The translations under genes and the position numbers were made by a program. Positions 1 through 47,646 of a stretch of DNA of 47,646 bases are shown piece by piece; positions within the stretch are counted from its first letter, which is position 1, and every line of letters begins with the position of its first letter. The notes under the pieces were generated by a model. The model searched no databases, was not told where the DNA came from, and worked only from the letters and a program-made list of their open reading frames with translations. The DNA comes from Chthonomonadaceae bacterium (GTDB lineage: Bacteria > Armatimonadota > Chthonomonadetes > Chthonomonadales > Chthonomonadaceae): positions 1 through 47,646 of the forward strand of contig DAIDHN010000030.1 of NCBI GenBank assembly GCA_027459665.1, given 5' to 3'.

Positions 1-15
1 CTTCCTGAGGCTGCG

Positions 16-2490
16 GTGCGCACCAGCTATCGCGCTGCCGTGCGCGAAGCCCTCCGCGGCGCACTGGCAGCCGATCCGCGGGTGTTTCTCATGGGCGAGG
101 ACGTCGGACGGTACGGGGGAAGCTATGCGGTCAGCAAGGGGCTGCTCAAAACCTTTGCAAAAATGGGCATCTCCACCCTGCAAAGCTATCGGGGAGCGCA
201 GATATTTGAAGCCATTGGCCTCGGCCATGAGCTGGTGCAGCGCTATTTCACCGGCACCCCATCCCGTTTGGGCGGCATCGGCATGGAGGCGCTCAACAGA
301 GAAGCGCTGGCCCGGCACAGAAGAGCATATCCCTCTGTGCAAATTGAAGCCAACCTGGAACTGGAAACCGGCGGACAGTACCAGTGGAGACGCTACGGCG
401 AATACCACCAGTACAACCCCGATACCGTTGCCTCTCTGCAGCAGGCAGTGCGCACCAACCGCTATCCAGATTTCAAGGCATTCAGCAAGGCATGCAACAA
501 CCAGAGCGAACACCTTGCCACCCTGCGCGGCCTGCTCACATTCAAACAGGGCGACCCCATCCCCCTGGAAGAAGTGGAACCCGCCTCCGAAATTGTAAAA
601 CGCTTCGCTACAGGCGCAATGTCGCTTGGCTCTATCAGCCGGGAAGCGCATGAAACTCTGGCCGTTGCCATGAACAGAATTGGCGGCAAAAGCAACACCG
701 GCGAAGGCGGCGAAGACAGCGTGCGCTACACGCCCGATGCAAATGGCAGCCGCAGGCGAAGCGCTATCAAACAGGTGGCCTCGGCGCGCTTCGGAGTTAC
801 CGCACACTATCTGGTGAACGCCGACGAAATTCAGATCAAAATGGCGCAGGGAGCCAAACCCGGCGAGGGCGGCGAGCTACCCGGCCACAAGGTAGACGAA
901 TACATTGCCCGCATAAGACATACCACGCCCGGCGTAACGCTTATTTCGCCGCCGCCGCACCATGACATCTACTCAATAGAAGACCTGGCACAGCTCATAT
1001 TCGACCTGAAAAACGTAAACCCTGCCGCCCGCATCTCGGTAAAACTGGTTTCTGAGGTAGGTGTAGGCACGGTGGCCGCAGGCGTGGCCAAGGCGCATGC
1101 CGATCACATACTCATAAGCGGTCACGATGGCGGCACCGGCGCATCGCCGCTCAGCAGCATCAAATATGCAGGCATCCCCTGGGAGCTGGGGCTGGCAGAA
1201 ACTCAGCAAACACTGGTAAAAAACGACCTGCGAGGCCGCGTGGTGCTGCAAACTGACGGGCAGCTCAAAACCGGAAGAGATGTAGCTGTCGCCTGTCTGC
1301 TTGGCGCAGAAGAGTTTGGCTTCGCCACTGCTCCGCTGGTGGCCATGGGCTGCATCATGATGAGGGTGTGTCACCTGGGCACCTGCCCCGTTGGCATCGC
1401 CACTCAAGACCCCGAGCTGAGAAAGAAGTTTGCAGGACAGCCCGAACATGTGATCAACTTCCTCTTCTTTGTGGCCCAGGAACTGCGTGAAATTATGGCC
1501 CAGCTGGGCTTTAGAACCGTACGCGAAATGGTGGGCAGGGTAGATATGCTCGAAACAGAACAGGTTGTGAACCACTGGAAAGCCCGCGGCCTCGACCTGC
1601 GTCCGCTGCTTACACCCCCTGCCCAGCAAAACGCCGCTACGCACTGCGTAACCAGCCAGGACCATGGGCTGGATACAGCGGTAGATTACCATCTGATAGA
1701 GCTTTCGCAGGATGCCATAGAGCGCGGCCTGCCCGTTTCAGCCACCCTGCCAATCTACAACCGAAACCGTACAGTGGGAGCCATGCTTTCTGGTAAAATC
1801 GCCATGCGCTATGGCGAAGAGGGCTTGCCGGATGACACCATACAGCTCAATTTCCGAGGCTCTGCAGGGCAGTCGTTTGGCGCATTCCTGGCGCACGGCA
1901 TTACCCTGCGCCTCGAAGGCGATGCCAACGATTACCTGGGCAAGGGACTTTCGGGAGGGCGCATTGCCGTTTACCCACCGCCTGTCTCCTCATTTCAGCC
2001 CGCCGAAAACATTGTGGCAGGCAATACCCTGCTTTATGGTGCAACCCGCGGCGAAGTGTACCTGCGCGGCATGGCAGGCGAACGCTTCTGCGTGAGAAAC
2101 AGCGGCGCAACCGCAGTGGTGGAAGGCACAGGAGACCATGGCTGCGAATATATGACAGGCGGCGTAGTGGTGGTGCTGGGCCGTACGGGGCGCAACTTTG
2201 CAGCAGGCATGAGCGGCGGTATAGCCTATGTTTGGGACCCCGATCGAACATTTCACCTGCGCTGCAACCGCAACCACGGCCTCACCGAGCTGCAGCCTGT
2301 TGCTGCCCCAGAAGACATTGCAGAGCTGAAAGAACTCGTGCAGGCGCACCAGCATTACACCAACAGCGATCGTGCAGCAGAGATACTGCGCAGATGGGAA
2401 GACGCACTGCCTGAATTCATCAAGGTGATTCCGCTGGAATATCAGAAAGTGCTGGCGCAGCGCACTGCAAAACAGACCGTAAACGCGTAG
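16..2490 (+). CDS. gltB: Chimeric frame: PDH E1-beta N-terminus joined to GltB C-terminal half
   Basis: From about residue 44 onward this is the large subunit of glutamate synthase, which makes glutamate from glutamine and 2-oxoglutarate. The end of the central domain ([20 protein letters not shown]), the FMN synthase domain ([12 protein letters not shown]), the 3Fe-4S cysteines (C-x5-C-x4-C in [12 protein letters not shown]) and the C-terminal GXGXG beta-helix are all visible. The first ~40 residues do not belong to Glt[19 protein letters not shown] is the N-terminus of pyruvate/2-oxoacid dehydrogenase E1-beta. The join falls at KGLLK, which is plausible in both families. The glutaminase domain with its N-terminal Cys is therefore missing, and 824 residues remain of the usual ~1500. 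The GTG start at 16 follows GAGG; the frame is also open back to base 1, so it could begin earlier. It is either a real deletion fusion or an assembly join. gltD lies downstream at 4310. Confidence 0.85.
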
Positions 2491-2543
2491 CGGCACAGAG
2501 ATGCGGTTTCACCGCGCACAGTTCAGAAAGAAGGCAAAGCCTT

Positions 2544-3137
2544 ATGCACGGAAAAGCGACTGGCGCTCTCTATTCCGTGGGGCATTCAAACCATTCGCTG
2601 CAATGGTTTCTGCATTTGCTGAAGCAGGCAGAAATAGAAGAGGTGTGGGATGTGCGCTCGAAGCCCGTCTCACTTTACACACCGCACTTCAATTCTGCCT
2701 GCCTGGGCAAAAGCCTGCCCGCAGAGCAGGTGGCCTACTGCAGCATGGGGCATGCGCTGGGAGGCAGACCAGCGGAACTGCAGTTTTACGATGCTCAAGG
2801 CTATGTACGCTACGACCTGCTGGCGCAAACACCCCTGTTTCTGCAGGCAGTGCAGCTACTGCAGCAAAATTCATGCCAAAGTCGCATTGCACTGCTTTGC
2901 AGCGAGGAAAACCCGCTGATTTGCCACAGAACCCTTCTTATTGGCAGGGTGATGCAGCAAAAAGGAATGCATTTACTGCACATTCGCGGGGATGGAAGAG
3001 TGCAGACCGATGAGGAACTGCAGGCGGAAAACCCTCAGCTCAGCCTCTTCAGAGAAGAGGAAGGGGAAGGCGCAGCATGGAAGTCTTTACAATCGGCTTT
3101 ACCCGCAAAAACGCGGAAACATTCTTCGAAAAACTAA
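2544..3137 (+). CDS. DUF488 family protein (first copy)
   Basis: A 197-residue DUF488 protein. The family marks are the opening SVGHSNHSLQWFLHLL, the WDVRSKP segment and the C-terminal LLCSEENPLICHRTLL, in which Cys, Glu and the CHR triad are conserved. The DUF488 fold is related to rhodanese-like and phosphatase-like proteins; its biochemical activity is not firmly known. The last ~20 codons overlap the next gene, also DUF488, by 61 bases in another frame, so the two are probably translationally coupled. The charged tail (REEEGEGAAWKSLQ and beyond) lies outside the domain. The ATG at 2544 follows a purine-rich AGAAGG. The gene sits between the gltB part and gltD, which is not a usual partner. 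Confidence 0.8.
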   Translation: MHGKATGALYSVGHSNHSLQWFLHLLKQAEIEEVWDVRSKPVSLYTPHFNSACLGKSLPAEQVAYCSMGHALGGRPAELQFYDAQGYVRYDLLAQTPLFLQAVQLLQQNSCQSRIALLCSEENPLICHRTLLIGRVMQQKGMHLLHIRGDGRVQTDEELQAENPQLSLFREEEGEGAAWKSLQSALPAKTRKHSSKN

Positions 3138-3514
3138 AAGAAGCCCGTATACAGCGCCTGCTGGATGTTCGCCTGCATCCCGCATCGCAGCTGTCGGCGT
3201 TTGCAAAATCGGAGGACCTCGCCTATTTTCTGCGTGAGCTTTGCCAGATAGAATACCGGCACGCGCCGCCGCTTGCCCCCACCCAGGAGCTGCTCGACAG
3301 CTATCGCAGGCAGAAAACCGGATGGGAAAACTACCGCACCGGTTTTCTTGAACTGATGCTGCAAAGAAAAGTGGAACACTATTATCCGCACCAATTTTTT
3401 GAGCCGCGCACAGTTCTGCTCTGCAGCGAAAATTCGCACCAGCAGTGCCATCGCAGCCTTGTGCTTGAATACCTGCTGCAACAGGGCTATCCGCTGCAGG
3501 TAAGCCATTTGTAG
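3077..3514 (+). CDS. DUF488 family protein (second copy)
   Basis: A compact 145-residue DUF488 protein. It opens with VFTIGFTRKNAETFFEKL, has LLDVRLHP at the position of the WDVR segment, and ends with the signature VLLCSENSHQQCHRSLV. It is shorter than the upstream copy and clearly diverged from it, so the pair is an old duplication or two different subfamilies. It starts inside the end of the first DUF488 gene, after AGAGGAAGGGGAAGG, a strong purine-rich ribosome site. It is followed after 11 bases by the dual-OB gene, so the three look like one functional cassette. Confidence 0.8.
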   Translation: MEVFTIGFTRKNAETFFEKLKEARIQRLLDVRLHPASQLSAFAKSEDLAYFLRELCQIEYRHAPPLAPTQELLDSYRRQKTGWENYRTGFLELMLQRKVEHYYPHQFFEPRTVLLCSENSHQQCHRSLVLEYLLQQGYPLQVSHL

Positions 3515-3525
3515 GAATAGAGCGA

Positions 3526-4236
3526 ATGAGAGTGGTTATCTGTCATCTTAGCCGCATGGCCGAAGGCTATATCTGCGCCGCCGGCATAGCGCCGGAGACC
3601 GGAGAACACATTCGGCCATGCCTGTACCACAGCAGACTCACAAGGCAGATGCTGCACGGCAGCGGCGGCATTTTTGACTTGGGAATGGAAACAGATATAC
3701 AGCCGGCATTCAACTTTGCCACACCACCTGAAATGGAAGACCGGCTCTTCTCCCCCGAAAGGAGCAGCGCACTGGGCATGATGAATGAAGAGGCATTTGG
3801 CAGCCTGCTGCAGACCGCAGCAAAACCCACGCTGCAGGAGTTGTTTGGCCCTGATCTGTACACGATAAAACAATCTGCTGCCGTAAACGCACAATGCGGC
3901 AGCACATCGCTGGGCATACTGCGCCCGCAGGCAGCACCACAACTAATTCTGAATGCCAGCCAACGCCCCAGAATGGTGCTGCAGCACAACGAAGAAACTC
4001 TGAACCTATCGATTACCGACCTTAGGCTGGTTGAACCAGACCTGTATACCCTGCGTATGGATGTGGTACAGCAGGTGCAGCAAAACCTCGAGGCCAATGC
4101 GCCCATACTGCTGGCAGTGGGACTTACCAGGCTGTGGCGAAAAACTGAAGACGATGTACCAAAACACTGGCTGCAGATAAACACACTGCATTTTTTAAAC
4201 CATCCGCTGCATTTGCCAGGCACGGCAAACGCATAG
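3526..4236 (+). CDS. Dual OB-fold domain protein
   Basis: A 236-residue protein resembling the dual-OB domain family, thought to bind nucleic acid and often encoded beside DUF488 proteins. Features seen: an N-terminal strand RVVICHLSRMAEGYICAAGI, the phrase IRPCLYHSRLTR typical of this group, and a C-terminal half (LRLVEPDLYTLRMD, LLAVGLTRLW) that reads like a second beta-rich barrel ending in HWLQINTLHF. There is no signal peptide or membrane segment, so it is probably cytoplasmic. It follows the second DUF488 gene by 11 bases. The family call rests on remembered motifs and context rather than on catalytic residues. Confidence 0.6.
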   Translation: MRVVICHLSRMAEGYICAAGIAPETGEHIRPCLYHSRLTRQMLHGSGGIFDLGMETDIQPAFNFATPPEMEDRLFSPERSSALGMMNEEAFGSLLQTAAKPTLQELFGPDLYTIKQSAAVNAQCGSTSLGILRPQAAPQLILNASQRPRMVLQHNEETLNLSITDLRLVEPDLYTLRMDVVQQVQQNLEANAPILLAVGLTRLWRKTEDDVPKHWLQINTLHFLNHPLHLPGTANA

Positions 4237-4309
4237 CCCGGCTTTCGGCGGCACAAACCGCTCGTTATTGCGTCAGCCTGTTTCTGGCGCACCAGAAAGG
4301 AAAACCAAT

Positions 4310-5767
4310 ATGGCCGACCCTAAAGGCTTTATGAAATATGAACGTGAACTGCCCTCCCGCCGCCCGGTGGAAGAACGTACGCAAGACTGGATTGAACTGT
4401 ACCAGGAGTTTCCGGCAGAAAAAGTGAAAACACAGGCGGCGCGCTGCATGAACTGTGGCATTCCGTTTTGTCATCAGGGCTGCCCCCTGGGCAACATTAT
4501 TCCCGACTGGAATGACCTGGTGTACAGAAACCGATGGAAAGAGGCTCTGGCCGAGCTGCATGCCACCAACAACTTTCCCGAATTCACAGGCAAACTCTGC
4601 CCAGCCCCCTGCGAGGCTTCCTGCGTGCTGGGCATCAACGAAGAACCTGTAGCAATTCGCCGCATAGAGGAAACCCTGGCCATGCGCGGCTGGGAAGAAG
4701 GCTGGATTCACCCCGAACCACCCTCGAGACGCACAGGCAGAACAGTAGCAGTGGTAGGCTCTGGCCCGGCCGGAATGGCCTGCGCGCAGCAGCTCAACCG
4801 GGCAGGGCACACCGTTACCCTGTTTGAACGCGACGAACAGCCAGGGGGCTTGCTGCGTTTCGGCATACCCGATTTCAAGCTGGAAAAATGGGTGCTTGAG
4901 AGGCGAGTGCAGCAGATGAAAGAGGAAGGCGTAATTTTTCGCTGCGGCGTAAATGTAGGCGTCAACATCACCGCAGCCGAGCTGCGCTCGCAGTTTGATG
5001 CCGTAGTTCTCGCAGGCGGTTCCACACGCCCCCGCGATCTGGCGCTGCCGGGCAGAGAGCTGGAAGGCATTTACTTTGCCATGGAGTTTCTGCCCCAGCA
5101 AAACCGCCGCGTGGCCAATACCTGGCCTGCAGGCAAGGAGCAGCTTACGGCAAAAGGAAAAAAAGTGGTGATACTGGGAGGGGGAGATACAGGCGCAGAC
5201 TGCCTGGGCACCGTACACCGGCAGGGCGCGGCAGAAGTAATTCAGATGGAAATTATGCCCAAACCCCCGGCACAAAGAGACGAAACCATGCCCTGGCCGC
5301 GATACCCCATGATACTGCGCACCTCTGCGGCACATGAGGAGGGTGGAACAAGAGAATGGTCGGTCAATACCAAAAGCTTCAGCGGCAGAGACGGCAGGCT
5401 TACCCACCTCAACGGTGTGCGCGTAGAATGGTCTGAACCAGATGCAGAGGGCAGAAGAAAAATGCAGGAAGTGCCCGGCTCTGAATTCACCCTGGAATGC
5501 GACATGGTGCTGCTGGCGCTGGGATTTGTTCACCCGCAGCATGAGGGGCTGCTCGCCGAACTGGGGGTGGAACTGGATGCGCGCGGCAATGTAAAAACAG
5601 GAGAAAACCATGCTTCCAGCGCTGCAGGGATATTTGCATGCGGCGACATGCGCCGAGGGCAGTCGCTGATTGTATGGGCCATAGCCGAAGGCAGGGAATG
5701 CGCACGCTGGGTAGACCTGTCGCTCTCAGGCACATCCGAGCTGCCGCTCACCAAAGCGGTGGTATAG
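4310..5767 (+). CDS. gltD: Glutamate synthase small subunit
   Basis: GltD passes NADPH electrons through FAD and two iron-sulfur clusters to the large subunit. Cluster cysteines are C46, C49, C54 and C58 (CMNCGIPFCHQGCP) and C97, C101, C105 (CPAPCEASC). The FAD-binding site is VAVVGSGPAGMACA and the NADPH-binding site is VVILGGGDTGADC; the C-terminal FACGDMRRGQSLIVWAI is also typical. Its 485 residues match the family. The frame is open to a TTG at 4268, but the ATG at 4310 follows AGAAAGG at a good distance and gives the normal N-terminus. The gene is intact, while the gltB frame upstream lacks its amino half and is separated by three unrelated genes. tsaD follows after 3 bases. Confidence 0.96.
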   Translation: MADPKGFMKYERELPSRRPVEERTQDWIELYQEFPAEKVKTQAARCMNCGIPFCHQGCPLGNIIPDWNDLVYRNRWKEALAELHATNNFPEFTGKLCPAPCEASCVLGINEEPVAIRRIEETLAMRGWEEGWIHPEPPSRRTGRTVAVVGSGPAGMACAQQLNRAGHTVTLFERDEQPGGLLRFGIPDFKLEKWVLERRVQQMKEEGVIFRCGVNVGVNITAAELRSQFDAVVLAGGSTRPRDLALPGRELEGIYFAMEFLPQQNRRVANTWPAGKEQLTAKGKKVVILGGGDTGADCLGTVHRQGAAEVIQMEIMPKPPAQRDETMPWPRYPMILRTSAAHEEGGTREWSVNTKSFSGRDGRLTHLNGVRVEWSEPDAEGRRKMQEVPGSEFTLECDMVLLALGFVHPQHEGLLAELGVELDARGNVKTGENHASSAAGIFACGDMRRGQSLIVWAIAEGRECARWVDLSLSGTSELPLTKAVV

Positions 5768-5770
5768 GCC

Positions 5771-6814
5771 ATGCTGGTGCTGGGGCTTGAAACCAGCTGC
5801 GATGAAACATCGGCGGCTCTGGTGCGCGATGGAGTGCAGGTGCTCTCCAACGTCATTGCCAGCCAGGCTGCACTCCACGCCCGCTATGGGGGGGTGGTTC
5901 CTGAAGCAGCTTCCAGAATGCACGTAGAGCGAATGCTCTACGTACTGCAAGATGCCCTGCAGCAGGCAGACTGCACCCTGCCCGATGTAGATGCCATAGC
6001 CGTCACCAACCGCCCCGGTCTGCTGGGGGCGCTGCTGGTAGGCGTTTCTGCTGCAAAAGCCCTGGCGCAAACTCTGCACAAGCCGCTGGTTGGGGTGCAT
6101 CACCTGGAAGGCCACATCTACTCTGCATTTCTGGCAGAGCCGCAGCTGCAAACACGCTTCCCGCTACTGGCGCTGGTGGTGAGCGGAGGGCACACAATGC
6201 TTCTGCGCATGGAGGGGCACGGAGAATACGCCCTGCTCGGAACCACCCGAGATGATGCCGCAGGAGAAGCCTTCGACAAGGGGGCGCGGTTAATGGGCCT
6301 GCCCTACCCAGGCGGCCCGCAGATAGCACGCATTGCTGCCGCAGAGACACCAAACAGCCGCCTCTTTCCACGCTCATGGATGGGAGACACGCTGGATTTC
6401 AGCTTCAGCGGAGTAAAAACCGCCCTGCGCCAGTATATTCAGCGCAGCGGCGGCGGCATCCCCCTCCCCCTGCTGGCAGCAGAGTACCAGGAGGCAATTG
6501 TAGACATGCTGGTGAATACTACCGAACGGGCTTTGCAGCGCACAGGCATTCAAACCCTCTGCCTGGTAGGAGGCGTTGCAGCAAACCAGCGGCTGCAGCA
6601 GAAAATGCAAAACATGGCGTCAGCAAGAGGCGTGCATACGGTAACGCCGCAAACACTTCTCTGTACAGACAATGCTGCTATGATTGCCGCAGCAGGCACG
6701 TTTACCCTGCAGCGAAAAGGCTCCGACCCACTGAGCATGGATACTTTTGCAGCACAAAATCTGGTAACGAAACCAGCCAATAATACGTATCGTTCAGAAC
6801 GGGCATCAATCTGA
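5771..6814 (+). CDS. tsaD: tRNA N6-threonylcarbamoyladenosine transferase
   Basis: TsaD transfers the threonylcarbamoyl group to A37 of tRNAs that read ANN codons, working with TsaB and TsaE, which are not in this window. The 347 residues have normal length. Visible motifs are the ASKHA phosphate loop LGLETSCDETSAALV, the metal-binding histidines in HHLEGHIYSAFL, the nucleotide-binding VVSGGHTMLL, and the C-terminal VGGVAANQRLQQ. It starts 3 bases after gltD and is probably cotranscribed with it. Spacer DNA with no further gene follows up to 6935. Confidence 0.97.
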   Translation: MLVLGLETSCDETSAALVRDGVQVLSNVIASQAALHARYGGVVPEAASRMHVERMLYVLQDALQQADCTLPDVDAIAVTNRPGLLGALLVGVSAAKALAQTLHKPLVGVHHLEGHIYSAFLAEPQLQTRFPLLALVVSGGHTMLLRMEGHGEYALLGTTRDDAAGEAFDKGARLMGLPYPGGPQIARIAAAETPNSRLFPRSWMGDTLDFSFSGVKTALRQYIQRSGGGIPLPLLAAEYQEAIVDMLVNTTERALQRTGIQTLCLVGGVAANQRLQQKMQNMASARGVHTVTPQTLLCTDNAAMIAAAGTFTLQRKGSDPLSMDTFAAQNLVTKPANNTYRSERASI

Positions 6815-6935
6815 AACTTTCCTGTCTGCCGTGCTGTTCTAGGTAAGAGAATGCTGTGGGGTTTGAAACCGGTACAGCCAGGAATGAGTATAAACTAGTA
6901 GAGCATCATACAATACCAGAACAGGAGGGGCGGTC

Positions 6936-7535
6936 ATGAGTTCTCTGGAAAAATCAGTTCGCCTCTACATGGAACAAAGCGGACTCCGCTTCATCAAGGC
7001 GGAAGATGCAAATGACTTTCGTGTAGACTACACTATGGACAACTTTATTGCGCATGGCAGAATAGTATTTGATGAGCAGCGCAATTTTGTTGGGTTCATG
7101 GTGAGCGGAAGCATTAAAGTGGCTTTTGATCGCAGGGTAGATGCCATGGAATACATCACCCGCGCCAATTACGGCCTCAATCTGGGCGGTTTTCAAATGG
7201 ATTTTGACGATGGCGATATACTCTTCCGCACCGGATTGTTTATAGGTGAGGCAGAACCCACCCCTGCCCTCATCGACCCCTTGATTCAAGTGGCCATACG
7301 TACCTACGACCGCTACTACAAAGGATTGATGGAGGTGCTGTACGCAGGCAAATCGCCTGCCGAAGCGGTGCAGGAGGCCGAAAAAAACGGCCCCTCCCAG
7401 GAAGAAGTAGACCAAATTGTAGAAACACTGCTTCGTACAGAAGACGAAACGCCGCCTGAAGAGGAAAAACCGCGTCCCCGGCGCAAACGCTCACCTAGGC
7501 GGCCGCCGCCCGAAGAACAGCCCGACAGCAACTAG
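6936..7535 (+). CDS. YbjN-domain protein
   Basis: A 199-residue cytoplasmic protein. Residues ~5-135 match the YbjN fold, which is related to type III secretion chaperones (SLEKSVRLYMEQSGLRF at the start, then alternating strands up to GLFIGEAEPTPALIDPLIQ). The function of this family is only loosely linked to stress and motility responses in other bacteria. The C-terminal ~50 residues are disordered: an acidic stretch (EDETPPEEEK) followed by a basic Arg/Pro tail (PRPRRKRSPRRPPP), which could bind nucleic acid or a partner. The ATG at 6936 follows the strong ribosome site AGGAGGGG. A perfect terminator comes straight after the stop codon, so this looks like a one-gene unit. Confidence 0.75.
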   Translation: MSSLEKSVRLYMEQSGLRFIKAEDANDFRVDYTMDNFIAHGRIVFDEQRNFVGFMVSGSIKVAFDRRVDAMEYITRANYGLNLGGFQMDFDDGDILFRTGLFIGEAEPTPALIDPLIQVAIRTYDRYYKGLMEVLYAGKSPAEAVQEAEKNGPSQEEVDQIVETLLRTEDETPPEEEKPRPRRKRSPRRPPPEEQPDSN

Positions 7536-7540
7536 GCCCT

Positions 7541-7577
7541 ATGCTGCAGCCACCCCCCCGGCTGCAGCATATTTTTT
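7541..7577 (+). terminator. Rho-independent terminator after the YbjN gene
   Basis: A perfect 11-bp stem (ATGCTGCAGCC with GGCTGCAGCAT) encloses an 8-base loop, A followed by seven C. It is followed by A and six T. It starts 5 bases after the stop codon at 7535 and reads on the plus strand. Confidence 0.9.
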
Positions 7578-7707
7578 GATGGCTTGAAGCAGACGGCCGC
7601 TTAATACCGCCAGATAGCGGATAGAAAAATTTATGCAGAATGCGTATTATGAACCGTGAGGCAAAACTAGTCGCTTTAGAAAAATAGCTACAAAAGGAGG
7701 CAGCAGC

Positions 7708-8622
7708 ATGACAGAGCGCGTAAAAGAAATTTTGAGCTGGTATGGCAGCGACAACCCGGGTACGCTTACCAACCTGGCCCGCCTGCTCAACCACGGACGG
7801 CTGGGCGGCACCGGCAAAATGGTGATACTGCCAGTAGACCAGGGTTTTGAACACGGCCCGGCACGCAGTTTCGGGCCGAACCCGCCCGCCTATGACCCCG
7901 CATATCATTTCAGACTGGCGATAGAGGCCGGATGCAGCGCCTATGCCGCCCCGCTTGGTTTTTTGGAAGCGGGTTCCAGAGAGTTCGCCGGGGAGATTCC
8001 CCTTATTCTGAAAATGAATGACCACGATGTGCTGAGCGATGAGCCAGACCCCAATCAGGCTCTTACCGGCAGCGTGCAGGAAGCGCTGCGTCTGGGCTGT
8101 GTAGCAATAGGCTTCACCATATACCCGGGCAGCAGCTTCAGGCTGCAAATGTACGGCCAGATACGCGATATTGCCGAAGAGGCTCGCAGATACGGGCTTG
8201 CAGTGGTGGTATGGTCTTATCCTAGAGGCTCAAGCCTGAGCAAAGAGGGTGAAAACGGCATAGATGTGGTAGGCTACGCAGCGCACATTGCCGCCCAGCT
8301 AGGGGCACACATCATCAAGGTGAAGCTGCCTTCCAGCCACATAGAGCAGGAAGCAGCTCGCAAGGTATACGAGGCGCAAAAAATTCCCATTGCCACTGCC
8401 GCCGAGCGAGTGCGCCATGTGGTTCAGTGCGCATTTGGCGGCAGACGCATTGTAATTTTTTCTGGGGGCGCTTTTGAAAGCGAAGAACATCTCATAGAGG
8501 AGATTGAGGCGATAAGACAGGGGGGTGGGTTTGGCTCTATCATTGGCCGCAACAGTTTCCAGCGGCCTCGCGAAGACGCCCTCAAAATGCTGGCGCGTGT
8601 TATGGATATCTACGCGCGCTAA
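7708..8622 (+). CDS. fbaB: Class I fructose-bisphosphate aldolase, DhnA type
   Basis: A 304-residue (beta/alpha)8 aldolase of the DeoC/LacD/DhnA group, cleaving fructose 1,6-bisphosphate in glycolysis or forming it in gluconeogenesis. Family marks: LPVDQGFEHGPARSF near residue 41, the Schiff-base lysine region HIIKVKLP (K204/K206), and the phosphate-binding end RIVIFSGGAF with GSIIGRNSFQRP. The ATG at 7708 follows AAAGGAGG. Both sides are bounded by hairpins (7541-7577 and 8630-8665), so it is probably transcribed alone. Related enzymes of this fold can make shikimate precursors; the normal glycolytic role is preferred because the DhnA motifs fit well. Confidence 0.92.
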   Translation: MTERVKEILSWYGSDNPGTLTNLARLLNHGRLGGTGKMVILPVDQGFEHGPARSFGPNPPAYDPAYHFRLAIEAGCSAYAAPLGFLEAGSREFAGEIPLILKMNDHDVLSDEPDPNQALTGSVQEALRLGCVAIGFTIYPGSSFRLQMYGQIRDIAEEARRYGLAVVVWSYPRGSSLSKEGENGIDVVGYAAHIAAQLGAHIIKVKLPSSHIEQEAARKVYEAQKIPIATAAERVRHVVQCAFGGRRIVIFSGGAFESEEHLIEEIEAIRQGGGFGSIIGRNSFQRPREDALKMLARVMDIYAR

Positions 8623-8629
8623 ACAGAGT

Positions 8630-8665
8630 CGGCGGCTTCCCTGTACTATCATTGGGAAGCCGCCG
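8630..8665 (+). terminator. 12-bp hairpin between convergent genes
   Basis: The stem CGGCGGCTTCCC pairs perfectly with GGGAAGCCGCCG across a 12-base loop, 8 bases after the aldolase stop codon. There is no T-run on either side, so it is either a terminator lacking a U tract or a 3'-end stabilising hairpin. It may serve both the aldolase and the convergent minus-strand gene ending at 8697. Confidence 0.6.
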
Positions 8666-8696
8666 GTATGCCTGCCTTGTAGTTAGAAACGCTTTT

Positions 8697-9155
8697 TCAA
8701 TCTTGCAGACTGTCTTCCAGTGCAGAACGCGTGCGCACCACGTTTTCAATCACAGCGGCATCATTAATCACCGCATGCAAACTGTCTGGCATAAACAGCT
8801 CTTCAAAAGGGTCCAGCGGTCCGCACCAGTCGCCAAGCCTGATGCGCAGCGCCTGCCGTACTGCCGGATACCCATGCATCATGGTTCTGCGCAAACGGGC
8901 ATAGCGGTTCTCCTTGTCAGGAAAAACTCCCTCCCGGGCTGAACTGCACAGCAAGTCTATCAGCTCTTCATAATGCTCCGAAAAAGCGCTCATGTGTTGT
9001 TGCAGCATGGCGCGAGTACGCGCCTCCGCCCGGATATGCATACCCTCCCTCAGTTCGAGTACGGTGCGCTGAACGCTGTAACCGCGCAGGCGAAGCGAAT
9101 GCCAAACCATGCGCAGACGTACCCAAACAGGGGGCGCTCCTATCCGAAGTGCCAT
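8697..9155 (-). CDS. Hypothetical protein, 152 residues
   Basis: Not recognised. It is a helical, arginine-rich soluble protein with no signal peptide or membrane segment: helices around LRLRGYSVQRTVLELREG and RTRAMLQQHMSAFSEHYEEL, then an acidic C-terminal part ending in LEDSLQD. The ATG at 9155 (minus strand) follows AAGGAGAGGGC, a good ribosome site, which supports real translation. It lies downstream of the DUF1844 gene on the same strand with an 86-base gap that holds two small hairpins. Confidence 0.6.
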   Translation of the reverse strand: MALRIGAPPVWVRLRMVWHSLRLRGYSVQRTVLELREGMHIRAEARTRAMLQQHMSAFSEHYEELIDLLCSSAREGVFPDKENRYARLRRTMMHGYPAVRQALRIRLGDWCGPLDPFEELFMPDSLHAVINDAAVIENVVRTRSALEDSLQD

Positions 9156-9190
9156 GCCCTCTCCTTTTGCTCCGGTCTACCTTTTGTGCG

Positions 9191-9254
9191 GCGGTTTAGG
9201 CAACCGCTCTTGGACTGCGGGTCTGTCGCCCGCATTTCGGCTCATGAACGAGCC
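9191..9254. other. Tandem small hairpins between two minus-strand genes
   Basis: Three short inverted repeats follow one another: GCGGTT/AACCGC (9191-9207), TGCGGG/CCCGCA (9216-9234) and GGCTC/GAGCC (9239-9254, overlapping the end of the DUF1844 gene). On the minus strand they lie between the DUF1844 stop and the next gene. No T-run follows. They could be an attenuator or a processing site; part of the layout resembles tRNA arms, but no T-arm is present. Confidence 0.35.
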
Positions 9255-9706
9255 ACGTAATTCATTCTCAAATCGCTCAATCTACGCTGCAATTCCCGGC
9301 GGTCTGCATCAGAAAGCCTGCTTCCCACTGCCTCCAGCAAAAAATGCACTGCATCTATGGCAAGTTTTGCCTCGGCGAGGTTTACATCGGTTTCCCCGGT
9401 TTTCGGGCTGGCCAGCAGCCCCAAAGAAACGCGTGCCAGGTTATCAAACAGCGGAATCAGCAGTGTCATCAATTCAGCAGTATCTGTTTGTACAGCCGCG
9501 AAGGTAAGCAGAGTGTATGGGTCTGGAAGGCCGCCTCCAGTACTCGGTTTTTCCTCTTCAGCGGCTGCGGCGCCGACATCCCGCCGCTCATCGCCAGCAG
9601 AAGCAGATGCCGTATCTGTCACATTTTGCACATCGGCATTTTTCACTGCAGCAACGCTCGAACGCCTGTCGGAAACCTCAAAATCCGAAGCGCCTTCTTC
9701 CATCAT
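9242..9706 (-). CDS. DUF1844 domain protein
   Basis: The C-terminal ~90 residues match DUF1844: DPYTLLTFAAVQTDTAEL, an LLIPLFDNLARVSLGLL helix, then NLAEAKLAIDAVHFLLEAV and the closing RLSDLRMNYV. The function of the domain is unknown. The N-terminal ~60 residues are low-complexity and charged. The frame extends to a TTG at 9739 with no ribosome site. The ATG at 9706 follows GGGAGG by 12 bases and is preferred, giving 154 residues. It is transcribed toward the hypothetical gene at 9155. The region 9740-9876 upstream is A/T-run rich and must hold its promoter; no clear one was seen. Confidence 0.8.
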   Translation of the reverse strand: MMEEGASDFEVSDRRSSVAAVKNADVQNVTDTASASAGDERRDVGAAAAEEEKPSTGGGLPDPYTLLTFAAVQTDTAELMTLLIPLFDNLARVSLGLLASPKTGETDVNLAEAKLAIDAVHFLLEAVGSRLSDADRRELQRRLSDLRMNYVARS

Positions 9707-9876
9707 TTTCTGAGTTTGCCTCCCGATTTTGTGAGTCAAAGTATATCATGCCCACGCTGAAAATGCAACGTTTGAAAGAGGTTTTTTAAAAAATTTTTCC
9801 GGTTTTTTTCAGCAGAAAAAACAGGCAGGTCATTGCCCTCTCCACTGACCGCAAATGCTCTGCAGCCCGCCTGCTA

Positions 9877-10668
9877 TCAGGCTGAATGCCCTGATGCAGA
9901 CTGATCAGGATAATGCCAGAAAGCAGCGCCGCGCATTTTTTCTGCCAGCACATGGTTGGTCATATCAAGCTGCAGCGGCGTTACCGAAACATACCCTTCC
10001 TCCAGCACATGCACATCCGAGCCGGCTTCTGTGTTGTTCACGCGAGGCACACCGGCCTGCCAGTAGTAAGGCCGGCCTGAGGGGTCGTGCCTTTCCACCA
10101 CACGTTCTTCGTATTCCCTGCTGCCCTGAAAGGTATACCGCAGCCCCCGCACAACTCCCTGAGGAACGTTTACATTCAGCAGGGTATGGGCAGGCAGCGG
10201 ATTTTCCAGTATCTTCTGCGCTATCCAGAGCGTTATTTCAGCAGCCAGGGTGTAATCGGGCGCGGCATCCCTTTCTTCCTTCAGAACCAGTGAAACCGCC
10301 AGAGAGGGTATGCCCAGCACTGCGCCCTCCATGGCCGCAGAAACAGTGCCGCTGTAGGTTACGTCCCAGCCCAGATTAGCGCCAGCGTTTATGCCCGAAA
10401 CAACCAGGTCGCACTGGCTCAGCATAATCACATCGTATCCCAGCGCTACGCAGTCGGTGGGGGTGCCGCTGACTGCATACCCCGTGCCTCCCGGCAGAGA
10501 AACCTGCGCTATGCGCAGGGGTTTGTGCAGTGTTATGGCATGCCCTGCGGCGCTGCGCGGGCGTTCTGGCGCCACCACAAACACCTCACCCAGCCGGCTC
10601 AGGCTGCTGCGCGCCTCCAAAATACCGGGGGCATAAATTCCATCGTCGTTCACAAGCAGTATTCGCAC
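9877..10668 (-). CDS. surE: 5'/3'-nucleotidase SurE
   Basis: SurE is a metal-dependent phosphatase that removes phosphate from nucleoside monophosphates, often linked to stationary-phase survival. The metal ligands are in ILLVNDDGIYAPGI near the N-terminus. SAAGHAITLHKPLR, SGTPTDCVALG, VVSGINAGANLGWDVTYSGTVSAAMEG and the C-terminal SVTPLQLDMT are all family hallmarks. The open frame runs far upstream, but homology begins at VRILLV. The GTG at 10668 follows GGAG by 6 bases and gives a normal 263 residues. It is divergent from the oxidoreductase at 10798; the 129-base gap is a shared control region. Confidence 0.95.
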   Translation of the reverse strand: MRILLVNDDGIYAPGILEARSSLSRLGEVFVVAPERPRSAAGHAITLHKPLRIAQVSLPGGTGYAVSGTPTDCVALGYDVIMLSQCDLVVSGINAGANLGWDVTYSGTVSAAMEGAVLGIPSLAVSLVLKEERDAAPDYTLAAEITLWIAQKILENPLPAHTLLNVNVPQGVVRGLRYTFQGSREYEERVVERHDPSGRPYYWQAGVPRVNNTEAGSDVHVLEEGYVSVTPLQLDMTNHVLAEKMRGAAFWHYPDQSASGHSA

Positions 10669-10740
10669 ATTTTGCTCCAGACCATGCAGGAGTTTTTCTC
10701 CGGCATCTCGAAAATGGTACTGTACACGCACTCTACTTTT

Positions 10741-10758
10741 ATTGTGGCGCATTGTGGC
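10741..10758. promoter_or_regulatory. 10-bp-spaced direct repeat in a divergent promoter region
   Basis: ATTGTGGC occurs twice, at 10741-10748 and 10751-10758, exactly one helical turn apart, in the 129-base space between surE and the divergent oxidoreductase gene. A same-face tandem repeat in this position suggests a regulator site. No known operator matches it. Confidence 0.35.
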
Positions 10759-10797
10759 ACAAACAGGCCGCTTCCTGCCATACGGAGTCAAACAAAC

Positions 10798-11799
10798 ATG
10801 CCTACCCATCCTCCTGTAAAAACCGCTATTCTCTCTTTTGCCCATCTGCATGCCGACAGTTATGCCCATGCGCTCGCCACTCACCCGGGCACAACTCTTG
10901 CAGGCATTGCAGACCATGATGCAGAACGCGCGCGCCGCAAGGCAGCACAGTTTGGCACCACCGCCTATGAAAGCTATGAGGCGCTGCTTGCCAGCAGGGA
11001 TATAGACGCAGTGGTAGTCTGCTCTGAAAACATGCGCCATCCTCAGCTTGTAAAAATGGCGGCGGCGGCAGGCAAGCATGTACTGTGCGAAAAACCCCTT
11101 GCCGCTTCGGTGCAGCATGGCCAGGAAATGATAGACGCATGCAGTAAAGCCGGCGTGCTGCTTATGACAGCTTTTCCATGCCGCTATTCACCCGTAATGC
11201 AGCGCATGAAAGCTGTGCTGGAAAGCGGAAAAGCAGGCAAAATTCTCGCATTGAGGGGCACCAACCGGGGCGCCAACCCGGGCGGATGGTTCTGCAACCC
11301 GGCTGAATCGGGAGGGGGAGCCGTAATAGACCATACCGTGCACGTTACAGACCTGATGCGCTGGATTTTGAAAAGCGAGGTGCAAGAAGTATACGCCGAA
11401 ATCAGCAATGGCATACAGCATGCAAATTTTGATGACGCAGCATTTCTTAGCCTTACTTTCGACAACGGAGTGTTTGCCACCCTCGATGCCTCCTGGTCGC
11501 GCCCAAAATCTTTTCCTACCTGGGGAGATGTCACCCTGGAAGCAGTAACCGAACTGGGAACTGTTTCGATGGATATGTTCAGCCAGAACCTTACCCTCTA
11601 TTCAGACAAAACCGGCAGGGTTTCGTGGCACAACTGGGGCGGCAGCATGGATTACGGGCTGATTGGCGCATTTGCAGGCGCTGTTGCCAAAAACGAGCCT
11701 GCGCCAGTTTCTGGCGAAGACGGGTTGCGTGCAGCAGAAGTCGCACTGGCAGCATACAGATCTGCAGAACAGACAGCGCCTGTTCACCTGCCTCTCTAG
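10798..11799 (+). CDS. Gfo/Idh/MocA family oxidoreductase
   Basis: A 333-residue NAD(P)-dependent dehydrogenase of the glucose-fructose oxidoreductase/inositol dehydrogenase type. The N-terminal Rossmann half runs through LAGIADHDAERARRKAAQFG and AVVVCSENMRHPQLVKMAAA to the family motif KHVLCEKPLA (~residue 97). GGGAVIDHTVHVTDLMRW carries the catalytic-site Asp-His of the C-terminal domain. The substrate, probably a sugar or cyclitol, cannot be told. The ATG at 10798 follows ACGGAG by 10 bases; open frame further upstream overlaps surE and is not homologous. It is followed by a spacer with a promoter candidate for the GGDEF gene. Confidence 0.88.
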   Translation: MPTHPPVKTAILSFAHLHADSYAHALATHPGTTLAGIADHDAERARRKAAQFGTTAYESYEALLASRDIDAVVVCSENMRHPQLVKMAAAAGKHVLCEKPLAASVQHGQEMIDACSKAGVLLMTAFPCRYSPVMQRMKAVLESGKAGKILALRGTNRGANPGGWFCNPAESGGGAVIDHTVHVTDLMRWILKSEVQEVYAEISNGIQHANFDDAAFLSLTFDNGVFATLDASWSRPKSFPTWGDVTLEAVTELGTVSMDMFSQNLTLYSDKTGRVSWHNWGGSMDYGLIGAFAGAVAKNEPAPVSGEDGLRAAEVALAAYRSAEQTAPVHLPL

Positions 11800-11822
11800 T
11801 TTCTATACTGTACTGCCAATAA
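11795..11822 (+). promoter_or_regulatory. Sigma28-like promoter candidate upstream of the GGDEF gene
   Basis: TCTAGTTT (11795-11802), 12 bases, then GCCAATAA (11815-11822). Against the flagellar consensus TAAAGTTT and GCCGATAA the matches are 6/8 and 7/8, with a spacer one base longer than the E. coli N11. The same N12 spacing is found at the fliM and sigma-gene candidates. A sigma70-like TATACT (11804-11809) overlaps it, so the assignment is not unique. It lies about 50 bases before the ATG at 11871. Confidence 0.4.
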
Positions 11823-11870
11823 TCTGCCGAATACGCACAAATTGCAAAGGAAGGGCGTTTACAGGGCAGA

Positions 11871-13376
11871 ATGAAGGCCAATTTATTACCTCTGCATACT
11901 GCAAAAATGTGGCTTGCATGGCTGTTCCCGCTGGCAGGCAGCGGCATGCTGTTTTTGCTGCTGCATTTTTACCCTTCTCTGCACCGCGCTGCAGCAGACT
12001 CTGCAGAGCTGCTGCTCCCCCTGTTTTGCTGGGCTGCTGTACACAACCTTGCGGCAGCAAGAAGGTTCAACAGCTTTGTTGAATACAGTGCAGACGGATT
12101 TTTCATGTTTGATGCAAAGGGCAGGCTGCTTTACATCAACCACATGGTCGAAAAAGCGCTGGGGGTAAGCCGCAGGCAGGTTGCCGGCTTGTCGCTGCAT
12201 GCCATGCTGCAGAGCATGGGCTGCCTGGAATTGGAACCTGCAATACAGGCTGCAGCACGTGCAAAAAACTCTACCTGCCTTGAAATCTACTATGCCGCGC
12301 AGCAAAAATGGTACAGCATGCACGTTTACCCCACCCGCTGCTGTACATCATTCAGCCTGCACGACATCACCAACCGGCGGGAACAGGAAAGGGCCATGGC
12401 GCAATTTCAGGCGCTGGTAGAAACCTGCCCGCTTGTTGTTCTCATCACCAGCCCCGAAGGCGCGCTGAATTATGTAAACAATGCGGCCAGGCACATTCTG
12501 GGCGACTGTCAAACAGATGCATGCAAACACTTCAGCCTGTCTGATGCACTCGCCCCCTCTATTTACCAGAAAATACTGGGCGAAACCCTGCTGCATGGCA
12601 AATGGCAGGGTGAAATTCCCCTCTCGGCAGCAGATGGCAAAACCATTGAAATGCAAACCAGCATGCTGCAGATACTGGCCCCCAACACCAGGGAGGTACT
12701 GGGGATTGGCCTTATTATGCAAGATGTGACACAGCAAAACTGGCTTGCGCTGCAGCTGCAGCAAAATATCACCTATATGCAAGACCAGAATATAGAACTT
12801 GAAATGCAGCGGGAAGAACTGGAGATGTCGCACAGGGCGCTGGCAAATGCAAATGCAGAACTTGAGGCCAAAAACAGCTATCTCTCTACCCTTGCCACCA
12901 CCGACGGGCTTACCGGCCTTTATAATCACAGGGCTTTTCAAGAGATGCTGCTGAAAGAATTTCAGCGGGCGCACCGATACCACAATGCTCTCTCGCTGGT
13001 ACTGCTGGATGTAGACTATTTCAAACAGTACAACGATTCATACGGCCATCCGGCAGGCGACAGAGTGCTGCACACGGTTGCCCAAATTATTGCGCAAAAC
13101 TGCCGTGAATCAGATGTAGTGGCACGATACGGGGGAGAAGAGTTTGCACTTATTTTGCCCGAAACTGGCCTGCAAGACGCCAAAACAACCGCAGAGCGCA
13201 TTCGGGCAGCAATAGAACAATATGACTGGGAGCTTCGGCCCATCACAGTGAGTCAGGGAGTGGCCTCCCTGACTCCGGCCTGCGCCAGTTCTGCCAGCCT
13301 TGTAGAAGAAGCAGATGCGGCGCTGTACAAGTCTAAAGCAGGCGGCAGAAACAGGGTGACTGCGGCGGCAGCCTAA
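11871..13376 (+). CDS. PAS-PAS-GGDEF diguanylate cyclase
   Basis: A 501-residue cyclase that makes the second messenger c-di-GMP from two GTP. Order: an N-terminal hydrophobic region (~13-55) that looks like one or two membrane segments, a PAS domain (FNSFVEYSADGFFMFD), a second PAS domain (FQALVETCPLVVLIT), a coiled coil rich in Glu/Gln/Leu (~290-335), then the GGDEF domain. The active-site signature is GGEEF (421-425), and the inhibitory RxxD site is present (RESD, 412-415). It should therefore be active and product-inhibited. It stands alone between two intergenic regions. A sigma28-like promoter candidate upstream would tie it to motility control. Confidence 0.93.
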   Translation: MKANLLPLHTAKMWLAWLFPLAGSGMLFLLLHFYPSLHRAAADSAELLLPLFCWAAVHNLAAARRFNSFVEYSADGFFMFDAKGRLLYINHMVEKALGVSRRQVAGLSLHAMLQSMGCLELEPAIQAAARAKNSTCLEIYYAAQQKWYSMHVYPTRCCTSFSLHDITNRREQERAMAQFQALVETCPLVVLITSPEGALNYVNNAARHILGDCQTDACKHFSLSDALAPSIYQKILGETLLHGKWQGEIPLSAADGKTIEMQTSMLQILAPNTREVLGIGLIMQDVTQQNWLALQLQQNITYMQDQNIELEMQREELEMSHRALANANAELEAKNSYLSTLATTDGLTGLYNHRAFQEMLLKEFQRAHRYHNALSLVLLDVDYFKQYNDSYGHPAGDRVLHTVAQIIAQNCRESDVVARYGGEEFALILPETGLQDAKTTAERIRAAIEQYDWELRPITVSQGVASLTPACASSASLVEEADAALYKSKAGGRNRVTAAAA

Positions 13377-13408
13377 GGCAGGCTGTGCCCCCCTGCATTG
13401 ACCGTGCA

Positions 13409-13438
13409 AGGGCGCATTTTTCAAATGCAGTGCGCCCT
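13409..13438. terminator. Hairpin between convergent genes
   Basis: AGGGCGCA (13409-13416) pairs with TGCGCCCT (13431-13438), with further ATTT/AAAT pairing inside. It lies between the GGDEF gene and the convergent gene ending at 13452. No clear T-run is present, so it is a probable two-way terminator or 3'-end hairpin. Confidence 0.45.
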
Positions 13439-13451
13439 CTGCAGGCACTTG

Positions 13452-13961
13452 TCAGCCGTTTCGGTGTGTGGGAGTGGGCACCGTAGAGTCGAATACAGTG
13501 GTGTCGTGCTCAAAATACCCCGCAGCGCGCAGAGAGCGAATGTCGCCTTCAAGCGGGGTGCCCGTAGGCTGGCATCCCGTTTCGCCCTTCAGGGTGAGGT
13601 GTACCCCGTAAATCGCCTCCATCATATTGCGCAGCACATTCACCTGGGCAAGCGCATACATATCTTTCATATCCACAGCCGATGCGCCCGTAGCATAATC
13701 CAGCACATGTGCGCGCACCTCGCGCAAATCTTCTTCCAGGTCTTCCGCTGCGCCCATATGAATGTAAAGTTCGCCCGGCGTTACATCAAAAACATCGGGA
13801 GCCTCTTCATGGCCAGCCCGCACGCGGTCATCAGGAGAAAACCCCGCCTTGCGCGCCTCCCGCAGCTTCTTCAGGGCATCTGAAGCCTGCCCGTACATAT
13901 ACCTTACCGCCTCACTTGCAACCTCTTGTGAAACCTGTGTGATTGTAGCTTGCTTTTGCAT
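13452..13961 (-). CDS. Hypothetical protein, ~169 residues
   Basis: Not recognised. It is a soluble, mostly helical protein: an N-terminal helix ITQVSQEVASEAVRYMYG, a charged middle (LKKLREARKAGFSPDDRVRAG), an acidic helix AAEDLEEDLREVRAHVL, and a Thr/Pro-rich C-terminus. The ATG at 13961 follows GGGAGGG by 5 bases and is chosen over an upstream start at 13985 that lacks a ribosome site. There is no signal peptide. It is convergent with the GGDEF gene and divergent from the DUF1003 gene. Confidence 0.6.
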   Translation of the reverse strand: MQKQATITQVSQEVASEAVRYMYGQASDALKKLREARKAGFSPDDRVRAGHEEAPDVFDVTPGELYIHMGAAEDLEEDLREVRAHVLDYATGASAVDMKDMYALAQVNVLRNMMEAIYGVHLTLKGETGCQPTGTPLEGDIRSLRAAGYFEHDTTVFDSTVPTPTHRNG

Positions 13962-14147
13962 TGCAACCCTCCCCTGTGATAACACATATCATACTGCAGA
14001 ATAATCATGCGCCGCACTGCCCTGGCGATAACAGAATGTTCTGCATGCCGGCAGCAAATTCCTTCTTATTCCTGTGCAAATTGCATGTATACTGTTCTCG
14101 TCGGCATTGCACGTACGTCTATCATCGACTACAAAGGAAATCAGACC

Positions 14148-14699
14148 ATGGAATTGCAGGGACACAAAACTCCTCCCCAGCTGCTTGAGATTTGGAGAAG
14201 GCATCACGCTCCTACTAAAAACGTAAACAACCAGTTCCAGCAAGGCTTGAGTCCGCTCGACAAGCTTGCCGCCGCCATCACCTCCAAAGTGGGGTCTATG
14301 GGATTCTTCTTTATCATTCTCGCCTGGACTATTCTCTGGTGCGGCTACAACATCCTTGCCTCTGAAGTGCCAGCTCTGCACTGGAAGGCATTCGATCCGT
14401 TTCCGGCATTTGTCGCATACCTGCTCATGAGCAACGTGATTCAAATTCTTCTCATGCCTCTCATTATGGTCGGGCAGGAAGTGCAGGGCAGGCACTCTGA
14501 AATGAGAGCCGAAAACGATTTTGAAATAAACCAGAAAGCAGAGCAGGAAGTAGAGATGCTGCTGTATCAGCTGCAGTATCAGCAGCATCTTTTGCTGGCC
14601 CTTGCCCAAACCCAGGGGCTGAAAATGCAAGAGCTTATTCAGCAGGTAGAAGCCGCAATCGGGCCGCCGCCTGCCCCCAAACCTGTGCAGAAAGACTAA
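14148..14699 (+). CDS. DUF1003 membrane protein
   Basis: A 183-residue inner-membrane protein of the DUF1003 group. Two membrane segments are visible (SMGFFFIILAWTILWCGYNI and FVAYLLMSNVIQILLMPLIM), followed by the typical GQEVQGRHSEMRAENDFEIN and a Glu/Gln-rich coiled coil (KAEQEVEMLLYQLQYQQ). Its function is unknown. The frame is open to 14007, but the ATG at 14148 follows AAAGGA and gives the usual N-terminus. A TATACT -10-like box lies about 55 bases upstream without a convincing -35. Confidence 0.88.
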   Translation: MELQGHKTPPQLLEIWRRHHAPTKNVNNQFQQGLSPLDKLAAAITSKVGSMGFFFIILAWTILWCGYNILASEVPALHWKAFDPFPAFVAYLLMSNVIQILLMPLIMVGQEVQGRHSEMRAENDFEINQKAEQEVEMLLYQLQYQQHLLLALAQTQGLKMQELIQQVEAAIGPPPAPKPVQKD

Positions 14700-14776
14700 A
14701 TAAGCGCATTCACAAAAACTGCATAAATACCGGTTTTTCAAACCGAGCCGGCGCAACAGGCAAAGATACCAGAGTA

Positions 14777-14805
14777 TTGAAGAAAAAGGTAGTGCATAAT
14801 AATTT
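14777..14805 (+). promoter_or_regulatory. Sigma70-like promoter candidate
   Basis: TTGAAG (14777-14782), 17 bases, TAATTT (14800-14805), in the 200-base spacer between the DUF1003 gene and the YgiT-type gene. It is placed to drive the gene at 14901. Confidence 0.4.
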
Positions 14806-14900
14806 GTACGCAGATTAGAAAGATTTTATTTTCGATGCGCAAATGCCAAATTCAGCGCGAGTGCGCCGGCCCGGTTTTGGCAAAGACAAGGAGCCTGCTA

Positions 14901-15173
14901 ATGGATAATCATACAGGATTTCCGCTGCACCAGACCTCATTGTGTCCCTGTGGCGGAATATGCATACCCGGGCAAGTTACGTTTTCGCTTCCAGGCAGAC
15001 CAACCCCTGCTGCCCTGGTGCGCAATGTGCCTGCCGAAATATGCCAGAATTGTGGCGAGGCGCAGTTTAGCCTGAACACTACCCTGCAGCTGATGTCGCT
15101 GCTGCAAAACAAAAAAACTCCGCAGGATTTCGCCGTTATTCCCATCTTCGACATGGGTATACCAGAAGAATAA
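14901..15173 (+). CDS. YgiT-type zinc finger protein
   Basis: A 90-residue protein with two CxxC-type knuckles: CPCGG near the N-terminus and VPAEICQNCGEAQFS in the middle, the arrangement of the YgiT/MqsA N-terminal zinc domain. In antitoxins this domain is usually followed by a helix-turn-helix DNA-binding domain. Here only a short tail follows, and no toxin-like gene is next to it, so an antitoxin role is unproved. The ATG at 14901 follows AAGGAG by 8 bases; the longer frame from 14835 lacks a ribosome site. Confidence 0.75.
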   Translation: MDNHTGFPLHQTSLCPCGGICIPGQVTFSLPGRPTPAALVRNVPAEICQNCGEAQFSLNTTLQLMSLLQNKKTPQDFAVIPIFDMGIPEE

Positions 15174-15189
15174 TGCTGGCATTGTAACC

Positions 15190-15651
15190 ATGTCTCGAAT
15201 GGAATTTACCTGTGAACTACGCTCCCCGCTTGCAGAAGTATGGCAATTTCACAACCGCATAGAGTCGCTGTTTCTACTCACTCCCCCCCAAAAGCATGCA
15301 CGCCTGCTCAGCCCCCCTGATGCCATGCGCACAGGCGCAGTGTACAAAATACAAGTGCTGCAGTTTGGCCTGATACCTGTTCGCATCTGGTCTGAAATCA
15401 TACAGTACACCCCGCCTGCAGGTTTCATAGACAGGCAGGTGCCGGGGCATGGCCCGTTTGCATATTGGACCCACGAACACCGGTTTACCGCAATTACCAG
15501 CGAAACCACTCTGCTTACAGATATTGTAGACTACCAGATGCCGTTTGGCAGAGCTGGCGCACTGGTAAACAGCCTGCTTGTGCAAAGAGACATAGAGCGC
15601 ATGTTTGCCTATCGGCATCAGATCACGCGCAGCATACTGGAAGCGCCTTAG
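15190..15651 (+). CDS. SRPBCC family protein
   Basis: A 153-residue protein with the START-like fold that forms a hydrophobic pocket. The N-terminal strand MEFTCELRSPLAEVWQFH, the YKIQVLQFGLIPVRIWSEII strands and the IVDYQMPFGRAGALVNSLLV segment leading into the long C-terminal helix are typical of the cyclase/dehydrase-like SRPBCC group. The ligand is unknown. It is close to the YgiT-type gene (16-base gap), so probably cotranscribed with it. Its stop codon overlaps the stop of convergent fliP by 4 bases. Confidence 0.85.
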   Translation: MSRMEFTCELRSPLAEVWQFHNRIESLFLLTPPQKHARLLSPPDAMRTGAVYKIQVLQFGLIPVRIWSEIIQYTPPAGFIDRQVPGHGPFAYWTHEHRFTAITSETTLLTDIVDYQMPFGRAGALVNSLLVQRDIERMFAYRHQITRSILEAP

Positions 15652-16469
15652 CGAAACCCGCGCACCAGCGAGCCTATCAGCAGCGTCCAGCCATCCGCCA
15701 TTACAAACAGCAGCAGTTTGGCTGGCAGCGAAACCACTGTAGGCGGCAGCATCATCATGCCCATGCTCATCAGGGTAGAGGCAACCACCAGGTCTATTAC
15801 CAGAAACGGCAGGTAAATGTAGAAGCCTATAATGAAGGCCGTTTTCAGTTCGCTGGTAAGAAAGGCAGGTATCAGGGTAAGCATTTCTACATCATGTGCG
15901 GTGCGCGGCCTGGGGCTGTGCGAAAGGTTGATGAAAAACGCGAGGTCTGTTTTGTAGGTTTGCCTTATCATAAAGCTTCGCATGGGGTCTTCCGCCCTGG
16001 CGAGCGCCTGCGGCAGGCTGATGCTTTTCTTCATATAAGGCTGCAGGGCATTTTTGTTGATGGCGTTGATGGTAGGCTGCATCACAAAAAAGGTAAGAAA
16101 CAGGGCCAGCCCTATCATAACCTGGTTGGGCGGAATTTGGGGTGTGCCCAGCGCGCTGCGCAAAATGCTGAATACAATGACTATGCGTGTAAACGCCGTG
16201 GTAAGCAGAATAATGGAGGGCGCAAGAGTAAGCACCGTCATCAGCAGCAGAATTTGCAGGGTAACTGCAACCTGCTGCGGGTTGTGCGCAGTGCCTATGC
16301 CCATTTGCACCGTAGGCACGGGCATGCCCGCTCCCTGGGCCATGGCGCCGCCCGCGCAAAGCAGCGAAGCGAACACGCAAAGCGTGAGGCACCTTTTTAT
16401 CAGGCCGGCGCGGCGCAGCTCGCTGCACACGCGCCGCAGCCGTTTTTCAACTGCCTGCCAGGCTCTCAA
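15648..16469 (-). CDS. fliP: Flagellar export apparatus protein FliP
   Basis: FliP is a core channel protein of the flagellar type III export gate. A signal peptide (LCVFASLLCAGGAMAQ) is followed by the periplasmic start and four membrane segments. Hallmarks are SIILLTTAFTRIVIVFSILR, GTPQIPPNQVMIGLALFLT, the DLAFF region, and IPAFLTSELKTAFIIGFYIY near the C-terminus. The gene starts with TTG at 16469, overlapping the fliO stop; the stretch GGAGGAGGAGC just before it is a strong ribosome site inside fliO. fliQ and fliR do not follow; the next gene is convergent. Confidence 0.96.
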   Translation of the reverse strand: MRAWQAVEKRLRRVCSELRRAGLIKRCLTLCVFASLLCAGGAMAQGAGMPVPTVQMGIGTAHNPQQVAVTLQILLLMTVLTLAPSIILLTTAFTRIVIVFSILRSALGTPQIPPNQVMIGLALFLTFFVMQPTINAINKNALQPYMKKSISLPQALARAEDPMRSFMIRQTYKTDLAFFINLSHSPRPRTAHDVEMLTLIPAFLTSELKTAFIIGFYIYLPFLVIDLVVASTLMSMGMMMLPPTVVSLPAKLLLFVMADGWTLLIGSLVRGFR

Positions 16470-17350
16470 AGCTCCTCCTCCACCTCGTTCACTGTGCGCA
16501 GCCTGCGCATGGTTCGGGTAAGGGCAAGGCTTGCCTCCTGCACTGCCTCATCCAGCCCGCCGGCGAGTGCAGAAGGCAGCAGACCAGAAGCAGAAAAATC
16601 CATACCATCCATATCCGCTGCCGCAGCCTGCATAAGCGCACGAAAATCGTTGTCAGAAGACATGCCCTGCTGGCTGAATTCTGAAATGAGGGCAACGCTG
16701 CCTCCGCTTACCCCAAGCAGCAGCAGTTTGCCGCGTACTTCCACCAGCGCCAGGTTGCTGCCTCCCAGCGGGGTGCTTTCCACCAGCCGTATATGCGTTC
16801 CCTGCTGCACCGGCCGCGCGGCATCGGCTGGCCGCAAACGCGCCAGCAGCCCTCCCGCAGGGCGTTTTGCCGAAGGCGGCACAGCGGCATTCACAGGCAG
16901 AAAACCCGTACGCTGCTGCACTTTTTTCAACAGATGCAGCGCACCCATAATCAGAAGCAGAGTAGGCAGCAGATATGCCAGCATCTTCCACCCCTGTGCA
17001 AGCGCTGCAGCCGGGCTGCTGATGGGTTCTGCGCCGCCGTGCGAAAAGGCATCGGGCCGTGTCTGGCCAAAAATTGAATTGCCGCTCTGCAATGCTGCAG
17101 CGCCCTGCTGCTTCACGCTGCCAATTACTGCTGCAGGCGCAGGGGCGGCGGCAGGCTGCGAAGCCGCTGTTTTTTTGGCAGCAGGTGCGACAGCATTTGG
17201 CATTGCATGCCGGTCTGTATGCTCTAGCCTCCAGTGCCGCAGCCAGCCGGCTCTCCACTCTCGCTTCCAGCGTGGAGATGCCTGCACGGCATGCACGCAA
17301 AACAGCAGCAAACACAAACTCAGCATTCCGCAGACAATTCGCTTTTGCAT
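16466..17350 (-). CDS. fliO: Flagellar biosynthesis protein FliO
   Basis: FliO is a membrane protein that helps assemble the FliP ring. The 294 residues start with a signal-like segment (MLSLCLLLFCVHAVQA), then an Ala/Pro-rich periplasmic linker and one membrane segment (MLAYLLPTLLLIMGALHLL). A FliO/YopJ-like cytoplasmic beta region follows (IRLVESTPLGGSNLALVEVRG then LLLLGVSGGSVALI). It is longer than many FliO proteins because of the linker and an acidic tail (VNEVEEEL). It sits 3 bases after fliN and overlaps fliP, a normal fliMNOP order. Confidence 0.9.
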   Translation of the reverse strand: MQKRIVCGMLSLCLLLFCVHAVQASPRWKREWRAGWLRHWRLEHTDRHAMPNAVAPAAKKTAASQPAAAPAPAAVIGSVKQQGAAALQSGNSIFGQTRPDAFSHGGAEPISSPAAALAQGWKMLAYLLPTLLLIMGALHLLKKVQQRTGFLPVNAAVPPSAKRPAGGLLARLRPADAARPVQQGTHIRLVESTPLGGSNLALVEVRGKLLLLGVSGGSVALISEFSQQGMSSDNDFRALMQAAAADMDGMDFSASGLLPSALAGGLDEAVQEASLALTRTMRRLRTVNEVEEEL

Positions 17351-17353
17351 GGC

Positions 17354-18313
17354 TTATCTCCCCCGGCTCAAACCGGCAACACGATCGGCTGGGCTGAGAA
17401 TTTCGGTGACGCGTATTCCAAAGTTGTCTTCTATCACCACCACTTCCCCCTTTGCCACCAGCCTGCCGTTCACCAGCAGGTCTACCGGCTCGCCCGCCAC
17501 TCTGTCTAGTTCTACAATAGAGCCGTTGCTCAGTTCCAGCACATCCTTGATGAGCATGCGCACCCTGCCCAGTTCTACGGTTACTTCCAGCGGAATATCC
17601 AGTATAAGCTCTATGCCCCTGGGCACAGGCAGTTCTCCCGCATGAGAGGCAGGCTCGGAGGAAGGCGCAGGAGGAGCATCGCCGGTAAGTTCGCTCAGCA
17701 TGGCGGCCAGCTCGTCTTCGCCCAGAATTTCGCTGTGCACCGGCTCTTCCTGCGTGTTTGGCAGCAGGGCTTTCGCCATTTCGGGTATTAGCAGCAAAAC
17801 AAGGCGGGTATCGAGCATATCTGGCAGGGTAATGGGAAATACTACCTGCAGGGCCGATGAACTCATTGCAAACACGGGGGGCAGCGCTATGGGAGCCAAA
17901 TGCGTCCCCACCCCTTCCAGTTCAAGCGTGTCGCCATGTATATTGCCCAGTGCAGTGGCCAGCCCGCGCACTACGCCCGACATGCCTGTTTCGAGCAGGC
18001 TCACCTGCGCTTCGGTAAGCGCTGTGGTGTTTGCCCCCTGCTTGCCTTCTATCAGGTCTGCGAGTACGCAGGCAGCATCTTCAGAAAACAGAAACAGGCT
18101 CTCTGCAGTCAGCAGGCTGCTAAAGTGAAAGGTAGTGCAAAGCTGCGTATCTGCGCGCGCCATTAGGTCGCTTACAGATATTTCCTGCACTTCTGGTATA
18201 TCTACAATGGCTTCATGGTTGATCTGCTCAGAAAGTGCAAGAGCAAGAGCTGCGCTCAAATCGCCGCAAAGCTGCCCAAAACTCTCTATTTCAGCAGGGG
18301 TAATGTCTGGCAT
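17354..18313 (-). CDS. fliN: Flagellar motor switch protein FliN/FliY
   Basis: A 319-residue switch protein. The C-terminal ~85 residues are the FliN surface domain ([56 protein letters not shown]). The N-terminal ~200 residues resemble the CheC/FliM-like region of FliY ([30 protein letters not shown]), so it is FliY-like rather than a short FliN. The ENxxxGIxN-like dephosphorylation motifs of active CheC were not clearly seen. The ATG at 18313 follows GGGAGGAATTT and is chosen over the longer frame to 18388, which would run into fliM. Confidence 0.92.
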
Positions 18314-18341
18314 AAATTCCTCCCAGTCTCCACGTTGGTAC

Positions 18342-19427
18342 TCACGAATTTCGGCGGGCAGACAGTCGCAGGGCGTCTGCAGCGGCATCCATATCCGGGC
18401 TTACTCTCTGCACATACACCGCCAGTTTTTTGCCCCTTATTCCGGGTTTTCCCCGGTACTTTACACGGTTGCCTACCAGCACTTCCACTTCCTCATGCTG
18501 CCCCTTGTCGAGGGTGACTACATCTCCCACCTTCAGCTGCAGCAGCTGATCTACCGATATGCCTGCATGTCCGAGGCGCACCGCAAGTTCAAGGTGCGTT
18601 CTTTCCAGCTTTCGCGCCAGCACAGCGGCATGGCGGCCTGTGTTTTTCTTCACGCTGCTCGAGAACCAGCGCTGCGCGCTCAGCTTGGGGGTGATTGGCT
18701 TGAGCAGCAAATAGGGTATGCAAAGCGACATGGCGCCGCGCAGTTCGCCTACTTTCACCTCAAACAGAATAGAAACCACCACATCGTTGGGGGGTACAAT
18801 CTGTACAAACTGCGCCTGCGTCTCCATGCTTTCGCGCTTTGGCGTAAACTGTGCTATTCCTTCCCAGGCGGTGTGCAGGTCTTTCAGGGCGCGGTTGATG
18901 ATAGAGTCGGTGAGGGCTTTTTCTATGTCGGTCAGCACATTGCCTGTTTTCACCATGCTGCCCGGCCCTCCCAGCAGGCGGTCTATCATCGAGAGAATCA
19001 CATTGAATTCCATTTCCAGCAGAGCTTGCCCTGTGAGCGGAGCCATGCTGAAGATATTGATGATGCTGCTGGTAAGCGAGCGAATGTATTCTTCGTACGG
19101 AACCTGCTCTACACTCACCAGGTCTACATGAACCGGCACGCGCAGGTAGGCGGAAAGCGAGGAGGCAAACAGCCTGGCAAAGGTTTCGTGCAGCATCTGC
19201 ATGGTGCGCAGCTGGTCTTTTGCAAATTTGTCTGGTCTTCTAAAATCGTATATTTCGTACGAGACGGCTCCGAAGGAACGCGGGGCCGCAGCGGCCATGG
19301 GGGGCGGTGCAGCGGGCGCCGCACTGCTTCGCACAGGTTCGGGAGACGAAGAAGCGTTTTCAGACCCATCGCCGCTCAGTGAAGAGAGAAGCGCTTCTAT
19401 CTCTGCCTGGGAAAGTATTTCTGCCAC
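18342..19427 (-). CDS. fliM: Flagellar motor switch protein FliM
   Basis: FliM links the CheY-phosphate signal to motor rotation. The N-terminus [15 protein letters not shown] is the CheY-binding peptide. It is followed by an Ala/Pro/Ser linker and the middle domain ([49 protein letters not shown]), and ends in a FliN-like surface domain. The start is GTG at 19427 with AGAGGAA upstream; the frame extends to 19535 without homology. Length is 361 residues. It leads the fliM-fliN-fliO-fliP operon, with a sigma28-like promoter candidate about 110 bases upstream. Confidence 0.96.
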
Positions 19428-19535
19428 GGGTATTCCTCTGAAGTGGCGCAGAGCGCCGGCGATAGCAAAACAGGAGCGAATTTCAGAACACCATGCCTGT
19501 GCGATCAAAGTTTGGTTTCTGGCATCCCGCTTCAA

Positions 19536-19563
19536 TTATCGGCGGGCGGCAGATTTATCTTCA
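19536..19563 (-). promoter_or_regulatory. Sigma28-like promoter candidate upstream of fliM
   Basis: On the minus strand TGAAGATA (19563-19556), 12 bases, then GCCGATAA (19543-19536). The -10 element is an exact match to the flagellar consensus; the -35 element is a 5/8 match. It lies about 109 bases before the fliM GTG and after the terminator of the upstream 65-residue gene, exactly where a promoter is needed. Confidence 0.55.
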
Positions 19564-19589
19564 GAGCAAAAAACCGGTGTTTTCGGCAC

Positions 19590-19634
19590 AAAAAACAGAA
19601 AGACGGGGTGCAGCAGGTTTGCTGCACCCCGTCT
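19590..19634 (-). terminator. Strong terminator of the 65-residue gene
   Basis: A perfect 15-bp stem (AGACGGGGTGCAGCA with TGCTGCACCCCGTCT, 19601-19634) with a 4-base loop. Read on the minus strand it is followed by TTCTGTTTTTTG. It ends transcription from the gene at 19866 before the fliM promoter. Confidence 0.88.
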
Positions 19635-19668
19635 TCTATCAAAAACCATCTCTTTGCCTGCCTAATAC

Positions 19669-19866
19669 TCAGGCTACCTGCAACTCTTTCTCATCTATTC
19701 TGTAAAAGCGTCTGCGGTATCTTATCAGGCGGCTGCCTTCGGGCAGTTCATCTCTTTCCTGAATGCGCACCAGCGCTCCGGTTTCTACATCTACATACAG
19801 GCCAGGCTCCACTTCCTGCCCTGATACAAACTCCGCGGTTTCCTGCGGAAAATCTATGGCGTTCAT
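19669..19866 (-). CDS. Small hypothetical protein, 65 residues
   Basis: Not recognised. A single compact acidic-then-basic protein: SGQEVEPGLYVDVETGALVRI followed by the basic patch RLIRYRRRFYRI. There are no cysteines, signal peptide or membrane segment. The ATG at 19866 follows GAGGGAATTATA, a good ribosome site, and a perfect terminator follows, so it is a real one-gene unit. It is divergent from dnaN across ~296 bases. The beta-rich G-x-Y pattern suggests a small barrel-like fold; this is a guess. Confidence 0.65.
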   Translation of the reverse strand: MNAIDFPQETAEFVSGQEVEPGLYVDVETGALVRIQERDELPEGSRLIRYRRRFYRIDEKELQVA

Positions 19867-19945
19867 TATAATTCCCTCCCATTCTCATCTTAACCCGGTT
19901 TGGGCATTTCAGACAAGAGCGGACATATGGCTTCAGAATTTTTTC

Positions 19946-20081
19946 TGAAACGTTTCATGAGATTTCTCTCACACTCTATCATACGTCACTTAAGTGACTA
20001 CAGTTTCAATTATGGCACACTTTTTACCAAAAAACAGTTAATATTGTTTCAAATATCTTATTTTGCTACAAATATCTTATT
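19946..20081. promoter_or_regulatory. A+T-rich palindrome and repeat cluster before dnaN
   Basis: The 296-base space before dnaN is clearly richer in A+T than its surroundings. It holds a 7-bp-arm hairpin TTCAGAA/TTCTGAA (19932-19949), the 12-base palindrome TGAAACGTTTCA (19946-19957), the 14-base palindrome GTCACTTAAGTGAC (19985-19998), and the 13-base direct repeat CAAATATCTTATT at 20050-20062 and 20069-20081. No TTATCCACA-like DnaA box was found. It is probably the control region of dnaN; an origin role is possible but unsupported. Confidence 0.5.
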
Positions 20082-20162
20082 CAGGCGCAAAATAACCAGA
20101 CACTTTTTACAGCACAACGCTGTCTTTCTTCCCGTATAAAACAACAAAATGGAGAATCTATC

Positions 20163-21350
20163 ATGACCAGCAACACGCTCATCGGCAGCAGCCTGAAAGC
20201 TACCTGCCCCAGAAAAGACCTTTTTGCAGCGGTGCAGGTAGTAGGCCGTGCAGTGAGCGGGCGCAGCACCCTGCCCATTCTCAGCCACATACTGCTCCGT
20301 ACCGAGCCAGAGAGCATCCGCCTCATCGCCACCGATCTCGAGCTGGGCATATCGTGCCGTGTTGCTGCGGCCATCAAAGAAGAAGGCAGCCTCACGGCGC
20401 CGGCACGCACCCTGGGCGATGCGCTGGGCACTCTGCCAGACCGAAGCGATGTAGACCTTTCGGCCGACCGCAGTTTTACCACCCATGTGCGCTGCGAGCG
20501 CTCTACCTACAAAATTCTCGGTCTGCCCGCCGAAGATTACCCGCAGCTGCCCGAAGTACCTGAAACAGTCTGCTTTAAAATTCCCCAAAAGCGCCTGCGC
20601 GACCTGATTCGGCAAACGCAGTTTGCGGTTTCTTCTGATGAAGCGCGCGCCACTCTTACCGGCATTTACATGGAATTTGACGGCAGCTGCATACGCTTTG
20701 TGGCCACCGATACGCACCGGCTGGCAACCAGAATAGATGCAGTAAGCGAGGGAACCGGCTCGCTGAATGTCATTGTGCCCGCGCGCGCCATGAACGAACT
20801 CAACCACCTGCTTTCCGATGCAGAGGGCGAGGTCAAGGTGGTGCTGGCTTCCAACCAGATAGCCTTTCACCTGCCCGGTGAAGATGAAATACAAATTGTC
20901 TCACGCATCATAGAGGGCCACTTTCCCAATTACAAGCGCGTCATTCCCGAAAGCTACACCAGGCGCATCACCGTGTCTACCTCAGCACTGCTTTCGGCTG
21001 TGCGCAGGGCATTTGTCGTTGCCAAAGACGTTTCCAGCGCTTCACGCGTTGTGCTGCGCACATCAGATGCCGGCAGCCTGATTCTTACCGCAGAAAACCA
21101 GACGGTGGGCAGCGCCTACGAAGAGGTGGAGGCGCGATGCGAGGGCGAGACTGTAGAAGTCGCCTTCAATGCGAAGTACCTGATGGATGTGCTGGTGGCG
21201 CTGGAAGAAGAGAGCGTCTATCTGGAAATAACAGAGCCGCTCCGCCCTGCGGTGCTGCGCCCGGTGCCGCCACCGCCCGCCGCAGACCAGGAAGCGCCGG
21301 CAGGCACCGCCGAGCAGCTCTGCGTGCTTATGCCCATGCAGGTGGTGTAA
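20163..21350 (+). CDS. dnaN: DNA polymerase III beta subunit (sliding clamp)
   Basis: DnaN forms the ring clamp that tethers the replicative polymerase. All three clamp domains are visible: LKATCPRKDLFAAVQVVGRA with TLPILSHILL; then FKIPQKRLRDLIRQTQFAVS with FVATDTHRLATR; and VSRIIEGHFPNYKRVIP with VAFNAKYLMDVL. The C-terminal strand normally ends in MPM plus two residues; here CVLMPMQVV is preceded by an inserted Pro/Ala-rich segment (PPPPAADQEAPAGTAEQ), making the protein 395 residues. The ATG at 20163 follows AATGGAGAATC. dnaA is not beside it. The frame is intact, unlike the restriction genes that follow. Confidence 0.96.
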   Translation: MTSNTLIGSSLKATCPRKDLFAAVQVVGRAVSGRSTLPILSHILLRTEPESIRLIATDLELGISCRVAAAIKEEGSLTAPARTLGDALGTLPDRSDVDLSADRSFTTHVRCERSTYKILGLPAEDYPQLPEVPETVCFKIPQKRLRDLIRQTQFAVSSDEARATLTGIYMEFDGSCIRFVATDTHRLATRIDAVSEGTGSLNVIVPARAMNELNHLLSDAEGEVKVVLASNQIAFHLPGEDEIQIVSRIIEGHFPNYKRVIPESYTRRITVSTSALLSAVRRAFVVAKDVSSASRVVLRTSDAGSLILTAENQTVGSAYEEVEARCEGETVEVAFNAKYLMDVLVALEEESVYLEITEPLRPAVLRPVPPPPAADQEAPAGTAEQLCVLMPMQVV

Positions 21351-21382
21351 CAAGTGTAATTGCTTGTGCAGTCTTTAGGTTC

Positions 21383-21412
21383 GCCCCCGGTTTCAGGTAT
21401 GATGCCGGGGGC
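21383..21412 (+). terminator. Hairpin after dnaN
   Basis: GCCCCCGG (21383-21390) pairs with CCGGGGGC (21405-21412) over a 14-base loop, 32 bases after the dnaN stop. An A-run, not a T-run, follows, so it is only a possible terminator. The rest of 21351-21521 shows nothing recognisable. Confidence 0.35.
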
Positions 21413-21521
21413 AAAAATCACATCAGCGCCTCTTCTGTGCCTCTGCACAAACAGGCATACATAGCATGAAACCCATTTGCGCCATTAGTATCTGCAGCAA
21501 GGCAAACAGAAGGGCAGCCCC

Positions 21522-22363
21522 ATGATGCTTCACCAGGACCGAAAACACAAATTTGAAACATCCCTCCGCGAGTTTGTCGAGCGCTTAACAATGTATACGG
21601 CCGCGGACAACGGATACTGGAGCGTTAAAGGGATCATCGACGTATACCAAAACGTCTATGCAATCTCATCAGACACAAAGATCGTTTCCAAAATTCTCGA
21701 GACACATATTTTTCCTGAGATACTCAAATTTTCCGAAGCAAACGGCTACAGACTCGTTCTGCCAAACCATCAAAACTATTATCCAGACTTTCTTTCATAG
21801 CTTATGACAATGAAACCGTCCGCTTTGCGCTAGACTTTAAGACCACTTACCGCAAGCCTGAAAAACCTGATTACTGCAACGGCTTCACTCTTGGCTCACA
21901 CGGCGAGTACTTTGTTAAACGTGACAGCACAAAAAATATCCAGTTCCCTTACAGCACCTATTCGGGTCATTATTGTCTGGGCATTATTTACAGCCGTGTA
22001 TCTGATCGCTCAGTTGATGAAACCACCGTCTACAGTTTAGACCAGCTGCAATCCATTGTTTCAGTTGTGAAAGATTTTCAATTCTTTGTTCAGGAGAAAT
22101 GGAAGATAGCAAGCGATCGAAGCGGCAGCGGCAACACAGCCAACATCGGAAGCATCAACCATATCCCCAGTATCATAGCCGGGCGCGGAATGTTTGCCGA
22201 TCTTGGAGAAGCTGTGTTCGATGAGTACTGGATGAACTATGGCCAAATCAAGGTTGTCGATCCTGTCACAGGCAGCGTGAAGGCTGTCACGAAACTGGAG
22301 GCATTTCTCAGGCACAAAGGGCTGGATCATACCGTCGCTCAACAAACCACACGCACAAGGTAA
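21522..22363 (+). pseudogene. EcoRV-like type II restriction endonuclease, frameshifted
   Basis: Both halves match R.EcoRV, which cuts GATATC. The first frame (21522-21800, 92 residues) contains SSDTKIVSKILE and QNYYPDF with the first catalytic Asp. The frame then stops. Homology resumes one frame back: ALDFKTTYRK holds the second Asp and the Lys, then FTLGSHGEYFVKR, TKNIQFPYS, and the recognition-loop motif SGSGNTANIGSI, ending at 22363. Adding one T to the TTT at 21789-21791 restores a single frame, and the spacing between the two catalytic Asp codons then equals that of EcoRV (16 residues). It is thus a one-base deletion in a T run. Catalytic residues are all retained. The cognate methylase follows at 22379. 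Confidence 0.9.
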
Positions 22364-22378
22364 AACACTACTCAAACC

Positions 22379-23381
22379 ATGAAAGTAATCATTCCTCCAA
22401 TCAAATGCCAGGGCATCAAAACCAGGCTCGTAAGTCTGATATCAGATATGGCGAGATGGGATAATCGAGGCATCTGGATAGAGCCGTTTCTTGGCTCTGG
22501 GGTTGTGGGCTTCAACCTGGCGCGGCGGCGAGCATTGTTTGCCGATACCAACCCTCACACCATCGCTTTTTATAAAGCCCTGCAAGACCAAAAGATTACC
22601 CCAGCCATTATAAAAGATTTTTTGCAAACCGAAGGGACCACGTTATCCCGCGTTGGAGAAGCCCACTACTACGCCATACGGGAACGATTCAACAGAGAGG
22701 CTGCTCCTTTGGACTTTCTCTTTCTTAACCGCGCCTGCTTCAATGGGGTTATGCGTTTCAATCGCAAAGGGGGATTCAATGTTCCATGCTGCCGTAAACC
22801 CGATCGTTTCGCCCAGGCATATATAACTAAAATAGTTAATCAGGCGACAGCTGTATACGAACACATTCACTGTTCACAGTGGGAATTCAAGGTGCAGCAA
22901 TTCACCGAAACAATTGCAACGTCAACCCCAAACGATTTCATCTACGCCGATCCGCCCTATGTTGGCCGCCATTTGAATTACTTTGAAAGCTGGGACGAGA
23001 TAAAAGAAGCAAAGCTGTTTCAATCTCTGAGCCAAGGCAAGGCGAGATTCATTCTTTCCACCTGGGAAGAAAACACATATCGTCGTAACTCGTTCATTGA
23101 TGGGTTATGGGGCTGTTTCCCACGAGTCTCGCAACAGCACTTTTATCATGTTGGGGCACCTTAATGCCATGACCGAAGCCCTCGTCATGAATTTCACTCC
23201 TCCAAACAGAACTCACCAAACAGAACAGCATCCGCAGGCGGCATTACCGCTCTATGACCGCCCCGTGCAAGAAAATGATCAACACAATCTCATACAACAT
23301 CGCATTCCTCAAGCAGCGCCTCTGAAATGGGGCAGCACGGACAGCGATGCCAATAAAGGACTGCGAACATGCCGTGGCTAA
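22379..23381 (+). pseudogene. EcoRV-type adenine methyltransferase, C-terminal frameshift
   Basis: A Dam-family N6-adenine methyltransferase close to M.EcoRV. The N-terminus VIIPPIKCQGIKTRLV, SAM-binding motif EPFLGSGVVGFNLA, the LDFLFLNRACFNGVMRFN segment, FAQAYITKI, catalytic DPPY in FIYADPPYVGRH, and FILSTWEENTYR are all visible. The frame stops at 23164 after HFYHVGAP. The expected C-terminal continuation (NAMTEALVMNF) is found in the next frame from about 23160 to 23381. The core with all catalytic motifs (261 residues) is uninterrupted, so activity may survive. It would protect GATATC from the upstream endonuclease. It starts 15 bases after that gene. Confidence 0.85.
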
Positions 23382-23417
23382 CTTACTGGCTGATGATGAT
23401 GGTAAGGAGAAAACGAA

Positions 23418-24427
23418 ATGGCTTCGGAAAGGGTGCAACAAAAACAGAGAGCAGGCCGAAACAGGACGTTGACGCTGAGCGAAGAAGATGCGCAGAACTG
23501 CGGTGCAAAACTCTGCAGGATAAGCAGGCCCGCAAGTATCGCAGATATAGAAAACAAGACTATCAATCAGGATTTGCTTGATGTTCTCGAATGGCTGCCC
23601 GCCGGGTGTGCCCGATCTCCTGTTCATTGACCCTCCCTACAATCTGAGCAAGCAATACAACTCAGGTAAATTCAAAAGGAAGCCATTCGACGAGTATGTC
23701 GAGTGGATCGAGTGCTGGCTCCCCCGGCTGCTGAACACGCTCACGCCAAATGGTTCTGCTTATATTTGCGCTGATTGGGAGTCATCTACCGCCGTCCACA
23801 TGGTTGCATCCAGGTACCTGAAGATCAGAAGCCGCATCACCTGGGAACGCGAGAAGGGAAGAGGCGCGAAAGCCAACTGGAAGAATTGCTCTGAAGACAT
23901 TTGGTACTGCACAAAATCAGACGACTTCACTTTCAACCTCGACGCAGTGAAAATCAAGCGTCGTGTCATAGCGCCATATAGGGACGGTGACGGAAAACCG
24001 AAGGATTGGGATGAGGGCGAAGAGGGGGGGTGCGGTTGACGCATCCATCCAAAATCTGGACGGACATTACTGTTCCGTTCTGGTCCATGTCGGAAAACAC
24101 AGACCATCCGACACAAAGCCGGAAAAGCTCGTCGCGAAGGCGATTCTCGCCAGTTCCAACCCAGGCGATCTGGTGCTTGATCCCTTCCTTGGGTCAGGAA
24201 CCACGTCGGTCTTCGCGAAGAAGCTGGGCAGACGGTATGTCGGGATCGAATGCGATGAGACCTATTGCTGCCTTGCTGAGAAGCGCCTCGCTCTGGCTGA
24301 TCAGGACCGTAGCATTCAGGGATATTCTGAAGGCGTATTCTGGGAAAGGAACAGCCTGCAGGGCGTGAGAGATACCTCCCGTAAGTTTGGAGTACCAACC
24401 CTGTTCGCAGAGGATAATGATGAGTAG
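23418..24427 (+). pseudogene. Beta-class DNA methyltransferase, three frameshifts
   Basis: A DNA N6-adenine/N4-cytosine methyltransferase (PF01555 type) with the beta-class order: catalytic DPPY first, SAM motif last. The frames join as 23418 to ~23605 (TINQDLLDVLEWLPAG), ~23605 to ~24025 (VPDLLFIDPPYNLSKQYN, GSAYICADW, WKNCSEDIWYCTK), ~24030 to ~24117 (LTHPSKIWTDITVPFWSM, ENTDHPTQ), and ~24117 to 24427 (KPEKLVAKAILAS, DPFLGSGTTSVFAKKLG, GVFWERNSL). The shifts fall in short runs: an extra G at GGG near 23603, the G7 run at 24024-24030, and a missing A at AAA 24115-24117. DPPY suggests adenine as target. The start has AAGGAG upstream. Specificity unknown. Confidence 0.85.
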
Positions 24428-25085
24428 AAGCCCACTGTTCTACGGTGACGATCATAAGAGGATCGAGGCTTCCATTGTTGAGACGCTTAATACCCAGCCT
24501 GAATTTCTTTCCGCCAGGTCGCTTGGCAGCCCGCGCGCGGTGGGAGATGCTGAGCAGGAAATGCTCGGCGAGCACTCTAAATCTATTATGGGGGATGTCT
24601 GCAAAGCATATTCCGATACGTTCTCCCGCCGTACTATGGCAGACCTGGCATTCTATGACACGTCCGACTTTTATTATGTCGTGGATGTCAAAACTCACAA
24701 TCTCGGCACGCAATTCAATATGCCGAATCTCCATCCGTGGAAAGACTGGCACGCTTTTACGAAGATGACAAGAATTGCTTCACGCTCCTCATAGTGAAAT
24801 ATGAAGTGGGTGAGGCGGACATTTCCTTCAAAGAGGCGCATTTCGTGCCTATAGAGTTTCTGTCATGGGAATGCCTGACGATTGGGGCGCAGGGCTGGGG
24901 CCAGATATAAATATCCAATGCTAACGTCATCAAGATAAATGAACGCTATTCCAGGAAGAAGTGGATGCTCGAGCTGTGCGATACCATGGCACGATTCTAT
25001 CCAGGGGGAAATTGAGAAGATAGGCAAGCGTATCGCCTATTTCGAGCACGTAAGGCAGCAATGGGAGGCGAAGCCAGATGCCTGA
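24417..25085 (+). pseudogene. PD-(D/E)XK restriction endonuclease remnant
   Basis: Overlaps the end of the methyltransferase by 11 bases, the usual layout of a methylase/endonuclease pair. The first frame contains MADLAFYD and YYVVDVKTHN, a PD-(D/E)XK active site (Asp, then D-V-K), and TQFNMPNL. It shifts frame near 24730 to SVERLARFYEDD and LLIVKYEVGEADISF. A TAA at 24908-24910 interrupts GWGQI and ISNANVIKINERYS in the same frame, probably a CAA to TAA change. A further shift in the G5 run at 25004-25008 leads to EIEKIGKRIAYFEHVRQQW, ending at 25085. The active-site layout resembles the HincII group; that likeness is tentative. It is certainly inactive as it stands. Confidence 0.8.
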
Positions 25086-25107
25086 ACCAGCGCTCTGCTC
25101 ACTGGTT

Positions 25108-25320
25108 CACCTCACCCCCTCAACCATGCAGCCGCTGCCTGGTGGTTAACCTCACCCCCTTGACCTTCGGTCATTCCCCCTCTCCCGGACAGTCGCTGCG
25201 CTCCTTGAGAGAGGGGGAGCAGAACCATGTCGCCAGCCTGCACCAGTCCTCTGCCGCCCCTCTTTCAGCGCCAACAGGCGCGACCGGGAGAGAGGCTGGC
25301 TGTTAGGCCGGGGTGAGGTT
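25108..25320. repeat. Foldback repeat element (MITE/REP-like)
   Basis: Outer inverted ends AACCTCACCCC (25148-25158) and GGGGTGAGGTT (25310-25320) enclose nested inverted repeats: GACC/GGTC (25162-25172), CCCCCTCTC/GAGAGGGGG (25176-25217) and GCCAGCCT/AGGCTGGC (25232-25300). A second partial copy of the left end (CACCTCACCCCCT) lies 40 bases further left, at 25109-25121. There is no coding sequence. The layout is that of a small non-autonomous foldback element or REP-type palindrome. It sits directly downstream of the decayed restriction genes. Confidence 0.6.
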
Positions 25321-25376
25321 GCCTCACACGCTCTGCCGCAGTTGGCATGCAGAGCAGCATGGTGCATAGTGTATTT

Positions 25377-25447
25377 AGTCCACGGCAGTGGACTTTTGCC
25401 TGTCAAAACGGGGTTAAACCCGTGGTATGCGCAGGGGTTGAAACCCA
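25377..25447. repeat. Short palindrome cluster
   Basis: AGTCCAC/GTGGACT with a 4-base loop and a T-run (25377-25397) could terminate plus-strand transcription. It is followed by two GGGTT-type imperfect palindromes around 25409-25424 and 25433-25446. Such stacked short hairpins are typical of dispersed intergenic repeats. No gene is seen from 25086 to the methyltransferase start. Confidence 0.5.
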
Positions 25448-25585
25448 GTGGCCATGTGCGCTGTTGTGAAATGGCCCGCTGCAATACCGCAGGTTTCATT
25501 GCGGCTGTTCAGGTGGTATAACAAAAGCGTGCTGCCGAATGCTGCGGCGGAAGCAGACAACAAGGCAACAGGAAAAACAACACAG

Positions 25586-26830
25586 GTGAGCAGTACAACA
25601 CCGCTGCGCTGGCTTGCAGCATCAGAGGGAAGAGAATGGCTGGAGAGGGCTGCCAGCCTGCCTGCCGACCAGCTTGCCCGGCTGCAAACGCTGCGCCCGC
25701 TGGTGGGGCCAGAGCGGGCCGCCGCCCTGGTAGAGCAGCTGCAGCTGCGAAAACAGGCGGCAGAGCGTTTTCCGCAGGCAGGCAAAATGCTATTCACCCG
25801 CGCCGGGCTGGAGCAGTCTACCGCGCCTGCTGTCGCGCAGTGGAGGGCTTCCCTGTTTCCCGAAAACGAATGCTGCCTCGACCTTTGCTGTGGAATAGGC
25901 GGCGACCTCATCCCCCTGGCGCAGCGCATGCCGATTCTGGCAGCAGACAGCGATTCAGACGCGCTTTTCTGTGCGCGTCACAACCTGTCGCTTTTTGCCT
26001 CAAAACATGAAACACGCTTTCTGCAGGCCGATGTAACTACTCTTTCACTGCCTGCACTGCGCAGCACAGGCTTTCGCACCCTTTTTTGCGACCCTGCCAG
26101 GCGCACCATGCAGCAGGGCGGCATGGTGCGCACCAGATCGCTGGGAGAAAGCAGCCCGCCGCTGCACTGGATGCAAACCCTGCGGCATGCCCTCGATTTT
26201 GCAGCGCTTAAACTCTCGCCTGCCGTACCGCGCCACGAGCTGGAACTGCTGGGAGGGCACACATACTTTGTTTCGTACGGCAGGGTATGCAGAGAAGCAT
26301 GCTGCCTGCTGCACCTGCCGCACGGCCCTGCAGGAGCGGTTTTGCTGCAGCAGGATGCAACAGCAGATACCATGCATGCGCTGCCAGGAGAGAGCGCACA
26401 GGCATCGCCCGCCATGCAGTGGCTTGTAGAGCCAGATCCCGCCCTCATTCGCGCCGGCCTCACCGATGCTTTCGCTGTGCGCACAGGCTGCATGCGCCTG
26501 GCCCACGGGCTGGACTATCTTACCGCGCACAGCCGTTTTGAAACCCCATGGGCCGATTTTTACCGCATACTAGATGCCATGCCCTATCACCCCGCAAAAG
26601 TAAAACAGTGGCTGCAGGCCCGCAATGCAAGGGTGACTGTGGTGAAACAGCGTGGCACAGACCTGCAGCCTGAACAGGTAAGACGGCAGCTGCAAACAAA
26701 AAAAACAGCAGACGGCGTGCCACTCACCCTGGTGCTGGCGCGCATTGGCCGTTCTTTCAACGCCATACTGTGTGAGCCGCTTCACCGTACTGCAGCTGCT
26801 GAGCAGGAACAGCAGGAGACCGCCTGGTAA
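25586..26830 (+). CDS. Class I SAM-dependent methyltransferase with THUMP-like C-terminus
   Basis: A ~414-residue methyltransferase. The SAM-binding motif I is CLDLCCGIGGDLIPLA, followed by ILAADSDSDAL. The catalytic-side motif is LFCDPARR, the signature of a family found in Bacteroidetes and Actinobacteria and annotated as THUMP-like. The C-terminal part MPYHPAKVKQWLQARNARVT with VVKQRGTDLQPEQVRRQL matches the THUMP-like domain, suggesting an RNA target; the substrate is not known. The frame is open to 25448, but those residues show no homology and contain a TATAAC -10-like box. GTG at 25586 puts the N-terminus at the conserved part; the ribosome site is weak, so the start is uncertain. Confidence 0.82.
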   Translation: MSSTTPLRWLAASEGREWLERAASLPADQLARLQTLRPLVGPERAAALVEQLQLRKQAAERFPQAGKMLFTRAGLEQSTAPAVAQWRASLFPENECCLDLCCGIGGDLIPLAQRMPILAADSDSDALFCARHNLSLFASKHETRFLQADVTTLSLPALRSTGFRTLFCDPARRTMQQGGMVRTRSLGESSPPLHWMQTLRHALDFAALKLSPAVPRHELELLGGHTYFVSYGRVCREACCLLHLPHGPAGAVLLQQDATADTMHALPGESAQASPAMQWLVEPDPALIRAGLTDAFAVRTGCMRLAHGLDYLTAHSRFETPWADFYRILDAMPYHPAKVKQWLQARNARVTVVKQRGTDLQPEQVRRQLQTKKTADGVPLTLVLARIGRSFNAILCEPLHRTAAAEQEQQETAW

Positions 26831-26855
26831 ATTTTTGCCATCAAACTGCCGAATA
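26828..26855 (+). promoter_or_regulatory. Sigma28-like promoter candidate upstream of the sigma gene
   Basis: TAAATTTT (26828-26835, using the stop codon of the methyltransferase), 12 bases, then GCCGAATA (26848-26855). Matches to TAAAGTTT and GCCGATAA are 7/8 and 6/8. It lies about 108 bases before the ATG of the sigma28-type gene and would make that gene autoregulated. Confidence 0.45.
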
Positions 26856-26962
26856 TCTGAATGTACTGCTATTCGCAGGGCTGCAGCTTTACCGAACAGG
26901 ATGTTCGGGGCCTGTCAGGGAGTGACGGGCTGTTGCGGCGCAATCATGGAGGAATCATAGAG

Positions 26963-27724
26963 ATGGGCGATCTCTCAAATCGCACACTCTGGCACCAGTT
27001 CAAAACGTGCCAGAGTGTGAAAGCGCGTGAAACGCTGATTCAGCGGTATGCACACCTGGTCTCTATCACAGCAGGCAGGCTGTTTGGGCCTCTGCCCGGC
27101 GGAATAGAGCGCGATGACCTGATCAGCGCAGGCATTGTAGGGCTTATCAAGGCAGTAGATCAGTTTGACCCCAATCGCGGCATAAAGTTTGAAACCTATG
27201 CCATCACCCTGGTGCGCGGCGCAATACTGGAAATGCTGCGCAGCGATGACTGGGTTCCCCGGCTGGTACGCGATCAGCAAAAACAGCTCAAGCAAACCTT
27301 TATGCGCCTGGAAACAGAGTTTGGCAGACCGGCTACCGAAGAGGAAGTAGCTGCAGAACTGGGCATTACTACCGAGAGGCTGGCCAAAATTCTCACCAGC
27401 ATTGGCAGGGCGAGCCTGCTTTCGCTTGACGATTTGCGCATTGGAAGCGAACAGCAGCGCCTTTCAGACGTGCTTCCCAACGAAGACCCCGGCCCTCTTG
27501 AATGCGTGGCGCTGCGCGAAAGAAGAAATGCACTGGCCACCGCCATAGACCGCCTGCCAGACCGCGAACGCACCGTTGTGGCGCTCTATTACCACGAGGG
27601 GCTTACCTTCAAGGAGATTGGGCAGGTACTCACCGTTTCAGAATCGCGGGCGTATCAGCTGCACGCACAGGCGGTTACCCGCCTGCGTGGATACCTCGAC
27701 GCATTGCACGAACTGTTTCCCTAA
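26963..27724 (+). CDS. fliA: FliA/WhiG-type sigma factor
   Basis: A 253-residue sigma28-family factor that directs RNA polymerase to flagellar and chemotaxis promoters. Region 2 is clear: RYAHLVSITAGRLFGPLPGG, DDLISAGIVGLIKAVDQFDP and FETYAITLVRGAILEMLRSDDWVPR. Region 3 is TEFGRPATEEEVAAELGI. Region 4 is LPDRERTVVALYYHEGLTFK plus EIGQVLTVSESRAYQLHAQA, the -35-binding helix-turn-helix. The ATG at 26963 follows GGAGG; the frame upstream to 26861 is not homologous. A terminator follows. It stands apart from the fliM operon but probably controls it. A WhiG-like name is equally valid. Confidence 0.93.
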   Translation: MGDLSNRTLWHQFKTCQSVKARETLIQRYAHLVSITAGRLFGPLPGGIERDDLISAGIVGLIKAVDQFDPNRGIKFETYAITLVRGAILEMLRSDDWVPRLVRDQQKQLKQTFMRLETEFGRPATEEEVAAELGITTERLAKILTSIGRASLLSLDDLRIGSEQQRLSDVLPNEDPGPLECVALRERRNALATAIDRLPDRERTVVALYYHEGLTFKEIGQVLTVSESRAYQLHAQAVTRLRGYLDALHELFP

Positions 27725-27748
27725 GGCTTATTCAGCCTGCTGTTTTCT

Positions 27749-27784
27749 ACTGTACGGGCGGAGCATTTCACCCGTACAGTTTTC
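27749..27784 (+). terminator. Terminator after the sigma factor gene
   Basis: A 10-bp perfect stem (ACTGTACGGG with CCCGTACAGT) around a 12-base loop, followed by TTTC. It lies 25 bases after the stop codon. The convergent gene ends at 27875. Confidence 0.75.
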
Positions 27785-27874
27785 TGCTTCTGCAGCATAA
27801 CAGCCCTGCCCTTTCAGCGCTTCTGCACAGCGGCGCAGGGCAGGGGCAAACGGCCTGCAGAAAACGCTGCGCGG

Positions 27875-28417
27875 CTACCTTCCCAGCGGAAAGCGCAGCT
27901 GCAGGGTAAACAGCGGGTCGCCAAAACCGGCAAAATGCATGGTGCCTTCCAGCCCAATGCTGTGCGCCAGCGTTGCGCCTGCCAGTATCTTGCCCCCAAA
28001 CCGGGTACGCTCGCCCAGGTACGGCCCTATGCCTACCCCCGCGTAAAAAGCGTTCAGCCCGATGATCTGAGGGCTGTATATTTCATCAATGGTAAGTGGA
28101 AACAGCGTGGTGACTCTGCCGAAATTTGCGCTTACCACTGCATCCAGGTCGATGCGCGTAGAAAGCCGGGGCGAAATATGCAGACCCGGAATGGTAAAAT
28201 CGATGCCGCCGTCAAACTTGACGCGCGGAGATACCTCTGCACCCAGTCTAATATGCACAGGCACCAGTTGTGGAATAGCCCCTATCGCCTGCAGCTGCGC
28301 AACCCTCGGCTGCAGCTGAAGCTGCATTTTTCCCAGCTGCTGTGCGTTCGCGCCCGATGCCGCCGCCAAAGCCAGTGCAAAAACCGGCACACCCTTCGCA
28401 ATACTTCTTCTCTGCAT
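27875..28417 (-). CDS. Secreted protein, possible outer-membrane beta-barrel
   Basis: A 180-residue exported protein with no recognised family. The signal peptide is clear (FALALAAASGANA then QQLGKM). The mature part alternates hydrophobic and polar residues in strand-like stretches (ISPRLSTRIDLDAVVSANFG, YAGVGIGPYLG, GGKILAGATL, GTMHFAGFG) and ends in TLQLRFPLGR, an aromatic-containing terminal strand, as in small outer-membrane barrels. The ATG at 28417 is chosen for the signal peptide; the frame upstream runs through the repeats of the next gene. It lies downstream of the Gly-Pro-rich gene and may be cotranscribed. Confidence 0.7.
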   Translation of the reverse strand: MQRRSIAKGVPVFALALAAASGANAQQLGKMQLQLQPRVAQLQAIGAIPQLVPVHIRLGAEVSPRVKFDGGIDFTIPGLHISPRLSTRIDLDAVVSANFGRVTTLFPLTIDEIYSPQIIGLNAFYAGVGIGPYLGERTRFGGKILAGATLAHSIGLEGTMHFAGFGDPLFTLQLRFPLGR

Positions 28418-28589
28418 CGTATCTCTCTTTCTCTGTTTTATAGTACACACAATACCAGATGCAGATACATTCCTGCCGCGCATCATAAATTCCTGCCGCA
28501 GCAAAATGCGCAGAGCCGCAGTTATCTGCAGTCTCCGCGCACCTTGTTCCTTACGCCCTCCCCTGTAGAACCAGAGGCTTAGCGCAGGA

Positions 28590-29564
28590 CTACCCTTGCG
28601 GGCCGCCGGGGCCGCCGCCAGGCCCGCCAAACCCAGGGCCGCCGGGAGGCATTCCGCCAGGTCCACCAGGCCCACCGGGGCCACCGAAACCGGGGCCGCC
28701 AGGACCACGCCCGCCAGGCCCGCCAAACCCAGGGCCACCAGGTCCGCCAGGGCCGGGTCTGCCGCCGGGAGCGTGGCTTGAGACGAACTGAAGCAAAATA
28801 CGCAGCTGGTCTGCATTCAGCAAACCGTCTACCTTTTGCGTCAGCGTTTTATGCTCCTCGCGCATTGCAGCCATGGCTGCAAAACGGTCGCCCTGCGAAA
28901 ACGCTTTCTCCATGCTGCTGCGGGTCTGCTTGTGCACTGCATCTGCCGCAGACTGAATAGACTTCAGCTGCCCGTCGCTCAGCTTCAGTTTTCCCATCAG
29001 TTCAATAGGCAGCTGCGCCTCTGCCCACACCTGCACCCGGCTGAGAAGCGCCGGTGCCTGTGCGCGCTGGCTGCTGGTGAGTACTGCCTCAATTTCGCTG
29101 CTTGCCTTTTTACGCGCTGCAGCAAACCCTCTCCCCCCAAACCCGCCGCCGGGAGGCATTCCGCCGGGGCCGCCGAAACCAGGACCACCGGGACCACCGG
29201 GTCCGCCGCCGGGACCACCGGGGCCGCCAGGACCACCGGGGCCGCCAAATCCACGGCCGCCGAAACCAGGGCCGCCAGGACCACCGGGTCCGCCAAATCC
29301 ACGGCCGCCAGGACCACCGGGGCCGCCGGGCATGTTGTTGCGCAGAATGTGCATTACCTGCTGAAACTGAGCATTGGTAAGCGAGAGTTTTGTTTTGAGA
29401 ACAAAGGGGGGCACATCAGCCAGCATCGGCTTGCGCAGAAGCATGCCCATCATTCGGCCGCCGGGAGGAGGCGGGGGCATGTTCTGCTGAGCATTGGCAG
29501 AGGTTTGCCAAAGTGGTATAACGCAAAGAGCCAGAGCGGCAGCGCCAGATACAATTGGTTTCAT
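28590..29564 (-). CDS. Secreted LTXXQ-type protein with collagen-like Gly/Pro blocks
   Basis: A 324-residue exported protein: signal peptide (AAALALCVIPLWQTSANA), then Pro-rich PPPPPGGRMMGMLL, an LTXXQ-like helix (LKTKLSLTNAQFQQVMHIL), a long Gly-Pro-Phe-Arg block of GPGG and GFGG units (29130-29340), a helical core (LKLSDGQLKSIQSAADAVHK, FAAMAAMREEHKTLTQKVDG), and a second Gly/Pro block up to the C-terminus (28590-28760). The helical parts resemble Spy/CpxP periplasmic chaperones. The Gly-Pro blocks are low-complexity and not strict Gly-X-Y collagen. The ATG at 29564 follows AAAGGAA. Function unknown; a surface or cell-envelope role is plausible. Confidence 0.75.
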   Translation of the reverse strand: MKPIVSGAAALALCVIPLWQTSANAQQNMPPPPPGGRMMGMLLRKPMLADVPPFVLKTKLSLTNAQFQQVMHILRNNMPGGPGGPGGRGFGGPGGPGGPGFGGRGFGGPGGPGGPGGPGGGPGGPGGPGFGGPGGMPPGGGFGGRGFAAARKKASSEIEAVLTSSQRAQAPALLSRVQVWAEAQLPIELMGKLKLSDGQLKSIQSAADAVHKQTRSSMEKAFSQGDRFAAMAAMREEHKTLTQKVDGLLNADQLRILLQFVSSHAPGGRPGPGGPGGPGFGGPGGRGPGGPGFGGPGGPGGPGGMPPGGPGFGGPGGGPGGPQG

Positions 29565-29591
29565 GTTGTCTATTCCTTTTCTGTGTGAACT

Positions 29592-29614
29592 GCTGCAGAG
29601 GGATGCTCTGCAGC
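29592..29614 (-). promoter_or_regulatory. Leader hairpin upstream of the Gly/Pro-rich gene
   Basis: A perfect 9-bp stem GCTGCAGAG/CTCTGCAGC with a 5-base loop lies 28 bases before the start at 29564, between the RNase J stop and this gene. No T-run follows, so it is more likely an mRNA-leader structure than a terminator. Confidence 0.4.
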
Positions 29615-29672
29615 GACCTGCATTACTAGAATACAGAAGCAACATGAAACCAGTATGAAAAGAAAAATTACC

Positions 29673-31343
29673 TCATATTTCCATCACAACAGGCACAATC
29701 ACCGGTCTGCGGTTGGTGCGCTTGCGCAGAAAACGGGCGGTGGCATCATGTACTGCCAGGCGCACCGTATCAAGGTCAGCACCTTCTGCATAGCTCAGTT
29801 CTTCTACTGCCTGCACCACCCGCTCGGCTGTTTCCTCAAACAGCGCACTGCTGTCTTCAGGGTGCAAAAACCCCCTCGACAAAATGTCTGGCCCGGCAAC
29901 AATCTCCCCGTTAGACCTGTCCATGCTAATAGTTACCACCACAGTGCCATCCTGCGCCAGATGTCTGCGATCGCGCAGCACCGCATCGCTCACCCCGCCG
30001 GCAGATATGCCGTCTACCAGCACGCTGCCGTGCGGCACGGTGGTTTCTGCACGGCGCACGCCTTCTTCATCCATCACCAGCATCTGCCCAGTTTCAAAGG
30101 TAAGCGTTTGTTCTGGCAGATAGCCCATTTCCTGCACCATGCTGCAATAGGCTGCATAGTGGCGCGGCTCGCCATGGTAGGGCGCCACAAATTCGGGGCG
30201 GGTCAGGTTGATCATCATCTTCAGCTCTTCCTGATAGGCATGCCCCGAAACGTGCACATTCTGCAGCATTTCATAAATCACCGAGGCGCCCAGCCTGAAT
30301 ATGCGGTTCACCACGCGCCATACCATGTCTTCGTTGCCTGGGATGGGGGTAGAAGAAAGCACCACCGTATCGGAAGGCTCAATCTGAATTTTGGAATTTT
30401 CGTCCCTGCTCATGCGCGTCAGCCCGGCAAGCGGTTCGCCCTGGCTGCCGGTGGTAAGAATGGCAATGCGCGATGGCTCAATTTTATACACATCCTCTAC
30501 GCGCACCAGTTCGGTATCTTTCATGCGAATAAAGCCCAGCGAACGTGCAGTGGCCACGTTTTGCACCATAGAGCGGCCAAATATGGCGACCTTGCGCCCA
30601 TGCTTCACGGCGCGGTCGTACACGGTTTGCACGCGGTGCAGGTTAGAACCGAAGGTAGCCACAATGACCCTGCCGGGCGCTTCGCGCATAAACCTGTCGA
30701 ACACGGGTATCAGGGTGCTTTCAGAAGGAGACCAGCCCTTGCGCTCTACATTCACGCAGTCGGAGATCAGCAGTTTCACTCCCTCTTCTCCGTAGTGCGC
30801 AAAGCGTGCGGCATCAAAAATATGCTGGTCTATGGGCGTCTGGTCTATCTTAAAGTCGCCTGTGTGCATCACCACCCCAAACGGGGTGCGTATGGCCAGA
30901 CTCATGGCGTCTGGCAGCGAGTGCGTTACATGAATGGCCTCTACCTGCAGCGCCCCAAAATCAACCGCTTCCCTTTCGGGGTACGGTATCAGTTCCACTG
31001 CAGAAGCCAGCCCGTGTTCGGCAAGTTTTTCCCGTATCATGCCCAGGGTAAGCGGTGAAGCGTACAGCGGTACAGAAAGCTGTTTCAGCACATAAGGCAG
31101 TGCGCCCACATGGTCTTCGTGGCCGTGTGTGAGGCAGATTGCCCGCACTTTTTCCCTGTTTTCCAGCAAATAGGTAATGTCAGGCAGTATCAGGTCTACG
31201 CCCGGCTGCTCCTGATTGGGAAACATCACTCCGGCATCTACCACCACAATGCAGTCGCGGCATTCAAATGCCAGCATATTCTTGCCAATATCTCCGCTGC
31301 CTCCCAGAGAGATAATTTTCACAACATCCTCGGTTTCTTTCAC
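29673..31343 (-). CDS. rnj: Ribonuclease J
   Basis: RNase J is a metallo-beta-lactamase-fold exo/endoribonuclease for mRNA decay and rRNA maturation. The 556 residues have normal length. Motifs: IISLGGSGDIGKNM, the zinc-binding THGHEDHVGALPY, HVTHSLPDAMSLAI, MHTGDFKIDQTP, the beta-CASP region (VATFGSNLHRVQ, ILTTGSQGEPLAGLTRM), and HVSGHAYQEELKMMI. The start is GTG at 31343 after AAAGGAGAATT. It is third in the asd-dapA-rnj operon, an order known from Firmicutes, 48 bases after dapA. Confidence 0.96.
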   Translation of the reverse strand: MKETEDVVKIISLGGSGDIGKNMLAFECRDCIVVVDAGVMFPNQEQPGVDLILPDITYLLENREKVRAICLTHGHEDHVGALPYVLKQLSVPLYASPLTLGMIREKLAEHGLASAVELIPYPEREAVDFGALQVEAIHVTHSLPDAMSLAIRTPFGVVMHTGDFKIDQTPIDQHIFDAARFAHYGEEGVKLLISDCVNVERKGWSPSESTLIPVFDRFMREAPGRVIVATFGSNLHRVQTVYDRAVKHGRKVAIFGRSMVQNVATARSLGFIRMKDTELVRVEDVYKIEPSRIAILTTGSQGEPLAGLTRMSRDENSKIQIEPSDTVVLSSTPIPGNEDMVWRVVNRIFRLGASVIYEMLQNVHVSGHAYQEELKMMINLTRPEFVAPYHGEPRHYAAYCSMVQEMGYLPEQTLTFETGQMLVMDEEGVRRAETTVPHGSVLVDGISAGGVSDAVLRDRRHLAQDGTVVVTISMDRSNGEIVAGPDILSRGFLHPEDSSALFEETAERVVQAVEELSYAEGADLDTVRLAVHDATARFLRKRTNRRPVIVPVVMEI

Positions 31344-31391
31344 AATTCTCCTTTCATACGGGGCCAGCCGGTCAAATGGGGAAGCAGACTG

Positions 31392-32291
31392 TTAAAGCAG
31401 TCCGGCCTGCGCCAGTGCGGTGCGCACAATATTTTTTTCGTTTTCATTTGCCTCCACCAGCGGCAGGCGCAGCGGCCCTGCAGCAAGGCCAAGCATGGCC
31501 ATTGCCGCCTTGAGCGGCGCGGGGCTGGAGGTAGAGGGCTGAAAACAGGCGCGTACAATGGGCAGCATGCGGTAATGCAGTGCAGCGGCTTCTTCCTGAT
31601 CGCCGGCAAAAAAGGCGGTATGCATTGCTTTCAGGTGTTTGCCCACAAGGTGCGAAGTTACGCTCACCACGCCGCAGCCACCCACAGAAAGCATGGGCAG
31701 GGTAAGGCCGTCCTCGCCGCTGTAGAGGGCGAAGCGCGAACCCGCCCCTGCTGCAATGGCTGAACACTGCATCAGATCGCCAGAGGCTTCCTTTACAGCC
31801 ACAATGTTTTCCACATCGTGCGCCAGCCTCAGGGCGGTGGCGGCCTCCAGGTTGCGTGCGGTGCGCGCAGGCACGTTGTACAGCATGCAGGGCAGTTTGG
31901 GCACGCTTGCGGCAATGGTGCAAAAATGCTGGTACAGCCCCTCCTGCGAGGGGCGGTTATAGGGCGGCACCACCAGCAGCGCACCATCCACCCCAATATC
32001 CGCGGCTTCACGGGTCAGCTGCACAGAAGCTGCCGTGTCGGCGCTGCCCGTGCCTGCAATTACGCTGCACCTGTTTGCCGATGCCTCTTTCACCAGCTGA
32101 AACATGGTCAGCTTTTCTTCATGGCTCAGCGCTGGCGACTCGCCTGTGGTGCCGCATACCACAATACCGTCGGATCCATTCTGCAGCAGATGCTCCACTA
32201 TTTGCTTTACGCCCGCCTCGTCAAGTTTGCCGCCAGCATCAAACGGCGTAATCATGGCGGTAATCACCTGGCCAAAGGGTGTGTATCTCAT
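31392..32291 (-). CDS. dapA: 4-hydroxy-tetrahydrodipicolinate synthase
   Basis: DapA condenses pyruvate with aspartate semialdehyde in the lysine/diaminopimelate pathway. Motifs: VITAMITPFDAGGKLD, VCGTTGESPALSHEEK, VVPPYNRPSQEGLYQHF with the catalytic Tyr, LYNVPARTA, and the Schiff-base Lys in IVAVKEASGDL. The 299 residues are typical. The ATG at 32291 overlaps the asd stop (ATGA) and has GGAG upstream. The substrate comes from the product of asd next door, so order follows pathway. Confidence 0.96.
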   Translation of the reverse strand: MRYTPFGQVITAMITPFDAGGKLDEAGVKQIVEHLLQNGSDGIVVCGTTGESPALSHEEKLTMFQLVKEASANRCSVIAGTGSADTAASVQLTREAADIGVDGALLVVPPYNRPSQEGLYQHFCTIAASVPKLPCMLYNVPARTARNLEAATALRLAHDVENIVAVKEASGDLMQCSAIAAGAGSRFALYSGEDGLTLPMLSVGGCGVVSVTSHLVGKHLKAMHTAFFAGDQEEAAALHYRMLPIVRACFQPSTSSPAPLKAAMAMLGLAAGPLRLPLVEANENEKNIVRTALAQAGLL

Positions 32292-33313
32292 GCTATGCTC
32301 CGGGTCTGCTGCACCCATGTCTCGGCGATCTGGAAGCCGTTGAGAGCAGCGCCTTTCAAAATCTGGTCTCCGCTCACAAACAGGTCGATGGCATCCGGGT
32401 TAGATATGTCTTCCCGTATGCGCCCTACCAGCACGTCATCCTGTCCACTGGCCTCTATGGGCATAGGAAAGTGGTTGTTGTCGCGGTCATCCACCAGTTT
32501 CACGCCCGGCGCGCGCGCCAGGGCTTTTCTCACCTCGTCTAGCGAAGGGCGTTTGCCCGCTTCAAATTCTATGTTCACCGATTCTGAATGCGCTCTCAGC
32601 ACAGGCACGCGAATGCAGGTGGGTGTAATGCGCAGCGAATCATCGTGCAGTATCTTGCGCGACTCTTGCACCATTTTGCGCTCTTCCTCGTTGTAGCCGC
32701 TTGAGTCTATTTTAGTGTTGTGGCTAAAAAGGTTGAATGCAATGGGGTACGGAAACACCTGTGGAATGGGGGGGCGTTCGCGCAGAATGTCGGCGGTCTG
32801 GTCTATCAATTCATTCATTGCCTGTGCCCCTGCTCCACTGGCCGCCTGGTAAGTAGAAACCACCACGCGCCGAACCGGCGCCAGTTTGCGCAGCGGCGCC
32901 AGCGCCATAAGCAAAATAATGGTAGAGCAGTTGGGGTTGGCAATAATGCCCTGGTGCCAGGCAATATCTTCCGGGTTGATTTCGGGTATCACAAGCGGCG
33001 TTTGCGGGTCCATGCGAAAAGCGCTGGAGTTGTCTATCACCAGGGCGCCTGCGCGCACTGCCGCAGGCGCAAATTCCTTGCTGCGACTGCCGCCCGCCGA
33101 AAAAAAGGCTATGTCTACACCTTCAAAAGAATGCTCAGTCAGTTTTTCTATTGCATGGTTTCGCCCATGAAAATTTACGGTTCTGCCTGCAGAGCGTTCG
33201 GAAGCAAGCAGATGCAGGCTTTGCAGCGGAAACTCGCGCGTTTCCAGCAGCCTGAGAAACTCTGTGCCCACGGCTCCGGTAGCGCCTGCAACAGCAACAT
33301 GATAAGTACGCAT
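32288..33313 (-). CDS. asd: Aspartate-semialdehyde dehydrogenase
   Basis: Asd reduces aspartyl phosphate to aspartate semialdehyde with NADPH, the branch point to lysine, threonine and methionine. The N-terminal Rossmann motif is VAVAGATGAVGTEFLRLL, the catalytic Cys is in GIIANPNCSTI, and the active-site His in PVLRAHSESVNIEF. 341 residues. It is the first gene of the asd-dapA-rnj operon and divergent from aroC across 273 bases. Confidence 0.97.
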   Translation of the reverse strand: MRTYHVAVAGATGAVGTEFLRLLETREFPLQSLHLLASERSAGRTVNFHGRNHAIEKLTEHSFEGVDIAFFSAGGSRSKEFAPAAVRAGALVIDNSSAFRMDPQTPLVIPEINPEDIAWHQGIIANPNCSTIILLMALAPLRKLAPVRRVVVSTYQAASGAGAQAMNELIDQTADILRERPPIPQVFPYPIAFNLFSHNTKIDSSGYNEEERKMVQESRKILHDDSLRITPTCIRVPVLRAHSESVNIEFEAGKRPSLDEVRKALARAPGVKLVDDRDNNHFPMPIEASGQDDVLVGRIREDISNPDAIDLFVSGDQILKGAALNGFQIAETWVQQTRSIA

Positions 33314-33356
33314 CGAAATAAAACAGACCCTCTTTCCTGAATGTAAATTCTTTCAT

Positions 33357-33384
33357 AGTGTACCCCATTCCCCTCTCTGTTGAA
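33357..33384 (-). promoter_or_regulatory. Weak sigma70-like promoter candidate for asd
   Basis: On the minus strand TTCAAC (33384-33379), 16 bases, TACACT (33362-33357), about 44 bases before the asd start. Both boxes are imperfect. The rest of the 33314-33586 divergent region showed no clear operator. Confidence 0.3.
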
Positions 33385-33586
33385 GGCTTTTCAGCGCATC
33401 CGCGCCACTGCCGCCGCCCATTTGCTGCAGCCGCTGCTGCCTGCTTTATACACCCTGCCGCTATTTGCCGCACTGCAAAATATGTGCCATGCCCCCTGTT
33501 TCGAGTAAACTGTAAGCACGACAAACAACCGCCTGCAGCGCCATATACAGTGGGTTGCATGGCAATGCATGAAAGGATACACAGTT

Positions 33587-34774
33587 TTGCTAAGATTTCT
33601 CACAGGAGGCGAATCGCACGGGCCGTCACTCACCGCCATTGCCGATGGTCTGCCTTCTAACCTTGCAGTAGATGCCTCCGAAATCAACAGACATCTGCGG
33701 CGCAGGCAGGGAGGATACGGCCGGGGAGGACGGCAGCAGATAGAAACAGACACCGTAGAGATTCTCTCAGGCGTGCGCTATGGGCGCACCATGGGCGGGC
33801 CGGTTACTTTGCTGGTGCGCAACCGCGACTGGGAAAACTGGCATGAGCGCATGTCTGTGATGCCCGTTGAAAACCCCGCGCCCCCCATTACCCAGCCCCG
33901 CCCCGGCCATGCCGACTTTCCGGGAATGCTCAAATACTCTACCGACGACCTTCGGCCCATTCTTGAGCGCTCAAGCGCGCGCAACACCACTGCTCTGGTG
34001 GCGCTGGGAGCGCTTTGCAGGCCGCTGCTTTCTGCTGTGGGCATACAAATAGTAAGCCATGTAGTTACCATTGGCGGCATACACGCCCGGTTTGAAGGCA
34101 GGCAGAATTACCTGGACCTGGCAGAGCGGGCAGAAACCTCACCCGTGCGCTGCGCAGACCCGGCAGCAGAAGAAAAGATGATTGCCGCCATTGATGTGTG
34201 CATGCAGGAAGAGACTCGCGACACGCTGGGGGGCGTATTTGAAGTAGCGGTGCTGGGCTGCCCGCCAGGGCTGGGCAGTTTTGTGCAGTGGGACCGCAAG
34301 CTCGACAGCAGGCTGGCGGCGGCGCTCATGTCTATTCAGGCCATCAAAGGGGTGGAACTGGGCATGGGGTTTGAAGTAGGCAGCATACCCGGATCGCGGG
34401 TGCATGACGAGCTTTTTTTTGCAGAAGCAGAAGGCTTTAGCCGCGGCACCAACAACGCAGGCGGCATAGAGGGAGGCATGACCAACGGCGAGCCAATTGT
34501 GGTGCGCGCAGCCATGAAGCCTCTCTCTACCCTGCCCACGCCGCTGGCTTCTGTAGACATGCAAACCCGTACTGCCGTAAAGGCGCATTTTGAGCGCTCT
34601 GATGTCTGTGCGGTGCCCGCAGCCGCTACCATAGGCGAGGCAATGGCGGCGCTTGTGCTGGCAGATGCAGTGCTTGAAAAATTTGGCGGCGACAGCCTGG
34701 AAGAAACAGTGAGAAACGCGCAGGGCTATCTGCATGCCATAAAAGAAAAAGGCTGGCAGCCACAAACACAATGA
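33587..34774 (+). CDS. aroC: Chorismate synthase
   Basis: AroC makes chorismate from EPSP, the last common step of aromatic biosynthesis, using reduced FMN. Motifs: LRFLTGGESHGPSLTAI, RRRQGGYGRGGRQ, PRPGHADFPGMLKY, ERSSARNTTALVALG, GGIEGGMTNGEP and SVDMQTRTA. An ATG at 33569 has no ribosome site. TTG at 33587 follows AAAGGA by 9 bases and gives the standard N-terminus, so 395 residues are proposed. It leads a long plus-strand operon and overlaps aroK by 4 bases. Confidence 0.95.
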   Translation: MLRFLTGGESHGPSLTAIADGLPSNLAVDASEINRHLRRRQGGYGRGGRQQIETDTVEILSGVRYGRTMGGPVTLLVRNRDWENWHERMSVMPVENPAPPITQPRPGHADFPGMLKYSTDDLRPILERSSARNTTALVALGALCRPLLSAVGIQIVSHVVTIGGIHARFEGRQNYLDLAERAETSPVRCADPAAEEKMIAAIDVCMQEETRDTLGGVFEVAVLGCPPGLGSFVQWDRKLDSRLAAALMSIQAIKGVELGMGFEVGSIPGSRVHDELFFAEAEGFSRGTNNAGGIEGGMTNGEPIVVRAAMKPLSTLPTPLASVDMQTRTAVKAHFERSDVCAVPAAATIGEAMAALVLADAVLEKFGGDSLEETVRNAQGYLHAIKEKGWQPQTQ

Positions 34775-35307
34775 AAGCATATGCAAACCTGGTGCTGACA
34801 GGTTTTATGGGGGTGGGTAAAACCACCCTGGGCAAAATGTGCGCGCACAGGCTGAACTTCGAGTTTGCAGACACCGACCTGCTGCTGGAAATGCGCAGCA
34901 ATGCCAGTATTGCACAGCTGTTTGCAGAAAAGGGCGAACCCGAATTTCGCCAGATGGAGCGGCGCATTGTGGCCGAACTGGCAGCAGGGGAAAACCGCGT
35001 CATCTCCTGCGGCGGAGGGGTTCCGCTGCTGCAGGAGAACCGGCAGGCGCTTAGGCAGACGGGGCTGGTGATACTGCTCTCGGCTCCGGTAGAAACCCTT
35101 CTTGAACGCATCGGAGGCTCTACCCACCGTCCCCTGCTGGAGACCTGCGCAGAAACCCGCCAGCAGCGCATGCAAAGGCTGCTGAAGGCAAGAGAGGCCG
35201 ACTACAAAGCCATTGCACATTGCAAAATAGATACTTCGCGGTACTCAGTGCCCGAAACAGTTGAACATATAGTCACACTCTACCGTACCGTAACAGGAAT
35301 GCCATGA
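34771..35307 (+). CDS. aroK: Shikimate kinase
   Basis: AroK phosphorylates shikimate with ATP. The Walker A loop is LTGFMGVGKTTLG; the shikimate-binding residues are in FADTDLLLE and EPEFRQMERRIV; ISCGGGVPLL and HRPLLETC (lid) are also typical. 178 residues. The start overlaps the aroC stop (ATGA) and its stop overlaps the aroB start in the same way, so translation is probably coupled through aroC-aroK-aroB. Confidence 0.95.
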   Translation: MKAYANLVLTGFMGVGKTTLGKMCAHRLNFEFADTDLLLEMRSNASIAQLFAEKGEPEFRQMERRIVAELAAGENRVISCGGGVPLLQENRQALRQTGLVILLSAPVETLLERIGGSTHRPLLETCAETRQQRMQRLLKAREADYKAIAHCKIDTSRYSVPETVEHIVTLYRTVTGMP

Positions 35308-36419
35308 ATCAGAAGCACGCAGCATTGATAGAAGTAAAAACCAGTCGGCACAGCTACCCGGTTATTGTGCAGCAGGGCCTGCTGCAGCAGGAGGCTGCAC
35401 GGCGCATTGCCGCACTGGCGGGCAGCGCAAAGGTATCGCTGGTTACACAGCCAAAATTGCACCGGCTGTATGGGGAGGCCATTGTGCAAGAGCTTGCGCA
35501 TCTGGGGGTGCAGGCTGAAACAAAGCTTATTCAGCCAGGAGAAAGAAGCAAAAACCTGAAACAGGTTGCGCGCCTATACTCTGCCTGGGCGGAACAGGGC
35601 ATGGATAGAAAGAGCCTGGCGGTGGCGCTGGGCGGCGGGGTGATCAGCGACCTGGCAGGCTTTGCCGCCGCTACCTGGCTAAGGGGAATAAGGGTGATGA
35701 ACCTGCCTACCTCGCTGCTGGCGCAGGTAGATGCCGCCATTGGGGGCAAAACCGGCGTAGACCTGCCGCAGGGCAAAAACCTGGCTGGGGCGTTTCACCC
35801 GCCCTGTGAAGTGCTGATCGACCCCCTCTGCCTGGCAACGCTGCCCATGAGTGAGATACGCTCTGGCATGGCCGAAGTACTCAAATATGGTATCATTTAC
35901 GATGAACAGCTGTTTGAAGAGGCGGCAGCGGCAGGCGCATTTTTGCAATATGAGAACCGAACAAAACTCACCCCGCTCATTGCAAGGTGCTGCGCCATCA
36001 AGGCAGAAGTGGTATCGCATGACGAAACAGAACAGGGGCTGCGGGCTATACTCAACTTTGGGCACACCCTGGGGCATGCACTCGAAGCCGCCACCTTCTA
36101 CAAGAGGTATCTGCACGGAGAAGCTATTGCGGTAGGCATGGTAAGCGCGGCGCTCATAGGAACCGAAACGGGCATTACCCCCCCCGAAACGGCAGATCGC
36201 ATTGTTGCTGCGCTGCGCAGTCTTCATCTTCCCACCGCACTTCCCGATGATATAAGTGATGAAACACTGCTGCAGGCTGCACGCATGGACAAGAAATCGG
36301 AAGCAGGCCGGCTGCGATGGGTTCTGGCAGACAGAATGGGCCACACTATTGTGACCAGTGTGGAAGACAGCGCTGTGTACGCGGCGTTGAAAAAACACAG
36401 GCAGAATGCATATGCCTGA
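35304..36419 (+). CDS. aroB: 3-dehydroquinate synthase
   Basis: AroB cyclises DAHP to 3-dehydroquinate with NAD and a metal ion. Motifs: LVTQPKLHRLYG, QPGERSKNL, VALGGGVISDLAGFAAATWL, NLPTSLLAQVDAAIGGKTGV, KNLAGAFHPPCEVLID, MAEVLKYGII, and the metal ligand stretch ILNFGHTLGHALEA with LHGEAIAVGM. 371 residues, normal. The gene overlaps the next small membrane gene by 14 bases. Confidence 0.96.
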   Translation: MNQKHAALIEVKTSRHSYPVIVQQGLLQQEAARRIAALAGSAKVSLVTQPKLHRLYGEAIVQELAHLGVQAETKLIQPGERSKNLKQVARLYSAWAEQGMDRKSLAVALGGGVISDLAGFAAATWLRGIRVMNLPTSLLAQVDAAIGGKTGVDLPQGKNLAGAFHPPCEVLIDPLCLATLPMSEIRSGMAEVLKYGIIYDEQLFEEAAAAGAFLQYENRTKLTPLIARCCAIKAEVVSHDETEQGLRAILNFGHTLGHALEAATFYKRYLHGEAIAVGMVSAALIGTETGITPPETADRIVAALRSLHLPTALPDDISDETLLQAARMDKKSEAGRLRWVLADRMGHTIVTSVEDSAVYAALKKHRQNAYA

Positions 36420-36708
36420 AACGCCTGCTCAACCTGATACGCAGCACGCATGGGAATACTGGCTGATGCTGGCATGGGTGGTTCTTCCCGCTGGAAGATG
36501 GCTGATTATGCCGATTTTTCAGGCTGCAGGAGTGGTAAGCCCGCAGATGCTTGCTGCACTGGATACCGGCATCTTTCTCAAAATTTACCTGCTGCTGTCG
36601 GCCGCCATTCTGGTAGCGTGCGCTCTGCGGTTTACGCACGAAGTTCAGAAAAAAAGCTCCTCGCGATCGGGGGGCGCAGATTCTTCTGGCGGTATCTCAA
36701 AGGAATAG
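36406..36708 (+). CDS. Small two-segment membrane protein
   Basis: Not recognised. 100 residues with two hydrophobic segments (YWLMLAWVVLPAGRWLIMPI and IFLKIYLLLSAAILVACAL) and a charged Ser/Lys/Gly-rich tail (VQKKSSSRSGGADSSGG), probably in the inner membrane. ATGs at 36406 and 36412 are both possible. It is locked between aroB (14-base overlap) and the kinase gene (7-base gap), so it is cotranscribed with them and may relate to the kinase. Confidence 0.65.
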   Translation: MHMPETPAQPDTQHAWEYWLMLAWVVLPAGRWLIMPIFQAAGVVSPQMLAALDTGIFLKIYLLLSAAILVACALRFTHEVQKKSSSRSGGADSSGGISKE

Positions 36709-36715
36709 CCGTTCC

Positions 36716-38707
36716 ATGATCAACCAGGTACTAGATCAGCGCTATGAAGTGGTGGAAAAACTGGGCGAAAGCACTTTCTTCGCAGTCTACCGCGCACGCG
36801 ACCGTGCTGCCCAGAGACAGGTGCTGCTCAAACAGCTGCAGCCCGCATGGCAGCAGGATGCCGCGCTGATAAGCGGGCTGCAGGAAGGCATGGCCGCAGC
36901 GGCAGCTCTCAAACACCCCAACATAGCAGAATTTACCGGCTGGCTCAATACCCCAAACGGCCCATGCCTCGTCACCGAATACGTGCGCGGCATGGACCTG
37001 AAAGAGCGCATACGCCGCCTGGCCCCCTACAACCTCGCCGTAGCCATAGATATCTGCTGCTCGCTGGCCGAGGCGCTGGTGTATGCGCATACGCACAGGC
37101 AGGTGCATGGCGATGTACGCCCGCACAATGTGATCATAACTGCAGAAGGTGCGGTAAAACTCACCGATCTGGGCCAGATGCGGGGCATATGCCAGTCGCG
37201 AAAGGCACAAATCGCGCTTCTGCAGCGCTCGGCGCCCTACCATGCCCCAGAGCTTTCTACCACAGAACCTGGCAGCGCAGCGGGCGATATTTACGCACTG
37301 GGGGCGACTCTCTACGAAATGCTCACCGGCTCACAGCTCTATAATGCAGATACGCCGGAAGCCATTGCCGACCTGCATATCAACACCCCCATCCCCTCCC
37401 CGCGCCTGATCAATCAGGGAGTGCCGCGGTCTGTAGAGGGAATCGTAATCAAATGCCTGCAGAAAAAGCCCGAACAGCGCTACGCTTCTGCTGCAGAGCT
37501 GCTCACCGACCTTAAATCTGCGCGTGACGCACTGCGGTTTGGGAAATCGCTTTCCTGGTCTCCCATGGACCTGGAAAAGCTGCCCGCCGAAACCGTTGCC
37601 CGCCCAACCTTCGTAGCAAGCCCGCCTCCTCCCCGAGAGCCGGCTGCTGTGACCCGGCAAAGCCCCATGTCTCCAACCAACCGCCTGCGCGCCCGTGAAC
37701 AGCGCGTCAGCAGCTTCATCACAGGCGCAATCGGCGCTCTCACCTTTCTGATACTGGCAATAGTGGCAGGTTTCTACATCGTATACCGCCTCAACTTTGT
37801 GCAGCCGCCCGCAGAAAACCTGCCCAGCATGGTGGGCATGCAGGTAGAACAGGCACAGGCGCTGGCTTCGCAAAAGCATATACGCCTGCTGCTGCATGGC
37901 AGCTATATGAATAAGCCCCGCGACGTTATCTACCAGACCGATCAAGACACCTCGCTGCCGGCGCATCCGGGGCAGTACATCAATGCCTGGTACAGCAAAG
38001 GCCCCATGTATGTACAGGTGCCCGACCTGACAGGCATGACCAAAGAAGGCGCCCGGCAGGCTCTGCAGCACGCCAACCTTGTTCTGGGCAAAACCACGCC
38101 TGAATACAGCGGTACAGTACCCATTGATGAAGTAATCAGCCAGGATGTTTCAAGCAAAAAAAGCGTGCTGCATGGCACTGCCGTCGACCTGCTCATCAGC
38201 GACGGCCCGCAGCCCGATACCGCCGCCGCCAACTCTCCCCTCAACCCGGCAGACAGCTCGCAAAACCCGCCAGCAAGCAACGGCTCCTCTTCGAGCACAA
38301 ATACTTCTAATAACACAGGCAGCACAGGCACGCAGCCCGCAGCAGGCAGCGGCGGCGCAACCGCCCCAGCCCCAGGCAGTTCGGGCACAGCGGCTCCAGC
38401 TGCCGGCGATGCAGGCACAAGTGCGGCCTCGGCTGCAGCACATGCAGCCACGCATACCTTCAACTTTCCCATCACTCTTCGCCCTACGGCAAACAGCGGT
38501 CCCGGCCCCTGGCAGGTGCGCATTACATACACCGATTCCACTGGCACCCACGAGGTTATGAATGCCTCGCAAAGCGACGGCGACAAGGTACCAGTAAGCT
38601 TTACCTACACTGGCAGCTCTATACGGCTGCGCATCTATTACAACGGTTCGCTGGCATATGACCACAGGCTCAGCCCGCAAACCATGCAGCAGGGAGGCAA
38701 ACCGTGA
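36716..38707 (+). CDS. Membrane Ser/Thr protein kinase with PASTA domains
   Basis: 663 residues: kinase domain (~10-275), Pro-rich juxtamembrane linker, one membrane segment (ALTFLILAIVAGFYIVYRL), two PASTA-like repeats (NLPSMVGMQVEQAQALASQK and VPDLTGMTKEGARQALQH), a Ser/Thr/Pro/Ala linker and a C-terminal beta domain. Such PASTA kinases sense cell-wall fragments outside and phosphorylate growth and division proteins inside. The Lys (LLKQL, K39), catalytic Asp (HGDVRPHN, D133) and DLG (151-153) are kept. HRD is HGD and the Gly loop (LGESTFFAVY) is poor, so it is a non-RD kinase and may be weak. It overlaps rpe by 4 bases (GTGA). Confidence 0.9.
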   Translation: MINQVLDQRYEVVEKLGESTFFAVYRARDRAAQRQVLLKQLQPAWQQDAALISGLQEGMAAAAALKHPNIAEFTGWLNTPNGPCLVTEYVRGMDLKERIRRLAPYNLAVAIDICCSLAEALVYAHTHRQVHGDVRPHNVIITAEGAVKLTDLGQMRGICQSRKAQIALLQRSAPYHAPELSTTEPGSAAGDIYALGATLYEMLTGSQLYNADTPEAIADLHINTPIPSPRLINQGVPRSVEGIVIKCLQKKPEQRYASAAELLTDLKSARDALRFGKSLSWSPMDLEKLPAETVARPTFVASPPPPREPAAVTRQSPMSPTNRLRAREQRVSSFITGAIGALTFLILAIVAGFYIVYRLNFVQPPAENLPSMVGMQVEQAQALASQKHIRLLLHGSYMNKPRDVIYQTDQDTSLPAHPGQYINAWYSKGPMYVQVPDLTGMTKEGARQALQHANLVLGKTTPEYSGTVPIDEVISQDVSSKKSVLHGTAVDLLISDGPQPDTAAANSPLNPADSSQNPPASNGSSSSTNTSNNTGSTGTQPAAGSGGATAPAPGSSGTAAPAAGDAGTSAASAAAHAATHTFNFPITLRPTANSGPGPWQVRITYTDSTGTHEVMNASQSDGDKVPVSFTYTGSSIRLRIYYNGSLAYDHRLSPQTMQQGGKP

Positions 38708-39384
38708 GCACAGCGCACAATGTTGTAATCGCCCCTTCCATACTTTCCGCAGACTTTGGCTCGCTGGCAGAAGCGGCCAGGCTGGCAGAAAGCGCCGGTG
38801 CAGAATACCTGCATTTCGATGTGATGGATGGGCGGTTTGTGCCCAACATCACCTTTGGCCCTGCCGTAGTACAGGCGCTGCGCCCGCACTCTGCTGCTTT
38901 TTTCGATGTACACCTGATGATTGCAGAGCCTGAAAAATACCTGGAAGATTTTGCCCGCGCAGGCGCAAACGGCATCACCGTGCATTTTGAAGCCTCGCCG
39001 CATCTGCAGCGCACCCTGCAGCAAATCAGAAAGCTGGGCCTGCAGGCAGGGGTGGCCTTCAACCCGCACTCCCCGCCAGATGCACTGCGGTGGGTGCTAG
39101 ACACCGTAGACCTGGCGCTGGTAATGACCGTGAACCCGGGCTTTGGGGGTCAGAAATTTCTGCCGCTCATGCTGCAGAAAATAGAACAGGTGCGCACAAT
39201 CACGGCAGCAGCGCCGCACCCCGTTCGCATTGAGGTAGACGGCGGCATTGATGTACACACAGCCGCATCGGTTGTGCAGAAAGGAGCGAATACACTGGTA
39301 GCGGGAACTGCCATTTTTGGCACAGGCGCAGTGCCTGAAGCAGTGCAGGCGCTTCGCACCGCTGCCAGAGAGGCGAATGCATGA
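38704..39384 (+). CDS. rpe: Ribulose-phosphate 3-epimerase
   Basis: Rpe interconverts ribulose 5-phosphate and xylulose 5-phosphate in the pentose phosphate or Calvin pathways. Motifs: IAPSILSADFGSLAE, LHFDVMDGRFVPNITFGP, FFDVHLMIAEPEKYL, VMTVNPGFGGQKFLPLML and RIEVDGGIDVHTA. 226 residues. GTG start inside the kinase stop (GTGA). The stop overlaps the next gene (ATGA). In several bacteria rpe also lies next to the PASTA kinase gene, so the pairing is known. Confidence 0.96.
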   Translation: MSTAHNVVIAPSILSADFGSLAEAARLAESAGAEYLHFDVMDGRFVPNITFGPAVVQALRPHSAAFFDVHLMIAEPEKYLEDFARAGANGITVHFEASPHLQRTLQQIRKLGLQAGVAFNPHSPPDALRWVLDTVDLALVMTVNPGFGGQKFLPLMLQKIEQVRTITAAAPHPVRIEVDGGIDVHTAASVVQKGANTLVAGTAIFGTGAVPEAVQALRTAAREANA

Positions 39385-39725
39385 GTACACTGCGAAAAAT
39401 CGGCACGGCGCTGCTTGCGCTCATCATTGTGATGGCCCTGTACGGAAGCGCATTCCTTATGCCGCACCTTGTTGAAGAAGTGCACAGCAAATCTGCCCTT
39501 GCACAGGGCACTGCACCGCAGGCGCGGCTCATACACAACGAACTGATAAAACAAATTCTGCTCAACCAGGCTTACTGGGGAGTATGCGGGCTGCTGGTGG
39601 TTGGCCTCATCATCGTCGCCCTGCTTGACTGGCAGCGTGTAAACCGCATTTATTATCAGGAAAAGGCCAGCCTGATGATCAAAACAGCACGCGAAGCGCA
39701 GCAAAATGCCAAAACAAACCGGTGA
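39381..39725 (+). CDS. Small two-segment membrane protein
   Basis: Not recognised. 114 residues: an N-terminal membrane segment (IGTALLALIIVMALYGSAFL), an external loop (~35-65), a second segment (YWGVCGLLVVGLIIVALL) and a positively charged tail with Lys, Arg and Gln. The ATG overlaps the rpe stop and its stop overlaps the ribD start, so it belongs to the operon. Confidence 0.65.
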   Translation: MSTLRKIGTALLALIIVMALYGSAFLMPHLVEEVHSKSALAQGTAPQARLIHNELIKQILLNQAYWGVCGLLVVGLIIVALLDWQRVNRIYYQEKASLMIKTAREAQQNAKTNR

Positions 39726-40840
39726 CTATGCCCGATATAGATAAATACTGGATGCGCATTGCGCTGAAACTGGCAAAACAAGGGTTCACTACCCCAAACC
39801 CCATGGTTGGCTGCGTAATAGTAAACCAGGGCGAGCTGGCAGGGCAGGGCTGTCACCCGGCGGCAGGCCAGCCGCATGCTGAAGTGTTTGCCCTGCGCCA
39901 GGCAGGAGAAAAAGCCCGGGGGGCCACTGTCTACGTCACCCTGGAGCCTTGCTGCCACTATGGGCGCACGCCGCCCTGCACCGATGCGCTGCTGGCGGCA
40001 AAAGCAGCACGCGTAGTCATAGCCTCCCGCGATGCCGACCCCCGCGTGAAAAACAGGGGAATAGAGATTTTGCAGGCAGCAGGCATTGAAGTAACCACCG
40101 GGGTACTGGAAGAAGAAGCTCTCTGGCTGAACAGAGACTTTTTTGCCTGGCATAACAGCGGCAGGCCCTACCTCACCCTGAAAACCGCTATGACCCTGGA
40201 TGGGAAAACTGCCACCCGCACCGGTGACAGCAAATGGATAACCAGCAGTTCTGCAAGAAAACAGGTACACCAGATGCGTGCGCGCAGCGGCGCAGTAATG
40301 ACAGGCATTGGCACCCTGCTGGCAGACAACAGCCGGCTGGATGCGCGTCTCACCGGCGTGGCGCTGCCGCGCCAGCCTCTGCGCATTGTAGTAGACAGCA
40401 GACTGCGCACTCCCCTGCGCTCCGCTGCCGTAGCGCTGGCCAATAAAAACCCCGATACCCATCCTCTGCTCATTGCAACTACCTGCAGCGCCTCTTTTGA
40501 AAAAGAGCAGGCGCTGGCACGCCCAGGCATCGAAATACTGAGGCTGCCGGCGGAAGAGGATGGAAGGGTGTGCCTGCCAGCTCTATTGAACGAACTGGCC
40601 AGCCGAAAAATCATAAGCGTACTGGCTGAATGCGGCTCTAGACTAAATGCCTCGCTGATTCAGCAGCAGCTGGTGCAGGAAGCACTGGTGTTTATCGCCC
40701 CCAAAATAGCGGGAGGCGAAAACGCCCCCTCGCCTGTCGGCGGAGAAGGGGTGGAAAAAATGGCGCAGGCATGGCAGCTGCAAAACTTGCATGTAAAACG
40801 ATTCGGACCCGACATTGCGCTCTCTGGCCAGCTGAAATGA
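39722..40840 (+). CDS. ribD: Riboflavin biosynthesis deaminase/reductase RibD
   Basis: A bifunctional enzyme for two steps of riboflavin synthesis. The N-terminal deaminase has MRIALKLAKQGFTTPNPMVG, the zinc ligands HAE (in GQPHAEVFAL) and PCCHYGRTPPC. The C-terminal reductase begins at RPYLTLKTAMTLDGKTAT and continues with SKWITSSSARKQVHQMRARS. About 370 residues. Starts: GTG at 39722 (4-base overlap) or ATG at 39728; neither has a clear ribosome site. Other rib genes are not in the window. tilS follows with an ATGA overlap. Confidence 0.95.
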   Translation: MTMPDIDKYWMRIALKLAKQGFTTPNPMVGCVIVNQGELAGQGCHPAAGQPHAEVFALRQAGEKARGATVYVTLEPCCHYGRTPPCTDALLAAKAARVVIASRDADPRVKNRGIEILQAAGIEVTTGVLEEEALWLNRDFFAWHNSGRPYLTLKTAMTLDGKTATRTGDSKWITSSSARKQVHQMRARSGAVMTGIGTLLADNSRLDARLTGVALPRQPLRIVVDSRLRTPLRSAAVALANKNPDTHPLLIATTCSASFEKEQALARPGIEILRLPAEEDGRVCLPALLNELASRKIISVLAECGSRLNASLIQQQLVQEALVFIAPKIAGGENAPSPVGGEGVEKMAQAWQLQNLHVKRFGPDIALSGQLK

Positions 40841-42273
40841 ACAGCCTGCCCAAACTGGTAGAGCAAACACTGCGGCAGTACGATCTGCTGCAGCCAGGCG
40901 ATACCGTGCTTGTTGCCCTTTCGGGCGGACCAGACTCTACAGCCCTGCTGCACATACTGGCGAATATGCGGCAGCAGTGGCAGCTCAGCCTGTACGCCGC
41001 GCACCTGAACCACGGCATTCGAGGCGAAGAAGCCGACCTGGATGCAGAACATGCCGCCGCGCTTTGCCGTGCGCTGAATGTGCCGCTGGCAAGTGAACGC
41101 ATAAACGTACCTGCCCTGCGCAAAAACAGACGCCTCTCTATGCAGGAAGCAGCCAGAGAAGCAAGGCACGCTTTTCTAAGGCGCGAAGCTCAACGCGCCT
41201 CTGCACGGCGCATTGCAGTCGGCCATACCCGCGATGACCGTGTGGAAACCATACTGCTCAACCTCATGCGCGGCTGCGGCCCCGAAGGGCTGGAGGGTTT
41301 TCCGCCGGCAGCCCCACCGCTCATACGCCCGCTTTACCTTGCAGAAAAAAAAGACACCCTTCACTACTGCCTGCTGCATCAGCTCAATGCCCGTATAGAT
41401 TCTTCCAATGCAGACATGCACTACAGCCGCAACAGGGTGCGCACGGAACTGCTTCCGCAGATGAGGGCGTACTACAATAACAGGGTAGATGATGCACTGC
41501 TGCGCATGGCAGACATTCTTGCTGAAGAAAACGCGTATATGCACGCTCAAACAGCGGATTTTCTTGCAGCGCACATGCACCGCTCAGACAAAGAACTTGT
41601 TATAGACTGTTCTGCCCTGCAGGCTCTGCCGCCAGCCCTGCAAAAAAGAGCTGTGCGCGGCATGGTAGAAGCAGGCAAAGGGAATATACAGGGCCTCACT
41701 TTTCAGTTGGTAGAGCAGGTGCTGAATTCCTGCAGGCTCGGCGAACGCAAAGGCTGGCAAATTGCTCAAACCAGCGGAAAATGGAGCCTGATTTGCGATG
41801 GCGATGTGCTGCGCATGCACCATGCCCATACTGAAAGCGCAGAGCCTGAACCATGGTCGCATCCGCTCGAACCCGGCAGGCCGCTGCTGCTGCACAACGG
41901 CATCAGCATAGAACTGCGCATACTCAGCGATATGCAAAGCCTGCATCTGCTGCACACAGAAGCAGAAGAATGTACAGAGGCGCTGGCGCTGCCAGCCTGT
42001 GAGGCAAGCCTGCCGCTACAGGTGCGCAGCAGACTGCCCGGCGACCGCATGCACCTGGCAGGAGGAACCAAACTACTGCAAGACTTGTTGGTAGATCGTA
42101 AGGTAAAACGTGAAACACGCAGCCAAACGCCCCTGATTGCAGATGCAAAAGGGCAGATACTGGCAGCGGCAGGAGTAGCGCACTCTGTACTGGCAGCAAA
42201 TCGCAGCAGATGGCACAGCCTAGCAGAACCAGGCCCGTATCTGGTGATTTTGGTATTTGTGAAGCCAGTGTGA
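40837..42273 (+). CDS. tilS: tRNA(Ile)-lysidine synthase
   Basis: TilS adds lysine to C34 of the AUA-reading tRNA-Ile, an essential decoding step. The PP-loop ATPase motif is VLVALSGGPDSTALLHIL; HLNHGIRGEEADLDAE, RRIAVGHTRDDRVETILLNL and NADMHYSRNRVRTELLPQM are typical of the N-terminal domain. The C-terminal domain shows RSRLPGDRMHLAGGTKLLQD. 478 residues. The ATG at 40837 overlaps the ribD stop; the longer frame from 40771 lies inside ribD. The ftsH promoter's -10 box sits straight after its stop. Confidence 0.95.
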   Translation: MNSLPKLVEQTLRQYDLLQPGDTVLVALSGGPDSTALLHILANMRQQWQLSLYAAHLNHGIRGEEADLDAEHAAALCRALNVPLASERINVPALRKNRRLSMQEAAREARHAFLRREAQRASARRIAVGHTRDDRVETILLNLMRGCGPEGLEGFPPAAPPLIRPLYLAEKKDTLHYCLLHQLNARIDSSNADMHYSRNRVRTELLPQMRAYYNNRVDDALLRMADILAEENAYMHAQTADFLAAHMHRSDKELVIDCSALQALPPALQKRAVRGMVEAGKGNIQGLTFQLVEQVLNSCRLGERKGWQIAQTSGKWSLICDGDVLRMHHAHTESAEPEPWSHPLEPGRPLLLHNGISIELRILSDMQSLHLLHTEAEECTEALALPACEASLPLQVRSRLPGDRMHLAGGTKLLQDLLVDRKVKRETRSQTPLIADAKGQILAAAGVAHSVLAANRSRWHSLAEPGPYLVILVFVKPV

Positions 42274-42279
42274 TATAAT
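42250..42279 (+). promoter_or_regulatory. Promoter of ftsH
   Basis: TTGGTA (42250-42255), 18 bases, then a perfect TATAAT (42274-42279) that begins right after the tilS stop codon. It lies about 63 bases before the ftsH start, so ftsH can be expressed apart from the upstream operon. Confidence 0.65.
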
Positions 42280-42341
42280 GATACTCTGCAAGAAAAGTTT
42301 GCCCCCTGCACTGCAGGCAATGCAAACTCAGGGAGGCCGCT

Positions 42342-44309
42342 TTGAAACCGGGAAACAATACCGCCCGCATACTGATAGGTATACTCATTGCTGGTTTGAT
42401 TTTTTTCTTCATATTCCACAACCCTATTGCTTCCGCTTTGGGAGGAGGGGGACAGAATATGCCCTATTCCGAGTTCCGCCGAATTGTAGATACCACGCCG
42501 CAAAGTATTAGAAAGGTTGTGATAGACAACGGCGGCAAGGAAATGCAGGTAAAATTCAGCACACCGCCTACCCCCAACACCAGTGCCAGCCAGTCAATAG
42601 AACTGCCTGATGCAGCACAGACACGCAATGACCTCTACATGGCTATGCAGCAAAAGGGGGTTACCTACAGCTTTTCACATCCGCTGCTTAGTGAATTTGC
42701 TCAAACATTCCTTTCTGTGCTCATCTTTCCGCTGGGCATCATACTGCTTTTCTACTTCCTCTTTATGAGGCAGGCGCAAAGCGGCGGAAACCAGGCGCTC
42801 AATTTTGGCAGGGCAAGAGCAAAACGCCTCACCGACTCGGTGCCCAAAGTCACCTTTGAAGAAGTTGCCGGTGTAGAAGAAGCCAAACAGGAACTTTCTG
42901 AAATTGTAGACTTTTTGAAAAACGCAAAGAAGTTTCAGGCGCTGGGAGCAAAAATACCCAAGGGAGTGCTGCTGCTGGGCGCACCCGGCTGCGGTAAAAC
43001 GCTGCTGGCGCGTGCCGTGGCAGGCGAAGCAGGGGTGCCGTTCTTTCATATCTCAGGCTCAGACTTTGTAGAAATGTTTGTAGGCGTGGGAGCAAGCAGA
43101 GTACGAGACCTGTTTGAAACCGCCAAGGCAAACCGACCATCGCTGATTTTTATCGATGAAATAGACGCCGTTGGCAGACAGAGAGGCGCAGGGCTGGGAG
43201 GCGGACACGATGAGAGAGAACAGACCCTCAACCAGCTGCTGGTGGAAATGGATGGCTTCGACCCAAACACAGGCGTGATTATGATTGCAGCTACCAACCG
43301 CCCCGATGTACTCGACCCTGCCCTGCTTCGACCGGGCCGCTTCGACCGCCAGGTGGTGGTAGATGCACCCGATGTCGCAGGCAGAAAAGCGATCTTTCAG
43401 GTGCATCTGCGCGGCAAACCGCTTGAAGCGGATGTCGACGTAGATACCCTGGCGCGCCTTACCCCTGGCTTTACCGGCGCCGATATTATGAACGTTGTAA
43501 ACGAGGCAGCTATTCTGGCGGCACGCAGAGACAAAAGCATCATCGGCATGAGCGAATTTGATGAGGCCAGAGACAGGGTACTGATGGGGCCGGAACGAAA
43601 AACGCGCATGAATACAGACAAAAAGCTCGAAGTAGTGGCTTACCATGAGCTTGGTCATGCCATTGTAGCAGCGCGTTTGCCCAAAGCCGACCAGGTATAC
43701 AAAATCACCGTGATTCCGCGCGGCACCAGCGCAGGAGCCACCTGGTTTCTTCCCAAAGAAGAGGGGCTGCGCACCCGGCAGGATATGCTGGATGACATTA
43801 CCTCGTCGCTGGGCGGCAGAGTGGCAGAAGAACTGGTGTTTCAAGACGTTACTACCGGTGCATCGCAAGACCTCAACTATGCAACCGACCTCGCCCGCGC
43901 CATGGTGTGCGAGTATGGCATGAGCGAGCGGCTGGGCATGGTGCGGCTGGGACGCAGGCATGGCAACCCGTTTCTGGGACGCGATTTGATGGAAGACCGC
44001 GATTACAGCGAGGAAGTGGCGCGCGCCATAGATGAGGAAGTGCGTTCCATCATCGAACAGAGTTATGAAAGAGCGCGTGATATTCTTACCCGCGATCGTG
44101 AACTCATGGACCGCATTGCACGCATTCTTATCAAGGTAGAAACCCTTAGCCGCGAACAGTTCATGGCGCTGCTTGATGGTTCTATTACAGAAGAAGACAT
44201 AATGCGCGATCAAAACATAACTCCGCCGCCCACTACGGGCACCACACAAACTGTAGCAGGCCCAGAACCTCCACGCATACAGACCAGGCTGCGACCCGAA
44301 CCGGCCTGA
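42342..44309 (+). CDS. ftsH: ATP-dependent membrane zinc protease FtsH
   Basis: FtsH removes damaged membrane proteins and short-lived regulators. Two membrane segments ([16 protein letters not shown] and [18 protein letters not shown]) flank a periplasmic loop. The AAA domain has Walker [12 protein letters not shown], pore loop [14 protein letters not shown], Walker [12 protein letters not shown] and the second-region [20 protein letters not shown]. The protease zinc site is [10 protein letters not shown], where the usual HEAGH Ala is Leu; the HExxH ligands are intact. 655 residues. The start is TTG at 42342 after GGGAGG. tilS-ftsH is a common gene order. Confidence 0.97.
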
Positions 44310-44371
44310 TACAAGCCGCTGCCAACTTAATTGCCCTGTCAGCCAATGCTGGCGGGGCAACAGGACAAAAT

Positions 44372-44385
44372 TTACATTTATGTAA
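44372..44385. promoter_or_regulatory. 14-base palindrome after ftsH
   Basis: TTACAT-TT-ATGTAA, an inverted repeat of operator size in the 390-base gap after ftsH. No matching known regulator. It is placed upstream of the small reading frames at 44487 and of the secreted protein gene. Confidence 0.35.
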
Positions 44386-44486
44386 CTTACAGGTCAGAAG
44401 CACGCACGCCTGAATATTCACACCTGTCGAAACGGCATTTCATGCGTATGGCATTCTGAACAACATCTTTTCAAGGAGCTGATAGT

Positions 44487-44564
44487 ATGCATGGTTTGGC
44501 GTCTGCATTCTCACTTCAGCGCTGCTGCGGGCGCGGCAGAACAACCCCCTGTTTTACGGCATAG
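44487..44564 (+). CDS. Possible small ORF, 25 residues
   Basis: AAGGAG (44473-44478) and 8 bases precede an ATG that opens 25 codons (MHGLASAFSLQRCCGRG and on to a TAG). A second ATG at 44491 in another frame opens 58 codons (MVWRLHSHFSAAAGAAEQ at the start, three Cys) ending at 44667, 12 bases from the same site. Either could be a short peptide or leader gene; no homology is known to me. Apart from these and two palindromes, 44310-44699 shows nothing else. Confidence 0.3.
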   Translation: MHGLASAFSLQRCCGRGRTTPCFTA

Positions 44565-44620
44565 CTATCATCCAGCCTGTTCATACCGCGGGCGGGTTAG
44601 CATTTGTGAAATTCTGTACA

Positions 44621-44638
44621 ATCCGCCTCCAGGCGGAT
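44621..44638 (+). promoter_or_regulatory. Leader hairpin before the secreted Cys-rich gene
   Basis: ATCCGCC (44621-44627) pairs with GGCGGAT (44632-44638) across TCCA. There is no T-run. It lies 61 bases before the start at 44700, between the possible small ORF and that gene. Confidence 0.35.
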
Positions 44639-44699
44639 GTTATAGAAACCAGGGTTTGGTAGAATAACACTAGAAGATATTACAAGGGAGGTTCGCAAA

Positions 44700-45377
44700 A
44701 TGAGAACGAAAATTGCAGCAATTGAAATGACTAGCACAATTCTGCTGCTCAGCATTGCAGCGAGTATGGCGCTAGCCGGCAAACCAGCATCCTGGGAAAA
44801 AGCAGGCACACTCGGCTCGGTAGGTCTGGTGGGCAGCACCCATGTTCACCTCAATCTGGCAACCAGCAGCAAACAGGTTGTCACCACAGTACTGTCTGAT
44901 ACCAGCATGGGCGGCATCTGCGAAGACTGCGGCCAGTTTCAGCCGTTCAAGGCTGCAGACTCTGCCAAAATTTGCTCAATGTGCGGCTGCAACGAGCCAA
45001 ACGCAGTGTGCGTAGGCTGGAACAGCCTCAAGGTTTGCAACTGGCAGGGCATGCTTCAAAAACTGCCGCTGGGTACAGGGCTTCGCGTGGTGTTCAATGA
45101 CCCTGCCAACCCCCAGTCTGGCCTAAAAGTACTATACATCAACTATAAGCAGGCGCTGCTTCCTGTTACCGGCCTGAGCAAACTGAATTCTGAGCAGCTG
45201 CAAAACCTGCTCAAACCCATCGGGATTACATCTGCAGAGCTTCTGGAAGGCGGCACCCTGCTGCGCATGAACCTGAAGCAAAACTGGAGTGCAAAAAAAG
45301 CCGACCAGCTCAGCAAACTGCTGAAACAAAACGGAGCCGGCATCGGTTCTACTGCAGATGCACCTGCTGCGCATTAG
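44700..45377 (+). CDS. Secreted protein with a double-CxxC region
   Basis: Not recognised. 225 residues with a probable signal peptide (ILLLSIAASMALA then GKPASW). The middle holds ICEDCGQF and ICSMCGC, a zinc-ribbon-like pair, with further cysteines nearby (VCVGW, VCNW). The C-terminal part is Leu/Lys-rich and resembles a small alpha/beta unit (LKVLYINYKQALLPVTGL). The ATG at 44700 follows AAGGGAGG. It is 48 bases before the porin-cytochrome gene, and both products are exported, so a shared envelope or redox role is plausible but unproved. Confidence 0.65.
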   Translation: MRTKIAAIEMTSTILLLSIAASMALAGKPASWEKAGTLGSVGLVGSTHVHLNLATSSKQVVTTVLSDTSMGGICEDCGQFQPFKAADSAKICSMCGCNEPNAVCVGWNSLKVCNWQGMLQKLPLGTGLRVVFNDPANPQSGLKVLYINYKQALLPVTGLSKLNSEQLQNLLKPIGITSAELLEGGTLLRMNLKQNWSAKKADQLSKLLKQNGAGIGSTADAPAAH

Positions 45378-45425
45378 CTGCAAACTGCCGCTGCAGTTAC
45401 TTTTCCAACTTGAGGAGACACTATC

Positions 45426-46616
45426 ATGAAAGTACACCGCGGGGTTGTTTCCAGAGGAATTCCGCTACTGTTTGCAGCGCTCATGCTGGCAGGTCTTACC
45501 CGCCCGGCAGCGGCCTTCCCACAGTTTGCACGCAAGTACCACCTGGCTTGTGCAACCTGCCACAGCATGGTGCCGCGCCTTACGCGATTTGGATACGCAT
45601 TTTTAAGGGCCGGCTTTCGTCTGCCCTCCAATGTGCAGAAACCGATTACGCTTGATAACTCGCTGGCATACACCATTGCCACTCTTATGGCTCAAAGCCG
45701 CACGGCTCCCAACGTAGAAGTGCCCGGCGTTGATACCGCTCTGGCCACCTCGCTGGGCAAGCAGTGGGCAGTGCATATTCGCTACACCACCGGGTTTTCG
45801 GGGGGCAGCCAGAGCGGGTTTTCAGATTTTTGGGGGCAGTACAACACCTCTCCGCGAGGAGTAGACTGGTCGGTAAAAGTCGGCCAGATACCGGTAATCG
45901 ATGGATACCAGCTGGCCGGAGACCGAACCCTCACCATCACAGATGCACAGCTGTACGGCGCAAACGGCCCCCTGGCCAATGTGAACAATGCGCTGGGAGA
46001 CTTTGGCATAAATGCCTATGAAACCGGCGTAGAAGGCGGCTATACCGTTGGGCCAATGAGCCTGCGCCTCTCGTGGCTGTACGGCATGAAGCAGGATGGT
46101 TCCTCGCAAAATATCACCTACAACGGACGCGGTTTTCACGATGTAGCCCTGCAGGGAGACTATTTCTTCGGCAACCTGGGCACCACTGTAAGCGCATTCT
46201 ACTACAATGGCAGACGACAGCTGAACGCAGTCGGCATAGAAGATAACTTTCAGCGAGCCGCTCTTTTCGGTACCTACACACGTTATGCAGGCACAGTAAC
46301 CAGAGGCATTCCAACCTGGCAGTTTGAGGTGAATGGAGCAATGCTTTACGGCACAGACGATGTTGCTGCCGGCAAAAATGTAAGCGATTACGGCACTCTG
46401 ATAGAAGGAGACGTATACTACCGGCACAAAACCGCTCTGGCTTTGCGCTACGACACCGTGCGCTCGGCAGGAATCACCGGCACCCCGGTTACCGGAGCTT
46501 ACACACTCTCGCTCACCAATCGTCCGGGGCAAAACCTGCTGATTGAACTGGAATACCGCAAACAGATCAACCCGCGCACCGATGCCATCACAGGCATGAT
46601 CCAGTTCCTTTACTAA
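45426..46616 (+). CDS. Outer-membrane beta-barrel with one c-type haem motif
   Basis: 396 residues: a signal peptide (IPLLFAALMLAGLTRPAAA), then right at the mature N-terminus FARKYHLACATCHSMVPRL, a CxxCH haem c site, and then a long beta-barrel rich in alternating strands with Gly and aromatic residues (YETGVEGGYTVGPMSLRLSW, TWQFEVNGAMLYG, LLIELEYRKQ), ending in MIQFLY with a terminal aromatic. The layout suggests a haem placed at the periplasmic mouth of a pore. Family and partner are not known to me; electron transfer or haem-dependent sensing are possible. A perfect terminator follows. Confidence 0.8.
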   Translation: MKVHRGVVSRGIPLLFAALMLAGLTRPAAAFPQFARKYHLACATCHSMVPRLTRFGYAFLRAGFRLPSNVQKPITLDNSLAYTIATLMAQSRTAPNVEVPGVDTALATSLGKQWAVHIRYTTGFSGGSQSGFSDFWGQYNTSPRGVDWSVKVGQIPVIDGYQLAGDRTLTITDAQLYGANGPLANVNNALGDFGINAYETGVEGGYTVGPMSLRLSWLYGMKQDGSSQNITYNGRGFHDVALQGDYFFGNLGTTVSAFYYNGRRQLNAVGIEDNFQRAALFGTYTRYAGTVTRGIPTWQFEVNGAMLYGTDDVAAGKNVSDYGTLIEGDVYYRHKTALALRYDTVRSAGITGTPVTGAYTLSLTNRPGQNLLIELEYRKQINPRTDAITGMIQFLY

Positions 46617-46636
46617 ACCTTTCTCCAGGGTTGCAC

Positions 46637-46666
46637 AGGCAGGAGGCAGCACCCCTCCTGCCTTTT
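46637..46666 (+). terminator. Terminator after the porin-cytochrome gene
   Basis: A perfect 10-bp stem AGGCAGGAGG/CCTCCTGCCT with a 7-base loop, then TTT. It lies 20 bases after the stop. The rest of the gene-free stretch 46617-46925 shows no gene; a GCCCATAA near 46860 has no convincing -35 partner. Confidence 0.85.
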
Positions 46667-46925
46667 ATCTGCCGGGCGGTTTCTCCTGTTTCCTGGAACG
46701 TCTATGCAAATCTTCAGCCTTCCCAAACAACTCCCCCTGCACAGTTTTACAGGCATCTCCATTGCTGCAAAAGTATCTGCTAAACAAAATAAACCCCGCC
46801 AGCTGTTTCACCCTCGCATGCAGGTACATTCTATTTATCTTTTCATTTACTTGTCGTACTGCCCATAAACAGCAGCACAGCCTGTTTGCAAAGCGCTGTC
46901 TGCCGGGCAGTGCAGGGAGGTATGT

Positions 46926-47646
46926 ATGCAGCTGGAGTGTTTTTCTGTACCCTATGCCGCCGTAGAGCAAATGCGCCTGCTCTATCGAGAAGAGGCGCAC
47001 TGCCAGATAGTGCACGATTCTATTTTAAGACGTGAACTTGCCAATGCCTTTCTGTTCCATGCAGATGGAGCGCCGGCTGGATACGGAGGAGTTTGGCACA
47101 AACACTATCCGGGGAGAATTATGGAGTTTTATACCCTGCCCTCCATGCGCACCGCCGCTGCAGATATGTTTGAACTGTTTATCAGTACGAGCGGGGCAGT
47201 TGAGATGGAAGCGCAATCCAACATGCCACTTATGCTTGATATGCTGCTCGCTTTTTGCGATAATATTCAAAGCGATATCATTCTGTACCACGATGCGGTG
47301 AATACGCACATCTCCAGACCAGACTGCAGCCTGGTGAAACAGAGCGAGTGGAGCGGGGAGATTTTTGCCCACCAGCATGAACCGGTTGGCGAATGGCTGC
47401 TTATTGCAGAGGGCAAAGCAGCGGCCACAGGAGGCGCACTGCACCACTACAACCCCCCGTATGCAGACATCTATATGGAGACCGACGAGCATCTGCGCTG
47501 CAGGGGGTACGCCAGTTTTTTAATACAAGAGCTGAAGCGAAAGTGCTATGAGATCGGCAAAATACCCTCCGCCCGCTCTGACGCATCAAACAAGGCATCC
47601 AGACTTGCAATGCAGAAAGCAGGCATGCTGCCGTGCGGCAGACTTG
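46926..47646 (+). CDS. GNAT-like acetyltransferase, cut by the window end
   Basis: An open frame of 240 codons that runs off the window. It has two GNAT-like halves: the first with FLFHADGAPAGYGGVWHKHY, the second with EWLLIAEGKAAATGGALHHY followed by DIYMETDEHLRCRGYASFLI, where the R-x-R/G-x-G/A-like acetyl-CoA loop is RCRGYAS, then ASNKASRLAMQKAGMLPCGR, the typical C-terminal GNAT helix. The substrate is unknown. The ATG at 46926 follows GGGAGG by 5 bases. The 3' end lies outside the window. Confidence 0.75.
   Translation, partial: MQLECFSVPYAAVEQMRLLYREEAHCQIVHDSILRRELANAFLFHADGAPAGYGGVWHKHYPGRIMEFYTLPSMRTAAADMFELFISTSGAVEMEAQSNMPLMLDMLLAFCDNIQSDIILYHDAVNTHISRPDCSLVKQSEWSGEIFAHQHEPVGEWLLIAEGKAAATGGALHHYNPPYADIYMETDEHLRCRGYASFLIQELKRKCYEIGKIPSARSDASNKASRLAMQKAGMLPCGRL

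What the first reader, a model, noticed from the sequence alone, without database searches (positions are those of the whole stretch)
21522..22363. EcoRV homologue one base away from an intact gene
Both halves of an EcoRV-type endonuclease are present with all catalytic residues and the recognition loop. Adding one T to the TTT at 21789-21791 rebuilds a full frame with exactly the EcoRV spacing between the catalytic Asp residues. GATATC sites do occur in the window (for example 8605 and 37049), so the genome would depend on the methylase if the enzyme were active.
Basis: partly seen in the sequence, partly recalled or inferred. Interest (0 to 1): 0.6.

Follow-up and report, generated by a model that had tools for sequence, protein, structure and literature searches.

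The report
Broken EcoRV-type restriction gene, decaying island
The window holds a recognisable relative of the DNA-cutting enzyme EcoRV that is split by a one-base frameshift, but its partner methylase and a second neighbouring restriction-modification pair are broken too, so this is most likely an ordinary decaying defence island rather than a gene spoiled by one stray sequencing error.

Summary
Two adjacent frames (21522-21800 and 21719-22363) match Pfam Endonuc-EcoRV end to end, in contiguous register across a break near 21789, with both catalytic Asp residues, the Lys and the recognition loop. In 76 of 80 homologous loci the gene is one open frame, always beside the same Dam-type methylase. 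The reading 'one base from an intact gene, perhaps a sequencing error' is too narrow. The 4.1 kb between dnaN and the next gene is a foreign insertion; in two relatives those two genes adjoin. It carries two restriction-modification pairs and all four genes are broken: EcoRV-type R (one frameshift), its methylase (one, removing a conserved C-terminus), a beta-class methylase (three) and a second PD-(D/E)xK endonuclease (two frameshifts plus a nonsense codon). I found no comparable lesion in the other 43.5 kb. This clustering points to real decay, though no reads are held. GATATC is twofold rarer than expected in this genome but not in three relatives lacking the gene: weak evidence that the system once worked. 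Ordinary; low interest.

The parts
20163..21350 (+). dnaN (DNA polymerase III beta clamp), intact; left flank of the inserted island
   Evidence: Three Pfam beta-clamp domains full length; 50-62% identity to relatives
21522..21800 (+). EcoRV-type endonuclease, N-terminal part (first catalytic Asp), ends at a premature TAG
   Evidence: PF09233 positions 3-66; EcoRV PDB chains E 6e-9
21719..22363 (+). EcoRV-type endonuclease, C-terminal part in another frame (homology from about 21789; second catalytic Asp, Lys, recognition loop); no ATG/GTG/TTG in this frame before 22067
   Evidence: PF09233 positions 72-243, E 7.9e-78; start codon scan
22379..23164 (+). M.EcoRV-like Dam-family (D12) adenine methylase; frame lost at about 23158, removing a C-terminal block conserved in relatives
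   Evidence: PF02086 E 1.8e-34; TIGR00571 dam over cut-off; relatives continue beyond the break
23433..24424 (+). second, beta-class (N6_N4) DNA methylase in four frame segments; breaks near 23600, 24024 and 24116
   Evidence: tblastn of 17 open relatives; PF01555
24429..25073 (+). second restriction endonuclease remnant (PD-(D/E)xK type, VVDVKTH motif), three frame segments and one in-frame TAA
   Evidence: tblastn with the intact homologue of L132:3792-4481, 45-67% identity
25143..25447 (+). non-coding dispersed repeat with dozens of partial matches in this genome, at the right edge of the island
   Evidence: 47 matches in own genome for 25080-25447
25448..26830 (+). THUMP-like-domain methyltransferase, intact; right flank; directly follows dnaN in two relatives
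   Evidence: Pfam; adjacency in L119 and L121

Best explanation
A horizontally acquired island carrying two Type II restriction-modification systems inserted between dnaN and a THUMP-domain methyltransferase gene and is now decaying. The EcoRV-type endonuclease was lost through a one-base frameshift between its first catalytic Asp and its second catalytic Asp and Lys: the 92-residue product lacks D90, K92 and the recognition loop and cannot cut DNA. With no cutter left to protect against, the partner methylase lost its C-terminus. The second pair has decayed further. Shown: the homology, the lesions and the insertion. Inferred: that the lesions are real rather than sequencing errors, the order of loss, the inactivity, and the target GATATC.
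For: Both halves match one family in contiguous register. 76 of 80 homologous genome loci have the gene in one open frame, all 80 beside the same methylase, and the sister-genus genomes G001 and G003 have open copies. All four island genes carry lesions: R 1, M1 1, M2 3, R2 3, one of them a nonsense codon. The rest of the contig shows full-length core genes and only ordinary gene overlaps. The island is absent between dnaN and the THUMP gene in G009 and G012. Base composition (43-45% G+C in R against 55.5% for the window) and codon usage of the EcoRV-type gene are foreign. Four homologues elsewhere are broken independently: frameshifts in L053, L046 and L083, a nonsense codon in L070. The N-terminal part departs from family-conserved columns at 4 of 23 places, a number reached by 1 of 79 relatives. 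GATATC is 48 observed against 93 expected in 448 kb of this genome, but 135/154, 75/64 and 67/62 in relatives G007, G005, G009 without the gene.
Against: No reads are available. Most of the indels lie in or beside short runs of one base, where some sequencing platforms fail. The C-terminal part of the endonuclease keeps nearly all conserved residues, so its loss, if real, is recent. GATATC ranks only 14th among depleted 6-base palindromes in this genome, so its depletion need not be due to this enzyme.
Confidence: 0.85

Rival explanations
1. The frameshift, and the neighbouring ones, are sequencing or assembly errors (for example low coverage of the island), and one or both restriction-modification systems are intact.
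For: Most indels lie in or beside short base runs. There are precedents: two frameshifts annotated in a Methanocaldococcus jannaschii methylase gene (MjaVIP system) were sequencing errors (PMC3488263).
Against: Eight lesions within 3.6 kb and none found in 43.5 kb outside. One lesion is a nonsense codon in R2 where the homologue has Gln, and one R2 indel is not in a base run. The assembly is 99.86% complete with 0.04% contamination.
Confidence: 0.12
2. Only the endonuclease is dead; the Dam-family methylase still works as an orphan methylase that marks GATATC. This is a variant of the best explanation rather than its opposite.
For: Its catalytic domain, including the FLGSG and DPPY motifs, is intact and over the Dam family cut-off; of 91 strongly conserved columns it lacks only the 5 beyond the break and departs at 2 others.
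Against: 76 of 79 relatives have the C-terminal motif that is missing here, as a rule with some 30-40 residues from it to the end. The second pair shows general decay of the island.
Confidence: 0.25
3. The two halves are joined by programmed frameshifting, or work as a split enzyme.
For: The two frames overlap from 21719 to 21800.
Against: Nearly all relatives encode the protein in one frame. I saw no canonical slippery heptamer in the overlap (sequence, read by eye). Frame B has no ATG/GTG/TTG start before 22067, downstream of the catalytic residues.
Confidence: 0.02

Closest known systems
EcoRV restriction-modification system (R.EcoRV, PF09233; M.EcoRV, Dam family)
   Same: Sequence family, catalytic residues D74/D90/K92, recognition loop, Dam-family methylase as direct neighbour
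   Different: R is frameshifted and the methylase truncated; about 40% identity to EcoRV over the C-terminal part; T187 replaced by Ala, as in the nearest relatives
EcoRV-like clade of chromosomal R-M pairs in Methylomonas, Chromatium, Chloroflexi, Poribacteria and others (L006-L085)
   Same: 53-66% identical R followed by the same D12 methylase in the same orientation
   Different: Intact in nearly all; here both genes are broken and a second R-M pair lies beside them
Corrupted R-M genes in general (REBASE, as discussed in PMC4687349 and PMC3488263)
   Same: Frameshifts and premature stops in R and M genes of systems gained and lost by horizontal transfer
   Different: Nothing beyond the particular families involved

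Membership tests
EcoRV-type restriction endonuclease (PF09233) | Profile match over the family cut-off along the whole length | tested here: met
   Positions 3-66 at 93.4 bits and 72-243 at 261.7 bits, cut-off 25, in two frames
EcoRV-type restriction endonuclease (PF09233) | Catalytic D74, D90, K92 and recognition loop | tested here: met
   Alignments to PDB EcoRV chains and to 79 relatives
EcoRV-type restriction endonuclease (PF09233) | One open reading frame able to encode the enzyme | tested here: not met
   Frameshift with TAG at 21798-21800; a member by descent, a pseudogene in its present state
EcoRV-type restriction endonuclease (PF09233) | Cleavage of GATATC | not testable with these tools
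   Site depletion 48/93 is indirect only
M.EcoRV-like Dam-family methylase | D12 class profile with FLGSG and DPPY motifs, gene next to R | tested here: met
   PF02086, TIGR00571; same pairing in all relatives
M.EcoRV-like Dam-family methylase | Conserved C-terminal motif | tested here: not met
   Lost by a frame change near 23158; present in 76 of 79 relatives

The most novel reading that the evidence does not exclude
An R-M island caught in mid-extinction: the EcoRV-type cutter died recently, the truncated methylase may still mark GATATC, and the genome still bears the site depletion left by a formerly active enzyme.
Probability: 0.2. Interest if true: 0.3.

Novelty: new member of a known kind. 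Interest (0 to 1): 0.18.

Why it matters
It corrects a tempting single-gene reading: judging a frameshift needs the neighbouring genes. It adds a clear case of two R-M systems found together at the dnaN locus and decaying together, with the uninterrupted gene order seen in relatives. It does not change any general understanding of restriction-modification systems.

Tried and rejected
Programmed frameshifting or a split enzyme: rejected because nearly all relatives use one frame and frame B lacks a usable start. A possible second frameshift in the contig at 28754: rejected, since a relative matches that reading frame to residue 347 of 351, so the neighbouring frame is an ordinary overlap. The 3078 junction: two overlapping DUF488 genes, each with its own domain. 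The second endonuclease had no match in Pfam, NCBIfam, PDB sequences or plasmids, so its site is unknown. Phage and plasmid records gave only EcoRV homologues of at most 57% identity. No clear target-site duplication was found at the island edges.

Full report
Observation. The window is a whole 47,646-base contig (C30) of a 3.67 Mb draft genome in 118 contigs, 99.86% complete. Between 21522 and 22363 two overlapping frames encode the two parts of an EcoRV-type endonuclease. Frame A (21522-21800, 92 aa) matches PF09233 positions 3-66; frame B (open 21719-22363) matches positions 72-243. The residues around the break fill positions 67-71, so only a one-base change of frame separates the halves. 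EcoRV itself is matched by both halves in the PDB, with D74 in frame A, and D90, K92 and the loop GSGNTANIGS in frame B. EcoRV has GSGNTTNIGS; the relatives shown also have Ala there. The spacing of 16 residues between the two Asp holds in the relatives.

Relatives. The same family occurs in two sister-genus genomes and in 80 loci of many phyla at 53-66% identity. In all of these the endonuclease lies beside a D12 methylase. Four of the 80 genome-contig loci (L053, L046, L083 and L070) carry their own frameshift or stop. L053 happens to be broken just after the same NYYPD motif. Loss of the endonuclease has thus happened several times independently, if those sequences are right.

Neighbours. 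tblastn with the relatives' proteins ends the first half at 21788 in each of the 25 relatives printed. The methylase (22379-23164, Dam family by TIGR00571) stops aligning at 23155-23158, whereas relatives go on through a conserved motif (typically NRNPMxEA) that 76 of 79 carry, as a rule with 30-40 residues from it to the end. The matching residues (LNAMTEALVMNF) lie in another frame. A second, beta-class methylase follows in four segments, with frame changes near 23600, 24024 and 24116 shown by 17 open relatives from viral contigs. Downstream of it, 24429-25073 is a remnant of a second endonuclease. An intact homologue lies next to the beta-class methylase in L132 (3792-4481). Against it the window has two frame changes and an in-frame TAA where L132 has Gln. 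In other viral contigs the same type of methylase lies beside other genes, so that pairing is not fixed.

Is it an insertion, and is it foreign? In G009 and G012 the dnaN gene adjoins the THUMP-domain gene that lies at 25448 in the window. The 4.1 kb between them is therefore extra here. A coding model trained on the contig's other genes does not recognise the EcoRV-type gene as host-like, and its G+C content is 43-45% against 55.5% for the window. The right edge is a dispersed non-coding repeat with dozens of matches in the genome.

Error or decay? Outside the island the genes with Pfam matches are full length or nearly so (glutamate synthase from the contig edge, TsaD, DeoC-type aldolase, FliM, FliN, FliP, DnaN, RNase J, a DHDPS-family protein, a semialdehyde dehydrogenase, chorismate synthase, dehydroquinate synthase, RibD, TilS, FtsH). 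A codon model finds only frame switches that are ordinary gene overlaps (28754 checked). If eight lesions fell at random on the contig, all falling within 3.6 kb would have a chance of the order of 1e-9 (my arithmetic, (3.6/47.6)^8). Locally poor assembly could also cluster errors, and precedents of false frameshifts in R-M genes exist (PMC3488263). A nonsense codon and an indel outside base runs speak against that. I take real decay as far more likely, without proof from reads.

Mechanism. The product of frame A lacks D90, K92 and the recognition loop, so by established EcoRV biochemistry (my own knowledge) it cannot cleave. No ATG, GTG or TTG start exists in frame B before 22067, which is after the catalytic residues. 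The likely course is loss of the cutter first, since a cell that loses the methylase first would be cut, and then loss of the methylase (inference). GATATC is at half its expected number in a 448 kb sample of this genome (48/93) and also low in G003, which has an open copy (9/32, small sample), but near expectation in G007, G005 and G009, which lack the gene. This fits the published link between residence time of R-M systems and site avoidance (PMC4687349), but many palindromes are depleted here, so it is weak.

Verdict. An EcoRV-family pseudogene in a decaying island of two R-M systems.

Noticed in passing
own genome sample L140-L159 plus window (448 kb): GRGCYC is extremely rare: GGGCCC 1/65, GAGCTC 3/37, GAGCCC 5/64, GGGCTC 7/77 observed/expected, 16 against 245 in all. 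In relative G007 GGGCCC and GAGCTC, the two forms checked there, are far less depleted. This suggests a long-resident active R-M system of BanII/HgiJII-like specificity in this lineage.
   Followed up: partly
window 25143-25447: Dispersed non-coding repeat with dozens of partial matches across the genome (up to 89% identity over 184 bases), some close to contig ends.
   Followed up: partly
window 2544-3514: Two tandem, overlapping DUF488 genes (2544-3137 and 3077-3514).
   Followed up: no
L053 (Candidatus Achromatium palustre), just upstream of 5001: An EcoRV homologue broken by an independent frameshift just after the same NYYPD motif as in the window.
   Followed up: no
window 24429-25073 and L132:3792-4481: A PD-(D/E)xK-like endonuclease family (VVDxKTH motif) beside a beta-class methylase, without a match in Pfam, NCBIfam, PDB sequences or plasmid records.
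   Followed up: partly
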